From Hysterium pulicare CBS 123377 (lineage: Eukaryota > Ascomycota > Dothideomycetes > Hysteriales > Hysteriaceae), in contig AJFK01000185.1 of NCBI GenBank assembly GCA_000467715.1, positions 1 through 64,000 of the forward strand: a DNA stretch of 64,000 nt, read 5' to 3'. Below the pieces are notes generated by a model. The model had not been told where the DNA came from and ran no database searches. It saw nothing but the letters and a program-made list of their open reading frames with translations. Below are positions 1-64,000 of the stretch, piece by piece. The first letter of the stretch is position 1, and each line of letters opens with the position of its first letter. Both the position numbers and the translations under genes were made by a program.

Positions 1-2
1 CG

Positions 3-3000
3 TACGCCTCTCATGCGACTACCCCAGAGTACCTCGAAACCCACGAGGAAGAGAAGACCACTTCTACGCCCATAGCGCGACAAAATGTGTACGACAGAAT
101 CGAATCGCCAAGTCGACAAACATCAACGCATAAATCTACTAAGCGACTCAAAATGTATGGTCGTCTATCACGTACTCCCAAACTTCATCATATGGAACAG
201 CGACAACCCGATCTACCACAATCACCCCCAACAAGTGCACAAGGAACACCGCATCACGGAGAATTCGACTTAATTCACGAGAATATGACGCGCCCTTCGC
301 AGAAACGCAGCGGTTCTCCCCTATATGCAACAAAGGTATTAGATCTGTTGCGTGAGAGGCGGCTCAGTCGAGGCGAAAATTCGGATCTCAATAAGAGTCC
401 CAAGTCGCCAGTCATAGAGACCATCGGCCATATCCAATCTGTATATGAAAGTCAAGCTGTGAACTCATCTACAAAAGACTCATCTTTGAAAAAGCCTTCC
501 AAGACATCTTACAAGATGCCAAAAACAGCTCAGGCGTACGTATCCAACAGTGTCCGTTCTGAGGTGTCAACCAATATCCGGCCCGATTCCCGAAATTCAC
601 GGCCTCTAGAACAATTGACAGACACCGGATCGCAACCGCTTTCTGATAAGAACTCAATTGAATCCGATGATAAGTGGGAGCGCAGGAAAAATGAAAAGGA
701 GGAAGGACAAAGGAGGAGAGCCGCGTCTATACAACGTCAAGTTGAAGCCAACAATTTCAGAAAATCTGCTGCCGCTAAAAAAGAACACTTCGGACAAGTG
801 GAAGCGAGTGAAGCACGCCGAATCTCGAATGAGCGAGGACTTCGTGGCAGGGAAGCCCAAGAGCGCAGTAAATCTAGGGAAAGTTCTTATCGCTCTACCC
901 CTAATGGCATCATTCAATTGCGTGGGCAGCAACCGGGATTGGTAAATCCTACCGCTGAAGACCAGGATTCTGTAATACAAAACATTTCGAGCGAGGCTGC
1001 GACATCGAATACCTCCCCTTCAGGCAGTACCTTTGCACGACCCTTAAAACCTCTGGTGAAAGCCGCCAAAAAGTCCAAGCAATCCAACGGTCAGACGACG
1101 CCATTGGTGAGCAGCACACAAAAGCGAACTCGCCGCAGCCCATCTGGCATAACAGATCCGGAACAAAGAAAAACCACACTAATCGATATCGAAAGACTCA
1201 AACAGCGAATAGCGGAGCAGAGGGCCCAAAGCCAAACGCCCCAAAGCAAGTCCTCACAGAAACGGGAAAGAAGTCCACACCTACGCTCTTCCTCTGTAGC
1301 AGATCCACATGCATCTAAAAAGGTCAGTCAGGATCGACGGTCTATCTCAGTAGCTGAATCGGCAGTTTCCTCTGAAAAACATGCGGCTAGTCCAGCTGCA
1401 AAATCATCAGATGGTAACGCACCTGCATCGGATTCTTTCAGGCGATCAGTTTCATTCAGCATGGGCGTTGATGCCCCCGAGAAGCAAAATCACAAGGATA
1501 GCGTGACGATGGCTGCAAGCCCGGCTGGAATACTAAAGAAGCCGTCTATAAAGGCCCCGAACTCGATAAGCCCTGCTACCAATGACGCCGAGCTCCGGGC
1601 TTCGCAAGAGCACTCGAATTCCATACAGCCCCCAAACACCAATACAGAGCCTATCAAGACCGCAGTGCCCCTCCCAGATAATGTGCGATCCTTAGCTGTG
1701 GATGGTGTTTCCAGCGTTTCAAAATCGAAAGGGGTTAGAGTGCTGGACCATATTGCCATACCCCGGTTGGATTCGAAGAAGGAGAAGAAACACGAGAAAG
1801 ACAAGGCCAAACTGTCCACTAACGAACCAAGTCGTTCAAGATCTGCTGAAAGTAAATCATTGCAGACACCTGCATCTAGCGTTCGGAGGAGTACTACTGC
1901 GGTTCCTCTTCCACAAATGAAGCAAACTATTCTTAAGTACCCAGTTGACAAAGGGAAGAACAAGGCGATCGCAAATTCACCACCACAAAAACCAAGTCTG
2001 ACCGAGGATGCAATCTCTATCTCTTCTGATAATGAATTTGATGATGCTATCGAAGACTCGGACGATGAAGGACCACGGGCAGGACCGTCAATGACTAGAA
2101 AGCAGAAGAAAGCACTGCGTTCTCAACGCACTGCTCCAGGTACCGGTTCGAGGTCGAGGCAAAAGACGCCCAGTCTTGAAATCGTCACTGAAGACACAGT
2201 CACGAATGGTTCGGACAGTGACGTTGCTAAGCCTAATACACAACTAAATGGGGACAATTCGACATCTTCAGGAGACGAATATGGAAAACCTAGTAATGCA
2301 ACCGTCTCTAACGATTCTGGATCTTTATTTGATGTACAGAATACCAAAGAATCTCTTCCGGACCGTCAGACCGGTGCTTCGTTATCTCCTTCCCCACGTA
2401 ACATGGGTTCAGGGCATGTATCGGATGTACCAACGCCCTACAATGAGGACTCGCCATTGAAGGAGCCTTCTTCTCACGTTAAGCAAATCCAAGAAGAGAT
2501 AAAGGAAGCGAAGAGAAGATCAGATTCTGCACGGACTCCATCACCTGATGAACAAGCTATATCATCATCGGCAGTTAATGGTCTCGCGAGCCGAGCTGAG
2601 ACCGAGTTCGACACGCTCGATGATCTCCCGGATCCACGCAAAATGGAGATAGACGAGCATCCCTCAAAGGAAGTCGAGCGTTCCTCGTCAAATTCATCTG
2701 GCTCTGGGGGTTCTGAGCAAGAAGCGGTAGGCTCTGAACAGGCAGACCTAAGAGAGGCTGTCTCCGACTCTGAACCAGAGTCATCTGGGGCAGGCTCCAA
2801 GGCCTGGAGTAGGTCAATATCAGCGTCAGAACAGCACTCGCGAACCTCTGAAACTCCGCGCCAGCCAGCACGTTATCTCACTCATACACCGACGCCCCCT
2901 GGTAGTGAAGATGTTCATGATTCCATTTCTCCTCGTCCATCATCTTCTACACAAGAGAGTCCTGAGCAAGAACCCGCTTCCTCCTCAGACGACGAAGGCG

Positions 3001-3641
3001 ACGACGATGAAAGCTCAGGTTCTGGGCCTGATTCAGATTCAGAGTCTGGCTCGGGCTCGGGCTCGGATGAGGCCTCAGACGTAGAGATGGCCGACGCAGA
3101 CTCTGAGTCAGCACCACCATCGTCACCTCCGGAGCTCGACCCCGAACGGAAAGTCAATCATTCAACCAGCAGTCCACCAGCTTCACCTGTCGCCAACTCA
3201 CCAACGACTTCTCAGAGCCTCCCTCACGCTTCCGCCGTCCAAAAAGCATCCTCCCCACAGCGAGCCACATCTTCACACGAAACAGCACGCTTCCAGCAAT
3301 CCACTCATACCCACACTGGGCGAGCAGCTACGGCGCCATCTTCCACCACTGCTAAGTTATCCCAGTCTGCTCGCAGCCGTCCCGGCTATTTCAAGTACCC
3401 TAGCTTAAGCCAACAAATCGCAGCGGTGCGCGCTACTCCCATCAAACAGCAAGAAGCAACAGCAACTAATCCGGCTACAATGAGCTTGAGCTCATTGAAG
3501 AAGGGCAAGAAGGTGGTGTCTTTGTCAGATGATGATGACGATGACGACAGCGATGAGAGCAGCAAGGACTCCAGTAGCGATGATGAGGATGGTGAAAAGA
3601 AGGAGCCTGGGATTCTGAGCAGTTTCAAGAGGTGGTTCTGA
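3..3641 (+). CDS. Large Ser-rich acidic protein, C-terminal part; possibly Dnt1/Net1-like
   Basis: The frame is open from the first bases of the window to TGA at 3639-3641, giving 1212 residues. No convincing start is visible, so the N-terminus lies upstream. The product is almost wholly disordered: rich in Ser, Lys, Arg and Pro, with many SP/TP sites, a Lys/Glu/Arg-rich stretch around 660-900, an Asp/Glu/Ser tract near 2980-3110 and a second Asp/Ser run before the end. The C-terminus is basic and aromatic (KKEPGILSSFKRWF). No catalytic motif was seen. Long Ser-rich proteins with acidic C-termini in these fungi are often Dnt1/Net1-like nucleolar silencing and Cdc14-anchor proteins. The diagnostic N-terminal ubiquitin-like domain would be outside the window, so that name is only a guess. 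It converges on the PLAC8 gene. Confidence 0.75.
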   Translation, partial: YASHATTPEYLETHEEEKTTSTPIARQNVYDRIESPSRQTSTHKSTKRLKMYGRLSRTPKLHHMEQRQPDLPQSPPTSAQGTPHHGEFDLIHENMTRPSQKRSGSPLYATKVLDLLRERRLSRGENSDLNKSPKSPVIETIGHIQSVYESQAVNSSTKDSSLKKPSKTSYKMPKTAQAYVSNSVRSEVSTNIRPDSRNSRPLEQLTDTGSQPLSDKNSIESDDKWERRKNEKEEGQRRRAASIQRQVEANNFRKSAAAKKEHFGQVEASEARRISNERGLRGREAQERSKSRESSYRSTPNGIIQLRGQQPGLVNPTAEDQDSVIQNISSEAATSNTSPSGSTFARPLKPLVKAAKKSKQSNGQTTPLVSSTQKRTRRSPSGITDPEQRKTTLIDIERLKQRIAEQRAQSQTPQSKSSQKRERSPHLRSSSVADPHASKKVSQDRRSISVAESAVSSEKHAASPAAKSSDGNAPASDSFRRSVSFSMGVDAPEKQNHKDSVTMAASPAGILKKPSIKAPNSISPATNDAELRASQEHSNSIQPPNTNTEPIKTAVPLPDNVRSLAVDGVSSVSKSKGVRVLDHIAIPRLDSKKEKKHEKDKAKLSTNEPSRSRSAESKSLQTPASSVRRSTTAVPLPQMKQTILKYPVDKGKNKAIANSPPQKPSLTEDAISISSDNEFDDAIEDSDDEGPRAGPSMTRKQKKALRSQRTAPGTGSRSRQKTPSLEIVTEDTVTNGSDSDVAKPNTQLNGDNSTSSGDEYGKPSNATVSNDSGSLFDVQNTKESLPDRQTGASLSPSPRNMGSGHVSDVPTPYNEDSPLKEPSSHVKQIQEEIKEAKRRSDSARTPSPDEQAISSSAVNGLASRAETEFDTLDDLPDPRKMEIDEHPSKEVERSSSNSSGSGGSEQEAVGSEQADLREAVSDSEPESSGAGSKAWSRSISASEQHSRTSETPRQPARYLTHTPTPPGSEDVHDSISPRPSSSTQESPEQEPASSSDDEGDDDESSGSGPDSDSESGSGSGSDEASDVEMADADSESAPPSSPPELDPERKVNHSTSSPPASPVANSPTTSQSLPHASAVQKASSPQRATSSHETARFQQSTHTHTGRAATAPSSTTAKLSQSARSRPGYFKYPSLSQQIAAVRATPIKQQEATATNPATMSLSSLKKGKKVVSLSDDDDDDDSDESSKDSSSDDEDGEKKEPGILSSFKRWF

Positions 3642-4359
3642 TGGGCGAAAACGACCATGCCTTCTAATTTCAAATCCAATCAATGTGGCTCTAAATTTGT
3701 CCTATATTTTCGGGATGGTTGGAGTAATGGGCGGCTGTATTCGCATACGGCTTTTTTCGGTCTTGTCGATGGTCTTGCATCCTATGTTGAGCATACTTTA
3801 TCTTGTTCTATAATTTTTTTGGGCATTGAACTGTTTTCTCTCCTCCTCATCGTACCTCAACGCGAGTCTACCTATTAGTCATCGAGGCGGCTTGATGCAC
3901 GCATTTTTGCTTGAGCTGACATCGTCGGTTCGCGAAAGCACTTGACTTGTTCGAGCGTTGTTGGCTCGACTTGATGATTCTTCCATGGGCTCGCTTCTGG
4001 TATGCGAGGGAGAAGCGGGAAGGTTGTACTGGGGACGGGTTACTGGAGGCGATTACGAGAGATTGTGCATGGATTGTATAGGGCGTGCTGAGGCAAGTTG
4101 CGGGCAACCTTGATACGGTTAATGGGAGAGGGGAGAGACTGTATAATATCCGAGATCAATAAATCGAACATCTGGTATCACTTCAAGAACCAAGAGCACC
4201 GAACAAGTGATGGATTAATAATAGGTCGCAAGAGTCAAATTACTAGGGTATCGAGATCCATATCTCCCATAATCCAACAAGCACAAAGGGAAGCACTCCG
4301 CTCAAACCACCTCCATGTCCATGTCCATATCCCCGCTCATCAACGTTCCTCCTCTCCAT
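3642..4359. other. Intergenic, convergent 3' regions
   Basis: This lies between two converging genes and probably holds both 3' UTRs. Short open frames here have no family resemblance and no coding look. Nothing else was seen. Confidence 0.6.
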
Positions 4360-4999
4360 CTAATGTCCCATAGTCATGGCCTCGTTCTGGTACTGCTGCG
4401 TCACAGTTCCCTTCTCCTTCTCCCTCAACTCAGACTCCTTCTCGGCCTGGATGATGGCACAGCAGCCACAGCAGCAGGCTTTGGCGATGTCGGTGATGCA
4501 ATTACCCTCGAGATGGTACTTTTCGCGGATGTCTTGCATTTGCATGGCTTGGAGGACCCAGTGAAGACCGAAGCAGGAGGAGGCCCAGAAGCCGAGGCAC
4601 TATGGGACGAAAGGTCAGTGGATGGGTTACGAGGGGGAGGTGAGGTGAGGTGAGATGGAGAACTTACGGTGGTGTTGATAGGCTCATAACCCTCCATGTT
4701 ACCATTCTTGCGGGTTCGGTAGTGGGTCTTGCCGAATGTTACGCAGGGGACGCAGCAGGTGATGATGCCTATTGTGATGCATGAGTACATGCGTCTGGTA
4801 TTAAGCTTTTGTGGATGAGCTTACAGAGATCGGGTGGGGAGAAGCAGCCGAAGAGACCGTTCGTCCATGAACGAGCACTCGCGGGAGACTCATTGGTCCA
4901 AGCCTTCTCATTGATGGCCTTGTTGAAGCGGTTCTTCCAGTCATCAATATCGCGGTTGTCGATTGGGCCGCTAGAGGCTTGATTTTGTTTGGCGTCCAT
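4360..4999 (-). CDS. PLAC8 family Cys-rich protein
   Basis: There are three exons on the minus strand: 4999-4825, 4768-4668 and 4599-4360, giving 171 residues. The introns (56 and 68 nt) both begin GTAAG-like or GTAAGT and end in ATAG or CATAG, and the phases match (T|GC completes a Cys codon; the second is phase 0). The joined protein has the PLAC8 core: CIITCCVPCVTFGK, then NMEGYEPINT, CLGFWASSCFG, and a Cys cluster ACCCGCCAIIQ followed by a charged tail. The WNG-type N-terminal motif (SWTNGLFGCF) is also typical. Fungal PLAC8 proteins are small membrane-associated proteins linked to metal or calcium handling and cell size control in other kingdoms; the function here is unknown. The hydrophobic Cys-rich segments suggest a hairpin membrane association. 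Confidence 0.88.
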
Positions 5000-6722
5000 T
5001 GCGATTGATGGTGGATTATGGATAGAGGATAATGAGTGGTGAAGAGTAATGAAACAGAGATGATCGAACTCTGAAGAGGTAAAGAGAGTTAAGTGTCAAT
5101 AAGGAGTGACGAGAAGAAGGAGCGATGTGATGGACAAAGAAAGAAGACTTCGTCTAGAAACCCCCTCCCTTCCTTTCTTTAAATATAATCCCAAGAAACC
5201 TCCTGAAAACGGCCAGCCACGAAGCCCGCAGCCATCCCAACAATGGACCGATTCCCTCGCTGCAGCCTCATGGCTATCTTCGCCTATGATCTCGCATCTA
5301 CAAGAGCCACGCTGCACGACAATCTATGAATACCTTTGTATCTTGACTCCCAAAGAGCGAAATAAGGCCTAGCCCACCTCTACGGCCCGTCAGATCGCCA
5401 ATAACATCCTGGAAACAGTGAAGCTTGTTTTCTAGTACCCAGGCGGAGGTTCAGCTCCTCAGCCTTCTCGCATCGTATAATTTCTGCATCTGGAGCTTGG
5501 GCCTCTATTGTGGAGATGAAACAAAGGTAAATGGGCATCGTTAGCGAAAGCCTCTTTGTTACTGGACGCCACAAGCTTTATTCTACGGCTACCTTTGCTT
5601 CGGCTTGGGAGTTTTTGATATCGAGCCGGGTCAGCATGGGCTTATTGCGGGCGAATTTTCGACCTTGTGTTGCTTCTGTTGCCTAGAACTATGAATATCT
5701 ATTTGGGCTCAAGTCTGGAAGATTATTGATCTCCGGCTTTTTAAAAGATAACAAGGTAGGCTGTAGCAGAGCCAAAAGGTAGTTCTATAAATGAAGTGTG
5801 ACACACGGAAAGCTGCATTGTCGAAGCAAAAGGTATGGTCAAGTCAGGCGGTAGAGTTGGAGGTCAATGCATGAAGCAGGAGGTTGCGCCTATCACCCAA
5901 TTTAGCGCCTCGGAAAAAAGTAGTCCGAGCATCAGAAGCGTAGCGGAAGATGCGGAAAGATAGCCCCTGAAATCTGCATGCCTAAATACATTGTGCTAAT
6001 GCAAGGCGAACCACCGTGGAATTGGCTGTTGCAGTAAGTGCGGACTTTGAGGAAGAGCAGAAGTGCAATATTGCATTATATTCCTCCGAAGACCACGTGC
6101 CAGTATATATCGTATCCTATCAATTCGGGCTCAAAACTCAATCATCATATCGAGAAATATCTTAACTCATATTTCACCGTGGCCAGTCAATCTGAGCGTG
6201 GCTGAATGCTCCAAATATGCCCAAAAGAAATTAACAAGCAGGGGGAATCTTAAAAAGAGCGCACCCAAAACCCAAAAAAGCCAACTCAGACATACCTCGC
6301 TGGATGCCAGGACAAAATGAGGGTATGCAGAAGAAAATCTCAATTGAAAAACATTGTCTCCTTCGTTAGCCGAAGGTAGACTAAGCTCCAAAACGCCTGG
6401 AATGGATATAACCAAGTTGCGGCCGTGCATAACGGAGCATTATTTTGTACAAAGCCTGTTGGAGGCAGGATATAAGGAGAATAGGAATGAACCACCCGCG
6501 GAGCCAGTCCCGAGCTTCAAAAACATTAATGGAATACCGTTGGAGAGAAGCATAGCTCGGAGCTAGAACGTGCGGAGACACGAGAGTCTAAGTCGAGGTG
6601 GTTGTAGCTGCAGGTGTTGTTAATGTTTGGTAGCGCATGCTCCATATGCACCTCGTCAGTACATATCCTTCGCATTCTTTTCATTCTTTTGCCGGAAGGC
6701 GATCGATGATAGGCAATATGCT
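5000..6722. other. Intergenic, divergence/3' region
   Basis: It holds the PLAC8 5' leader and promoter (5000 to about 5300), then about 1 kb of AT-richer DNA with only short unconvincing frames, then the probable 3' UTR of the RhoGAP gene. No RNA gene or repeat was recognised. Confidence 0.55.
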
Positions 6723-9700
6723 TCATTCGAAGGCGCTTTCTTCGTGGACCATTCTGCCGTCCTCTCTAAGCCTGACCATGGAACTCTTTCGCTGTCCGCT
6801 AAGCCCCATGTTGACCAGTAGCATACCGCTTTCTCGGCGCTTCTGTTTCACTTCCCTGGAATTCCCTGGTTGAAGGGCACCATTGAGACTACCAAAGCCG
6901 TCGCCAGGCACTTGTTGGGCGCCGTACAATGGCGCATCATAACTGGGCTGCATTGGAATGAAGCCAGTATCATAGCCCGCATGCGATTGGGGGTGTTGCT
7001 GATGCTGCGGCTGATATTGTTGTGGTCCAGGGTGATTGGAGTGCTGGAAGGTAGTTTGGTCATAGGCAGGCGTAGGTATGTCAGAGAACATCTGTCGCCG
7101 GGGAGAGCGGATCGCTTCGGATCCTAGTGGAGGAGCATTGATGGTAATCTCGTGAATAGGAGAGTTTGCTTCTTCTATTGCGGTACCGAAAATATCGACA
7201 TAATCGGTCAGGAACATGGAAATTAGAGGAGCAGGGATGTTTAGAGTTGGAGCGAAGACGATGCCAACATTCCTCACAGTCATCTTGTTGACATCTGCAT
7301 TGTTAATGATGTCAATGAGGAAAGACGACAGAGCTTGTAGCAGTTCGCAATTAGCCCTCGGCAATTTGTGCACAAGCACATTGAAAGCTGCGATCTTTTT
7401 CGGCCTTTCATCGAGGTCTAGTTTGGCGGTAAGTAGATATTTATGTAGGCTATGTCATGAAAATGTGCTTACCAAGAACTTTGAGGAAGTCGAGATGTAG
7501 ATCACGGGTAAGAATTGATGCTGGAAGCTCGCGAAGGTATAGTTTTAGGAGAGAAGCTACTGCGTGAACATCGTAGTATTGGCCGTCAAGCAATCTGACA
7601 TCTCCTTCGTTGTTGAACCGGTCTCGAAGAGCTTTGATCACAATATTGGATCCGCTGAGTCTGAAGATTCCTTCTTCTTTTGAAGCGCTCTTCGCTTTTA
7701 GGTACTCCAAACAACGATAAACGACGGCTGGAAGGTAAACATCCACGCCAACAGGCTGAGAGAGATCGACGGCTTCTTGGAGAGGAATGCCAAAGATGTT
7801 TCGGTTCTTCTCCTGGTAAAAACGATCCATTTGATTCTGCTGTTGCGGGTTTCCGGTGGAAGCAGGGTCAGATGGTGCCCGCCCTCGGAAACCAAAAATG
7901 CTTCGCTTCTTCTCTTTCACCGTGGTTGCAGACAGATTCTTGTTTCCCCAGAATTCGGCATTTTGAATTACAGTACCATTAGTAGGACCCGATATCGAGG
8001 GATGATGAGCAGTATCGCCAGGGAAAGTTGTGCTTTTAGGGGAGTAATTAGCAGCCTCTCGATACGTAGGTCCACGGATCGGAGCTTCAGCAGCCACAGT
8101 ATCGTCATAACTGACACCGTGAAGCGGTTCAGGCCTTTCTGGCTCTGGACTGTTCTTTCGCTTCGGCCGCCCTTGGTCCTGGGCACCTTTCGGAAAGCCT
8201 ATGCTGCGAGCTGATCCAGGCTGGGTTTCAACTGGTGTAGTTTGCTGTTCGTCTTGCCAATCTACGTGTTGTAGTAACGCCTCCACCCAAGCATCCCGTT
8301 CTTCGTCGCTTTCTGCACATAACACGTGACGTACCAAGCTCGAGGAGTCTTTCCGTTTTGGTTCCAATATCAAGAACGCATGGCGGTACTGATTATCAGC
8401 ATCGTCATCTCGTCGTTGTGGAGATTGATTGGCTTGCTGTGAAGATTGTTTGCCAATTTGAGCATTCTGAAGTTTGATAGTGCCCAAGTGTGCGCCACCG
8501 ACCATTTCGTAGTACCTGAATTCTGGCCCGTCCAGTACAAAATAACGTGCCTTCCAGCCACCAAAATTTTTGCCCCGCTTAGTCAGGTAGCCTTCCTTCC
8601 GTGACCGTCCTTTTTGAACAGTTGTCGATGGAGCCGACGTAGAATCCGGAGTGGGAGTCTCATCTACTTGGGCGCCTATAACATCTGTCGAGAAGAACTC
8701 ACATACCACTAAAGCTGCTTTCTCACTCATAGGGGTGTCAAGCATGATGTCAAAATAGCTGTTCAAGGCCGCTCTTCGAGCATCAATTTTAGCCGGGGCA
8801 TGTCCGCTGAACAGACCTCTATCAGGTAGCTTGCCATGAAAGTCGCACAACATTCTCAGTTGTTGATCGAGGTTCGGTAGTGCCATGATTGTCTTCTCAA
8901 CGCGCCAGAGTTGCTTTGCATCAGACCTAGCGTAGATCGCTAGGATAAAAACGGGATCCTCTTCTTGTGGTTTCGGAGCCATGAAGCTCAGTCGTGACGG
9001 TCTGAGACGTGAGGAGAATACCTTTACATCAATCGAAGGTAATGCGTTAGGTGGAAGGAGAAGACCAGGATATTGCTCTGATACGAGACCACGATAGATA
9101 TGCTCCGGACTTGAGGGGCCACTTTGATTCTGAAGTGGTGAATCGGAATCTGGACTAGGTTGCCCACTGGGTACCTTCAATCCACCTGCTATTGCGCTTT
9201 GTTGGTTGGTTTGTTGTGCATGTGCTTCTGCTCGGGCAAGATGCGGCGAAGTGAAAGAAAGTGGAGTATTAGGTGGAAGTGGAATAGGTTGGCGGGGCGC
9301 GCGTGGTGAAAGTGGCATACCATTAAGGCCCGATCGTGGAGACATGGGCGGCGAGGCCAATGTCTGTTTAGGATTTCTGGGTAGAGGGGAACCAATTGGT
9401 CTATCGCCAGGCCGTGGACTCATTGGTAGTCCAGGACTCATCAGAGGTGGAGATACCAGGCTGCGGTGAGTGACCATTGACCCTTCCGAGTTCGCTGGAC
9501 TTAGTATCGCGTTTAACGAGTTCGAGGCTGGCGGAAGGCGAGGAGAAGCTGGCAGGCCAACGCTTAGGATTGGACTAGTTCCTTGTGATAGTACGGACTC
9601 GGTCCCTGATTTGTTGTCTTCGCTTGGAGAAAGTCCCTCCGCGGGTGTTTTGCTCTTGCTCTTCTTCTTCTTAGATCTGCTTCGCGCCTCCTCTTCCTTC

Positions 9701-11349
9701 TGCACTATAGCGTCCCTTATTCGATCATCTTCTTCCCGCGTCTTTCGTCGACCTCTGTCAACGATGGGAATTTCATCAACTTCCAGTGTGTCATCATACT
9801 CGGTGTCCGAATCCTCTCCAGGTGCTGACTGATATAAATGCGCACTGGTCTTATTTGGCATAGACAAGTCTAAGGGTGCGGGTGGCGCTTTCCTGAGTGG
9901 CTGCTGAGGTTTCTCTGAGGGTTGCTGGAATCCATCGCCCCCAATTACAGGGGTCGCTTGGATGAGTGCTAATGATGGCGCACTCGGATGAGGCTTTGGA
10001 GTGGAAGATGAAGGATCGGAGGCCTTGGGTATCCTTTCGTTCTGTGTCATCTCCCGGGGCGATTCTGCGGGGGCAATATTTTCATTCATTATAGCATCAA
10101 GTCCAAGGCCTTTTTGTGTAATGTTGAGTGGTTTGACGGAGTAATCGGTTGGGGAGTTTATAATCGATGAGCTAGGGTTCGAGGAGCCCGTAGTACTTCC
10201 AGGAGATCTCGCCAACTCGGTCTCATGATAAGCCTGTATCACAGACGGTTGGTCATTTTGCGGAGATGTTTTATGGTTTTTGATCTCCGGTGCACTGTTG
10301 CTCTTGGCAGAATCCTCCTGTTTCTCGCTAAAGGCTGGGGATTGACTGTGCTCGCGTTCCACGGCAGAGTCTGACTTTTGTGTAGCATTGGGTAACGGCG
10401 GTACCTGAGAGAGTTGCTCTTTCAGTTTCTTGCGATAGCGTTCCTTGTCCTTTAATGCCCGCTCCAAGTCTTTGTTTAGGCCAAGTATCATAGCCCGTTG
10501 CTTCTCAACCAGCCTCCACAGTTGGGCATTATGATTCGAAGCACTTTGCTTTTCTTTCCACACAGCTAGTAATGCAGCTTCGGGCGAGCCAGCATTTAAT
10601 ATGAGACTTGTCATATCTGGAGGATTGGGCGCGGATGCATCTTGTGATGACTTATAAGAGTGTGGGGTGTTGGATCTGTAGGATTGAGAGGCATTTGAGG
10701 ATATCGAGGACACGGCGGAGTCTATCGATGGATTTCGGGGTACTGTAGGTCGCGTGTCTGGTCGGTTCGGTCGGGAGGGGGGAGGCATTGTAGAGGGTGA
10801 TGAAGGAGGAGAGAAACCAGTCGAGGGCAGGACAGGTGCGGAAACGTTTCGTAATTCAGCATACGACGAGGCTTTTCCGGGTAGAATTCCGCCTCTGTCA
10901 CTGGTGTCTCTAGACTTTGCAATGCTGCTTGCAAAATTCGGAGAATATGTTGGCGTTCGATTTGCGTCTTCGGATCGACGACCAGTCTCTTCTTCGGAGG
11001 CCAACAAGGCTTCCAACTTCTCTCGAGGAGAGCGTGGACCGTCTTGATACGACGGGCCGTTATATGGTGAGCGTGGCGAATAAGGGTTCTCTTCGTCGTC
11101 GACCAGAAAGGAAGTCTGACTGGACTGCTGGAGCGGGCTGGGGATTGGTTTGCGCCGGCTGCCTCGCGGATCCGAGTATGAGGAGGAGACGTATGGACGC
11201 GGAGCTGGAGGCTCGCGTAGGCTTCGTATACTGTCTACGAGGTGTGTGGAGGGAGAGGTCGGATGTTTGGCGGTTGGTGTTGAGATTGGGAACGCTGCGT
11301 TGTCCTGGCTGTCTTCGCTATGCGCGGAGGTGCCATAGCGATGGAGCAT
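6723..11349 (-). CDS. BEM3: Bem3-type Rho GTPase-activating protein (PX-PH-RhoGAP)
   Basis: There are two exons, 11349-7473 and 7417-6723, giving 1523 residues. The first ATG is at 11349; an in-frame stop lies just upstream of a TTG at 11376. The single 55-nt intron (GTAAGC...CTAG) sits inside the GAP domain, and splicing restores FLKVLDLDERPKKIAAFNVL. The order is: a long disordered Ser/Pro-rich N-terminus, a short coiled coil with KERYRKKLKEQL, a PX domain at about 785-890 (RPSRLSFMAPKP to CEFFST), a PH domain at about 915-1030 (KEGYLTKRGKNFGGWKARYF), and a RhoGAP domain at about 1185-1370. The catalytic arginine finger is in EGIFRLSGS. This order and size match yeast Bem3, which stimulates GTP hydrolysis by Cdc42 at polarised sites and binds phosphoinositides through PX and PH. 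Gene identity rests on architecture; a paralogous RhoGAP is the main alternative. Confidence 0.9.
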
Positions 11350-11417
11350 GACCTTGTCACTGTAATGCTGGCTCAAACCAGCTTAGGCTTGCCGACCAGG
11401 ATATTCTCCAGATTGGG

Positions 11418-11439
11418 CCTGTCTGTAACTTCAGACAGG
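11418..11439. repeat. 8-bp inverted repeat, 6-nt loop, in BEM3 leader/promoter
   Basis: CCTGTCTG at 11418-11425 is followed by TAACTT and then CAGACAGG, a perfect inverted repeat. It lies 69-90 bp upstream of the BEM3 ATG on the minus strand, so it could be a palindromic protein site or a leader hairpin. No factor is recognised. Confidence 0.5.
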
Positions 11440-14400
11440 TGGGGATAGGAGTTGCGTTTCGTATGGGAATGCGTGCAGCGTGGAAGAATAGACGCTGACT
11501 AGGCCGGCCCTTTGCGGCGACCAGCTCGACGAAGTCAGCAACTCAAACAATGGCTGCTGAAGTGTGCACGCTGGCTACGTGCCGCCATTGAAGGGGCAGA
11601 TCGGCTGCTTGAGTATGGCACGATCTGTTTGGAGCGCGTTGAGGTGGGATAGCACACCAGGCACTCAGCAAGGACCGCACAATTTTATTGCAGGGTTGTT
11701 GATGAATGATATGCCAGGATTCGATATGAAAGCACAACGCTTTTACCCCCAAGAGACACTCTACCGACGAACGCCGGTGCACAGTGCGTGTCTGCAGGAA
11801 CACGGCCAGGCCTTCTCTTGACCCGATATCAGAATCACTGCCGTTGCGCCATCTCGCTTTGTGCGAAGCCGCCATGAAGCCATGTGACGAGGCAGGATAA
11901 GAGCATCGCCGACGTGCAACTGGTTACACCCAAGCTGAAACAGTGCCCTACGGCCCTTACCACCTTGCACACGCCCTGCTTGCTCAATGCTAGGCGCGGG
12001 AGCCTTCTCCAGGGCGCCAAAAATGTGCATCCACGTTTCCCAATTGGATGCGTATTGGCTTATGGCCATCGAGTCTTGTGATGTCTAGCACATGCTTTAG
12101 TCGTCTCCACACCACCAAGGCCCTGTCCACGAACCCTTCCAATGTCCTACTGGCCAGCATCCTTTGACGACAGCTGCTTGAACCTCGAGATACGCGGACG
12201 CTCCGGATGGGGCATTCCCGGCGGCGCGTCGTAATTCGACAGGAACGTCACTATGACTTTACAAATACAGCTTTCTCCCTTGGATCGTCTTCGAGAAGAT
12301 AGCGAGGACGTTCCAATTGCGCAGAATACTATTCTTACTATTCTTGATCGAGCCAGGGCCGACGGGGGCTCCATCCTACACTCATTGGCTAGTGCGTGGC
12401 CTAATGTGTGATGTTCCCGCAGCTGCAACCTCTTCAAGGCGGTGAAAAAGGAGACGACAGTTTGGCCTATGCCAGAGCACCCTTCTTGGCTGTCGTAGGA
12501 GCAGCGCTAATTGGCCAGGTGTCAAGGAATTACTTCCAGCCCCGAGATTGAAGCCCACCCGCACTCGACTTCCTCAGTCCCAATTTCGACCCGGATAGAA
12601 CAGGTACAGACATTTTGAGTATGGAAGAAGCGCTTTGCAGACGCCTATGAGCATGCTCTTATGGAAGCGCGAACGCCACAGGTGCCACGACATCTAGCGT
12701 TTGAGGTCTAGCGTGTTAACCACACTTGGAGAGCGTTACAGATCGTGCTTCTCACATCGCATTTTGGAAACCCTCAAAAGCAGCTAATGACGAATAAATC
12801 GTATGATTTCTAGCGAACAGCTAGAATGAACATCATTAATAACCACCATCTCGACCTCGTTCCTTTTGAAACCTCTTATGCGCCTACGCGCCCTGGTTTC
12901 TCGCTACAATACAACGGTCGACCCGCAGGCGATTATTATTCCGACCTGCATTTGTCCTCCTTCAAGGATTCAAATCTCGCCTGCTTCTAGCCGAGTCAAC
13001 GGCTGATTGCGGGCAAACAAAAGGCTTACTCGTACTACACAGTGCTTTTTATCATCAGGGTGGAAATGATGTGCAACTATAGCTAAAACCTACTGGCAAT
13101 CAATAGTAACGAATTCCTCCTCGGTGGAGGAATTGACTTTTATATTCCTTTTTGCGTGGCTTTCAGATCAATTCACCCGTGCGAGCGCTTGCTGCATTGC
13201 CGAATTCCGCTTATTGCGCACCGCCGAACTACTGCAGGTCCATAATCCCTTAATCCTCCTCGTCTATTTGACATCTGGGGTAATCTGAAACGACGACGAT
13301 GCTCTTCTGGGGTCCGCAGATCTGACCTTTTCTCAAGTTCACAATGGGCGGTATCATTGATGATACTTGGCTAGGAGCGGTGTCTTCCTACTCAGTTTCA
13401 GTTTCAACATACCAACAGTACCGTCAGTCTTTCAAGAATGAAGCATTTAAAACGTTGAGTCTCGTCACCGAGGTCGTCCTTTTTCTCGAACCGCGATAGC
13501 CTTGATCTGCTACGCACACATATCTCTACAGGGTGTCACGGATGAGGTGATCCTTCCCTCGATGATCTCCTGTCTGATCTTCAATTCTGTGTATATGACA
13601 TTTCTTATTGCTTGGGTTCAGTCAACTACCTTGGGCCTCCATATTGCAACTTAAAAGTCTCTCACCTTCCTTAGCAGGAAATATTCAATTGCGACAAATC
13701 GCAAAGTGGCTTCAGCCCTGCAGGAACATAGACCATCCTTATCTCGCGAAGCTTCGGATTAATGCTCATCAAAGCTTTTAATACCTTACAATTACGGCAG
13801 ATCGGATGATCAACCTGCAAACATCGCTGCCTAGTCCGATCTCATCACCAAAGTAGCAAATTCAATAAAACGCCTCGTCAGGAACAATATTCGCGACGCC
13901 ACAACTATAGAACCATCCGATAACTTGATATGACAGTGGTCTCCATAGTTTCAGTATCCTTTCTCCATCGCTACGGGCATGAAAGTAGATAACAACAAAT
14001 ACGGCCAGTTCTCCGTATTTATTTTGGGGCTGGTGGATGTGAGAGAACACATAGGATATGATTTGGAAGGATACCCTCTATACATACTCACCTTTTATTT
14101 GGTACAGGATAACATCCGTATCTACAATGAACATCCCACAAACCCACACGGAATATCCTAGGTCCAACTTCATCAACAGAGACCTGCTAAATTGCGCCCG
14201 CACAATCGAACGGACAGAACACCCTCAACCACCCTTACACTTCAAGCGAAGCATAAAACATTTTTTGCTCTGTATTTACGAGAATGACGCAGCACGTCCT
14301 GTTACCATTCCCCAATTCATACATACTTTCTCCTAGAATGACTACTTTTTCACAGAGCATGCGCGCCACACCATACGTGGATTTAGAGCTGCAGGTACTT

Positions 14401-15044
14401 TCGTATAGACTTAGGCTTGTGCACGTATCTCGAATGTTTCCATTCCAGAACCGTTGATCTGCTATCGATGAAAGGGCTTCATAGCATTCCTTGTCCTGCC
14501 ATGAATCAATAGGACCGAATATGAATCTGTGAATGAATGTCCTCGCTCGGTCCGAAAGAAGCGTGTTTCTCCATCACACAAAAGTTCAAGAATGGAGGTA
14601 CTGGTTTACAACTTACGCTTGGCCTTTCGTTAAAGATTACCTTATAGCAATGCACTAGTATTAGATTCCTTTAGTTTTCAATTGAGACATTGAAGTAGGT
14701 AGGCGAAAAATACACGTATAGGGATTTCTTATGCTCCACCAATATTGACTGAAGTTTCACTAATCACCAAAGTCTCACATGCTGATATATATTCCTAAAA
14801 TTGACATGCTTGAAAATCAGCCATAAAAACTGTCGCGATGGTGAGGGTAGGAGTGAGGGTCTTAGTCTTTGTTGAGCCTTTAAGAGTTGCGCACAGCGAT
14901 CATGCGAATTTGTTCTCTATCTGGAATGTAACTTCTGTCAAGCCAATTTACCTGCAGAATAGTATTCGGGTTGTTGAGTAAATTCTGTCCGTTGACGCCG
15001 TATCCATGCTTCCTATACACACTACTATACAGACAACTCTCTTT
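11440..15044. other. Gene-poor stretch, possible eroded coding relics
   Basis: About 3.6 kb without a convincing gene. The first part (11.5-12.8 kb) has a GC content similar to genes and broken protein-like frames in several phases, as old decayed genes leave. The second part (13.2-15.0 kb) is AT-richer and stop-dense. No terminal repeats, transposase motifs or target duplications were found. Confidence 0.5.
13112..13134. repeat. Perfect 9-bp inverted repeat with 5-nt loop
   Basis: AATTCCTCC, then TCGGT, then GGAGGAATT forms a perfect hairpin inside the gene-poor stretch. It is not followed by a T-run and is not near a gene end, so a terminator role is not supported. Confidence 0.5.
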
Positions 15045-15579
15045 CTAGTATGATCCCGGACCCCCTCCACCACGTTCTACCCGATTCAGCTTCCGAGCCG
15101 TTGCGATCTATGCTTGTGTTAGACAATTCGCCGTTCTTGCAAGTTTGAATCACATCCATTCCACCTACCTGTGTTCTTGTCCGCTGTCCTCTCACCGGCA
15201 AACCCATAGCATGTCTTCTACCTCTGTACGTCCCTAAATCCCTTAATCTCTTAATATTATCCGTGACCTCTCGCCGTAAGTCGTTCTCGATTTTCATGTT
15301 CGTAAGCTCCGCATTCAGGTCCAGTATCTGCGCGCTTCGAAGCGCGCCGACTTTTGCGGTCTTGTGGATGTGGAAGCGCGCCATTATACGCTCGCAGACT
15401 TGAGGACCGATGCCATAGAAGGTTTGAAGGGAGCGCTGCGTTGATTAGTTTCTGTGGAGAAGTGGTGCGGGTGCGAGGGCTGTACATGGACGAGACTGCG
15501 TTCGGGGATATTGACCCCAAATATAAACACCTGTAAATCGTTAATAGGATTTTTCAAAAAGAAGACCCGAGCATACCAT
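15045..15579 (-). CDS. SWS2: Mitochondrial small-subunit ribosomal protein uS13m
   Basis: There are four exons: 15579-15577 (the ATG alone), 15530-15486, 15435-15169 and 15107-15045, giving 125 residues. Splicing gives M-VFIFGVNIPERSLVH-RSLQTFYGIGPQ, then ARFHIHKTAKVGALR, ENDLRREVTDNIKRL, GTYRGRRHAMGLPVRGQRT and the end KLNRVERGGGGPGSY. This is the S13 fold with its helix-two-turn-helix and basic GTYRGxRH motif. The protein sits in the head of the mitoribosomal small subunit and contacts the P-site tRNA. Introns are 46, 50 and 61 nt; the first two have clear branch points (CTATTAAC, CTAATC). The start is fixed by the family N-terminus MVFIFGV, which needs a first exon of only 3 nt. It is divergent from the cyclophilin gene, sharing about 250 bp. 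Confidence 0.93.
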
Positions 15580-15691
15580 TGTGCTCCGCAATTACGTCGA
15601 TCGAACTCCTTGGGTGTTCTGTTTTCAATATGTATAGTAGAAGCAATTGGGTTTGACATCTTCAATTCGGTATTCTAATGGGTAATTCCGC

Positions 15692-15701
15692 ATCACGTGA
15701 T
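15692..15701. promoter_or_regulatory. ATCACGTGAT palindrome in a divergent promoter
   Basis: A perfect 10-bp palindrome with the CACGTG core bound by bHLH factors of the Cbf1/USF type. It lies near the middle of the uS13m/cyclophilin intergenic region, 113 bp and 126 bp from the two ATGs. Its role is inferred only from sequence and position. Confidence 0.45.
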
Positions 15702-15775
15702 AGACTAGTTGAAGATCGTCAAACACCAAAGGGACACTTGTTGATTCGTTTCAGATAGCGGAGTGAGCTTCGAAT

Positions 15776-15781
15776 ATAAAG
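15776..15781 (+). promoter_or_regulatory. TATA box candidate of the cyclophilin B gene
   Basis: TATAAA lies 46 bp upstream of the cyclophilin ATG at 15827, a plausible distance for a short leader. There is no other TATA-like element in the shared promoter on this side. Confidence 0.4.
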
Positions 15782-15826
15782 ACCCTACCACCTCCATTGT
15801 ATTGTTTTCACCACAACGCAATCACA

Positions 15827-16729
15827 ATGGCTACCCTCCAGAGACTCGTTATTTCTGTTCTTTTGATCCTCACGATCACCTTTGCTTTCTTCGCTCAAGG
15901 TTCTGAAGCGGTGAAGGGACCAAAAATCACCCATAAGGTATATATCCATCCTAGAGGATGTAAGCTGCATTCGAGGCTGACAATTAGTGTGGCGGTAGGT
16001 CTACTTCGATATCGAGCATGACGATAAGCCACTGGGGAGGATCGTCATCGGACTTTATGGAAAGACTGTCCCAAAGGTATTGTATACTAATTTTACAACT
16101 GCAATGTTGAGTGCGCAGCTAATTTCATTTGCAGACCGCCGAGAATTTCCGGTAAACCTAGCTATTACGCATCTTTAAGACTACAATACTCACGTTGAAT
16201 AGTGCCTTGGCTACTGGAGAGAAGGGCTTCGGATATGAGGGGTCAACCTTCCACCGTGTCATTAAGCAATTCATGATCCAGGGGGGTGACTTCACCAATG
16301 GAGATGGTATGGAAATAAGGACATTGCGATACGATCATACTAATATGCTGTGCAGGCACTGGCGGAAAGTCCATCTACGGACAAAAATTCCCTGATGAGA
16401 ACTTCAAGCTCAAGCACACCAAGAAGGGTATCCTCAGTAAGGTCCCAATGCTCCTTCGTCGGTCCATGACTTTCAGCTAACAAGGACAATCAGGCATGGC
16501 CAACTCTGGCAAAGATACCAACGGCAGCCAGTTTTTTATCACCACTGTAGTCACATCTTGGCTCGACGGACGTCATGTCGTCTTCGGCGAGGTCCTCGAG
16601 GGTTATGACGTTGTCGAGCAAATCGAGAACTGCGAGAAGGGCATGGGAGACAAGCCCTCAAAGACGGTCAAAATCGCTAAGAGCGGAGAGCTCGAGGTTC
16701 CCGAAGAAGGTATCCATGTGGAACTCTAA
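15827..16729 (+). CDS. CYPB: Cyclophilin B, ER peptidyl-prolyl cis-trans isomerase
   Basis: There are six exons: 15827-15937, 15999-16076, 16135-16151 (17 nt), 16203-16306, 16356-16436 and 16494-16729, giving 208 residues. Residues 1-29 are a signal peptide ([20 protein letters not shown]...). The cyclophilin domain follows: [41 protein letters not shown] (catalytic Arg87), [17 protein letters not shown] and [19 protein letters not shown]. The protein ends in HVEL, a KDEL-type ER retrieval signal. It speeds proline isomerisation during folding of secretory proteins. All introns are short and phase-consistent. The last coding segment contains an optional intron giving a membrane-anchored form; see the feature at 16785. 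The gene symbol is descriptive, not taken from a database. Confidence 0.95.
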
Positions 16730-16784
16730 ACCAGCTTCGCTGATATAAAACTGCTCTAAAACGCTGATACTTCTTCTTCTGAAG

Positions 16785-17032
16785 ACACTTACGGAGCAGC
16801 AGAAGCTGCCATCGAAGGAGACAATCTAGACATCACTTCGTCGAAGGAGCCGTCGCCAGCAAAAGTTGCAGAAGCAGGGGCCAAGGAAGCAGTAACGTTG
16901 CCTGCCATTTCCTCGGAGGGCTTGTCGCTGTCCAAAAAAATGTTCTTCTTGGGGGCGATCATTACTGTGGTTCTTCTCTTCCTCCGCACGCGTAGACGAC
17001 AACCTGAGTTGAAGGAAAAAAGCATGGCGTAA
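16785..17032 (+). CDS. Alternative last exon of cyclophilin B: Ala-rich linker plus transmembrane anchor
   Basis: If GT at 16710 is used as a donor (GTATCC) and AG at 16783-16784 as acceptor, a 75-nt intron is removed. This takes out the HVEL tail and its stop. The frame then stays open to TAA at 17030-17032, adding 82 residues to a 284-residue form. The tail is an acidic/Ala-rich linker (DTYGAAEAAIEGDNLDI...), then MFFLGAIITVVLLFL followed by RTRRRQPELKEK, which looks like a single membrane span with a basic cytosolic end. The candidate intron has GCTGATAC and a TTCTTCTTCT tract before the acceptor. Three more AGs within 18 nt keep the same frame. The stretch is protein-like and too long an open frame for an ordinary 3' UTR, but transcript support is unseen. 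Confidence 0.6.
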
Positions 17033-17754
17033 ATATGTTGTACAGGAATTGAAGCAGTTTTTAAGTGACACCCGAAGCTGCGGCACCGTAGATCTGCAAC
17101 TCATGCCCAGATACCCATGCGGCCCTTGATAGCAGGAGTCACGAACGTGCAACCCCAGATGATAAAAGTCTCGCACATATCCGCCGTCAGAACATGGCTG
17201 GAAAAGTGAAGGTAGCCCCCCAAGAATGCAGAAGGACCTCACCGATGCACGCTGCAAGTGAATGAAAACTCGTCTTCGCCTAGAACTCTGACCGCCCATC
17301 GAAAGCGCAACCATGCCGTTTCCGGCCTAGCGCACTGACTTTTGCCCCCATCCGCGCAAAAATCCGTTATCCTGAACCTTCCTCTCCCTTCCACATAAAA
17401 TCTCTCCCCCCCCGTTTGCACAATCATCTCTTCATCCAACACTTTCTTGTGAAGTCACTCTCTTCTTTTTTGGCTTCACTTTCTTTTTCATCTGTCGTTT
17501 AGGGAAATCCAGAGGCCTCTGCGTCCTCAGTTTTCCTATCACGAACAGTTTCAGGCGCGTTTCTGCCTGCCATTCACGACTCTTGTGCTCACTTAGATCG
17601 GCTCATATCATTCTTTGGCTCGCCTGCGTGTTAGCTGAAGGTATATACGTCGGATAATTTGTTGCCTTAAATTCACTTCCTTGCTCGATCTCACCCGAAC
17701 GAATCTCGACAAAAAAATCAGATCAGCCAGATCCCAACACAACTATCATTCAAT
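17033..17754. other. Cyclophilin 3' region and DED1 promoter/leader
   Basis: The 3' half is strongly pyrimidine-rich (about 17400-17560), as in leaders and promoters of highly expressed fungal genes. GTATAT at 17641 and an AG near 17730 could bound a leader intron, but this is not certain. No gene was seen. Confidence 0.45.
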
Positions 17755-19892
<2,138 letters not shown>

Positions 19893-21423
19893 ACACCAAG
19901 ACCTCAACATCATAATGGAGCGATACCCGGGACTTCATGTCCTTGACACTGATTCCTGGGATTTTTCGCCGCAAACCGAGCGGCTCGGTTTTTCTTTTTT
20001 TCCTATTTTTCATGGCTTCATTCTGCGATTCATTTCCGGGAAATCGACACGGAAGTCCGGAACTTGCTCTCATACCCCGAACAGCATATAGACAGCGTTG
20101 AGTTTCTTTGCGGACCTGCCTCCTTTCATTCGAGCTCCATTGCATCAGGATTACGGCGTCGTCGACTCACATGGACGAGCTCGATATTATAGAAGGCAGA
20201 GGCATAAATACCTTTACCACGGGAAGGAAATGCGTCACGAATATCTTATGCCTTTTCGCTCTTCCTAATTGCTGCTTGGGGGGCTACCAATCCGATAGAT
20301 CTCGATTCTCCGGCTTTCAAGTGCCGATGACTTGTTTCTCATCTCTTTTTCCTTTTCTTTACATGTTACAACTCACCAAAAGCAATTCTGTCCCTCTCGT
20401 CTCTTCTACTCGGCGATCATGTACTTTTCCTTTCTCGTCGCTAGATACCCTTCGCCTGCAGTGTGTGGGGCCTATCTTTTGGACGATGGAAGAGTAGGCG
20501 TCTTCATCACGCACACAAGATGATGGGCGTTTTCATTCGGGTTGGCCCTCGCACCGTTCTTCGAGGATCGGGGCAAATAATGTCTACCATGGCTTTTCTT
20601 CTAGGAATGAGTGGCAGCCCTTTTGCTGCTGTTACTGCAGCTTACTAGCTCGTGGTGGAGAAAAAAGTCTGGTCTTCTTTTAACATCTACGGGCGAGCCG
20701 AGAATACCCCTGGGCTTAACTTAATGAATTGACTTGCTTGGGGCGGATGGAATCAAAAAAGCGAACCTTATCTTTGTGTTCTCTAATCAAGGATCGGTTT
20801 AATTAAATAGACTACTTCGAATTATGGATGCGATTACAATTATTTGCCCTTTGCGTTCCCTGTTGCATCTACTTGATCCTAACTACGAAGGTTCTTGCTC
20901 AACGATTTCGTTTCAAATCCAACGACGACACTCAGTCATCGTGTCCTTCTATCTATACCTTCTCCGTCTTTACATGAATCTCACAATAGCCCTATCCCTA
21001 TTCCCACAATCCTCAATTTTAAAGCCCTGGCCAGAATAATACTCTATTTCGCGATGCCATCATAGTAGAGTCGCAAAATCAAAGACCTGTATGTTCAAAC
21101 AGGCATGGAGAATGAAAAGGCAACTACCACGACTCAAAAAGCGGTTGAACATAACATAGATGGGGAGATTTTCCTCGATAGCTGGCCTCATACCTGTCCA
21201 GGTACAGAAAAGCTTCCAGGTTGGGGGGATTTGTTCATCCAAACTTTCTAGCAACAGCTGAGCTGCGTATATTTTGGTACTTGCTAGTTGAGCAAGCTGG
21301 TTTGATGAGTTCTAACAATTGCTACCTATGCTGGCCGGATATAAACCGTCCTCTCGTACCTGCTCGATTCTCCGCCTTAATTCTTCTCCTTCCAAACCCC
21401 CCTTCCGCGATTCTAATCCCACA
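19893..21423. other. Gene-free region downstream of DED1
   Basis: The first several hundred bases are probably the DED1 3' UTR. A 129-codon frame at 20108-20497 has poor coding character and no family resemblance, and the rest is AT-rich with scattered stops. Confidence 0.5.
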
Positions 21424-21810
21424 ATGTCCCAAAACCCCGAACAACCCTCAGAACTAGACGAGCTACTCACCGGCTATCCCACAACCGTCCGCACCGCAAT
21501 ATCAGCAGCGCACACCAAAGCCCAGGACAAACGAGCAGGACGTCACCACCCCGCCATCCCACCCATCTTCATCGTCCTCCAGGAATCCTGGAGTACCTAC
21601 CCCAAGATCGTAGGCGTCTACGCTTTTCCCGACAGTGCGAATCTGAAGGCGTTGGAGGTCATCGCGGCTGTGTTCGATGAGCCGCTGAGTGGTGACGAGG
21701 AGGGGTTTGTGGAGATTGAGAAGGGGGTGGGGTTTGTGGATGAGAAGGAACTGCTGCGGAGGGTTGGGCATGGGGTGGTTGGGTGGGGGGTGGGGGAGTA
21801 TGGGCGTTGA
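21424..21810 (+). CDS. Unknown small protein, paralogue of the next gene; apparently frameshifted near its end
   Basis: The ATG at 21424 opens 128 codons ending in GVGEYGR-stop. Residues about 20-80 align with the gene at 22170: YPTTVRTAISAAHTKAQ against YPAAVQKAVDKAYWRAQ, and IVGVYAFPDSANLKAL against NVGVYRSPEEANVKVL. The homology resumes after the stop in another phase, at 21801-21881: ALMLFVREEGESWYKVHVQRW there against ALALGAYGEDFYLCRVYMQKW in the paralogue, the same length throughout. One base too few in a G-rich run around 21780-21804 would explain it: a real frameshift, or a read error in a homopolymer. No short intron fits the gap. No known domain, signal peptide or membrane segment was seen. 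The function is unknown. Confidence 0.6.
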   Translation: MSQNPEQPSELDELLTGYPTTVRTAISAAHTKAQDKRAGRHHPAIPPIFIVLQESWSTYPKIVGVYAFPDSANLKALEVIAAVFDEPLSGDEEGFVEIEKGVGFVDEKELLRRVGHGVVGWGVGEYGR

Positions 21811-22169
21811 TGTTGTTTGTGAGGGAGGAGGGGGAGAGTTGGTATAAGGTGCATGTGCAGAGGTGGGGGGTTGATATGTGAATGATGATAGGGTTGAGGG
21901 GGGTAGAGTGATTAACTTACTTGTAAACCTTAACGTATGGTTTCAATCGAAGTAATCTAGGTGTCTCGATCAGGTGCTTGTTGAGTAGTTGTCCTTACCA
22001 CATGATCAGGCAAATCCTGGAGTGACCTCCACTTGTGGTACGCTCAGCAATGAAAAGCAACTGTGACTTAAACACGCTAGTTTGGTAATGACTTACAAAG
22101 AGTTGTCAAGGCCCTTGCTCTCATCAACGGTTCTCTTTGCTCTACGAAGCTCTCAGCACTTAGCGAATC

Positions 22170-22643
22170 ATGTCAAGCCAGGGATCTACCTTAGTGAGCT
22201 TAAGTAGAGCCCTGATACGCTATCCAGCAGCCGTACAGAAAGCGGTCGACAAAGCTTACTGGCGTGCTCAAAGAAAACAAGAAGGCAGCAAAGACGTAGC
22301 CAAAGATGCATCCCTTCCGCACGTATACGTCGTCGTCCGCGAAATTGGCAGCACCTCCGAGAACGTAGGAGTGTACAGAAGCCCGGAAGAAGCGAACGTG
22401 AAAGTATTGCAAGAATTCCAAGCCAGAAATGGCATGGTGTTCAAGATGCATGATTACGATTGGAAGAAGACGGGTAAGGGAAATGTTCAACCGGAGAAGG
22501 AATATGAGGTAGAGTGGTTCTTGAACAGGGATGGTGCACTCGCTTTGGGTGCGTATGGTGAAGACTTCTATTTGTGTAGAGTCTATATGCAGAAATGGGA
22601 AGTCGGGAAGGATAAAGGTGGAAGATCGGAGATGGTTGTCTGA
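22170..22643 (+). CDS. Unknown 157-residue protein, intact tandem paralogue
   Basis: A single-exon frame from ATG 22170 to TGA. It is a soluble, mixed alpha/beta-looking protein without signal peptide. Key segments are YPAAVQKAVDKAYWRAQRKQ, HVYVVVREIGSTSENVGVYR, EEANVKVLQEFQ and the C-terminal CRVYMQKWEVGKDK. It lies 289 bp downstream of the last homologous codon of the paralogue and in the same direction, so the pair looks like an old tandem duplication. The alignment is spread over the whole length with about one third identity by eye. No known family was recognised. Confidence 0.7.
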   Translation: MSSQGSTLVSLSRALIRYPAAVQKAVDKAYWRAQRKQEGSKDVAKDASLPHVYVVVREIGSTSENVGVYRSPEEANVKVLQEFQARNGMVFKMHDYDWKKTGKGNVQPEKEYEVEWFLNRDGALALGAYGEDFYLCRVYMQKWEVGKDKGGRSEMVV

Positions 22644-22774
22644 GAAGGTGAAAATATAAATTAGTTATAAGGATATTCGAACCGCGTATGGTATAAGCCG
22701 TCATATCTTCGAAACAATACGATGCCATCCGGTTACGTCTTTCCGAAGTCTGAGTGACGGGCTTTAAAGGCGTC

Positions 22775-23245
22775 TCATAGCTCCTTTCTGATTTTTTCTT
22801 CCCCCCTCTTCCCATATCCAATTTCTAACAAAAAAGCGATTCTCATCGCACCCGGCCCATACAACATAGATAGATTGACCGCATCCTCAGGTCTCCAAAG
22901 CCAAGGTCTCACAAAAACCTCCGTCCCCAACGCAGACCAACTCCCATATAGATGTATCAGGTCACAGAACAAGATCCCAAGCACTATTGCCTTCCAGACT
23001 CGTAGATCCGACGATAGTCGCAAGACGACTGCTTCGTTGAAGGCGAAAAGGAAGTATGTAGCCGCGAGCTGGTCGTAGATTACTTGGTTGGTTGGGTCGT
23101 ATTTGGCGACTGCGGACATGGTATTGAGGTAACGGGTTGGCGTGAAATGGGCAAGGATAGCGCCATTGAAGGCTGCAATAGGCTCGAACCAAAGGAGAAG
23201 GATGCGGTAGGGGAGAGGTATCTGAGGTAGTGCTATAGGCGCCAT
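22775..23245 (-). CDS. Small four-helix membrane protein, DUF7704-like
   Basis: A single exon of 156 residues from an ATG at 23245. After a short N-terminus with PLPYRILLLWFEPIAAFNG there are about four hydrophobic segments: near residues 13-33, around 60-80, 85-105 (WKAIVLGILFCDLIHLYGSW) and 128-143. The conserved-looking FEP motif, the charged D in the third helix and the RPWLWRPEDAVNL loop resemble small fungal integral membrane proteins grouped as DUF7704, of unknown function and distantly like EXPERA-type proteins. The family name is from memory and moderate in confidence. It converges on the gene at 22170. Confidence 0.7.
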   Translation of the reverse strand: MAPIALPQIPLPYRILLLWFEPIAAFNGAILAHFTPTRYLNTMSAVAKYDPTNQVIYDQLAATYFLFAFNEAVVLRLSSDLRVWKAIVLGILFCDLIHLYGSWSALGTEVFVRPWLWRPEDAVNLSMLYGPGAMRIAFLLEIGYGKRGEEKIRKEL

Positions 23246-23704
23246 TTGAGGGACAATGGTGTCGCAGAGTATTCGTGGGTATTGGAGATTGTTGAAGGTG
23301 TTAATGCGAGGACTGAAGAATTAATTTATTAGTAGGTCCAGGAAACTGGAGTAGTGAGCGTTCTACTTCAAGCCGGCGTATATAGATGCCTTGTTTTGAG
23401 ATGCAACTCTTCCTTAAATCCATCAGGTGTGTCAGCTTGGCGATCGCGAAGTCCAAGCTAGCTATTCACGTGATTACCATCTCAGCCCTATAGGTTTGCT
23501 GATTATTCTGATAGATGGTTGACATGGCAGGCACTCAGTCAGAACGAACATGAAACAGGCTGCTTCACACATAGACTTAATGATGTATTCCCTAGGGACG
23601 CAATCCAACGAATACAACCAATTGTATCAAACTCATTCATTAGCGTATCATTCTCGAGTTCTTTCATTATTCATTGAATATGTGCTTGAGTATCCAACTA
23701 TCTC
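23246..23704. other. Intergenic between membrane protein and STAND gene
   Basis: It holds the promoter side of the membrane protein gene and the 3' end of the STAND gene. A TCACGTGA palindrome lies at 23466-23473, about 220 bp upstream of the membrane protein ATG. Nothing else was seen. Confidence 0.5.
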
Positions 23705-26602
23705 TTAACGCCGATGCATGCTTACACCCATCTGTCTCTTTTGCCTGAAAACACTCGTAACGAACTGCGGAATATGATACCATTTTTTCTTGCCTTTCAT
23801 CATAGTCGCCATCTGGGTGTAACGGAGTACTGGAAAGTCAATTTCATTGACCCAGGGGTTCGCTCCGTGATCGAGGAAGAGCTGCATTATATCTAACCAT
23901 AGCTGATTATCATTCGTTGGTTGACGTGGAGCATTCTCCAACACAGCTTCCCAGTACGTATTCGGATTAGCTCCGTGCTCAAGAAGCAGTCGGACCATCT
24001 CAATACTTGGTCGCCTACGTCTACAGACCGGTCTATCATAAAGGGTTTCGAAGCCTTTATAGTTCAAGACCGCAATCTTCAGTAACTTGGTCGTGAGTTG
24101 AGGCTCATCTCGATTGGATAACTTGGACTCCACATACATGGAGAGTTGGCATTGTACGGCCAGGGCTAAAAACGATTTCGTGTGAGGAAGAGTCCATATG
24201 TCTGACTCCGCAATGATTGCGCCGGAATCTACATCCGCAGGATCTGCCACTTGTGATTTCGAGAACAATATGGAGGCCACATGATCGAGTTCATCTAAGA
24301 TCCGGGTCTGCGGCTCCTTCGTGGTACGTTCTGCTTGATCGGCATGTTCTATGCACCATGTAGCAAGCTCCCACAACTCTTGACGGAAGCGATCTTTCGA
24401 AGGAAACGGCGATAGACACTTAAGCTGCAAAAGAAACGACCGACATAGGGATAGATATGGATTGAACGATGCGTCGGTAGCAGCCATAATGTGACTCCAG
24501 ACATCGTCACTCTCTAGAAAATCTCTGACTGTCCGGTGAAGATACTCAACTTTCGCGTAGGCAAGTCGAGAGTTCTCATCTAAATCCACTATCTCTGCAT
24601 TTAACGTCTCTGAACTATTGCTCCTATGTGCTATTTTAGTTACGAGGTGCTCGCAAGGGACAAAAAGACATACCTTTTAATAATCTTCGACACCTCGAGG
24701 AGGCCTTTACAACGACTATTGACCCGACGCTTCATCGTTTGGCCTCTATACAATAATTCTGCATCTGATAAGGGCTTAATTTCTTGTTTGAAAGCAAATT
24801 CAGGATTCTCCTCATCAGCGAACGAGAGACATAATAATGTGGGTGGATGACCGCTCGCTCGGGCAATTTGAAACAGCTGTGAAGCATGTTCTATGTAGCG
24901 AGGATCGAGGTTATTCAGAATCTTCCGAAAGAGGTCCTCCAATTTCGCGGGAAGGGAATCCAAAGTCCTTTGAAGGTCTGATAGCCTGTCCCCGTTTGTA
25001 AGACCGAGAAGCAGCGACTGGACAACAAGAGAGACCCAAAGGAACACACCCGAGGACTTTGTGACAATCTGCTTAATAAGATCTGTGGCATAGTCTGGCT
25101 CTCTCTTACGAAGTTCCTTGAATCCCGGATTCTCGTAAAGATGATTGGTGACATAAAGCTGCATCCCGTTGCTCGTGAGATATTCCAGCTTCAAATTGGG
25201 AACATTGTCGAAGGCGTCCTCGAATACGACCCACGGCCGACTAGACACGCAAAACTTGACGTCTGAAGACGAAGAGACGCATTCTTTGACAAGGGTTATA
25301 AGATCTCCCAGTTCACCGTCAAATTCGTCCATGCCGTCGACCAGAAAGCAAAGTCTTTTATCGGGACATGCCTCTTTCATCAGCAGTTTGAAGGCTCTAC
25401 GAAGTTCTACCCATGTCCAGGAGCGGTCTGCACCAGTATTGAATAGACTGAACACCTCCCATCTCTCAGGAAGTATCCGGGGAATTAAATCTTCGCAGTG
25501 AATCAAGGCCTGAGAAAGGAGTGAGCGGAGCAGGCCTTCTTTGGACTTTTGCAATCTGGTGCCGGCAGCCCAAAAGAAGAAAGCAGAAATGATGAGCGGT
25601 TTAGGATTAGACCAAGTCCCAAGCCTCTCGCGTGTACGTGAATCCTGATAAAGGTACTTCATTAACGTCGACTTGCCTGACCCGGCTTTGCCAGCTATCC
25701 AATAGAGCGACGAGTTCCCGACAAGCCAACCGGAGAAATTTGACCAAGATCCACCTTCGACTTCAGAGCCATCGAATATGAACTCGAAAGTGTTTTTGTG
25801 TGCTTCCGCTATGCCTTCTTGGCGATCTACCATATTCGAGTATCGAAGCGTTCTGAGAGTGATATCAACAAATTGCGCCCCTTTACCTTTGTCAACTTCG
25901 CTCAAAAGCTTGGATGACAAACCTGCAAGGCTTCCATCATCTTGAGCTTGATTTTGCCCTTGATATATAGCATCGACTAGATCTCGCTCCCACCTTGGGA
26001 AGTCAGATTTACTGTTCACAAGAAACTTTTGGCCGAGATTGCGGATTTCCCTTATGTCACTTTCTGTACGAACGGCAGATGAATGTTGCTGACGGCCAAG
26101 GGAGACTACCTGCTCACTGTTATGTGTCATTGAATGGAACTTCGTTGAAGAGGGTGACTCCATACCGAATCGACACTAGAATTGCCAGAACAAGACGTTC
26201 CCGAAGTTTTTGAATATTCGCATATGTCTCCAAAATAGTGTTTTCATTCCATATAGTTGAGAGAGCCTCAAGAAATGCCTTCCATGTATGGCGTTTGTGA
26301 GCGGTCTTTAGGTCCTGTATGGCCTCAATGAGAGCCTCTGCAAGGGAGTTGCACTCTCCACATATTTGCTGGAGCTCCTTTTCGGAAGGCGTGAGTTCGT
26401 GTTCTGTTTCATCGATATGTAGTGACTGCTCTAAAGTGTCCGTTAAAGTAGATAAATGATTCGCGATGCTTTTTCGCTCATGATTTAGAAGGTCCCCATC
26501 GTCTGAGCGATAGATCTTGTAGCCTCGCTGGATCAGCTTGCTGCTGAAGTCGACGAACTGAACAACACCTGCTGCGACTCCTAGTGCGGATACTGGGTCC
26601 AT
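23705..26602 (-). CDS. NACHT-domain STAND (NLR-like) protein with ankyrin-like C-terminus
   Basis: There are three exons: 26602-26166, 26116-24674 and 24623-23705, giving 932 residues. The introns are 49 and 50 nt, with phases matching at R146 and at KIIKRSNSS. Residues 1-140 form the helical N-terminal domain common in fungal STAND proteins (MDPVSALGVAAGVVQFVDF), with some resemblance to HeLo-like death-inducing domains. A NACHT NTPase follows: Walker A GKAGSGKST (288-296) and Walker B CFLVDGMDEFDG (402 on). Then comes a helical segment around SDLQRTLDSLPAKLEDLFRK (DUF7791-like). The C-terminus has two weak ankyrin-like units (RLLLEHGANPNTYWEAVLEN; LFLDHGANPW). Proteins of this class act in heterokaryon incompatibility and programmed cell death after nucleotide-driven oligomerisation. 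The ligand-sensing repeat region is short here. Confidence 0.88.
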
Positions 26603-27962
26603 AACGGCATTAGAAGAAGAACGTCTCTTCTCGAATTAGATCTTCTATTCGACATGATGATAATACAGAGGACCGTGAGGCTGAAGTTTACCTGCCCAGG
26701 TGGTGGGGGCCAAATGTTAGTGACTGATTTCGTACCGTTACATAAGCAGCTTATATTTCAAAGCTTTCCAAGGTTCTATCACCACCTCCATGAGGAGTTA
26801 TGTGTCTACCTCTTGATTTTACCTGCCTTCGTATTCAATGCCTCTAATCCTTAAATGCACAGGGAGGCAACAAGTTGCCAGAGTGGTACGGTAGCAAGGC
26901 AACCTCGCACTCAGGACAGTCATCAATTCGCAGAAACCCCCCAGGAGATAAGGAACAGGACCCTACTCGAGCTCCAAACCTTCAATTGGTATCTGTTTCT
27001 GCCACTGGTTCTGAACCTCATTTTCTTTGTCGTGAGATTGTACAAACTCGTCGGGATAGAATTAATATGCGCTCTGAAAAACATGTATGGAGGATGTTGG
27101 AGTGAAGAGCCAGCAAAACACCGTTCGGTCGAACAGAAGGTGTCCAGCGAGCTCCGCAAGAGATGGACATCGGAAGCGAATTTTGCTTGAAAGCGTGGAG
27201 TAACTATTTCGGCTTCTGTCAACTGCCGATGCGAAATATGGCACGCAATAGGATGATATCGTTCCTGATCCTCGACCATCCATCTCAAAACAGCGACACC
27301 GAATTCCAAAGCATTAGGCATCTATCAGCCTGCAACGTCGCTTGTATGACACGGATGTACACGCATCTTGAAGCTCTGCCACACTTCTAATCCTGAGGAT
27401 AAACTTTGCCATTTTTCTATTCTCCTATTGTACTCATTACTCTAAGTTTCATATCATTTCTATGTATATCCGGTGTTTCGCCCCAGAACTCCTCCAACTT
27501 CAACTTTGGGGAAACATTAAAGTCTCGCATTAGTCTCTCCTCTACATAAGTCGAACCGCTCTCGAAACAAGTCTATCTCGCACATCGGTCATATCCTCGT
27601 ACGAACTTCGTACCACCAACTGCTTCTGCCTTGCAACACCATTGTCGTGGAATAAGATATCCAATCAAAATCAAGATACCTAGGTTTGGCTACCTTCGGG
27701 GTAAGCACTTCTACGTAAGTAGCATCGACACGCATACGCAGGGTTTGGTCAGCCATCAGATAGATTGCATGTTGCCTGAACAGGTAGTGAGGGGTATTTG
27801 AGTCAACCAAATTGCTGGGATTCGGCGTACAAGTAAGTCCGTTGGCCGAGAATGGATTCCAGATGATAAGTAGAAGTAAATAAAAAAGGAATGGGACATT
27901 TATTCTCTGAAGCACTCTGAGCAAGGAACTTCAGAAAGACCTTGGAGGAAGAGAGCGTCGTC
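26603..27962. other. Intergenic between divergent STAND and monooxygenase genes
   Basis: About 1.36 kb containing two promoters. Only weak frames are present, including one on the plus strand at 26855-27190, listed separately. No repeats or RNA genes were recognised. Confidence 0.5.
26855..27190 (+). CDS. Questionable 111-residue protein with one hydrophobic segment
   Basis: An ATG-started frame with one hydrophobic stretch (WYLFLPLVLNLIFFVVRLY) and a hydrophilic remainder. No family was recognised, the N-terminal 40 residues look non-coding, and the opposite strand is also open over much of the stretch. It may be chance. Confidence 0.18.
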   Translation: MHREATSCQSGTVARQPRTQDSHQFAETPQEIRNRTLLELQTFNWYLFLPLVLNLIFFVVRLYKLVGIELICALKNMYGGCWSEEPAKHRSVEQKVSSELRKRWTSEANFA

Positions 27963-29308
27963 ATGGCCTCGGACACGAAGGATCTGAAGGTTATCATTAT
28001 TGGGGCAGGTAAGCTGTGGTTTCCCGAACCAACCCAATCTTTGAAATAACAGTACACAGGTTCAACTGGACTCCTCATCGCACAAGGTTTGAAGAAGGTA
28101 AGCAGTCGGAAGTCTTTCAGCTCCAAGTCTCCAACAAGTAGCCATACTCAAGCATTATGAAGGGCGGCATAACTGCTACTGTCTACGAAAAAGAGACAGA
28201 GTACACCTACAAGGATCGTCCTCGACAGTGGAGCATGGCTTTACATTGGGGCACGAAGTATATTCACAAAGTCTTGCCTCCCGAGATCGCAGCCGACTTT
28301 TCTTCGGCAGAGACGCATCCAACGATCGATCTAACCCCAGAACAAGAACACGTATTTCCAATGGTAAATGGCAAAACCGGTGAAGTGACTTTCAATGTTC
28401 AAGGCGAGAGCACCCGTCGAGTCAGCCGGGCCAAACTGCGTCGACTCTTCTCCCGAGGTTTAGATGTACAGTACGGTAAAGGGTTGAGCAGGATAGACGA
28501 CAACGGGGATAAAGTGACAGCATACTTTGAGGACGGATCCAGCGCCCAAGGCGACGTACTAGTAGGCTGCGATGGAGCCAAGAGTGCGGTTCGGGCAGCT
28601 CTCATATCACCAGAAGAAAACCGTCTCGACCCCACTCCAGTTCGGCCCTGCCACATAGCAGCATCATTTACCCGGGAGCAAGCCCTCTACATCAAGAACA
28701 TGTACCATCCACTCATCAAAATAGGACCGCATCCCGAGCAGCACACATTTGCTCTTATCGCTATAGCCGACGTTCCCGACCCTGCCAAACCGGAAACTTG
28801 GATCTTCGGACTCATCTTCTTGGAGTGGGGAACCTATGAGCAACCAGCTACGAGCCGGGAGAGGTTGGAGCGAGTGAAGAGTTATATGGCGAACTACTGC
28901 GAACCTTTCAGGTCCGCCGCACTCTGGTTGCCGGATGATACATACGTGCCTCCGGATGCATTCAGTGTTTGGACAAACCCCGTGAAATGGAACAATCATG
29001 ATGGACGCATCACCATCGCCGGAGATGCTGCACATCCCATGTCCCCATTCAGGGGCCAGGGCTTGAACAATGCGTTGCAAGATGCAGCGTTGTACGTCGA
29101 GGCCATCGAAATGGTTGTGAGTGGTCAGAAGAGCTTGACAGATGCGGTAAATGAGTATGATGCTGAAGTTCTGGAAAGAGGGAGGAACGAGATAAAGACT
29201 TCAAATCTGCAAGCTTATGCTTCGCTGCATTGGGACGCGCTTATGGATAGCCCGATGATCAAGGCGGGTATTAACAAGCTTGAGCATAATCTCGAGGGGA
29301 AACTGTGA
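27963..29308 (+). CDS. FAD-dependent aromatic-ring monooxygenase (PHBH fold)
   Basis: There are three exons: 27963-28008, 28060-28097 and 28163-29308, giving 409 residues. The first two exons encode the dinucleotide-binding loop, VIIIGAGSTGLLIAQGLKK, which includes GxGxxG. Later motifs are VGCDGAKSAVR (the DG motif, about residue 160) and GDAAHPMSPFRGQGLNNALQD (the GD motif, about 310-330), which binds the FAD ribityl chain. The length is normal for single-component flavoprotein monooxygenases, which use NAD(P)H and O2 to hydroxylate aromatic or polyketide substrates. No second-domain extension, targeting peptide or membrane anchor was seen. The neighbours are not biosynthetic, so a secondary-metabolite role is not supported by context. 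The substrate is unknown. Confidence 0.92.
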
Positions 29309-29913
29309 TTGTTCACCTGACTGTTGAGCTTCATCCGACGATTATCATCGTAGTGTACTCCTTATTAGCAAATCCATATCCCAAATTCTACCATCACTGG
29401 TGTCCACTTTACTCAGTTGCCAACAGTACGGGAACCTTTCACAATAGCCCTTTCGACGACCACCCTCGTAACATGAAAATATCAATTTGGCTTTCCTTTT
29501 TATCTTAAGAAAGCCCATCGCCAAGCCTCTTAAAAGATTCCTGATATCTGATGGATAGGACGTGAGATCTTGTGGAACTTGTAGGAACATCTTCATCGGA
29601 ATCTCCAAACAAACGTATGCTGGGGTCAGCCCGCATTGGACACCTTCACCCCTAACAAGATACTAATCATAACAACACAGCTCCACAGTTGCACAGTTGT
29701 TTGAGGTGATGGAAGACAGCAGACATACAGTATTGAACAAGCAGGTAAAGATGAATGTGAAATCCTACTGCAGGCACCATACTTTTTCTTGCTCACTTTG
29801 ATACAAATTCTTCGGTTGCTTCATTTCAGAAGTCCGTACATTTTTCAGGCCCTATCTACAAAGTAATCTAGGTAAAGCATCCCCAAAGCCGTGCATAAAT
29901 TTCGCCGTTCTCT
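29309..29913. other. Intergenic, convergent 3' regions
   Basis: It lies between the monooxygenase and the minus-strand unknown gene. Only short frames and no recognisable feature. Confidence 0.55.
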
Positions 29914-30673
29914 TCAAGGCCGCACCTCGGACCGCTGAACATATTCTCTGAATACACCTCCAAGCCTAGCAACCAAATGGAGACCCCCATCTTCATCCAA
30001 AAACCACCCGGCCTGTCCCTGGCGGAGAAACGCAAGGCAATATCGCTTTTGAAGGCCGTTTAGTTTGACAAAGTAAACACCTCTCGCAGTTTCTACAAAT
30101 GGTAGAAAGAGTCGTAGAATGCTTGCGTTTGCGGCATCGACGTGCGCATACATTTCCAACACATTGGAGTTGAAATCTTCGTTTGTCTGATGCTCTTCAA
30201 GGACGACGAGAACTCCTTTGAGTTTCTGTGAGTTAGCAGTGTTTGCTTGCGCTGTAAGGAGCTCTTGACGAGCATCTAAGAACTCATCCCGAAATTGTGG
30301 TGGGAACTTGCTCAGGACGTCTGCAAGCTGGACTGATGATTCGCTGTCGGATTGGCTATCCTTGCGCTGGGTCACTTTCTGAGGGTTTGGAGGGTGTTGA
30401 TTTGACGGGGGGCTGCTGACTATACAAAGGTTCGTCGTTCTCCGAAGATTGTTGGCAGAGCTGGCTTCCTGACGGTTGTGGGTCTTTCGAGAGCCACTGA
30501 TTCTTCGAAGGATCCCGACGATCTGAAGCCTGTGGATGCTCCAGTATTCGTTGGCGTTTCGGCAGTGCTTGTCCCTCTGTAGTTCTACCAGGCCATGAAG
30601 CATTTGAATGCTCCATTATGTGGTCTCCGAATGCTTCACGAAGACTGTTGATCAGAGAGTCCTTGAGGGTCAT
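29914..30673 (-). CDS. Unknown protein in two frames, probably joined by one short intron
   Basis: The N-terminal frame starts at ATG 30673 (MTLKDSLINSLREAFGDHI) and runs through a hydrophilic Gln/Ser/Pro region, stopping at 30356. The C-terminal frame, one base out of phase, carries the more structured part: QLADVLSKFPPQFRDEFL, KLKGVLVVLEEHQTNEDF, ASILRLFLPFVETARGVYF and GGVFREYVQRSEVRP, ending at 29914. A GTATAG donor near 30427 with an acceptor GGATAG 70 nt on, or a weaker GTCAGC donor with a GAAAG acceptor, would both restore phase; I cannot choose between them. The compact C-terminal domain is alpha-helical looking, without known motifs. No signal peptide was seen and the family was not recognised. 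Confidence 0.55.
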
Positions 30674-31285
30674 AGCGACACGGTACTGAAAGATTTGGAG
30701 GATTTGGAAGGACTGTCTGGAATTTATGCGGACCAATACCCCAAAAGAAGTTTGCTTTGCTTATTAGGTTTGATATAAAGCATATGCTTGCTTCTTTCTA
30801 GAATTCCGGAATTCTTACCAGTGAGTTCTTTCATTGCTTTTCAATCTAGAAAAACTGTTTTGAAGGGAATCAAACGCCCACCCTCACTCGTCGAACGACC
30901 ATCTCAGGAGACAAAGGTTCGAAATGACGCGGCAAGTAGGGATCAAATCCCCTAGTTCAATTCGCTGAATCTACCTATTCCGACATCTTCTCAGACATCA
31001 AGAAGGAAGTATTTCTCGGTATACTCCCCACTCAAATTGAGAAAGTGAGAGCAGATGACGAAGACGGTTGACGTGTTATGAGTCCAAAGTAGTAGAAAGA
31101 AATGGGCAGCTTTGCTAATATTTACTAAGCAGTTGAGGATACCTACGCTGAAGTACGAAGCCGCCAGTGGGCTCCAGAATACTGCACTACAAATTGGAAA
31201 CCCGAAACCCAAGCTGCTAAACCGCAGTCTAAGAATGTGACATTACCACCCATTTTCATGTACCGCCTATCGTGCATAATGAAGA
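30674..31285. other. Intergenic
   Basis: Promoter of the unknown gene plus the 3' side of the aldo-keto reductase gene. Frames here are short and lack coding character. Nothing else was seen. Confidence 0.55.
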
Positions 31286-32184
31286 TTAGTTGCTAACAGC
31301 CTGGACAATAGCACCTCTGGCGCCCCGGTCCAATTCATCGAAGTGCCGCATGTCCCCAGCATCCAATTCGAAATTATAGACATCAGCATTGGACGCGATC
31401 CTCGAAGGCGTGTCGGTCTTTGGTAGAGGAACCCATCCTTTCTGCAGAGAGTATCGAATGAGTATTTGGGCCGTAGTCTTGTGGTGTTTCTCGGCAATGG
31501 CCATCAGTAACTTGTCGTGGTACTTTCGATTTCGAACGAGAGGGCAATACGCTTCGATGACGATGCCTTGACTGTGGCAGTAATCGACGATCTCACGTTG
31601 CTGGCACCAGGGGTGAAGCTAGATATTGCATTAGAATTGTTATGTAGATATCATGTGGTCTGGCATACCTCGATCTGATTGACGACCGGTGGCCAAATCT
31701 TTGCATAGGTCTTCATCTCCTGGATATGCTGAATGCCATAGTTACTGACTCCAATCTCTCGTACTTGTCCGGCCTCTTTTGCTTTTTCCAACGCCAACCA
31801 CATCAGCTTCCTGCTCTCGAGTCCGCCGTTGGGGCTGTGGATTAGAAATAAATCGACGTAGCCCTTCGGCCCGTCAATCTTCTTCACGCTCTCGACAATC
31901 TTCTCGTATGTCTTTTCGACGTCAAGGCTGGGCGATAAGATCTTGGAAGTGATATAGAGTTCGGATCTGGGTAGTTGGGATTCTCGAATGGCACGTCCGA
32001 CCTGATCTTCGTTGCGATAGTACTGAGCAGTATCGATATGGCGGTACCCGGCTTTGAAAGCCTTGAGACATGATTGCACGCATGTTGGGGCTGGAGATTG
32101 GTAGACTCCGAAGCCTAACCGTGGGATCTTGTATGGGCTGTTTGGAAGCTGAATCACGGAGGATATGGCGAGTTGAGAAGCCAT
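31286..32184 (-). CDS. Aldo-keto reductase
   Basis: There are two exons, 32184-31669 and 31618-31286, giving 282 residues. The 50-nt intron is phase 0 (VVNQIE|LHPWCQQRE). The AKR catalytic tetrad is visible: Asp51 and Tyr56 in HIDTAQYYRNE, Lys81 in LYITSKI, and His116 in LFLIHSPNG. REIGVSNYGIQHIQ and the NADPH-site region VPLPKTDTPSRI are also typical. The short length and the pattern (PRLGFGVYQ, then the TIM barrel) fit the small AKR3/AKR5-like fungal enzymes that reduce aldehydes or ketones with NADPH. The start at MASQLAIS was chosen because upstream sequence is promoter-like. It is divergent from MRI1 with 326 bp between the ATGs. The substrate is unknown. Confidence 0.92.
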
Positions 32185-32510
32185 GATGGTGATTTCGCAG
32201 GCGTCTTTTGAGATCCTGAGGAGTGTCAATGGGGTTGTATACGAGCGAGTGAAATGGAGAGTGTGGATAGTACTTTCGACCGAGCTCTGGCACGACTGAG
32301 GTTCATATTGCTGTTGCCACGCGCTTGTTGTTTCCCCTTTGCCTTTGGGTTTAGGAAGTCGTGACGTCCCTTCATGTTCGGGGTGAAGTGGGGCCCACGC
32401 GGAATGAACGCTCCAGGCCGTGTGACGTGCATCGGGAGGAATGCCCCTCCAAAAGGTTTTGATTGATGATGCCATAGAGCTGAGTCAATTCACCAACACA
32501 CATCCACATC
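32185..32510. promoter_or_regulatory. Divergent promoter region of aldo-keto reductase and MRI1
   Basis: 326 bp between two divergent ATGs. No TATA box or known operator was identified. Confidence 0.4.
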
Positions 32511-33732
32511 ATGGTTCTACAAGCCATCAAATATGTCAGAGGGCAGTTGGAGATACTTGACCAGCTGAAGTTACCGCATGCCGAGGAATACGACCATCTT
32601 TATTCGAGTTCCGATGCATGGCACGCTATCAAGGAAATGCGCACCAGAGGTGCTCCAGCAATTGCCATCGTGGCGGCTTTGGCTCTAGCGGTTGAGTTAG
32701 AGACTATGAAACTCTCATCCGTAGCAGAGGAAGTCCAGGTCTTCATTGACGAGAAATTGGACTACCTAGTTACCAGCCGACCCACAGCTGTCAATCTTGC
32801 CGATGCCGCCAGGAAGCTCAAAAAGACTGTCGACTTCGCGGCTGGAAAGGAAGGCGCAACTGGCACCAGCGTCAAAGATGCATACATTGAAGCTGCAGAG
32901 AAGATGTTGATCGATGATGTCTCGGATAATGAAGCTATCGGGAGGCATGGTGCTCTCTGGATCGTGCAGAATACAGAGCCAGGCCAGAAGGGGCAAGTCA
33001 GCGTCGTCACGCATTGCAACACTGGGTGAGGATTGTCTTGACCAGAGATAACACTACCACTGACTCAACAGGTCTCTTGCGACAGCAGGATATGGCACCG
33101 CGCTCGGCGTCATCCGTTCCCTTCATTCCAACGGCTCCCTGAAGCATGCCTTCTGCACTGAGACACGCCCGTATAACCAAGGCTCTCGCCTCACAGCCTT
33201 TGAGCTAGTCCACGATCAAATCCCGGCAACCCTGATCACAGATTCCATGGCAGCGGCATTACTTCGTTTGAAAGGACCCACCGAACACATCGCAGCGATC
33301 GTGGTAGGCGCAGATCGCGTTGCAGCCAACGGTGACACTGCGAACAAAATAGGGACGTACTCCTTAGCGATTGTGGCGAAACAACATGGTGTGAAATTTT
33401 TGGTAGCAGCTCCTCGCACAACCATAGATCTAAACACTAAATCCGGGGATGATATTGTGATAGAGGAACGACCGGGCAAGGAGATAACACTGATCAAGGG
33501 GCCTCGACATGATGGCGTCTCGCTGGATCTGAGCGTAGTGGAAGTGGTCAGTATCGCTGCGAATGGAGTCGGAGTCTGGAATCCGGCTTTCGATGTCACT
33601 CCCGCAGAACTCATTGATGGAATCATCACCGAGGTGGGAGTTGTGGAAAAGGATAGCGCGGGGGTCTTCCATCTCGAAGATCTATTCAGAGACGACCAAA
33701 GAGATAAACCGTCTACTACCGGAGGATTGTAA
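32511..33732 (+). CDS. MRI1: Methylthioribose-1-phosphate isomerase (methionine salvage)
   Basis: There are two exons, 32511-33025 and 33072-33732, giving 391 residues. The 46-nt intron falls in [17 protein letters not shown]. The enzyme converts 5-methylthioribose-1-phosphate to methylthioribulose-1-phosphate, the first committed isomerisation of methionine salvage. Signature segments are the N-terminal [18 protein letters not shown], the catalytic Cys169 in VTHCNTG, and Asp253 in [18 protein letters not shown], the residue pair known in bacterial MtnA. The end, [11 protein letters not shown], is also typical. Length and motifs place it in the eIF2B-related isomerase family, in the MtnA branch and not among the eIF2B subunits. 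It converges on a small coiled-coil gene. Confidence 0.96.
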
Positions 33733-33950
33733 TGCAACTCTAAATCCCTTCCATGTATATAGTTATACAAAAACCAATAATGATGTACGATAGGTAGACG
33801 ATTTGTTGGATCAGTGCGGAATGTGCGAATGTTGGAACGAGCCTATGCCTACTCCCGTCGATAAATGCAGAGGTACCCAATCTATCCCAGGTGCTTCAGA
33901 GTCTTTCCTTGATACCGTAAAGATTTGTACTTCCGTAAGATCAAAACTCC

Positions 33951-34249
33951 TCAGGTAAAACTTGTGCTTTTGTCGCCGTTACTGGATGAATTCTCAGCAT
34001 TCTTGGCCCGCCTCGTCCTATTCTTCTCTTCTTCATCTGCCTTTGCTAGTAGTTCATCGAGCTTCTTTTCTAGCGATGCGAGGTTGTTCTCGAGTGCGGT
34101 TGCTGTTCGTTCTCCACGCGCGAGCTCTTGAAATGCCTGGGTATGTTAAGTGGTGCACCAAAGGGTAGGGATCATTGTGGGGGGCAGACCTGAGCAAAGT
34201 CAGCTTCCTGATGGACGCTGTCCTTGTCACCGTTCTGTTCGCCGTTCAT
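33951..34249 (-). CDS. 81-residue coiled-coil protein, unknown function
   Basis: There are two exons: 34249-34190 (20 codons) and 34136-33951 (61 codons plus stop), separated by a 53-nt intron (GTCTGC...ACCCAG). The joined protein begins MNGEQNGDKDSVHQEADFAQ and runs into a charged heptad region (ARGERTATALENNLASLEKK, LDELLAKADEEEKN) with a basic, Asn/Ser-rich tail ending KSTSFT. The continuous coiled-coil pattern over the splice junction supports the model. Neither exon alone would make a notable open frame. It is divergent from PAN1 (248 bp between the ATGs) and convergent with MRI1. Small proteins of this look are often subunits of larger assemblies; I could not name the family. Confidence 0.7.
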
Positions 34250-34497
34250 CCTGTGTGAATCGACAATAATCAATGACTGGTGTTGAGGAATCGAGCACGA
34301 GTCGGGAATGCCAAACCGGCATGACGAACGCGCTAGCTGAGCTTCACTGGGGTTCTCCAGCACAGACAACCTCCCACGACACCAACTTTGTATCATACAC
34401 CAACTCCCCCCTCAAGTCTCGATTCGTGCTATCAGGATACTCATCAACGCATGCGGCTTGCCAGCTTTCATTAGAAGAAGTTCAATCCTGAGCCGCC

Positions 34498-37400
34498 ATG
34501 TTCTCTGGTTCAAACTCCTACTTAGGGGGCGCCAACAGCAGTAGGCCAGGGCAACCCCAATATGGTCAGCAGCAGTCTTTTCAACAACCAGGAGGCTTCG
34601 GGCCTCAGCCAACTGGGTTTGGGGGAGGCCCCCTACAGCCTCAATTTACAGGATTTCCGGGTCAGCCGCAGAACTTTGCTCAGCAACAGCAACCCCAATT
34701 TACAGGCTACCCGGGCCAGTCCTTCCAGCAGCAGCCTCAACAGCAGCAATCATTCCAGACCGGCGCTCCCCCTCAGCAGCAACAAGCTGCTCCTCAACCA
34801 CCTACACAGGTTCCACAACCCACGGGCATGACTTCGTCGCAAATGGCCAATTCATTTAGATCGACTTCATCGCAACCTCCGCCACCCGCGCAGACCGGCA
34901 CAAAGTCTTCCAAGATTCCCAATATTAGATTGTCATTCATAACTGCTACGGATCAAGCCAAGTTTGAGCAACTGTTCAAATCTGCTGTGGGCACTTCACA
35001 AGCTCTGTCTGGAGATCAGGCTCGAGATCTTTTGCTCAGGTCTAAGTTGACTGGAGATGCTCTTTCACAGATCTGGTATGATCGCTGAACCGCTAAATCA
35101 TCATGTTTCTAACAAATCACAGGACCTTGTCTGATACCACCAAATCAGGACAGCTTCTGTTTCCCGAATTCGCTTTAGCGATGTACCTGTGTAACCTCAA
35201 GTTGACTGGAAAAGAGCTGCCAAACTCATTACCCGAAAGAATACAAAATGAAGTTTCAAGCATGGTGGATATAATCTCATTTGGAATTCCAGATGACCAC
35301 CCAGGTCGTCAGGCTCCCCGAAGCAATGCTCCCAACTTTGATGAACCCCTAAATCAAAGTTCTCAGCCTCCCCCCACCATACAACAACCCCAACCTCAAC
35401 CTTCCAATAGTCAATTACTGAATACATTGGCGTCACAACCTACCGGATTTCAACCGCAGCCTACTGGATTTGGAATGTCTCAGCCCACCGGTTTTCAACC
35501 ACAACAAACTGGATTCGGGACGGCGCAAAGTGGTGGCTATACAGGGCCAAGGCCTCCTATGCCGCCAATGCCCACTGGATTTGGATCACAATTGGCCCCC
35601 CAGCAGACGGGATTTGCTCCGCTGAACGCTCAGCCAACCGGAGTGCCAGGCCAATGGGGTTTGGTTAACGCTCCTGCCACTGGACTTCCCAATATTGAAG
35701 CTCTAACACAACGTATGATGCCTCAACCAGGTCGTGAAGGCGGTTTCACTACTGCTGGTCTCAGTGGTAATGCTAAGATCCCCTGGGCGATCACGAAAAC
35801 GGAGAAGAAGTTGTACGATGAAACCTTCAGGGCTTGGGATGGCTTTGGAAGAGGCTACATTGGCGGAGAGCAGGCATTGGAAGTATTTGGACAAAGTGGA
35901 TTGCCAAAGCCCGACCTTGAAAGAATTTGGACCCTGGCCGATTCTGCTGATAGAGGTCGCCTAAATCTGGACGAATTCGCCGTCGCAATGCATCTCATTT
36001 ACCGAAAGCTCAATGGCTACCCTGTGCCAAACCGACTTCCTCCAGAGTTGATTCCCCCATCGACGCGGAATATTAATGATTCTATCGGCACTATGAAATC
36101 ACTGATCTCACGCGATGCCGAAGAGAGAAAATCATCAGGTGCATTTCTGCAACCTCAAAAGACTGGCGTTAGCTACTTGAAGTCACATTCTTTCCGGGGA
36201 GGAAGCCCAATCAGCACAGGTCGAAAAGATGCTACAGTGTATAAGAACAATGACGACAATATTGGATACAAATCAAGCGCACGTCATCGCATCGGAGGTG
36301 GTGGTCGCTCGCCTTCTCCTGCTCAGCCCTCCTCTCCTTCATCCGACCGCTCAACCGATGAGCTATCGCTAGATCAGGTTCGTAAGCTTATTCGAGAAAA
36401 GCAAATCCTTCTAGATGCCATGGACATTCAGGACGAGAACCAAGCAGATGAGGAGGATGCGCTTGACCGTAGAGATCGACGTGAGGCAGAGGATCTTTAT
36501 CGCCGGATTCGCCGGGTTCAAGAAGACATCGACAGTCATCCAGGTGCCTCACTACGGTCCAGTGACTCGGACGCCGAGCGCCGCACTCTTCGAAGGCAGC
36601 TTCAAGGCTTGACTGACCGTTTGCCAGAGCTGGCATCGAATGTTCGCCGAACAGAACGAGAAATTGCTGACGCGAAATTGGAGTTGTTTAGGTTGAAGGA
36701 TGCCAAAGCTCATCCTGGTTCAGCCTCGGCCATCGTTGGTACAGGTCCAGGAGGGGCAGTTACTGAATCCGACAGATTGAAAGCCAGGGCCAAAGCTATG
36801 ATGCAGGCACGTTCTGCTGCCCTAACTGGGAAGCCTGCTCCCGCGGGAGGCGACGATTCTGGTGCCGCAGCGGAACGTTTGGAGAAGGAGAGCTCTCAAG
36901 TCCGCGCGGAGAAGGAGAATAATGAACGTATGATTCGGGACGTGGAGGATAGCGTCAATGAATACAGCAGAGGGCTCGAAGATAGTCTCAAAGAAGGCGG
37001 GCATGATGCTACTAGTGAGCATGAGCGAAGAAGGTGGGAAGACGCCCTTGGTGTCGAAGATGAGGTCAAGGACTTTATCTTTGACCTGCAAAGAGGCAGT
37101 AGAGCTGCTCGCGTCAGGAACGAAGAGTGAGTATTTTGAATCCTGTGCTGAACGAGCTTACGCTAACATATCTAGCAAATCGAGAGATCGATATAGAACG
37201 AGCTCACGCTCCGAGGAGCCCGAGAAACCGAGTACATCGACTCGATTTGAGAGTCCAGCTCGTACTACCGAATCTCCAAGACCTGCGGCCACCACTACTG
37301 GCGGAGGATCTTCGTATTCATCGTACAAGACTGCCGAGGAGCGAGCAGCATTCATCAAGCAGCAAGCTGAACAGCGAATGGCCGAGAGACTAGCTGCTTT

Positions 37401-38871
37401 GGGTCTTCGTCCCCCTATTAAGTCGGGCGAGACTGCTCAGCAACGCCAAGAACGTGAGAAGCGAGAAAGAGAGGAGAAACTTCGTCAAGCTGAAGAGGAA
37501 GATGCCCGCCGTGAGGAAGAAAGGCAAAAGCGACTTGCTGAAGAGTCTGTTGCTCCGCCTTCCGCGTCTAAGAGTAGTGCCAAGAAACCACCTCCGCCAC
37601 CTTCACGCAAGAACAAATCAGAAGTTTCCCAACATGATGTCAAGCAGGCCCAAGCCGAAGCCAAACGGGCTGAAAATGAGATTGCGGAGAAGGCTCTGCG
37701 CGAGCAACAGGAAGCCCAGGAGGCAGAGACGAAGAGGATGGAGTATGTTCAGACTAGTCTATTTGTTACAACGAGTGCTAACCACAGCCATAGGGATGAA
37801 GAGAGACGGCAAGAAAACGAGCTTGCAAAGGAACAAGAGGCTGCCCAGGCTCGACTTCGAGCTTTAGAAGAGCAAGTCAAGCAGGGCAAGATCAAGAAGG
37901 AGGAGGAGAAGCGAAGGAAACAAGCTGCACAACGTGAAGCTAAAGAGAAGGAAACCAGACTAGCTGCTCAACGCGCCGAGATTGAAGCAGCTAGAGAACG
38001 GGAACGACAGCTTCAGCTACAATTGGAGGGCCTGGATGATGAGGAGTCATCGGACGATGAAGGCCCACAGGAGATCACCCCTCAGGAGACCACACCCACT
38101 GCTAGTCAGGAGTTGCCGAGAGAACCAGCAGCTCCACCAACAGCTCCACCGATGCCACCTACCGCTCCTAGTCTTTCCCGCCAGGCTAGCACTCCCCCTT
38201 CATCTGTGACCAGCCCTCCGGCCTCAGTGACGAGCCCGCATGCTGATACAGAAACCAAGAACCCCTTCCTTAAGAAGATGGCCTTGTCGAATCAAGAGAA
38301 TGCTGCGGCAGCCACCCCACCACCATTACCCAGCACTAGCAGCGAAGTCTCTACCAATCCTTTCCATCGATTAACCCAAGAGAACAACGCCAAAGTTGGC
38401 ATTAGTGAGCCACTTAGCACGGGCCGCTCACGTGCCAAGCCCGAAGAAGATGACTGGTCTGTTGTGGACAGTGACAACGACTCTTCATCAGATGACGATG
38501 ACGACCGACCTGGCGGCTCTGCTAAGCAACTAGCCTCAATCTTGTTCGGTACCATGGGCCCTCCACGACCATTGTCATCTATGGACAATAAGAGTCCCCG
38601 TGCTGAAAGCCCAGCCGTTACTTCTCCGGGCGGTATCCCGCCCCCTCCACCAATGCCAAGCGGAAGTGCGCCTCCGCCGCCGCCAGGACCGCCGCCCATG
38701 CCCAGCGGGGGAGCTCCCCCGCCCCCTCCTATGCCAGCAATGGCCCCCCGATCTGGCGGGGCGCCTAAGATTGGCGCATTGTTAGGTGAGATTCAGGCCG
38801 GTAAAGGCTTGAAGAAGGTTCAGACTAAGGATAGAAGCACTGCTTCAACTGCTGGAAGGGTATTAGGTTAA
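34498..38871 (+). CDS. PAN1: Actin-cytoskeleton/endocytosis scaffold Pan1
   Basis: There are four exons: 34498-35075, 35123-37126, 37176-37742 and 37794-38871, giving 1408 residues. Domains in order: a Gln/Pro/Gly-rich N-terminus with repeated PQxTGF units; EH domain 1 at about 145-265 ([22 protein letters not shown]); a second QPTGF-rich linker; EH domain 2 at about 410-510 ([31 protein letters not shown]); coiled coils from about 640; a highly charged Glu/Lys/Arg region; Pro-rich SH3-ligand stretches; and a C-terminal WH2-like actin-binding motif ([18 protein letters not shown]). This is the Pan1 layout; with End3 and Sla1 it activates Arp2/3 at endocytic patches. The QxTG repeats match the known Prk1/Ark1 kinase target style. 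Intron 3 is 51 nt, a multiple of three without a stop. Confidence 0.96.
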
Positions 38872-39029
38872 GGGGAGACGGTGGTTATTTAGTCTCGGCG
38901 CGTTGTGTATAGATAGCTTTGCATGTGCATAAATTGATATATTGATCTGGTATTCGTAAATCCAAGCATGCATATCCCGCTAGCTAGCTTCGTAATACAT
39001 TCTTCAACGCTCCTCACTGCTCAAAGCTC

Positions 39030-39254
39030 TCAGTCATGCATGTCTTCATCGTCATGTTGCCGAAGGTTTAGTGGACTTGCGTTGATTGGTGGCTGACAAA
39101 GGCGGTGAGGCGGCACAAAGGCGGCGCTCCTGCTAAACTTCCGGCGGTCTCGCCGCTCCTTCATGTCCTCGACCATCACCATTGCAGCAGCTGGATTTTG
39201 CTGTAACCTACCATCTAATACCTTTGATCTTACATCTTGACGTTTTCTTGACAT
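39030..39254 (-). CDS. Questionable 74-residue basic protein
   Basis: An ATG-started frame (MSRKRQDVRSKVLDGRLQQ) continuing as EDMKERRDRRKFSRSAAFVPP and ending DDEDMHD. Composition looks protein-like and it sits between PAN1 and RPB11 on the opposite strand. No family was recognised, and part of it may be an intron or the PAN1 3' UTR. Confidence 0.3.
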   Translation of the reverse strand: MSRKRQDVRSKVLDGRLQQNPAAAMVMVEDMKERRDRRKFSRSAAFVPPHRLCQPPINASPLNLRQHDDEDMHD

Positions 39255-39347
39255 ATATCTTATCACATACGCTCGCCATATCGATATAACACCTGGCGCA
39301 AGCCCGAATACGATTTTCGCCTTTGGTGGATTGAACAGAGGAGCAAG

Positions 39348-40112
39348 ATGAACGCTCCTGATCGGTGCGTGGATTTCCTACATTCACCACATTCACTTTT
39401 TCGTACTTTTCACTCTGTCACCTTCGCCAAGCCTCATGACGTCCGCTGTCTTCAAGTCGCGCAGTCGCGACTTCCCACTTGGGCGCGCATTCACGACAGA
39501 TTCCCAATTCGCACCGGAACTCTCTCTGTTTCTTTCCCCATATAAAGCAAGCAATTTCCTTGTACAATATGTTCCAGAATAACCTTCGGGCTTCCAACCA
39601 CAACCCTATCATTGCGGACCACCTTCACAAAATGCCTGGAAGTGGATTTCGTCCTGACCAAGATGCCGGCGACAGGTTTGAGCTTTTCCTCTTGGACGAC
39701 GGAGAGAAGAAAGTCGAGTGGAAAGACGAGACCCGTAAGCTTCCCTCCCTCCAGCTACACCCTCATAACGTCCCTATTAACCTCGGCTCTACTCACAGGT
39801 ATCCCCAACACCGCCGTCTTCACCTTCAATAAAGAAGACCACACCCTCGGCAACCTCCTCGCCTCCCGCCTCCATAAATACGACTATGTAACCTTCTCCG
39901 CGTACAAGGTCCCCCACCCGCTCTTCGCCCGCTTCGATCTTCGCGTTACCACCGACGGATCTATCACACCCAAGGACGCCATCGTTCGCGCTTGCAGGGA
40001 TATCGTGCAGGATTTGGAGGTCTTGAGTCGCAGCTTCACGACTGAGTGGCTTGGCAAGCGGATTGTGCACGAGGGCGAAGCTGAGAGGCTCGCTCGGGAG
40101 AGGGAGATGTGA
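39348..40112 (+). CDS. RPB11: RNA polymerase II subunit Rpb11
   Basis: There are three exons: 39348-39364 (17 nt), 39676-39734 and 39799-40112, giving 129 residues. Splicing gives MNAPDRFELFLLDDGEKKVE, then ETRIPNTAVFTFNKEDHTLG, the hallmark of Rpb11, and SAYKVPHPLFARFDLRVTTD. The C-terminal helix (RACRDIVQDLEVLSRSF) pairs with Rpb3, forming the alpha-dimer-like platform of Pol II. The first intron is 311 nt, far longer than the other introns in the window (mostly 46-75 nt). The very short first exon makes the start invisible to frame-based gene calls; it is fixed by the family N-terminus MNAPDRFE. The Pol I/III homologue Rpc19 is excluded by this N-terminus. Confidence 0.95.
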
Positions 40113-41181
40113 GGGGTTAGGTGGTGGTGTCGCTCGAGGGGATGACTTTGTTCTGCGAAGGGAATAAAGGTGCGAGCGACTGCATACAATGGCGTTGGGT
40201 GGCTATCAGCATCTGGATTGGCGCTTGTGGAGTACGCTTTCGTGGCGGAAAAGATTGGTCTTTATTTTACAAATCATGGACGTGTAACTGTTTACATTGG
40301 CCGGAAGTCAGACTAGTATATGTCTGCTTGAGCTAGCAGCGCTATCCTAATGCAATTCTGGATTTCGATATACTCGAACTGTGGACCCCTACTTGTGCGA
40401 CTACAAATTTGCTTCGTGTAGAACAACGAAGGTCTTGTAGCAATCTCCCAACATACTGTCCGTAGAAAGCAGTATATAAAATGCACCTCCTTATGCGGGA
40501 CTACTAGAGAGACTGTCTCGTAACAGCCCTCTTGCTATAGATAAACTTCTAGTAATCATCTACAATGCCAAACTCGTCACTCTATAATTATGTTCTGTAC
40601 ATTAAGGAAAGCGTGGGAAAAGGTGTATTGTTCACGATGCAAAGAAGAATAGAGCATCCTTCTATAAAGCTTGTTTGATGTAGGGTAGAAAAGAGAATCT
40701 AAAACCTTTAGATAGAAGTAAAGGTTTAAGCGTTGTGCTTCATACAAGATTATTTTAGAAGTTTTTGGGCAGTCAAAGTCACGCATCACTTGCAAGCTTA
40801 GAAAGACCATGGTCTAGAACATTTATTTCATTAAAGGTGAACTATCAATTCACAACCTCAAGCTTCAAATCCTCCACCAAACCCGTCCATCATCCGCAAA
40901 CCACCATCAATCAAGAGAGTGGAGAAGAAGATACTTGGGGAAAGGAGAGTACATGGTTGACTCCAGCGCTGTATGCTATGCCTTCGCTATGTAAATGCCG
41001 ATGGATTAAAGGTGTTTTGTGATGAATTGGTAATTTTTGTTTTTTGTTTTTTGTTTTCAGAGAAAGAACCAACTCCATCGCTGTGCAGAAACCGTATGCA
41101 TATATGTGTCGTCGAGACCGTGAAGTCGTAAAATGATCAAAGAGAACGACTGATCCGAGTAGATGTCGTGATCGTTATCGT
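40113..41181. other. Intergenic between RPB11 and the HSP30-like gene
   Basis: About 1.07 kb where both gene 3' ends meet. It is AT-rich in the middle (40440-40800), with a short TTTTTTG-type repeat at about 41035-41060. No gene was recognised. Confidence 0.5.
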
Positions 41182-41886
41182 TTACTCGATGCTGATCTTG
41201 CGAGGCTTAGGAGCCTGCGCCTTCGGAACGACGATGGAGAGGATACCGTTCTTCAAGCTCGCCTTGACAGCGTCCTGATCGACACGAGCCGGGAAGCTGA
41301 AAGAGCGATGGAATTCGCCAACAGAGCGCTCGGTGACCCAGTACTTATACTGATTCTCGTCATGCTTGGCGACTTCCTGCTGGTCGTTGGTCTTAGTCAC
41401 AGCAGTCTCGGCTTTGTCACCCGCAGCACCGGCTTCATCCTCCACAGTCGGTTTATGGTAGTCGTGGGATTTCTCCGGAGTAGCGGCTTCGCCTTCCTCG
41501 ATGTATCCCTGAGGGCGCTCACCGCGCTCGGTGCGCGTTTCAGTGCGTCCTGAGATGGAGAGAGTGTTACCGTCCGTCCACTCGATGCTGACGTCTTTCT
41601 GCTCGATGCCGGGCAATTCGCCATGGAGTTCGTAGGCGTCTTTCAGTTCGCGGACATCGAATTTCGGAGAGAAGGAGCGGAGGGATGTTTTGTCGAGACC
41701 GGCCAAGGGTTGGCGGGTGGCGCGGTCGTAGTCGTCGAGGAGACGGAAGAGAGGGGAGAATTCGTGGTGGGTGAAGCGTGGGAAGAGAGACATTTTTGGT
41801 GCGTGGGTGCTGAAGTTTGTTGGTTTGCTGATTCGGTTGATTGTTCGTGGAAGGTTTCGAAGTGTTGTAGAGCGGATGGTTTGCAT
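41182..41886 (-). CDS. HSP30: Small heat shock protein of the HSP30 type (alpha-crystallin domain)
   Basis: A single exon of 234 residues from ATG 41886, or 203 from the internal ATG at 41793. The alpha-crystallin domain starts at SFSPKFDVRELKDAYELHGE and includes GIEQKDVSIEW, NTLSISGRTE and, after a long charged insert as in Neurospora HSP30, VGEFHRSFSFPARVDQDAV and LKNGILSIVVPKA. The family's usual start is the internal MSLFPRF...LFRLLDDYDRAT. The 31 residues before it (MQTIRSTTLRNLPRTINR...) have many Arg/Ser/Thr and no acidic residue, like a mitochondrial presequence. The chaperone holds unfolding proteins in an aggregation-free state. Its upstream region carries paired heat-shock units and a TATA-like box. 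Confidence 0.93.
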   Translation of the reverse strand: MQTIRSTTLRNLPRTINRISKPTNFSTHAPKMSLFPRFTHHEFSPLFRLLDDYDRATRQPLAGLDKTSLRSFSPKFDVRELKDAYELHGELPGIEQKDVSIEWTDGNTLSISGRTETRTERGERPQGYIEEGEAATPEKSHDYHKPTVEDEAGAAGDKAETAVTKTNDQQEVAKHDENQYKYWVTERSVGEFHRSFSFPARVDQDAVKASLKNGILSIVVPKAQAPKPRKISIE

Positions 41887-41955
41887 AAAGTGGTTGCTCG
41901 GTTGCTTTGGTTTTTTGTTCTGATGATGGGTTCTAGGAAGATGGGTCGACGTGTT

Positions 41956-42069
41956 TATATATTGTTGGAGAGAGGTTCTGGAAGATACGAGGGCTTGCTG
42001 GAGGAGAGGGTTGTATGGAGTGGAGTGATGCCACGAGAAATCTCATGACACCGCTCGATGGTTCTCGAA
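41956..42069 (-). promoter_or_regulatory. Heat-shock promoter: TATA-like box and two HSE dimers
   Basis: TATATA at 41956-41961 lies 70 bp upstream of the HSP30 ATG. TTCTGGAA at 41976-41983 and TTCTCGAA at 42062-42069 are perfect TTCnnGAA pairs, the unit bound by Hsf1. This fits heat-inducible expression. Confidence 0.6.
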
Positions 42070-42171
42070 ACGGCTGGATGTCTCCAGACGGTCCTATGGT
42101 GAAATACTTTGGTCGGATAGAAAGGCCGATTAGAAGTACCATTACTGAATCGAGCATTTCAGCGAACGCTA

Positions 42172-42315
42172 GAAGCTTCGATATGATTCGCATCCTTGCC
42201 AGATCTCCCCATTTGCCTCCGTCGTTGTCGTTCGTGCATTACCAGATCCGGCTAGCATCGTCTAGAGCTTTCTTCATCACGTGACGGAACTTTCCATCGT
42301 CATCATCGAAACTTC
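42172..42315 (-). promoter_or_regulatory. Distal HSE-like dimers and E-box
   Basis: GAAnnTTC pairs occur at 42172-42179, 42287-42294 and 42308-42315, with a TCACGTGA palindrome at 42277-42284. They lie 286-430 bp upstream of the HSP30 ATG. The spacing between pairs is not the continuous 5-bp phase of a strong HSE, so this is suggestive only. Confidence 0.35.
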
Positions 42316-43177
42316 CATCAGCTCAGCATGGCAATTTTTTCCCCAGCAATCTTGGCTGAACCAACAAGTCGTAACGTGTTTCCCCCAGAGTCGGGCCCCT
42401 GCTTCATGCACGATCCCGCGGGTGGCTGTTGGTTGGTGAATGTTTGCTTCCTTTCGCCCCTGGTTGCGCAGCTTTGCCACATCTTGTTTTGACGACAGCA
42501 GGTTTTCATCGTGATATGTTCTTGATGCCTGGGTCTGCGTAGATCTCTAGTTGGCGGTGGCCTTTTCGCACGAGATATTCTATGGTTCCGAAGTCTTTTT
42601 TGTTGAGGTTTGCTTGGGCTTTGAATTCTGATCTATGCGTAACATGAGTAAACATTTGCAGCGATGTAGAAGACTGGAGATAGGCTTACTTTACAAAAGA
42701 CTTGAAGTTCTCTCTTGTTTCCTGTTCATTCTCTTAGCATTTGCCAGTTTCGGCTCTCATGTTGAAAATGCTTACGACAGGCTTCTCCCTCACAGCTCTC
42801 AGACACTGTCGATACAGCGCTAGGACATCCCTTTGCAGCCCAGACAATCTTGCCATGGTGTCCAATTCCTTTCTTGAGCTTAACTGAACAAAGAAATCTA
42901 TTTCTTTGCACCAATCTTTAACATGATGAATACAGTTGAAGGACAAGCGGGATTTCCCGGCAGCAAAGGAATGACATGCGTTACCGAACCACGTGCCGGC
43001 TTCCCCCAAGTGGGTCCCGCTTGGGGCAAGTCTTCCCGCGGCAACATCGATCCAGCATGTAGATAGTGGAAGCTTAGATGAAAAGTCAATTGAGACGTTC
43101 GTAAAGGAAGAACATCCCAAACTCTTCTAGATTCCTTCAATTCTAGAGTTCCTCCAGGACTTACATACATCGTGACA
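42316..43177. other. Intergenic between divergent HSP30 and FAH-family genes
   Basis: No gene was seen. A short frame at 42635-42823 on the plus strand has no coding character. Confidence 0.5.
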
Positions 43178-44330
43178 ATGACAACGTGGTCGGTACGTAC
43201 CACCAATCTATTTCCATCCAGCTGCAGCAACATCTCCAATCATATCCATCCCCGCTTCGAGAGACACTTCACCATACGGCACCTTATCTATCCTTAATTC
43301 CTTCTCACCGGTCTGCTTACCTCCCAAGGCAAACCTTCTCTGCCCTCCTTCCGGTCTTCTTGCCCTTCCAGCTGACAGTCCTCCCTTCTCAGCGCCTCAT
43401 CCGCTTTCTCGCAAAGGACAACCGCACCTACTACGGCGATGCCATCCTCCCCACCGGAACCACAGACATTGGCGCCGCGACCTCCGCTAAGATAATCCAC
43501 GGCTCGCCGTTAGGCACGTACACGATCACCAATCAAATTGCGCAGATCAAACAGCTCCTCTCGCCGTTAGCGCAGAACGATGTCCGTACAGTCCGCTGTC
43601 TGGGACTGAACTATGCCCAACATGCCGCTGAATCGAACCTCCCTCTCCCCAAATACCCTGTACTGTTCTTCAAACCCGCAACTTCGATTGCTGGGCCGTT
43701 CGATAAGATACCTGTTCCGCATGTCGCGCAAGACGTGCCTTCTGTTGATTATGAGTGCGAACTCGTAGCCGTGATCGGAATGGCATGCCGAGACGTGAGC
43801 GAGGAAGAGGCGTTGGAATACGTAGCGGGATACTGTGTCGGAAATGACGTGAGCCAGAGAGAGTGGCAAATAAAGCGCGGCGGCGGACAGTGGAACTTTG
43901 GTAAAGGATTCGATGGTTGGGCGCCGATGGGGCCTGGTATTGTTAGCTCGAAGCTTATCAAGGACCCGCAGACGTTGAGGATTGCAACCAAATTGAATGG
44001 AAAGGAGGTCCAGGGATCGAGTACTCGGGATATGGTATTTGATGTTAAGAAGACGATAAGTTTCTTGAGTCAGGGGACGACTTTGTTACCTGGTGATATT
44101 GTGTTTACTGGAACGTGAGTTGATCTTTTTTTTGCTCTTTCCTCTTGTCGATATATAAAATGTGAAGTCGCTCGTCCTTGGCTAATTCGTGTCATAGGCC
44201 CCAGGGAGTCGGTATGGGTCGCAATCCTCCTCTGTGGATCAAGGATGGCGATATGGTTGAGGTCAGTCTCGAGGGTGTTGGAACCTGCGTTAACAAGGTT
44301 GAGTTTGAGAAGAGCCACCCAAAATTATGA
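43178..44330 (+). CDS. Fumarylacetoacetate hydrolase (FAH) family enzyme, FAHD1-like
   Basis: There are three exons: 43178-43192 (15 nt, MTTWS), 43393-44114 and 44198-44330, giving 289 residues. The first intron is 200 nt. Splicing joins MTTWS to RLIRFLAKDNRTYYGDAILP, the usual start of fungal members. Catalytic and metal-site motifs: RCLGLNYAQHAAE, YPVLFFKPATS, VDYECELVAVIG (Glu and Glu metal ligands), GYCVGNDVSQREWQ, and the end TGTPQGVGMGRNPPLW. Enzymes of this family cleave C-C bonds in acylpyruvates or decarboxylate oxaloacetate (FAHD1/YisK type). They are distinct from true fumarylacetoacetase of tyrosine breakdown, which is longer. No mitochondrial targeting peptide is seen. The exact substrate is undetermined. 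Confidence 0.92.
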
Positions 44331-45080
44331 ACTGCTATAAAAAGGACAAGGAAGTTCCAGTATAAATATTACTGATGGATGAATGAATGGAAGAATTTGA
44401 TTCAAGTGAGTATTAATTTCGAAAGAGAATATTAATCATATAAGGGTATTCGCCCAGAACTGAATGACGACAGCAAAGAATCACAGCTTTTAAGTCCGGA
44501 TATTAGAGATCAAGAAAGACGAGACTATGAATGGAAACGTAGGAGAAAAGAGAGAAGAAACTACATAACACATGACTGATCCCATCCACATCCATGATAT
44601 CGTTTATTGTGTGTCCGGTATTCCATTTGCCAGAAGAGCCAAACTTTTCCTAATACCCCGCTGTGATGCCCAACGCTACGCTGAAGGGTGAGCTGGAGAA
44701 AATGGTAGAGAGAAATCCGAAGGCCAGCCTCGGCAAAGCAAAGAGAAACAAGAGCACTGATGCAAACAAAAAGCTGAAGGAGTGGACAACGAAACATAAA
44801 ACACACTGAGCAGCAGAGGACTTGTAGGAGAGAGTTGCATACAGAGGGGTGTAGTATGGCGGCATAGCGAAAAGAGATGTGCAAAAGCTTCGAATTTGGT
44901 GGGGAAAACACTTAAGAGCACCCCGAAGTAGCGTAAAATTAAGACAAGCCGAGTACGAGGTATACATTGGCGAGTGGTTATCCAAGACAGAGCTTCATCT
45001 ACCGCCGGTCAGCAGAACAATGGAGCACATCTCGTTGGTCATCCGCGATGTCATCGGCACATCCCGTGGTCGCGCAAGAT
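44331..45080. other. Intergenic, convergent 3' regions
   Basis: Contains overlapping minus-strand frames around 44560-44985 with hydrophobic, Phe/Ser/Cys-rich translations. They have no recognisable family and are read as chance frames in UTR sequence. Confidence 0.5.
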
Positions 45081-45916
45081 CTAATCAGTGTTCTCGTCCT
45101 TCTTAGTTGAGGCCTCGTAACGCTGCACCTCTTTCTCTACATACTCAGGATTATACGGGTCGTAGTACGAATAAGGATACGGTGGTTGGGGGGCTCCGTT
45201 ATCATTGGCGCGCTCGTAGTTCACATCGACACTGCTCTGTTCAGACGGCGGCGGAGGCGTGTGGTAAGTGGAGTTCCTCTCATCGTAGTCGTATATTTCC
45301 GTTTCCTCACCATCAGGGTGAGTGTCGTCCTCTTCGTGTTCAACTGTTGTAACAGAAGGATTGTAGCCTGGATGGTGAGAAGAGTTGGGGCTTTGCCTCG
45401 AGGAATAGAACGTATCGCTAATGGAGCCTTGCTCTGATAATCATTAACACAGTCCGTATAGAAATCAAACTTTGTCTGCTTACCGGAGATACTTGCAACA
45501 GTATCGTTCTGTCTGTTCCGAGGATGTTGCCTTCGTCGAGATCTAGGAGGATGATTCTGAATTTGGTGTTGGTGTGGGGAATGAAGAGACCAGTCTGGTT
45601 GAAAAATTTCACTACCAGGGTAAGACGGAGGATTTAAAGAGGGTGACACAGTACTGGCCCGCGTACTGCTCTCAGGTGAGGTCTGATGAGTTGGTGCTAC
45701 TGACTGTCCTGCAGTCGATTCGTCGGGGATCTCAAGGGCTGGGTAAGATTCTTGTTCGTTCTCCACTGAAAGTCCGCCCCCAACATGTCGCAAATACAAC
45801 GAGTCAACCCTCCCTCGAACCTGTACAGGTTCTTGGCGCTGGTTGTAATTTCTTTGAGCGGCTCGATCGATACGGTTCCAATCGCAACTAGAGGAGCTTG
45901 CACAGGAGTCTGGCAT
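45081..45916 (-). CDS. Hydrophilic Pro/Ser/Tyr-rich protein, unknown
   Basis: There are two exons, 45916-45484 and 45433-45081, giving 261 residues. The 50-nt intron (GTAAGC...ATCAG, phase 1) joins NDTVASIS to EQGSISDTFYSSRQ, with the same low-complexity style on both sides. The protein is disordered: Ser/Pro/His-rich (HSPHQHQIQNHPPRSRRRQ), then acidic/Tyr-rich (EEDDTHPDGEETEIYDYDE), and ending with PPYPYSYYDPYNPEYVEKEV. The PPxY-like element is near YPYSYYDPYNP. No catalytic domain, signal peptide or membrane segment was seen. It could be a complete small protein or the C-terminal part of a larger gene whose upstream exons I could not identify. Regulatory or scaffold roles are possible but unsupported. 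Confidence 0.6.
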
Positions 45917-48900
45917 GTTGATGGTAGAACACGAGGGATAGTGAATGCGGGAGTGAAGCGAGATCGGAGGGAGAAACTTGGATGTAGCAACAACACGTGG
46001 ACGACTTGTGCTGCAAGCGAGACAGACGTCCTCAAAGAAGGATGACGGATTCTGGCTGCAATGTGTAGGGGGTAGGTATCCTTCAAAGAATGATTAAAAA
46101 AAAGTGGGGACGGGACGGTAAATGACAGATGCAAAGAACAGGACGCGTCCAGGCGACCTTCTGAGAAGCGAAATCCAAGACTTTAAATGCAATTGTAGTG
46201 ATAGCGATAGAAAAGATACCATGGGGGCACTGAGGCGGGGGATAGGGGCGGAAAGAGAAAGACTAAAAAGAGGTTGGAGTGAATGTTCGCCGAATCGCTC
46301 ATGGCTAGGTGTGAGCACAAATTTAATAAATAGTTAGTTGCAGCAGCCAAAAGTCAGCAGAAAAATGCGAACAATCCTATCCTAGTGTAGTAGGCAAATG
46401 TATTGCCCGCTTTGATACCTCGGCCTCTGGGACCTCTTATTAGGTTGATGGGCTGAGTAAATAGTTGCCTATCTCAGGGGCACACAAGAGCTCGAACCAG
46501 CGGTCTGGGCATACGGCATGTTTAGTTGCTGATCTGAACCATTATTCGATAATGGATCCAGCGCAAACCCAAATTCTTCAAGGCATTCTAGTGCCAAATG
46601 CATCTGATACAGCCTTGGTGCAACCCATACGTTCTATAATTGATACTGTTGTCAGTTTCAAACGCATGTCAGGGCCTGGTGCTATCTTGAATGATGTGTT
46701 CGATGGTGGCAAATCCTATAATGAGATATCATCTGCACGTCCCAATTGTAAGGACACTGTGTAGAGCTGCGATCAGCAAAAATAGGGTTCACACTCCCAG
46801 GTATGAGCCACATAGTACCGATAGAGAGGACAGCCCTTGTCATCCCGCCTATTCTCGTAAGCTACAACATGGAATTAGGCGTCGAATGCGTCAATCGCAG
46901 TAAATATTTTTGAATGTGGTCAGAGATCGTAGACAGGCTCTGGTATGGGGCGTTATCATGCAGGAGATTAGCTGTGTTTAGTCACAGGTAACCGACAGGT
47001 TTCCATCTCGGTATTAGCCCAACGTTGATTACCTGCATCATTAGTGGCGGTGAAGGATGAGGGTGTAGGTAGATGAGCCCAGGAGAATGAACAATGCCGG
47101 CCATTCCCATGTCAGTGAACCACTCCTCTGGGGACCCAGTGAGCTCTTGCGGGAGCTAAGAAGGCTCGGTACGCTCGGCGCTGAAACATGAAACACATTA
47201 GGGCTGAGATAACCGGAAATAGTCCCACGTATCTAATAAGGAGTCCGTCCATGCAAAACGGACTTTCGTATGCGCGCGTAAAGAAAGGGAGGCATACAGA
47301 ACACCACCTCTTGTAGCATGTGATTGAAAGTGAAACGAGAATGACGGAGTACCTCGACATACAGGAATGCATCCACAGACGTTGAGAGAAAAGGTCGTGC
47401 TGCCCCCTTTGGAAGATCATAATCCAACACCAATGAAGTTGTGAGGAGGTTTGTTTCCCGGCAAACCCTGCCAAGTTGAAGTCGTGGCTTTTGAAACCCT
47501 GTCCAATGTTATATCGCGTCAAACCATTCCAGCGAGCGCTATAGAAGCGGTAATGGCTCTTGGTGCGCCGCCACTGCCGGGTCGGTTGAGGCTTCAATAT
47601 GCAGTCATCAGCCACTGACCGGTGAGCTCATCTACAAGGCTAGGAGGCAACCAAAGCCGATATGGATTGATGATCAGAACGCTTAGTTATTTCTCAACGT
47701 CTAGACTGAGCGCGCTGAATCATCTGATGCGGGCGCACAAGGGGCTTCTCTGCGGATACGAGACCTGCGTTGGTTGATGAGATCTGATAAGCTGTGTCGG
47801 CGTTCCCAGCAATCGCAAACTGCGCCTTGAGTCCTTGCCTCGTTTCAACGAAGTATGCACAGTGTGAAGCGGGGAGTCGGCAGCTGCATATCTAGTCGCT
47901 TGGCTCCATTCCCATGCCCACTTCGGCATCCCCACAAAGGCACGCCGGCTACAAGGCAAGAAGCCTCCAGCCTGTCCCAACTAAATGGCCCCGTGCCAGG
48001 AAACGCCTTTGCCATTACCCAAATTTGGCATGGCAGGCAAATAGCTTCATGTGTGTTGAGAGTGGTTGTCGGCATTGCGGCGTACATCTTTGGTCCTCGC
48101 GTCAACTTGCTTCACCTGGGCATCGAGTTGTGGTATGAACGTGGATATGGTTGATGAGGTTGAACCCTTGGAACGCGCTGGTAGCGTTGCGGAAAGTCAA
48201 TACATTGATCACGCTGTTGCGCAAACCTGGGAGCTCAATTTCCCATTGGCCATGTCATTCTGTGCAATACTCACCAAGACAAGATGTGCCTGCGAATTGA
48301 TGGCGTCCCATGTACTGCATCTGTGATGGGAAAGAGAAGCCGTAATTGTGGCGAGTTTCCTGGCATTCAACGTCCTCAGCCACAGCGGTGGCACAAAGTC
48401 ATTGGGTCCAGCCTTGCAGGGCTGCCATCTCACCTCAGGTTGCTGTCAGAATGCCAAGTCAGCTGTCGGACCTTCTTCTTGACTCCGTCTCCAGAAGCAC
48501 AGAACTCCTTCCTTTCGTGAACTATGGTAGTGTGAAGCTGCGAAATGACTTAGCCAGTCAGGATTCAGCGGCCAAGAATATGCGAGCGAGCTGGTTGCAT
48601 ACCCTGACCGGTGCTGAACAGCGTTGACATTTTCGAGGAGCAAAATCCACTAAAACATCCTCCAGACCGGTCGAAGGGCAACAATCTCAGTTTTGGTAGT
48701 TATCTTCGCCCGCGTGTTCACTTGCTCCCAAGAGTTGCAGCATGTGAATAGATAGTCGTTTGGCATCATTGGTTGCTACTCTGCTCCACAACTGGCATAC
48801 CTTATTTAGCCAGTACCATTTATAAAGACATCAGCCAGCAGAACACGCCACACGCCCTTGCGTTCGTTCGAGATGTTGAAGTCGCTGTCGAAAGAACTTT

Positions 48901-48976
48901 TGGACCCGGAAACGCCGAGGAATCCCAGTAATACCATACCCCCTGGATGCGTAAGTATCGAACAGAATAGGAAAGT
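45917..48976. other. Gene-poor stretch with possible decayed coding sequence
   Basis: About 3 kb without a convincing gene. GC content is ordinary and protein-like pieces occur in alternating frames on the minus strand at about 47230-47615, as in an eroded gene. A 70-codon plus-strand frame at 46552-46764 is unsupported. No terminal repeats or transposon motifs were seen. Confidence 0.45.
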
Positions 48977-51019
<2,043 letters not shown>

Positions 51020-52069
51020 ATGGCAATGTCAATTGACTCCGCAACCTTAAGCACCATACCTATCAGCTATGCCAGCTGCTCAATCGGCTTTAGTTCCTCC
51101 GATACTCTTCCCAAGAAACTCGACGCCATATCCGAAGTTGGCTTCGAAGGCATCGAGCTCTCCTTCCCCGACATCCTCTCCTTCGGCCAGCAACACCTCG
51201 GCCACGAAATCGACCCGAAGAACTATGACGAGCTCTGCACCATTGCTACTGAAATCAAGAAACAATGCGACACTCGAAAGCTCAAGATCATGATGCTGCA
51301 ACCATTTTCGAATTTCGAGGGCTGGCCCGAGGCGTCCGAAGGGAGGAAAGACGCATTTGAAAGAGCGGAAGGATGGATACGGATCATGCAAGCCTGTGGG
51401 ACGGACATGCTACAAGTTGGATCTTCTGACACTCCGCTCACGAATCTCGATCGCGCCCGTGTAGTACCAGACCTGCAACAACTAGCCGATATGCTAGCAA
51501 AGCACGGATACCGCCTGGCATACGAGAACTGGTGCTGGTCCACGCATGCCCCTGATTGGCGCGATGTATGGGACATAGTAAAGAACGTTGACAAGTCCAA
51601 CGTTGGACTCTGTCTCGACACATTCCAGACCGCAGGCGGCGAATGGGGCGACCCAACAACCTCATCCGGCCTCCTCGAAGATGTATCTCGAGACGAATTG
51701 GAAGAGAGATTTAAGAAGAGCTTAGAAGACCTAGGCAACACTATACCAAAAGAAAAGATCTACCTCCTACAAATCTCAGATGCGTACAAAGTCCCAAAGC
51801 CCTTCAGTAAGGAACCAGATGATTCAGGTTTGCGGCCTCGGGGACGTTGGAGTCATGATTTTAGGCCTTTGCCATTCAATGGTGGATATCTTCCTGTCGT
51901 GGAAGTTACTCAGGCTGTGCTGAAGACAGGATTCCGGGGCTGGTTCTCCTACGAAGTGTTCGATGGTGGCCCTGAGGGTAAGGGGATCAACAATGACATG
52001 TTGTCATATGCGCAGACGGCGAAGAATGTACAAAAGAAGCTTTTGTCGGCTTGTGCTGGGAAAGCGTAA
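51020..52069 (+). CDS. TIM-barrel isomerase/dehydratase, 3-dehydroshikimate dehydratase-like
   Basis: A single exon of 349 residues. The xylose isomerase-like AP-endonuclease 2 barrel is clear: SYASCSIGFSSSDTLPKKLD, GFEGIELSFPDIL, IMMLQPFSNFEGW, YENWCWSTHAPDW, VGLCLDTFQTAGGEWGDPT, IYLLQISDA, and near the end FNGGYLPVVEV with WFSYEVFDGG. The acidic residues in ELSF, AYENW, CLDTF and YEVF are likely metal ligands. The segments CWST...W, CLDTF...AG...DPT...SG and YLPV match the fungal quinate-pathway 3-dehydroshikimate dehydratase (Neurospora qa-4), which converts 3-dehydroshikimate to protocatechuate. Overall identity to qa-4 looks modest, so another sugar-phosphate isomerase/epimerase is possible. 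No quinate cluster genes are adjacent. Confidence 0.85.
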   Translation: MAMSIDSATLSTIPISYASCSIGFSSSDTLPKKLDAISEVGFEGIELSFPDILSFGQQHLGHEIDPKNYDELCTIATEIKKQCDTRKLKIMMLQPFSNFEGWPEASEGRKDAFERAEGWIRIMQACGTDMLQVGSSDTPLTNLDRARVVPDLQQLADMLAKHGYRLAYENWCWSTHAPDWRDVWDIVKNVDKSNVGLCLDTFQTAGGEWGDPTTSSGLLEDVSRDELEERFKKSLEDLGNTIPKEKIYLLQISDAYKVPKPFSKEPDDSGLRPRGRWSHDFRPLPFNGGYLPVVEVTQAVLKTGFRGWFSYEVFDGGPEGKGINNDMLSYAQTAKNVQKKLLSACAGKA

Positions 52070-52773
52070 GGAAAACAATTAAGTCTGTGCTTTTATGCTT
52101 ACTTTAAATTCATCTGTTGATACTTCTCACGAGCAGTGCGTCAAACCTACTGTGAAGGCATCGAGACGTTGAAATCAACATCCACGTGACCAAGTGCGTT
52201 TTCTTGAGGCGCAGATGTATCAGCGGAATGGTTCCGGTTGAGTGAAAGAGATGTCGAAGGAGCATCCACGTGGCATAATGCTATTTTTCGAGGTGCGAGG
52301 TTTCAGTCCTTCACTGTCTTATACATACGGGTTAGCGGGCTGCCAAGACCCACGCATTCGGCGCTAAAAGCAGAGATGTTGATTCAATATCCACGTGGCA
52401 ATATGCAAACTTTAGAGGTGCAGAGGTTTTCCTTTCTTTCATGACCTCATTCTTGTCATCTAGCGAATGGTTAACTTTAACCTTATTTTAGGTAATCTCC
52501 GTAGGGGACATATCAATACCTATAATTAATCAAACAGCACTCATGATAAAATTTCAAGTTCAGTTCATCAATAGCAATATTATAACATTGTCATCTTAAA
52601 CTCCTCTATCCAACTATAAGACCTAGCTCAAGAGAACTAGCTAGGTAGTACGAATCGAAATAAAGCCGCAAACAAAGGAAACCGAACAAAGCAGCTGAAC
52701 AAAGCAGCTAAACTAAATCAGCACAATGCATCGACTAGCCATCAGACGACACCAGCTATTCATCAGCAACCAC
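52070..52773. other. Intergenic with CACGTG-containing repeats
   Basis: Contains the diverged repeats listed next and then AT-rich DNA from about 52440, up to the secreted-protein gene end. No gene was seen. Confidence 0.5.
52181..52430. repeat. Three diverged copies of a unit of about 39 bp with a CCACGTGG-type core
   Basis: Copies begin near 52181, 52265 and 52390. Shared skeleton: TCCACGTG, then (G/A)CA-like, TGC, a T-rich spacer, GAGG(T/C)GC and AGA or GAGGTTT. CACGTG cores lie at 52183-52188, 52267-52272 and 52392-52397, spaced 84 and 125 bp. They may be decayed tandem repeats or a bHLH-site cluster. Confidence 0.6.
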
Positions 52774-54057
52774 CTAGCATTGCTGTCCAGGGTAAGGACA
52801 TTTATCCGTCCCCGTCGTCTTCGCAGTTGCAGAAGCAGACTTCCCTGTCCCTATAATAGCCTTAGTGGTCTTCGTCAAAAGGGTACTAGGTGTCTTACCG
52901 TCGCTGTGACACACCTCTCCGGGATATGGGTATGGGCAGTGTGCTCCCTGGGAGAATGGCGCCGAGCTTGATGCTGCCTTTGAGCTTGAAGGAACTGCGA
53001 TGGTCGGGATAGCGTTCGCCGTCTTAGAGCTCACAGCTGGATGTACCGAGCTTGGCTTCGCAGTTGCCTTTGGCGCGGAGGATGCTACCTGTGTAGGTTC
53101 GCTGCTGGATGAAAGGTTGTGGTGGGTGGGTGAGGGTTCGCTCTGGTCGATGTGGAGTTTTGATATTGTGAGGGGCACAACGACAATGCCTGTTGAGCTA
53201 GGTTGCACGGGCGTAACTACGATGGCCGGCGCGGAGGAACCTGGAGCGCTGGATGGGTCAACGCTGGACGGGTGCGCTTCGGAAGACGGCTTGCCACCGA
53301 GAGTAAGACCAGTTGCCATAGGCCGTTTAGAAGCGGCCCCAGAAGCTACGCTTGAAGCCGGTTGTGAAGTTGGTGCCGCCGAACCTACCGAAGATGGAGC
53401 CGCTTCAGTTGCGAGGGACTTTGCGGAGCTGGGAGCTGCGGGAGGTACCACCGGTATTCCATGAGGCAGAGTATATGTTACGGTGCTCGATGGAAGCTCC
53501 GAGGAACCGCTGCTGGAAACAATGGCAGCTGAGCTTGGAGCAACGAAGGGCACTGTAGACAGAGCAGCAGTTCCCGAGACCATGGAAGATTGTAAACTAC
53601 CCCCGGAAGTTGGAAGTGAGATATGCGGAATTGACAAGCCGCTTATCATAGATTCCAGAGTGCTGTAAATGCCAGGCATTGAGCTTGGTGGGCCAGATGG
53701 AGCCGCAGAAGATGGAGCCGCAGAGGATGGAGCCACAGAGGATGGAGCAGCTGGAGCCGTAGAATTCAGATAAGGGGCCGTAGAAGGCACCATGATGGAT
53801 GAGCTCAATCCAGAGCTAGCTCCAGGGGCACCGACGAAGCCAGTGTTCGATGGAGTGACATAAGTCGTTTCAGTAATTGTTACGAACACTACGTCTCCCG
53901 TAGAGCTAGCGTTCGATGGAGCAGCTGCACTGCTTGGATAAACGGTCGTATAGTCGGTGATCGTGACGACGGTATAGTTCTGCTGTCGAGGAAGAACCGC
54001 GGCAGCACTAGCTATTTTGCTACCCAGCAGAGCTAGAGAGATAAATTTTGCAGTCAT
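52774..54057 (-). CDS. Secreted Ser/Ala/Pro-rich wall-type protein with paired CPYP boxes
   Basis: A single exon of 427 residues. Residues 1-20 form a signal peptide (MTAKFISLALLGSKIASAAA), followed by VLPRQQ, a possible Kex2-like or dibasic-adjacent processing site. Two threonine-rich blocks follow, TVVTITDYTTVYPSS and VVFVTITETTYVTPS, of a kind repeated in fungal wall proteins. The centre is low-complexity Ser/Ala/Pro with APSSA units, a likely O-glycosylated stalk. At the C-terminus two small Cys boxes occur: CPYPYPGEVC and the terminal CPYPGQQC, about 40 residues apart. There is no GPI hydrophobic tail, so it is probably secreted or trapped in the wall. The Ser-rich body makes homology hard to judge. 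Confidence 0.85.
   Translation of the reverse strand: MTAKFISLALLGSKIASAAAVLPRQQNYTVVTITDYTTVYPSSAAAPSNASSTGDVVFVTITETTYVTPSNTGFVGAPGASSGLSSSIMVPSTAPYLNSTAPAAPSSVAPSSAAPSSAAPSGPPSSMPGIYSTLESMISGLSIPHISLPTSGGSLQSSMVSGTAALSTVPFVAPSSAAIVSSSGSSELPSSTVTYTLPHGIPVVPPAAPSSAKSLATEAAPSSVGSAAPTSQPASSVASGAASKRPMATGLTLGGKPSSEAHPSSVDPSSAPGSSAPAIVVTPVQPSSTGIVVVPLTISKLHIDQSEPSPTHHNLSSSSEPTQVASSAPKATAKPSSVHPAVSSKTANAIPTIAVPSSSKAASSSAPFSQGAHCPYPYPGEVCHSDGKTPSTLLTKTTKAIIGTGKSASATAKTTGTDKCPYPGQQC
53696..53755 (-). repeat. Four tandem 15-bp units inside the secreted protein gene
   Basis: On the plus strand the units read GATGGAGCCGCAGAA with few changes, starting at 53696, 53711, 53726 and 53741. They encode the APSSA repeats and are likely to vary in number between strains by slippage or unequal exchange. 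Confidence 0.8.
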
Positions 54058-55517
54058 TTAGACTAATGTGTTCGCTAGAATATGTGTAGGAATCGAAGTT
54101 GTAAATGTGTAGAAGGTGGGATATTGTTTAAGTGTCGGGAAGATCTTAAATAATGAGAAGAGGTAATGGAAGTCATTGAAATATCATTCTTGAGAGCTTT
54201 CACTGTCCAACATAGTGAATGCTGAATGGTTTGCATCTAAGCAAACCCCATTTTCTTTGTCTATCTCGCGTGCAACAAAGAAAGTAGACATAAAAGCATT
54301 GTGAAGGGACACAGTTGATGCAGTCTCTAGATGCTTCTCTGAGAGCACCACGGACGAGACAAAGCCGCAGTCTATGAGGGAGGAACGAATCTTGCTCAAA
54401 AACTAGGACTGAATAGACTGGAATTAAATAGATATAGTGAGGTACAAAACAAGCATGAGAATGAAATAGATGTACGCAAAATTTGAGGAAACTACGGTGG
54501 TAGATGCCAGACACCTTCTGCTTGTGAGCAGTTGTCAGGAATCCTATCTCCTTTTAGATCATACAAGTCCAACGGCCTGAGGCAGTCGAATTCGAGGAAC
54601 TAGCGGCTCTTTCGATTAATAGCTTCTGAATCCATGCTATCGCAATGGTGATTCGGAAAGTGGCAAATGAGTTAGTTTTGTAATATAGAGTCGGAGACCA
54701 TAGAAGGTTGGCAGTACGACGAATAATGACCCCGTAGTGGTGAGAATCGAAGGCTCCGCAGAGAAGTCGCCTTAAGACTAAAACATCCAGAACGCCACGC
54801 ATTTGACGTTTTGTTTGTTTCTTGGAGACGTAGCCCAAATGCTGGCAAGTGAGGACGTAGCTCGCACCTTGGAAAAGGGTCCTAGACTTAGGTGTTCCAG
54901 CACGTTCATCCTCAACAAGGCTGTCGGTTGCGGGCGGCGGTCCGGACATAAGCTGATCGAAAGGGGTTAGGATCGAACGCTTGATCCATGCCTGTGACAG
55001 CCCTCCGTTTGCTGTCACTCTTGTGTCATCGTCTCTGTCACTATTGTGACAACACCCAGATTCGATCCTTTTAGTTCACCATATCTTTCCAATTATAGCT
55101 CGGGTGGACGGATTGAGTCCCGGATATCTGCACTCACTAGACACACAAGGACCAGCCATATTCTATGAAGCGACCGAAACTATGCTCAGGCCTCATGCTC
55201 GTTCCAATCTTTCCTATGGCGTTTATCATTGGCTCTCAATCGGCCCCAAAGAGTTTCATGGGGGTCCGTCGAACTTCCTCTTGGGAATGGTGACAATGTA
55301 CTCGGTGCGCTGTGCCGCAATCATGCACATTTAGCGCCGAGGCGCTGCCCGTGATCTAGATTGGCAGCGATATATATTGTCATACCTTCTACTGATTCTC
55401 TTTTGATACTCTTTCAAGAACCCTCAGTACATCCTTACAGGCTTATCCTATTTACTGAATCCCATCATAACGTCATTATTCAAAGATAGACGGATAAGAG
55501 CCCCTTGGCTCCGCGAG
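54058..55517. other. Intergenic between secreted protein and GTPase genes
   Basis: About 1.46 kb. Frames such as the minus-strand one at 54554-54949 lack coding character. The TGTCAC inverted repeats are listed separately. No gene was recognised. Confidence 0.5.
54994..55051. repeat. Two nearby TGTCAC/GTGACA inverted repeats
   Basis: GTGACAGC (54994-55001) and GCTGTCAC (55011-55018) form a perfect 8-bp inverted repeat with a 9-nt loop. TGTCAC TATT GTGACA follows at 55036-55051. The TGTCA core resembles TALE-homeodomain sites. They lie about 470-520 bp upstream of the GTPase ATG. Confidence 0.5.
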
Positions 55518-58500
55518 ATGGCAGAGCAAAGATTAAGAATTGACGACTCATCAGTAGCTACCAATCAAGCAGCCTCGTCTTTTCTAGCAATGCCGAGGCA
55601 AACGCCCAACCCCCAGAGTGGCATTGGCTCTCATAGTCCACGACAATATACCCCATCTTCGGCTACCGATGATCCTCGTTCTCCTACTCCTTCTTCGGCC
55701 ACTGGCGACTCTCGATCCCCCACTCCATCTTCAGCTACCAATGATACTCGATTTCATACTCCCCGTTCAACTCCAAATATTTTCAACCCCCTTCCCTCAT
55801 TCAACCCAGACGTCCCTTTACCATCTGTTGAGAGAGAAAGCCCTCTTACGCCATCTACTTCTACTCTGGAAACAGGTTCTCAATCCGAACCCCGGAGGAG
55901 TTCAACTCCGGTTTTTCGGTTTGGCACTGATAGTATAAGTGCTCCCTTCGAGGGTTTAAGGCTATCATCTCGGTCGCCTTCTGAACACGCCGCAAATCAT
56001 GCATCCGCTCCAATCACCCGTGCAAGTTCATCAAGCTCCTCAGTTACGCCGTCTGTAAGAGTCACACCCGATCCTGCTTCAAATGAAAATTCGGAAACGA
56101 TAAACCAAAGTGGTACATCAACTCCGCGACAAGGGGGTCGAACATCGACTATACGAGGTCTTGCCGATGGTGTCCAGGCTATGAACATAGGAGTTAGAGA
56201 TATTTCACTCGTTACGTCTGCCTCGACAGCGCGTATTCATCCGGAAGCGTCAATACCAGATACGTCAAATTCTGGTGGAAGAAGCCGACCAGGATCTGCA
56301 TCTAGACGGCGGTCAGGCTCACAGGTTCACCAACCCCCTCACGTGGTTTCGAACGAAGAGCCTCCCGAAGCAATCTTTCATGCTCGAGGAGTGCAAGCTG
56401 CCCTTGCAGCTGCCAGGAGCCTTGCAGTTGATTTGGAAGACTCTCTTTCAGGTTCAGATCTGCACAATGAGCCCGAGTCTACTATTCGAAGGCTATATCA
56501 GCAGGCGACAGACTTGAGTAGCTTCCGGCCCCCTTCTATCCGTACTGTGGGTCTTGTAGGTGACTCGGGAGTCGGTACGTATTACACCTTTGCATAATAG
56601 CATCCTTCAAAACCTCACATGCGCTAGGCAAAAGCAGTCTTATCAACTCATTGTTGGACACGAAAAATCTTGCACGAGCAGTAAGTGAATAAGTGAATCA
56701 AACAAGTACCCATGCTGATTTGAGAACGATACGTAGAGCAATACTGACGGAGTCGCATGTACATGCGTCGCAACGGAATACCACTTTCATGAAAGGGATG
56801 ACTTTATTATTGAAGTGGAGTTTTTCACTGCAGACGAGCTTGAGCATCAATTTGCGGAACTCCTAGAATCATATCGCCAATTTCACCTTCGTCTCTACGG
56901 GAGTGACATCACACGGGACGATCTACAAGAGCTTGAGAAGCGTGCGAGGCTTGCACACCACACATTTCAGGCAGCATTTCGCCAGTACGTAAGGTCGGGT
57001 ATAAAGTCTATGTCCCCGTGTTTATACTTGTTCTTTACATATTCACTACCCATATCCCACTAAAGTGGTATCTGAAGATCAGAACACTATAAGCAGAAGT
57101 CTTAAGCGGGTTTCGGCAGTACCAACACACTTTTTGAAGTTCATGCTAATTGTACCCCCGTCTTTAGTCATCTCGCTCAAAACGCAAATTTTCTTCTTGG
57201 CAGGCCTCATGCAGCTGTGCTGGAGTCCATGTTGGCCACAGCTGATCTATCAATTCGACGATTCACAGGCGGCGAAGGCACACGTTCAAAAGAAACCCAG
57301 ACCACAGCGGAGGAATGCTCTACCCGATTGGCGGATCTTACCTCCGAGAGGCACAATGCTCCTGAAGCATCAGTGTGGCCCTTTATTTCTAAAATCAGGT
57401 TAGTCTACTGTGCATTCCTCCTATCTAGCTAACAATATCAGGGTGCAATTGAATGCGCATATCTTGAGTAAAGGCCTCGTCATAGTCGACCTTCCAGGTA
57501 TTTGAACCATATCGCTTCACCGCTCGCAACCCCTAGTTGTATTTTTTGTGCTAAGCAAAATAGGTCTCCGAGACATGAATGCTGCTCGCCAGAACGTTAC
57601 CGAACGCTATGTACGGAAATGTAATGAAATTCTCGCGGTCTGCCGTATCGACCGTGCAGTTTCCGATCTAGGGGTGCCGGATGTATTTAAACTCGCTAGA
57701 AAAGCTAACTTATCGAACGTTGGGATAATATGTACTAGGTCTGATGTATGTGTTAGCTCCTCAGACTTAGCTCTAAGAACTTTGCAAAAGGTTGGATTAG
57801 GTTTATGGAATCATACTGACAGCATGCTTAGGATATCAAGCCCGATGAAGCGGCGAGAGATTGGCGTCCAGAAGGGAGAATGATCCGAATAAGACTTGCC
57901 GAAATCGCAAGGAATCGCGAAGAGATCACCAAGATACGAAACTCGATTGAAGGACTCGAATCCGGGAGTGACGTAGTAGGAGAGTTAGAGGACGAAGAAG
58001 TACAGGAGCTCATTAATCTCAATAGGAAGCTCAGGACAGAGACGTAAGTCCCAGGTAATTGGAAAAACCTGAGCTGTTTTCTCACTGCATATACAGGAAA
58101 TCCGTGAAACATCGTGAATTCCAGTTGAACGAATATCTTATTGGTATTCGTAACCGTAAAGTCCAAAACGATCTCCGCACAGCCTATCAAGACCGAATAC
58201 CCGGACAGGACCTGAGAGTATTTTGCGTTAGTAACACGATTTATTGGGAACATCGACAGGAACCTAACGATACTTACTTGCCTTTCCTACGCTTGAGTGG
58301 GGTTCTGGATCTTCGAAGGCATTGCATTTCTCTCGTTGCAAAAAGCCATCTTCGCGCTACCAAGGAGTATATCAAGGACTCTATTCCGGCATTGCTCGGT
58401 TCCGTTGAGCTCTGGATACAGTCTGGTGCAGGAAATGTGAGCGCTGAAAGGAGAAAAGCACTTCGGAACACTGCTGGCGCGATTCAAGATGAACTACGTA

Positions 58501-59792
58501 AAGTAAGTACTATTGTGGTGAAACGTAAAGTCTACTTTAACCAAAACTCCAAAGTTAACAAGACCGGTATCCGAAATCAACAAACTCGCAAGGTCAACTG
58601 AAGAGCGATTCAACGAACAGGTAGCTCAACATCTAAGTCAGTATGATTTATAAGCCGAGTTCAATCCTTCTAACAATCGCCAGGACAACATGCCTATGAA
58701 TGGAGCCAAGCCGCAGAACAGGCTAGTTTAAAATGGGAAGGAGTAAGTCTATGAATCCCTTAGGTGAGACCTTAGACCTATGATGAGCTGACCAAAAACT
58801 TACAGTGGTATCACTGTAACTATATCCCCAAGCTCCACACTTTACATTTTCTAATTCTACTCTAGCAACTTACGCGGCTTTCTGCCGCAACTATGGGGAT
58901 CATGTAACTCGGGCAGCCGGACGGCACAACTGGAATGACGAGGCCATGGCTGTAATGACCGACTTTATGCGCGCGCAATGGGAGTCCTTGGATGAGGAAG
59001 TCAAGGAATTGCTAGACGACGCACTTATCTTCGTGCAAGAGACCTTCGACAATGCTTGCGAGCGTGCAACTACTACTTGTACGCGGCTTGACCTCTCAAT
59101 ATGTTCTTTTATGTGGCACTAATCGAGACCAGTGGACTCGTCGCAAAATTCGAACAATGCACTGGAAACTTTGACCGCGACACTGGGGCATCAGGAAAAC
59201 CTCCTTTATTCCGAGATAGAACAGCTTTTCGAGAGCTTCCAGAGTGACCTTTCGTAAGTGGCAGAACATCCAAGATCATACCCAAAAGCCTAACAACGAC
59301 TAGTCAACAACTCAGAACTGACGCATTCACCGGCATCCCGAGTTCAATAATGGGTCAGCTTATGGAAGCATCATATCGAGCCTGTAACCTAGACAGTGGT
59401 AAGCAACACTTCGATGACTATCTCAGTTCTAGGCACTGATTATACACACAGGCGACGGAGTCGACAGACGCCGAAAAGCCATCATCCGAAATCGGTTCGG
59501 TGACGTTACGCTATTCCAAACCCACGGACGGAAGCTCAAAGAAAAAGTCATAGCTAGGGCACGCGAGCTTCAAGAAGCCGTCCGAGAAAAGGTTGACAGC
59601 CATCTCGCAGTCGTCGAGAGCGACTTGGATACCCTGAGGAATGAGAACGTGGCGCTTGAGAGCGAGAGGTACCCTGACTTCCGTGAGCGATTAGCTACGG
59701 AGGTGGAGAGGATTAGGCGAGAGTTGGGCGATGCGAGGAGAAGAGTTGATGAAGTCTTGAATCATAGTCAGGGTGACGCTCCGATGGCATGA
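55518..59792 (+). CDS. SLIP-GC-like dynamin-related GTPase, 15 exons
   Basis: Exons: 55518-56574, 56628-56680, 56737-56984, 57120-57398, 57442-57497, 57564-57745, 57832-58043, 58097-58502, 58555-58636, 58684-58742, 58806-58815 (10 nt), 58866-59078, 59133-59253, 59304-59398 and 59452-59792, giving 1137 residues. The phases are consistent throughout. The N-terminal 330 residues are Ser/Pro-rich and disordered with TPSSAT-type repeats. The GTPase core follows: P-loop GDSGVGKS (348-355), KNLARA..SNTDGVACTCV (G2 region), VIVDLPGLRD (G3, Asp562) and ICTRSD (G4-like, 622-625). Then come coiled coils, the basic region around TYAAFCRNYGDHVTRAAGRH and a final coiled coil (ELQEAVREKVDSHLAVVESD). This layout matches fungal members of the nuclear GTPase SLIP-GC family, whose fungal role is unknown. 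The exon 3/4, 8/9 and 9/10 junctions are the least certain. Confidence 0.88.
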
Positions 59793-59934
59793 TCTTAGGA
59801 GAGCGCTGATCCGGTGTGTGATCTAATACTTGCTGACAGCGCCCGACTGAGGAGAGCGGCAGAGAAGTTTATCTCACGGAGAGCTTCGACAAAGGGAGGT
59901 TTATCAAAGACAATAGTTAGGATGATTTTGTATG

Positions 59935-60378
59935 TTATCTCCTGTGCTGCATGATTGCTGTAAATTCCGCTAGCATGATTGTTTTTCTGGCGGCCGAGCA
60001 GTTCTTTGTGATTTGAGACTCGTATTTATTGAGATATTGTTCCAAATGTTCTGTTGTAAGTAAAACTTCACCATTCTGACCGGTGCGTCGAGAATTACCA
60101 GTCGCGATCAATGTTTCGATGGATGAAGCTACGAGTGTAAGGAACCGCCAGGGCTGCAACAATACTAGAAATTCATCCGTAGTTTTATTGCTTGCTTTCA
60201 GCCGTGCTGGAAGATCGATGCCCTTCCGTAAGGCATCGTGCGCTCTCCAGAGCAAAAAGTCCCAGCCGTGACGTTCAGGGTAAGTGCCGAAATCCTCAGG
60301 TTGGAAAATAGCACTTCCGCTGCATAGATAAGGCAAAATTACAGGAACCTCGCGGTTCTTCCCTAGCAGATGCTTCAT
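59935..60378 (-). CDS. Unknown 147-residue protein
   Basis: A single-exon frame from ATG 60378: MKHLLGKNREVPVILPYLCS, then IFQPEDFGTYPERHGWDFLL, LLWRAHDALRKGIDLPARL and LLTTEHLEQYLNKYESQITK. Composition is protein-like and mostly helical, with no signal peptide or membrane span. It converges on the GTPase gene with 142 bp between the stops. The frame is open across the whole span, but the family was not recognised and upstream exons cannot be excluded. Confidence 0.5.
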   Translation of the reverse strand: MKHLLGKNREVPVILPYLCSGSAIFQPEDFGTYPERHGWDFLLWRAHDALRKGIDLPARLKASNKTTDEFLVLLQPWRFLTLVASSIETLIATGNSRRTGQNGEVLLTTEHLEQYLNKYESQITKNCSAARKTIMLAEFTAIMQHRR

Positions 60379-61055
60379 ATGTGAATCCGGACTTGAAACA
60401 AAAAATGACGCGTTGAATTTAATAGAAAGTTCGTCAGTGTAAATTGAATGGCCAGGCAGTGGCTATTTTGGGCGTTCATCTGGAGGTAGACTGGACAAGG
60501 CCAGGCCTACGCAAGCATGTTATGGAGTTCATCACAGACAGACCAGGGACTGGCAGAGTATGGGTATTGATAGGGCAGATGTTTGGTGGATGTTTCAAGA
60601 AGATCGGAGGGTGCGAGAGCGTTGCGAAAATAGGGTGGCGCAGGTTGGCCCGACAGCAGCGTCCCGGCTCCCCGCCACCACGACCACGAATCTATCAAGA
60701 AAGATGGCTGCAACCATGACGAATTGCTCCACTATAGCCCCCAACCGTCTGATAATACCATGGCAACAAGGAAGAGGCTGGCCGATAACGTTGCTGGGTA
60801 ATAAATCTGAAGAGGCGTGCTGCGGATATAAAGGTAGGACAAGGTGCCGCAAGGCCAGGTAGCATCTTTCACACACAGTTCACACTTCTCCATTCGCTTT
60901 AAGCAAGGCTCCTGTCTTTTAATATTGCACACGTATAACAGCCTCTCCGTGCAACACCTTCTACTTCAAGTCCGCCACCTACTACCTGCTTCAGCCCTAC
61001 ACCTTTAGGAACACCTTCACTACTACACATCTTCAAGCAACACAAATTCGCCATC
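60379..61055. promoter_or_regulatory. Upstream region of the small GPI-type gene
   Basis: TATAAA at 60827-60832 is followed by about 220 bp of CT/CA-rich sequence up to the ATG at 61056, the look of a strong fungal promoter with a long pyrimidine-rich leader. The part before 60780 shows no feature. Confidence 0.45.
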
Positions 61056-61292
61056 ATGCAATTCTCAATCATCGCCCTCGCTGCCGCCTTCGCCTCTACT
61101 GCAACAGCTGTCTATGTACCCGTCAACGGTACCACCACCGCCTATTACCCAACCGGTACCGGCACCGGCGTTCCAACCGCCCCATCAGCAACCTCCTCTT
61201 TAGTACCTTACACCGGCGCCGCAGCACCCACCCAGATCGCCGGCTCGGCTTTGGGCCTCGTCGTTGCAGCTGGTGTTGCATTCATTGTATGA
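61056..61292 (+). CDS. 78-residue GPI-anchor-type secreted protein
   Basis: A single small exon. Residues 1-18 form a signal peptide (MQFSIIALAAAFASTATA). The mature part is only about 40 residues: YVPVNGTTTAYYPTGTGTG and Thr/Ser/Pro-rich sequence with one N-glycosylation sequon (NGT). The end is a hydrophobic tail (GSALGLVVAAGVAFIV) preceded by small residues, the pattern of a GPI-attachment signal. Ascomycetes carry several such tiny, highly expressed wall proteins. There are no Cys residues, so it is not a hydrophobin or CFEM protein. Codon use is strongly C-ending, as in highly expressed genes, and the promoter looks strong. Confidence 0.85.
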   Translation: MQFSIIALAAAFASTATAVYVPVNGTTTAYYPTGTGTGVPTAPSATSSLVPYTGAAAPTQIAGSALGLVVAAGVAFIV

Positions 61293-62176
61293 GAGCTTTA
61301 TATGGACACGGACTTCGACTCAACTTCAATTCAATTACGGCATTCGGCATTTCATGGGCATTTTGGGACAATGGCATTGGTCGGGCGTTACTGTGACTTG
61401 AACATTGATCAGACTCGAACGGCGCCAACGAAACCACGCGGAAGGACTGCTGGGGATCGTTGTGCTGTATGGATAGATACGGATCACAGATAATGATTGA
61501 TGGGTTTGGATCAGGACGAGGGACGATTAATGGGGAGGAGGGAAGGGAACTGAACGAGGAGAAATTATCTCTAGCTATGTAGATAGATCGAACTTAATAA
61601 CAAAGGTTACCGAGAACATCGAACTATTTTCTGAAGCTTAAAATAGAGTGAACTTTTCGAGAGCGTTGGGTCAATTGGGTCTTCACTCCTCCGTAAGGAG
61701 TTTTACACTAACTTATCTAAGTCCCCTTCTCAGGCATTATTTGAAATCGTTTCCTTCATTCTAAGGTTTGATTATGCACCAAGCGCCAATAAACTTCTAT
61801 GTCAATTCCCGTCTTGTATAGAGAGGAAAAGACCTTTATTACAAAGAAGATAGAGTTATTGGACTGAGCTGTTTTCTAGCTTGTCAAGACTACAGTATAG
61901 TTACTGTATTACTTTCCGGATCAGCTTGAAGAGCGTAACTGGATTTGAAGGCGGTAACGGAGTCCAAACTGTCTATGCAGGCTGGTGCCAGTGAATAATA
62001 GAGGAGCAAGCGTAGCCGAGTCAACCCAAAAAGGAAATAGTCAGGATCCCCCCCTCTGATTGGCCAACGCGGAGCTCGACGCGAAACCACTTCAAGTACG
62101 CGACTTCCAAAACCTCACATCTATCAATCCACCCCGAATTTCTCCCAAACACTCCTCCACTGCAATTCTCCCAAAA
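61293..62176. other. Intergenic
   Basis: 3' region of the GPI-type gene and promoter of the polymerase subunit gene. It is AT-rich at 61560-61900. No gene, repeat or RNA was seen. Confidence 0.55.
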
Positions 62177-63792
62177 ATGGCCCCCGAAGATGGCAAACTC
62201 CTCAAACTCGCCCCTTTGTAAGATCCACCTTTCCATGTAAAACAATTCTCAGACTAATGTAAACGGAATAGCAACGCACCCTCCCAACCCCAAACCCGCT
62301 CCCTCTCAACCTACACCCCACTCCAAACCTTCGACCTCCCAAAGGGCGCCGAAAAGCACTACCAGCAGCAATACGCCGACATGTATTTCCTGCGCCTCGC
62401 CCAGCTCAAACCAGCCGTCGAGCAACAAGCCTCGGAAGCGTGGTCGAACTTCCGACTCGGCAGCGAAACCGCTCGCCGCGTCGATCGCGTCCTCGACGTG
62501 CGGCAGGGAGAGCTATGTTGGGTGGTTGGAACCGTGTATATGGAGATGAGCCTGAAGCCTAATATCTTGGACGATATCAGTAAAGAGCATTGGATGGCGG
62601 CGCCGCCTTCGCGGCAGAAGTATTTTTCGCCTGGGGCGCCGGGGACTGAGGAGATGATGTTGGAGGATGAGAGTGGGCGGTTGCGAATCATGGGGGCGAG
62701 TTTGGCGGCGCAGGCGTTTGTTACTGGGTGTGTGGTTGCGGCGTTGGGGACGGAGCAGGCGGATGGGAGTTTCGAGGTTATTGAGACTATGTTTGCGGAT
62801 TTTCCGCGGCAGCCGGAGCGGTGGGAGAGGGATGAGGCGGAGCTTGCGGTGAAGGGGAAGAGGGTGAAGCAGAAGAGGGAGAGGGCAGGGAAGGTGGCGC
62901 TTGTGAGTGGGTTGGAGATTAGTGGGGATGCGGAGACGGAGATGGCGTTGGTGCTCTTACAAGAATATCTTGAAGGCGAGGCGGCGGACGAAGAGAATCA
63001 GGAGGCTAGTGGGAGGATAACGAGGCTGATTATTGCGGGAGGGAGTCTCGCACATTCTTCTCCTATTCCGTCGAGAGAGGAGTTTGCGGCGGCGAAGAAG
63101 GGCCATAAGAAACATTATGGGTATGATTCTTCGATTTACGATGCTGCGCCTTCGGAACGTTTGGATGCTTTACTCTCGATGTTGCTGCCGACTATGCCGG
63201 TTACTTTGATGCCGGGAGCTTCAGATCCGGCAAGCGTGGCGATACCGCAGCAACCGCTCCATCCGGCTTTGTTCCCTACCGTTCGATCGTATGCGAAGAC
63301 TGCGGCGCAGACCAGCGAGCCATTAGCTCTGGATAGTGTGACAAACCCATGGGAAGGGGATATAGATGGATGGAGATTCTTAGGGACAGGAGGACAAACG
63401 GTTGCAGATCTGTTGAAGTATGTTGAGGAGGATAGTGTGATGGATGTCATGGAGGCTATGTTGAGGTGGAGGTGTATAGCTCCCACAGCACCAGACACAT
63501 TATGTAAGTCACAGTTTCCCTTTTCTCCTTGACTTGTTTAACGAGAATGATAGGGTGCTACCCCTTCCAAGACGACGATCCCCTCATCGTAAAAGATTGC
63601 CCTCACGTTTACTTTGCTGGCAACCAACCCTCATTCGACAAACGAGTAGTCGAAGGTCCACTCGGCCAGAAAGTCACCCTCATCTCCATACCCAAATTTC
63701 AAGAAACGAAGACCATTGTCATCTTAGATATGGAAACTTTGGAAGTAGAGCCCGCACAGTTCGATGTTGTTCAGCCAAGACAAAGATTGTGA
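62177..63792 (+). CDS. POL31: DNA polymerase delta subunit 2 (B-subunit)
   Basis: There are three exons: 62177-62217, 62272-63503 and 63554-63792, giving 503 residues. The introns are 54 and 50 nt, with phases joining APLF|NAPSQ and DTLW|CYPFQDDDP. The N-terminal region (LQTFDLPKGAEKHYQQQYAD, LRLAQLKPAVEQQASEAW) and the OB-fold (VVGTVYMEMSLKPNILDDIS, LRIMGASLAAQAFVTGCVVA) lead into an inactive calcineurin-like phosphodiesterase domain (VALVSGLEISGDAETEMALV, LIIAGGSL, LLSMLLPTMPVTLMPGASDP). Near the end are QTVADLLKYVEEDSVMDVME and DCPHVYFAGNQPSFDKRVV, which are very characteristic. It links the catalytic subunit Pol3 to Pol32 in the replicative polymerase, and also to Rev3 in polymerase zeta. 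Long frames on the other strand are shadows. Confidence 0.95.
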
Positions 63793-64000
63793 AAGGGGAG
63801 GAAAGGTGTAATTGTGCGGTGTTTTCTTCTCATGATAACGATGGGAAAGGGGTATTGTAAGGGTTTGCACGCATCTTTGTGGTCTGTTTTCGTATAGATA
63901 CCCGCATTTGAGACTGGGATATAAACGTAGCAAATACTTGTTAACCGGGCTTTTCTAAAGCCTAACAATCGAGCCTTTCCGCAAAGCTCATGTCTCCAAA

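Follow-up and report, generated by a model that had tools for sequence, protein, structure and literature searches.

The window analysed here, a stretch of 64,000 nt, contains on its forward strand a cyclophilin B gene followed by an open frame that could serve as an alternative C-terminal end. The features of the locus, in coordinates of the window, are as follows.

15827-16729, forward strand: cyclophilin B gene of the filamentous-fungus type, with five short introns, ending in GIHVEL-TAA in the spliced translation
15827-16709, forward strand: coding body, an N-terminal hydrophobic signal-like segment and then a single cyclophilin domain
15827-15937, 15999-16076, 16135-16151, 16203-16306, 16356-16436 and 16494-16709, forward strand: exons, from the spliced translation
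15938-15998, forward strand: intron 1, 61 nt, CTGAC with its A 18 nt before the end of the AG
16077-16134, forward strand: intron 2, 58 nt, CTAAT with its A 12 nt before the end of the AG, and a second CTAAT at 44 nt
16152-16202, forward strand: intron 3, 51 nt, CTCAC with its A 10 nt before the end of the AG
16307-16355, forward strand: intron 4, 49 nt, CTAAT with its A 12 nt before the end of the AG
16437-16493, forward strand: intron 5, 57 nt, CTAAC with its A 13 nt before the end of the AG
16710-16784, forward strand: candidate optional intron 6, 75 nt (3n), phase 1, with the donor GTATCC, the tract CTTCTTCTTCT and the acceptor GAAG
16715-16729, forward strand: HVEL-TAA, the ER-retrieval-type tetrapeptide (16715-16726) and the stop codon (16727-16729) of the unspliced form
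16785-16939, forward strand: alternative tail, linker part DTYGAAEAAIEGDNLDITSSKEPSPAKVAEAGAKEAVTLPAISSEGLSLSKK, which carries the coding signal of the tail
16940-16984, forward strand: predicted membrane anchor MFFLGAIITVVLLFL, from hydropathy and a helix model
16985-17032, forward strand: predicted cytosolic basic tail RTRRRQPELKEKSMA and stop codon, from the translation

The cyclophilin-type isomerase domain is present (PF00160, E = 3.2e-52, residues 39-194, profile positions 1-157 of 159), and the top PDB match of the long form, that is, the one with the spliced tail, is "Peptidyl-prolyl cis-trans isomerase B". The translation has an N-terminal hydrophobic stretch of 28 residues, whose signal-like character was judged by eye. 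The sequence-only reading had the gene running to HVEL and a stop codon, as is indeed seen in the spliced translation. This unspliced end matches in sequence a C-terminal retrieval signal of the HDEL type. Since one paper, in its available part, gives HVEL as the signal that retrieves mouse Ces1d to the ER (PMC8287225), the unspliced product should be a lumenal ER isomerase.

An open frame at 15025-15444, upstream of the cyclophilin gene and on the reverse strand, matches ribosomal protein S13/S18 (PF00416) and is possibly the mitochondrial form. Approximately 720 nt downstream of the cyclophilin tail starts a DEAD-box helicase gene (17755-19892, forward strand; PF00270, PF00271), which we take to be DED1-like.

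In the phase of the last exon, the frame is open from 16760 to 17032 and encodes a linker, the span MFFLGAIITVVLLFL and the end RTRRRQPELKEKSMA; the translation thus contains the linker, the 15-residue hydrophobic span and the basic tail that had been noted from the letters. The linker, of about 50 residues, is flexible and includes the peptide EAVTLPAISSEGLSLSK. The hydrophobic span is flanked by KK and RTRRR, and its mean Kyte-Doolittle hydropathy, a feature of the tail chosen post hoc, is 2.91 over 15 residues and 2.04 over 19 residues. A transmembrane helix is predicted beside the isomerase domain, in the spliced form only. AlphaFold2, applied to the tail alone without an alignment, placed helices over tail residues 24-33 and 43-74. 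The two ten-residue blocks containing the anchor have mean pLDDT values of 89 and 84; as the model of the whole tail has pLDDT 65 and pTM 0.31, only its long helix (43-74) is informative. By eye, the spliced product has no KKXX ending, and a PDB search with the tail alone gave no matches at E = 10. A separate downstream gene was ruled out, as the first ATG of the tail frame is that at the start of the anchor.

Removal of 16710-16784 joins EVPEE to DTYGAAEAAIEGDNLDITSSKEPSPAKVAEAGAKEAVTLPAISSEGLSLSKKMFFLGAIITVVLLFLRTRRRQPELKEKSMA and yields a protein of 284 aa, compared with 208 aa for the unspliced form. All elements of the 75-nt intron proposed earlier, namely GT 16710, AG 16784 and CTGAT, were found. 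The CTGAT occupies 16764-16768, with another one at 16740, and its adenine (16767) lies 17 nt before 16784, compared with 10-18 nt in the five other introns of the gene (CTNAY). The proposal that the intron removes exactly the HVEL tail and its stop needs to be amended: HVEL and the stop do go, but so do two bases of the Gly codon, the isoleucine and a second stop. The candidate intron contains two in-frame TAA codons (16727 and 16757); as both stand between HVEL and the tail frame, stop-codon readthrough was ruled out as a route to the tail.

Among the 42 in-phase GT/GC-AG joins with intron lengths of 40-199 nt, GT 16710 is the only good donor and is used by all the seven best joins; other donors were hence rejected. 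The choice of the acceptor is less simple. Four further in-frame AGs, rather than the three previously counted, lie within 21 nt of 16784 (16796, 16799, 16802 and 16805), others being at 16817, 16820 and 16829. By the score combining sites and length, AG 16829 (TAG, 120-nt intron) is slightly better than AG 16784 (-1.61 vs -2.03). The CTGAT adenine (16767) is at least 29 nt away from each of these further AGs, a distance beyond the 10-18 nt observed in this gene, and we therefore favour AG 16784 over its neighbours. It is also preferred over AG 16829, since the latter is 62 nt from the adenine and drops the first 15 residues of the linker. Thus, the AGs for the suggested tail variants do exist in frame, but their poor placement relative to the branch motif argues against treating the nearby ones as equal variants, and such variants are weakly supported. 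The donor GTATCC and the acceptor GAAG are themselves weak; introns ending in AAG make up 6 of 49 introns predicted under the relaxed setting of the gene finder and 2 of 14 under the strict one.

The gene finder was trained without the genes overlapping 15700-17100, but on introns that it had predicted itself, and hence the scores of the training introns are biased upward. Under the relaxed setting the candidate intron scores below all 49 of these introns, and so does intron 1 of the same gene; under the strict setting it scores below all 14, as do all five other introns of the gene. The two settings disagree about the end of the gene. The strict one favours the HVEL end (-4.4, vs -9.1 with AG 16784 and -6.6 with AG 16796), although in this run no gene was placed over the coding exons of the cyclophilin, so that the stretch was counted as background, which works against the tail. 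The relaxed one narrowly favours the tail with AG 16784 (33.7 vs 32.2 for the HVEL end), whereas with the four other AGs tried the scores (30.6-31.9) fall below that of the HVEL end. Of the possibilities compared, a weak, optional intron fits the splice-site and gene-finder scores best.

If, on the other hand, only the HVEL form existed, the splice sites would be unused, and the downstream frame would be either a chance opening or a decaying relic of an anchored form. The weak donor and acceptor and the preference of the strict setting agree with this explanation, and the well-placed branch motif speaks against it; considering also the coding and chance statistics given below, we regard it as unlikely.

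The full parse under the relaxed setting takes the 75-nt intron and, in addition, removes 16942-16995, a segment holding nearly all of the anchor. Were this further 54-nt in-frame intron excised in some mRNAs, the product would be a soluble form with neither signal, which would be secreted or diverted. The segment has a 3n length and the acceptor GTAG, but its donor is poor (GTTCTT), and the relaxed setting tends to over-predict introns, having misplaced, for instance, two near the start of the cyclophilin gene (15900-15954 and 15960-16016). Moreover, hydrophobic, T-rich coding sequence may be scored as noncoding by gene finders. Such an additional excision is very improbable.

The coding statistics of the tail depend on the measure. 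The codon log-odds value, 4.64, falls within the coding range, in that 27% of 631 coding windows do not exceed it, and values at least as high are found in 5.6% of 5,242 stop-free noncoding windows and in 5.6% of 2,643 stop-free off-frame windows. The preference for synonymous codons is by itself uninformative (-1.1, a value reached by 63% of noncoding windows), and by codon log-odds the antisense frame over the tail scores as well as the sense frame (4.9). In the profile of a phase-specific Markov model, trained without the cyclophilin B gene, the last exon scores +13.4, the segment 16730-16784 is negative in all three frames, and the successive in-frame blocks of the tail score +4.73, +3.54, -0.16, -2.47 and +0.21, with the sum of +5.9. 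The positive signal is thus located in the linker (the first three blocks, 16787-16933), while the block with the anchor (-2.47) shows none. Beyond the end of the tail, at 17033-17300, the scores drop to between -12 and -19. In the 3' flanks of other genes at an equal distance, none of 42 frames is stop-free and none is positive; this comparison covers 14 of the 15 other predicted genes scoring at least 12, the fifteenth being too near the end of the window. Hence, the coding statistics moderately, although not conclusively, support translation of the tail.

The absence of a coding signal from the anchor block is what one would expect if only the HVEL form were made, whereas the rise and fall of the profile at the boundaries of the tail, unlike anything in the 14 other flanks, is not. 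The coding signal in the tail, together with the slight preference of the relaxed setting for the long form, would also suit the opposite extreme, in which splicing of the sixth intron is constitutive, all cyclophilin B is anchored in the membrane, and HVEL is a by-product of intron retention. In that case, however, an HxEL motif right before a stop codon would be a coincidence, being never used, and the weak sites would suit partial rather than complete splicing. We consider constitutive splicing improbable.

To estimate how often such a tail could arise by chance, the real coding end was joined to random flanks. An open spliced frame of at least 60 residues is common: it was obtained with 36% of 3,000 simulated flanks and 44% of 8,322 real noncoding flanks, in agreement with the chance opening assumed if HVEL is the only end. 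An open frame that also encodes an anchor and a basic end is seldom obtained (with 1 of 3,000 simulated and 30 of 8,322 real noncoding flanks), which argues against that assumption. With the additional condition of CTRAY 9-20 nt before the AG, no simulated flank out of 20,000 qualifies, compared with 31 of 11,058 real noncoding pieces, which overlap one another; an anchor with a basic tail at the observed strength occurs in neither set. As the features were chosen post hoc and many genes were scanned, these rates are not true P values and understate the look-elsewhere effect. The translated alternative tail is thus partly supported, by the coding statistics, the position of the branch motif, the rarity of the anchor and the end of the signal at 17032.

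Taken together, these observations lead us to propose, with a rough probability of 0.65, that the last intron is optional and that one gene yields a lumenal form ending in HVEL and a type I anchored form. When 16710-16784 is kept, translation would stop after HVEL, and the product would stay in the ER lumen as a soluble protein, retained there by the H/KDEL receptor. When it is spliced out, the retrieval tail and both stops would be lost, and the frame would run on through the linker of about 50 residues, the 15-residue hydrophobic helix and the basic cytosolic end. The predicted helix would act as a stop-transfer segment, with the positive residues on the predicted cytosolic side; if it inserts, the outcome would be a type I membrane-tethered isomerase with an unchanged lumenal domain. 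Both mRNAs would have to be produced, and the anchored form would reside in the ER or in later membranes. The earlier suggestion of a lumenal and an ER-tethered cyclophilin from one locus is therefore strengthened by the coding signal, the branch position and the rare anchor, and weakened by the poor sites and the disagreement between the gene-finder settings.

If a universal folding enzyme could be given either an ER-retrieval tail or a membrane anchor in this way, a single gene could serve both soluble and membrane clients. It is possible, though doubtful, that the retrieval signal lies inside a regulated intron, the balance between free and tethered cyclophilin B being set by how efficiently this intron is spliced, e.g. 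during heat or folding stress.

The nearest known case of this kind of control is yeast PTC7, where, according to the available part of the source, retention of a 3n intron changes the location of the product, and two functional mRNAs are made in S. cerevisiae (PMC3597508). As there, a single fungal gene would here have a 3n intron that is kept or removed, giving two locations and one product in the membrane; the predicted intron is 75 nt long and the helix is found only in the spliced frame. As described there, however, the PTC7 intron has no in-frame stop, and its retention gives the nuclear-envelope form, whereas our candidate intron cannot be read through, would when retained encode the ER-retrieval tail and a stop, and has the helix downstream of it. 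Thus, given its two in-frame TAA codons, it would work like PTC7 but in a different arrangement.

Among cyclophilins, fungal ER forms are close to ours. The accessible portion of the Pemberton 2006 survey of sixteen fungi places the orthologues of human CypB in Group G; for N. crassa, G. zeae and two Aspergilli, the only ER CypB sizes given are 22.6-23.4 kDa, described as "PPIase only" (PMC1618848). These proteins share with ours a single cyclophilin domain, and their N-terminal signal for ER targeting may have its counterpart in the signal-like segment of our gene; in that portion no second, anchored product is described for the four Pezizomycotina, and no such form of cyclophilin B is mentioned for any of the sixteen fungi. 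The N. crassa entry was manually re-annotated, for a reason not stated there. Such short listings are in line with HVEL being the only end.

The products nearest to the predicted anchored form are two membrane cyclophilins from elsewhere, the likeness being one of design only. Drosophila NinaA is a secretory-pathway cyclophilin that is an integral membrane protein, but in the available accounts it is a tissue-specific separate gene, not a splice form of CypB. S. cerevisiae Cpr4 is an ER cyclophilin with a putative transmembrane domain, again encoded by a separate gene, whose Group H is confined to Saccharomycotina in the part of the survey seen (PMC1618848). The optional intron, if real, would provide a fungus with a NinaA-like membrane cyclophilin, with no need for gene duplication. 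The cyclophilin A genes of N. crassa, B. cinerea and T. inflatum are described, in the available text, as giving cytosolic and mitochondrial forms by alternate splicing (PMC3688495), and so also represent one fungal cyclophilin gene with two locations; they differ in that the targeting is mitochondrial vs cytosolic and the cyclophilin clade is another one. The accessible part of one paper argues that the role of human CypB may be defined by its localisation via an N-terminal membrane anchor (PMC13084196), which makes a tethered form plausible in principle.

In S. sclerotiorum, according to the part available of one paper, intron retention is the most frequent splicing event (39.8%), and at least one predicted transmembrane domain was gained by 45 new isoforms; the word "cyclophilin" is absent from the main text of this paper and of another on that fungus (PMC7749757, PMC9597501). 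The string "splic" does not occur in the portion seen of a Penicillium survey (PMC8192932).

Searches for a fungal cyclophilin B with alternative ends, or for location-changing fungal splicing, returned no such report among the matches listed from a largely open-access literature. Public protein databases may nonetheless contain long entries for fungal CypB in which a helix is predicted. The scan of GTDB gave 291 matching loci, the best 80 of which all carry bacterial titles; eight of the 80 were read downstream, and none has such a tail. Viral sequences yielded 18 matches to the pattern, none of them a relative, and Rfam at the gathering thresholds had no matches in the whole window. If real, the arrangement is a known kind of mechanism in a form that these searches did not find.

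Elsewhere in the window, two overlapping open frames on the reverse strand (23708-26175) jointly match a STAND/NACHT-type protein, with NPHP3_N in one frame and DUF7791 divided between both; either an intron or a frame change is present near 24643-24676. At 55518-61744 on the forward strand, the relaxed setting of the gene finder predicts one gene with 29 introns, probably a spurious model produced from several genes or from noncoding sequence.
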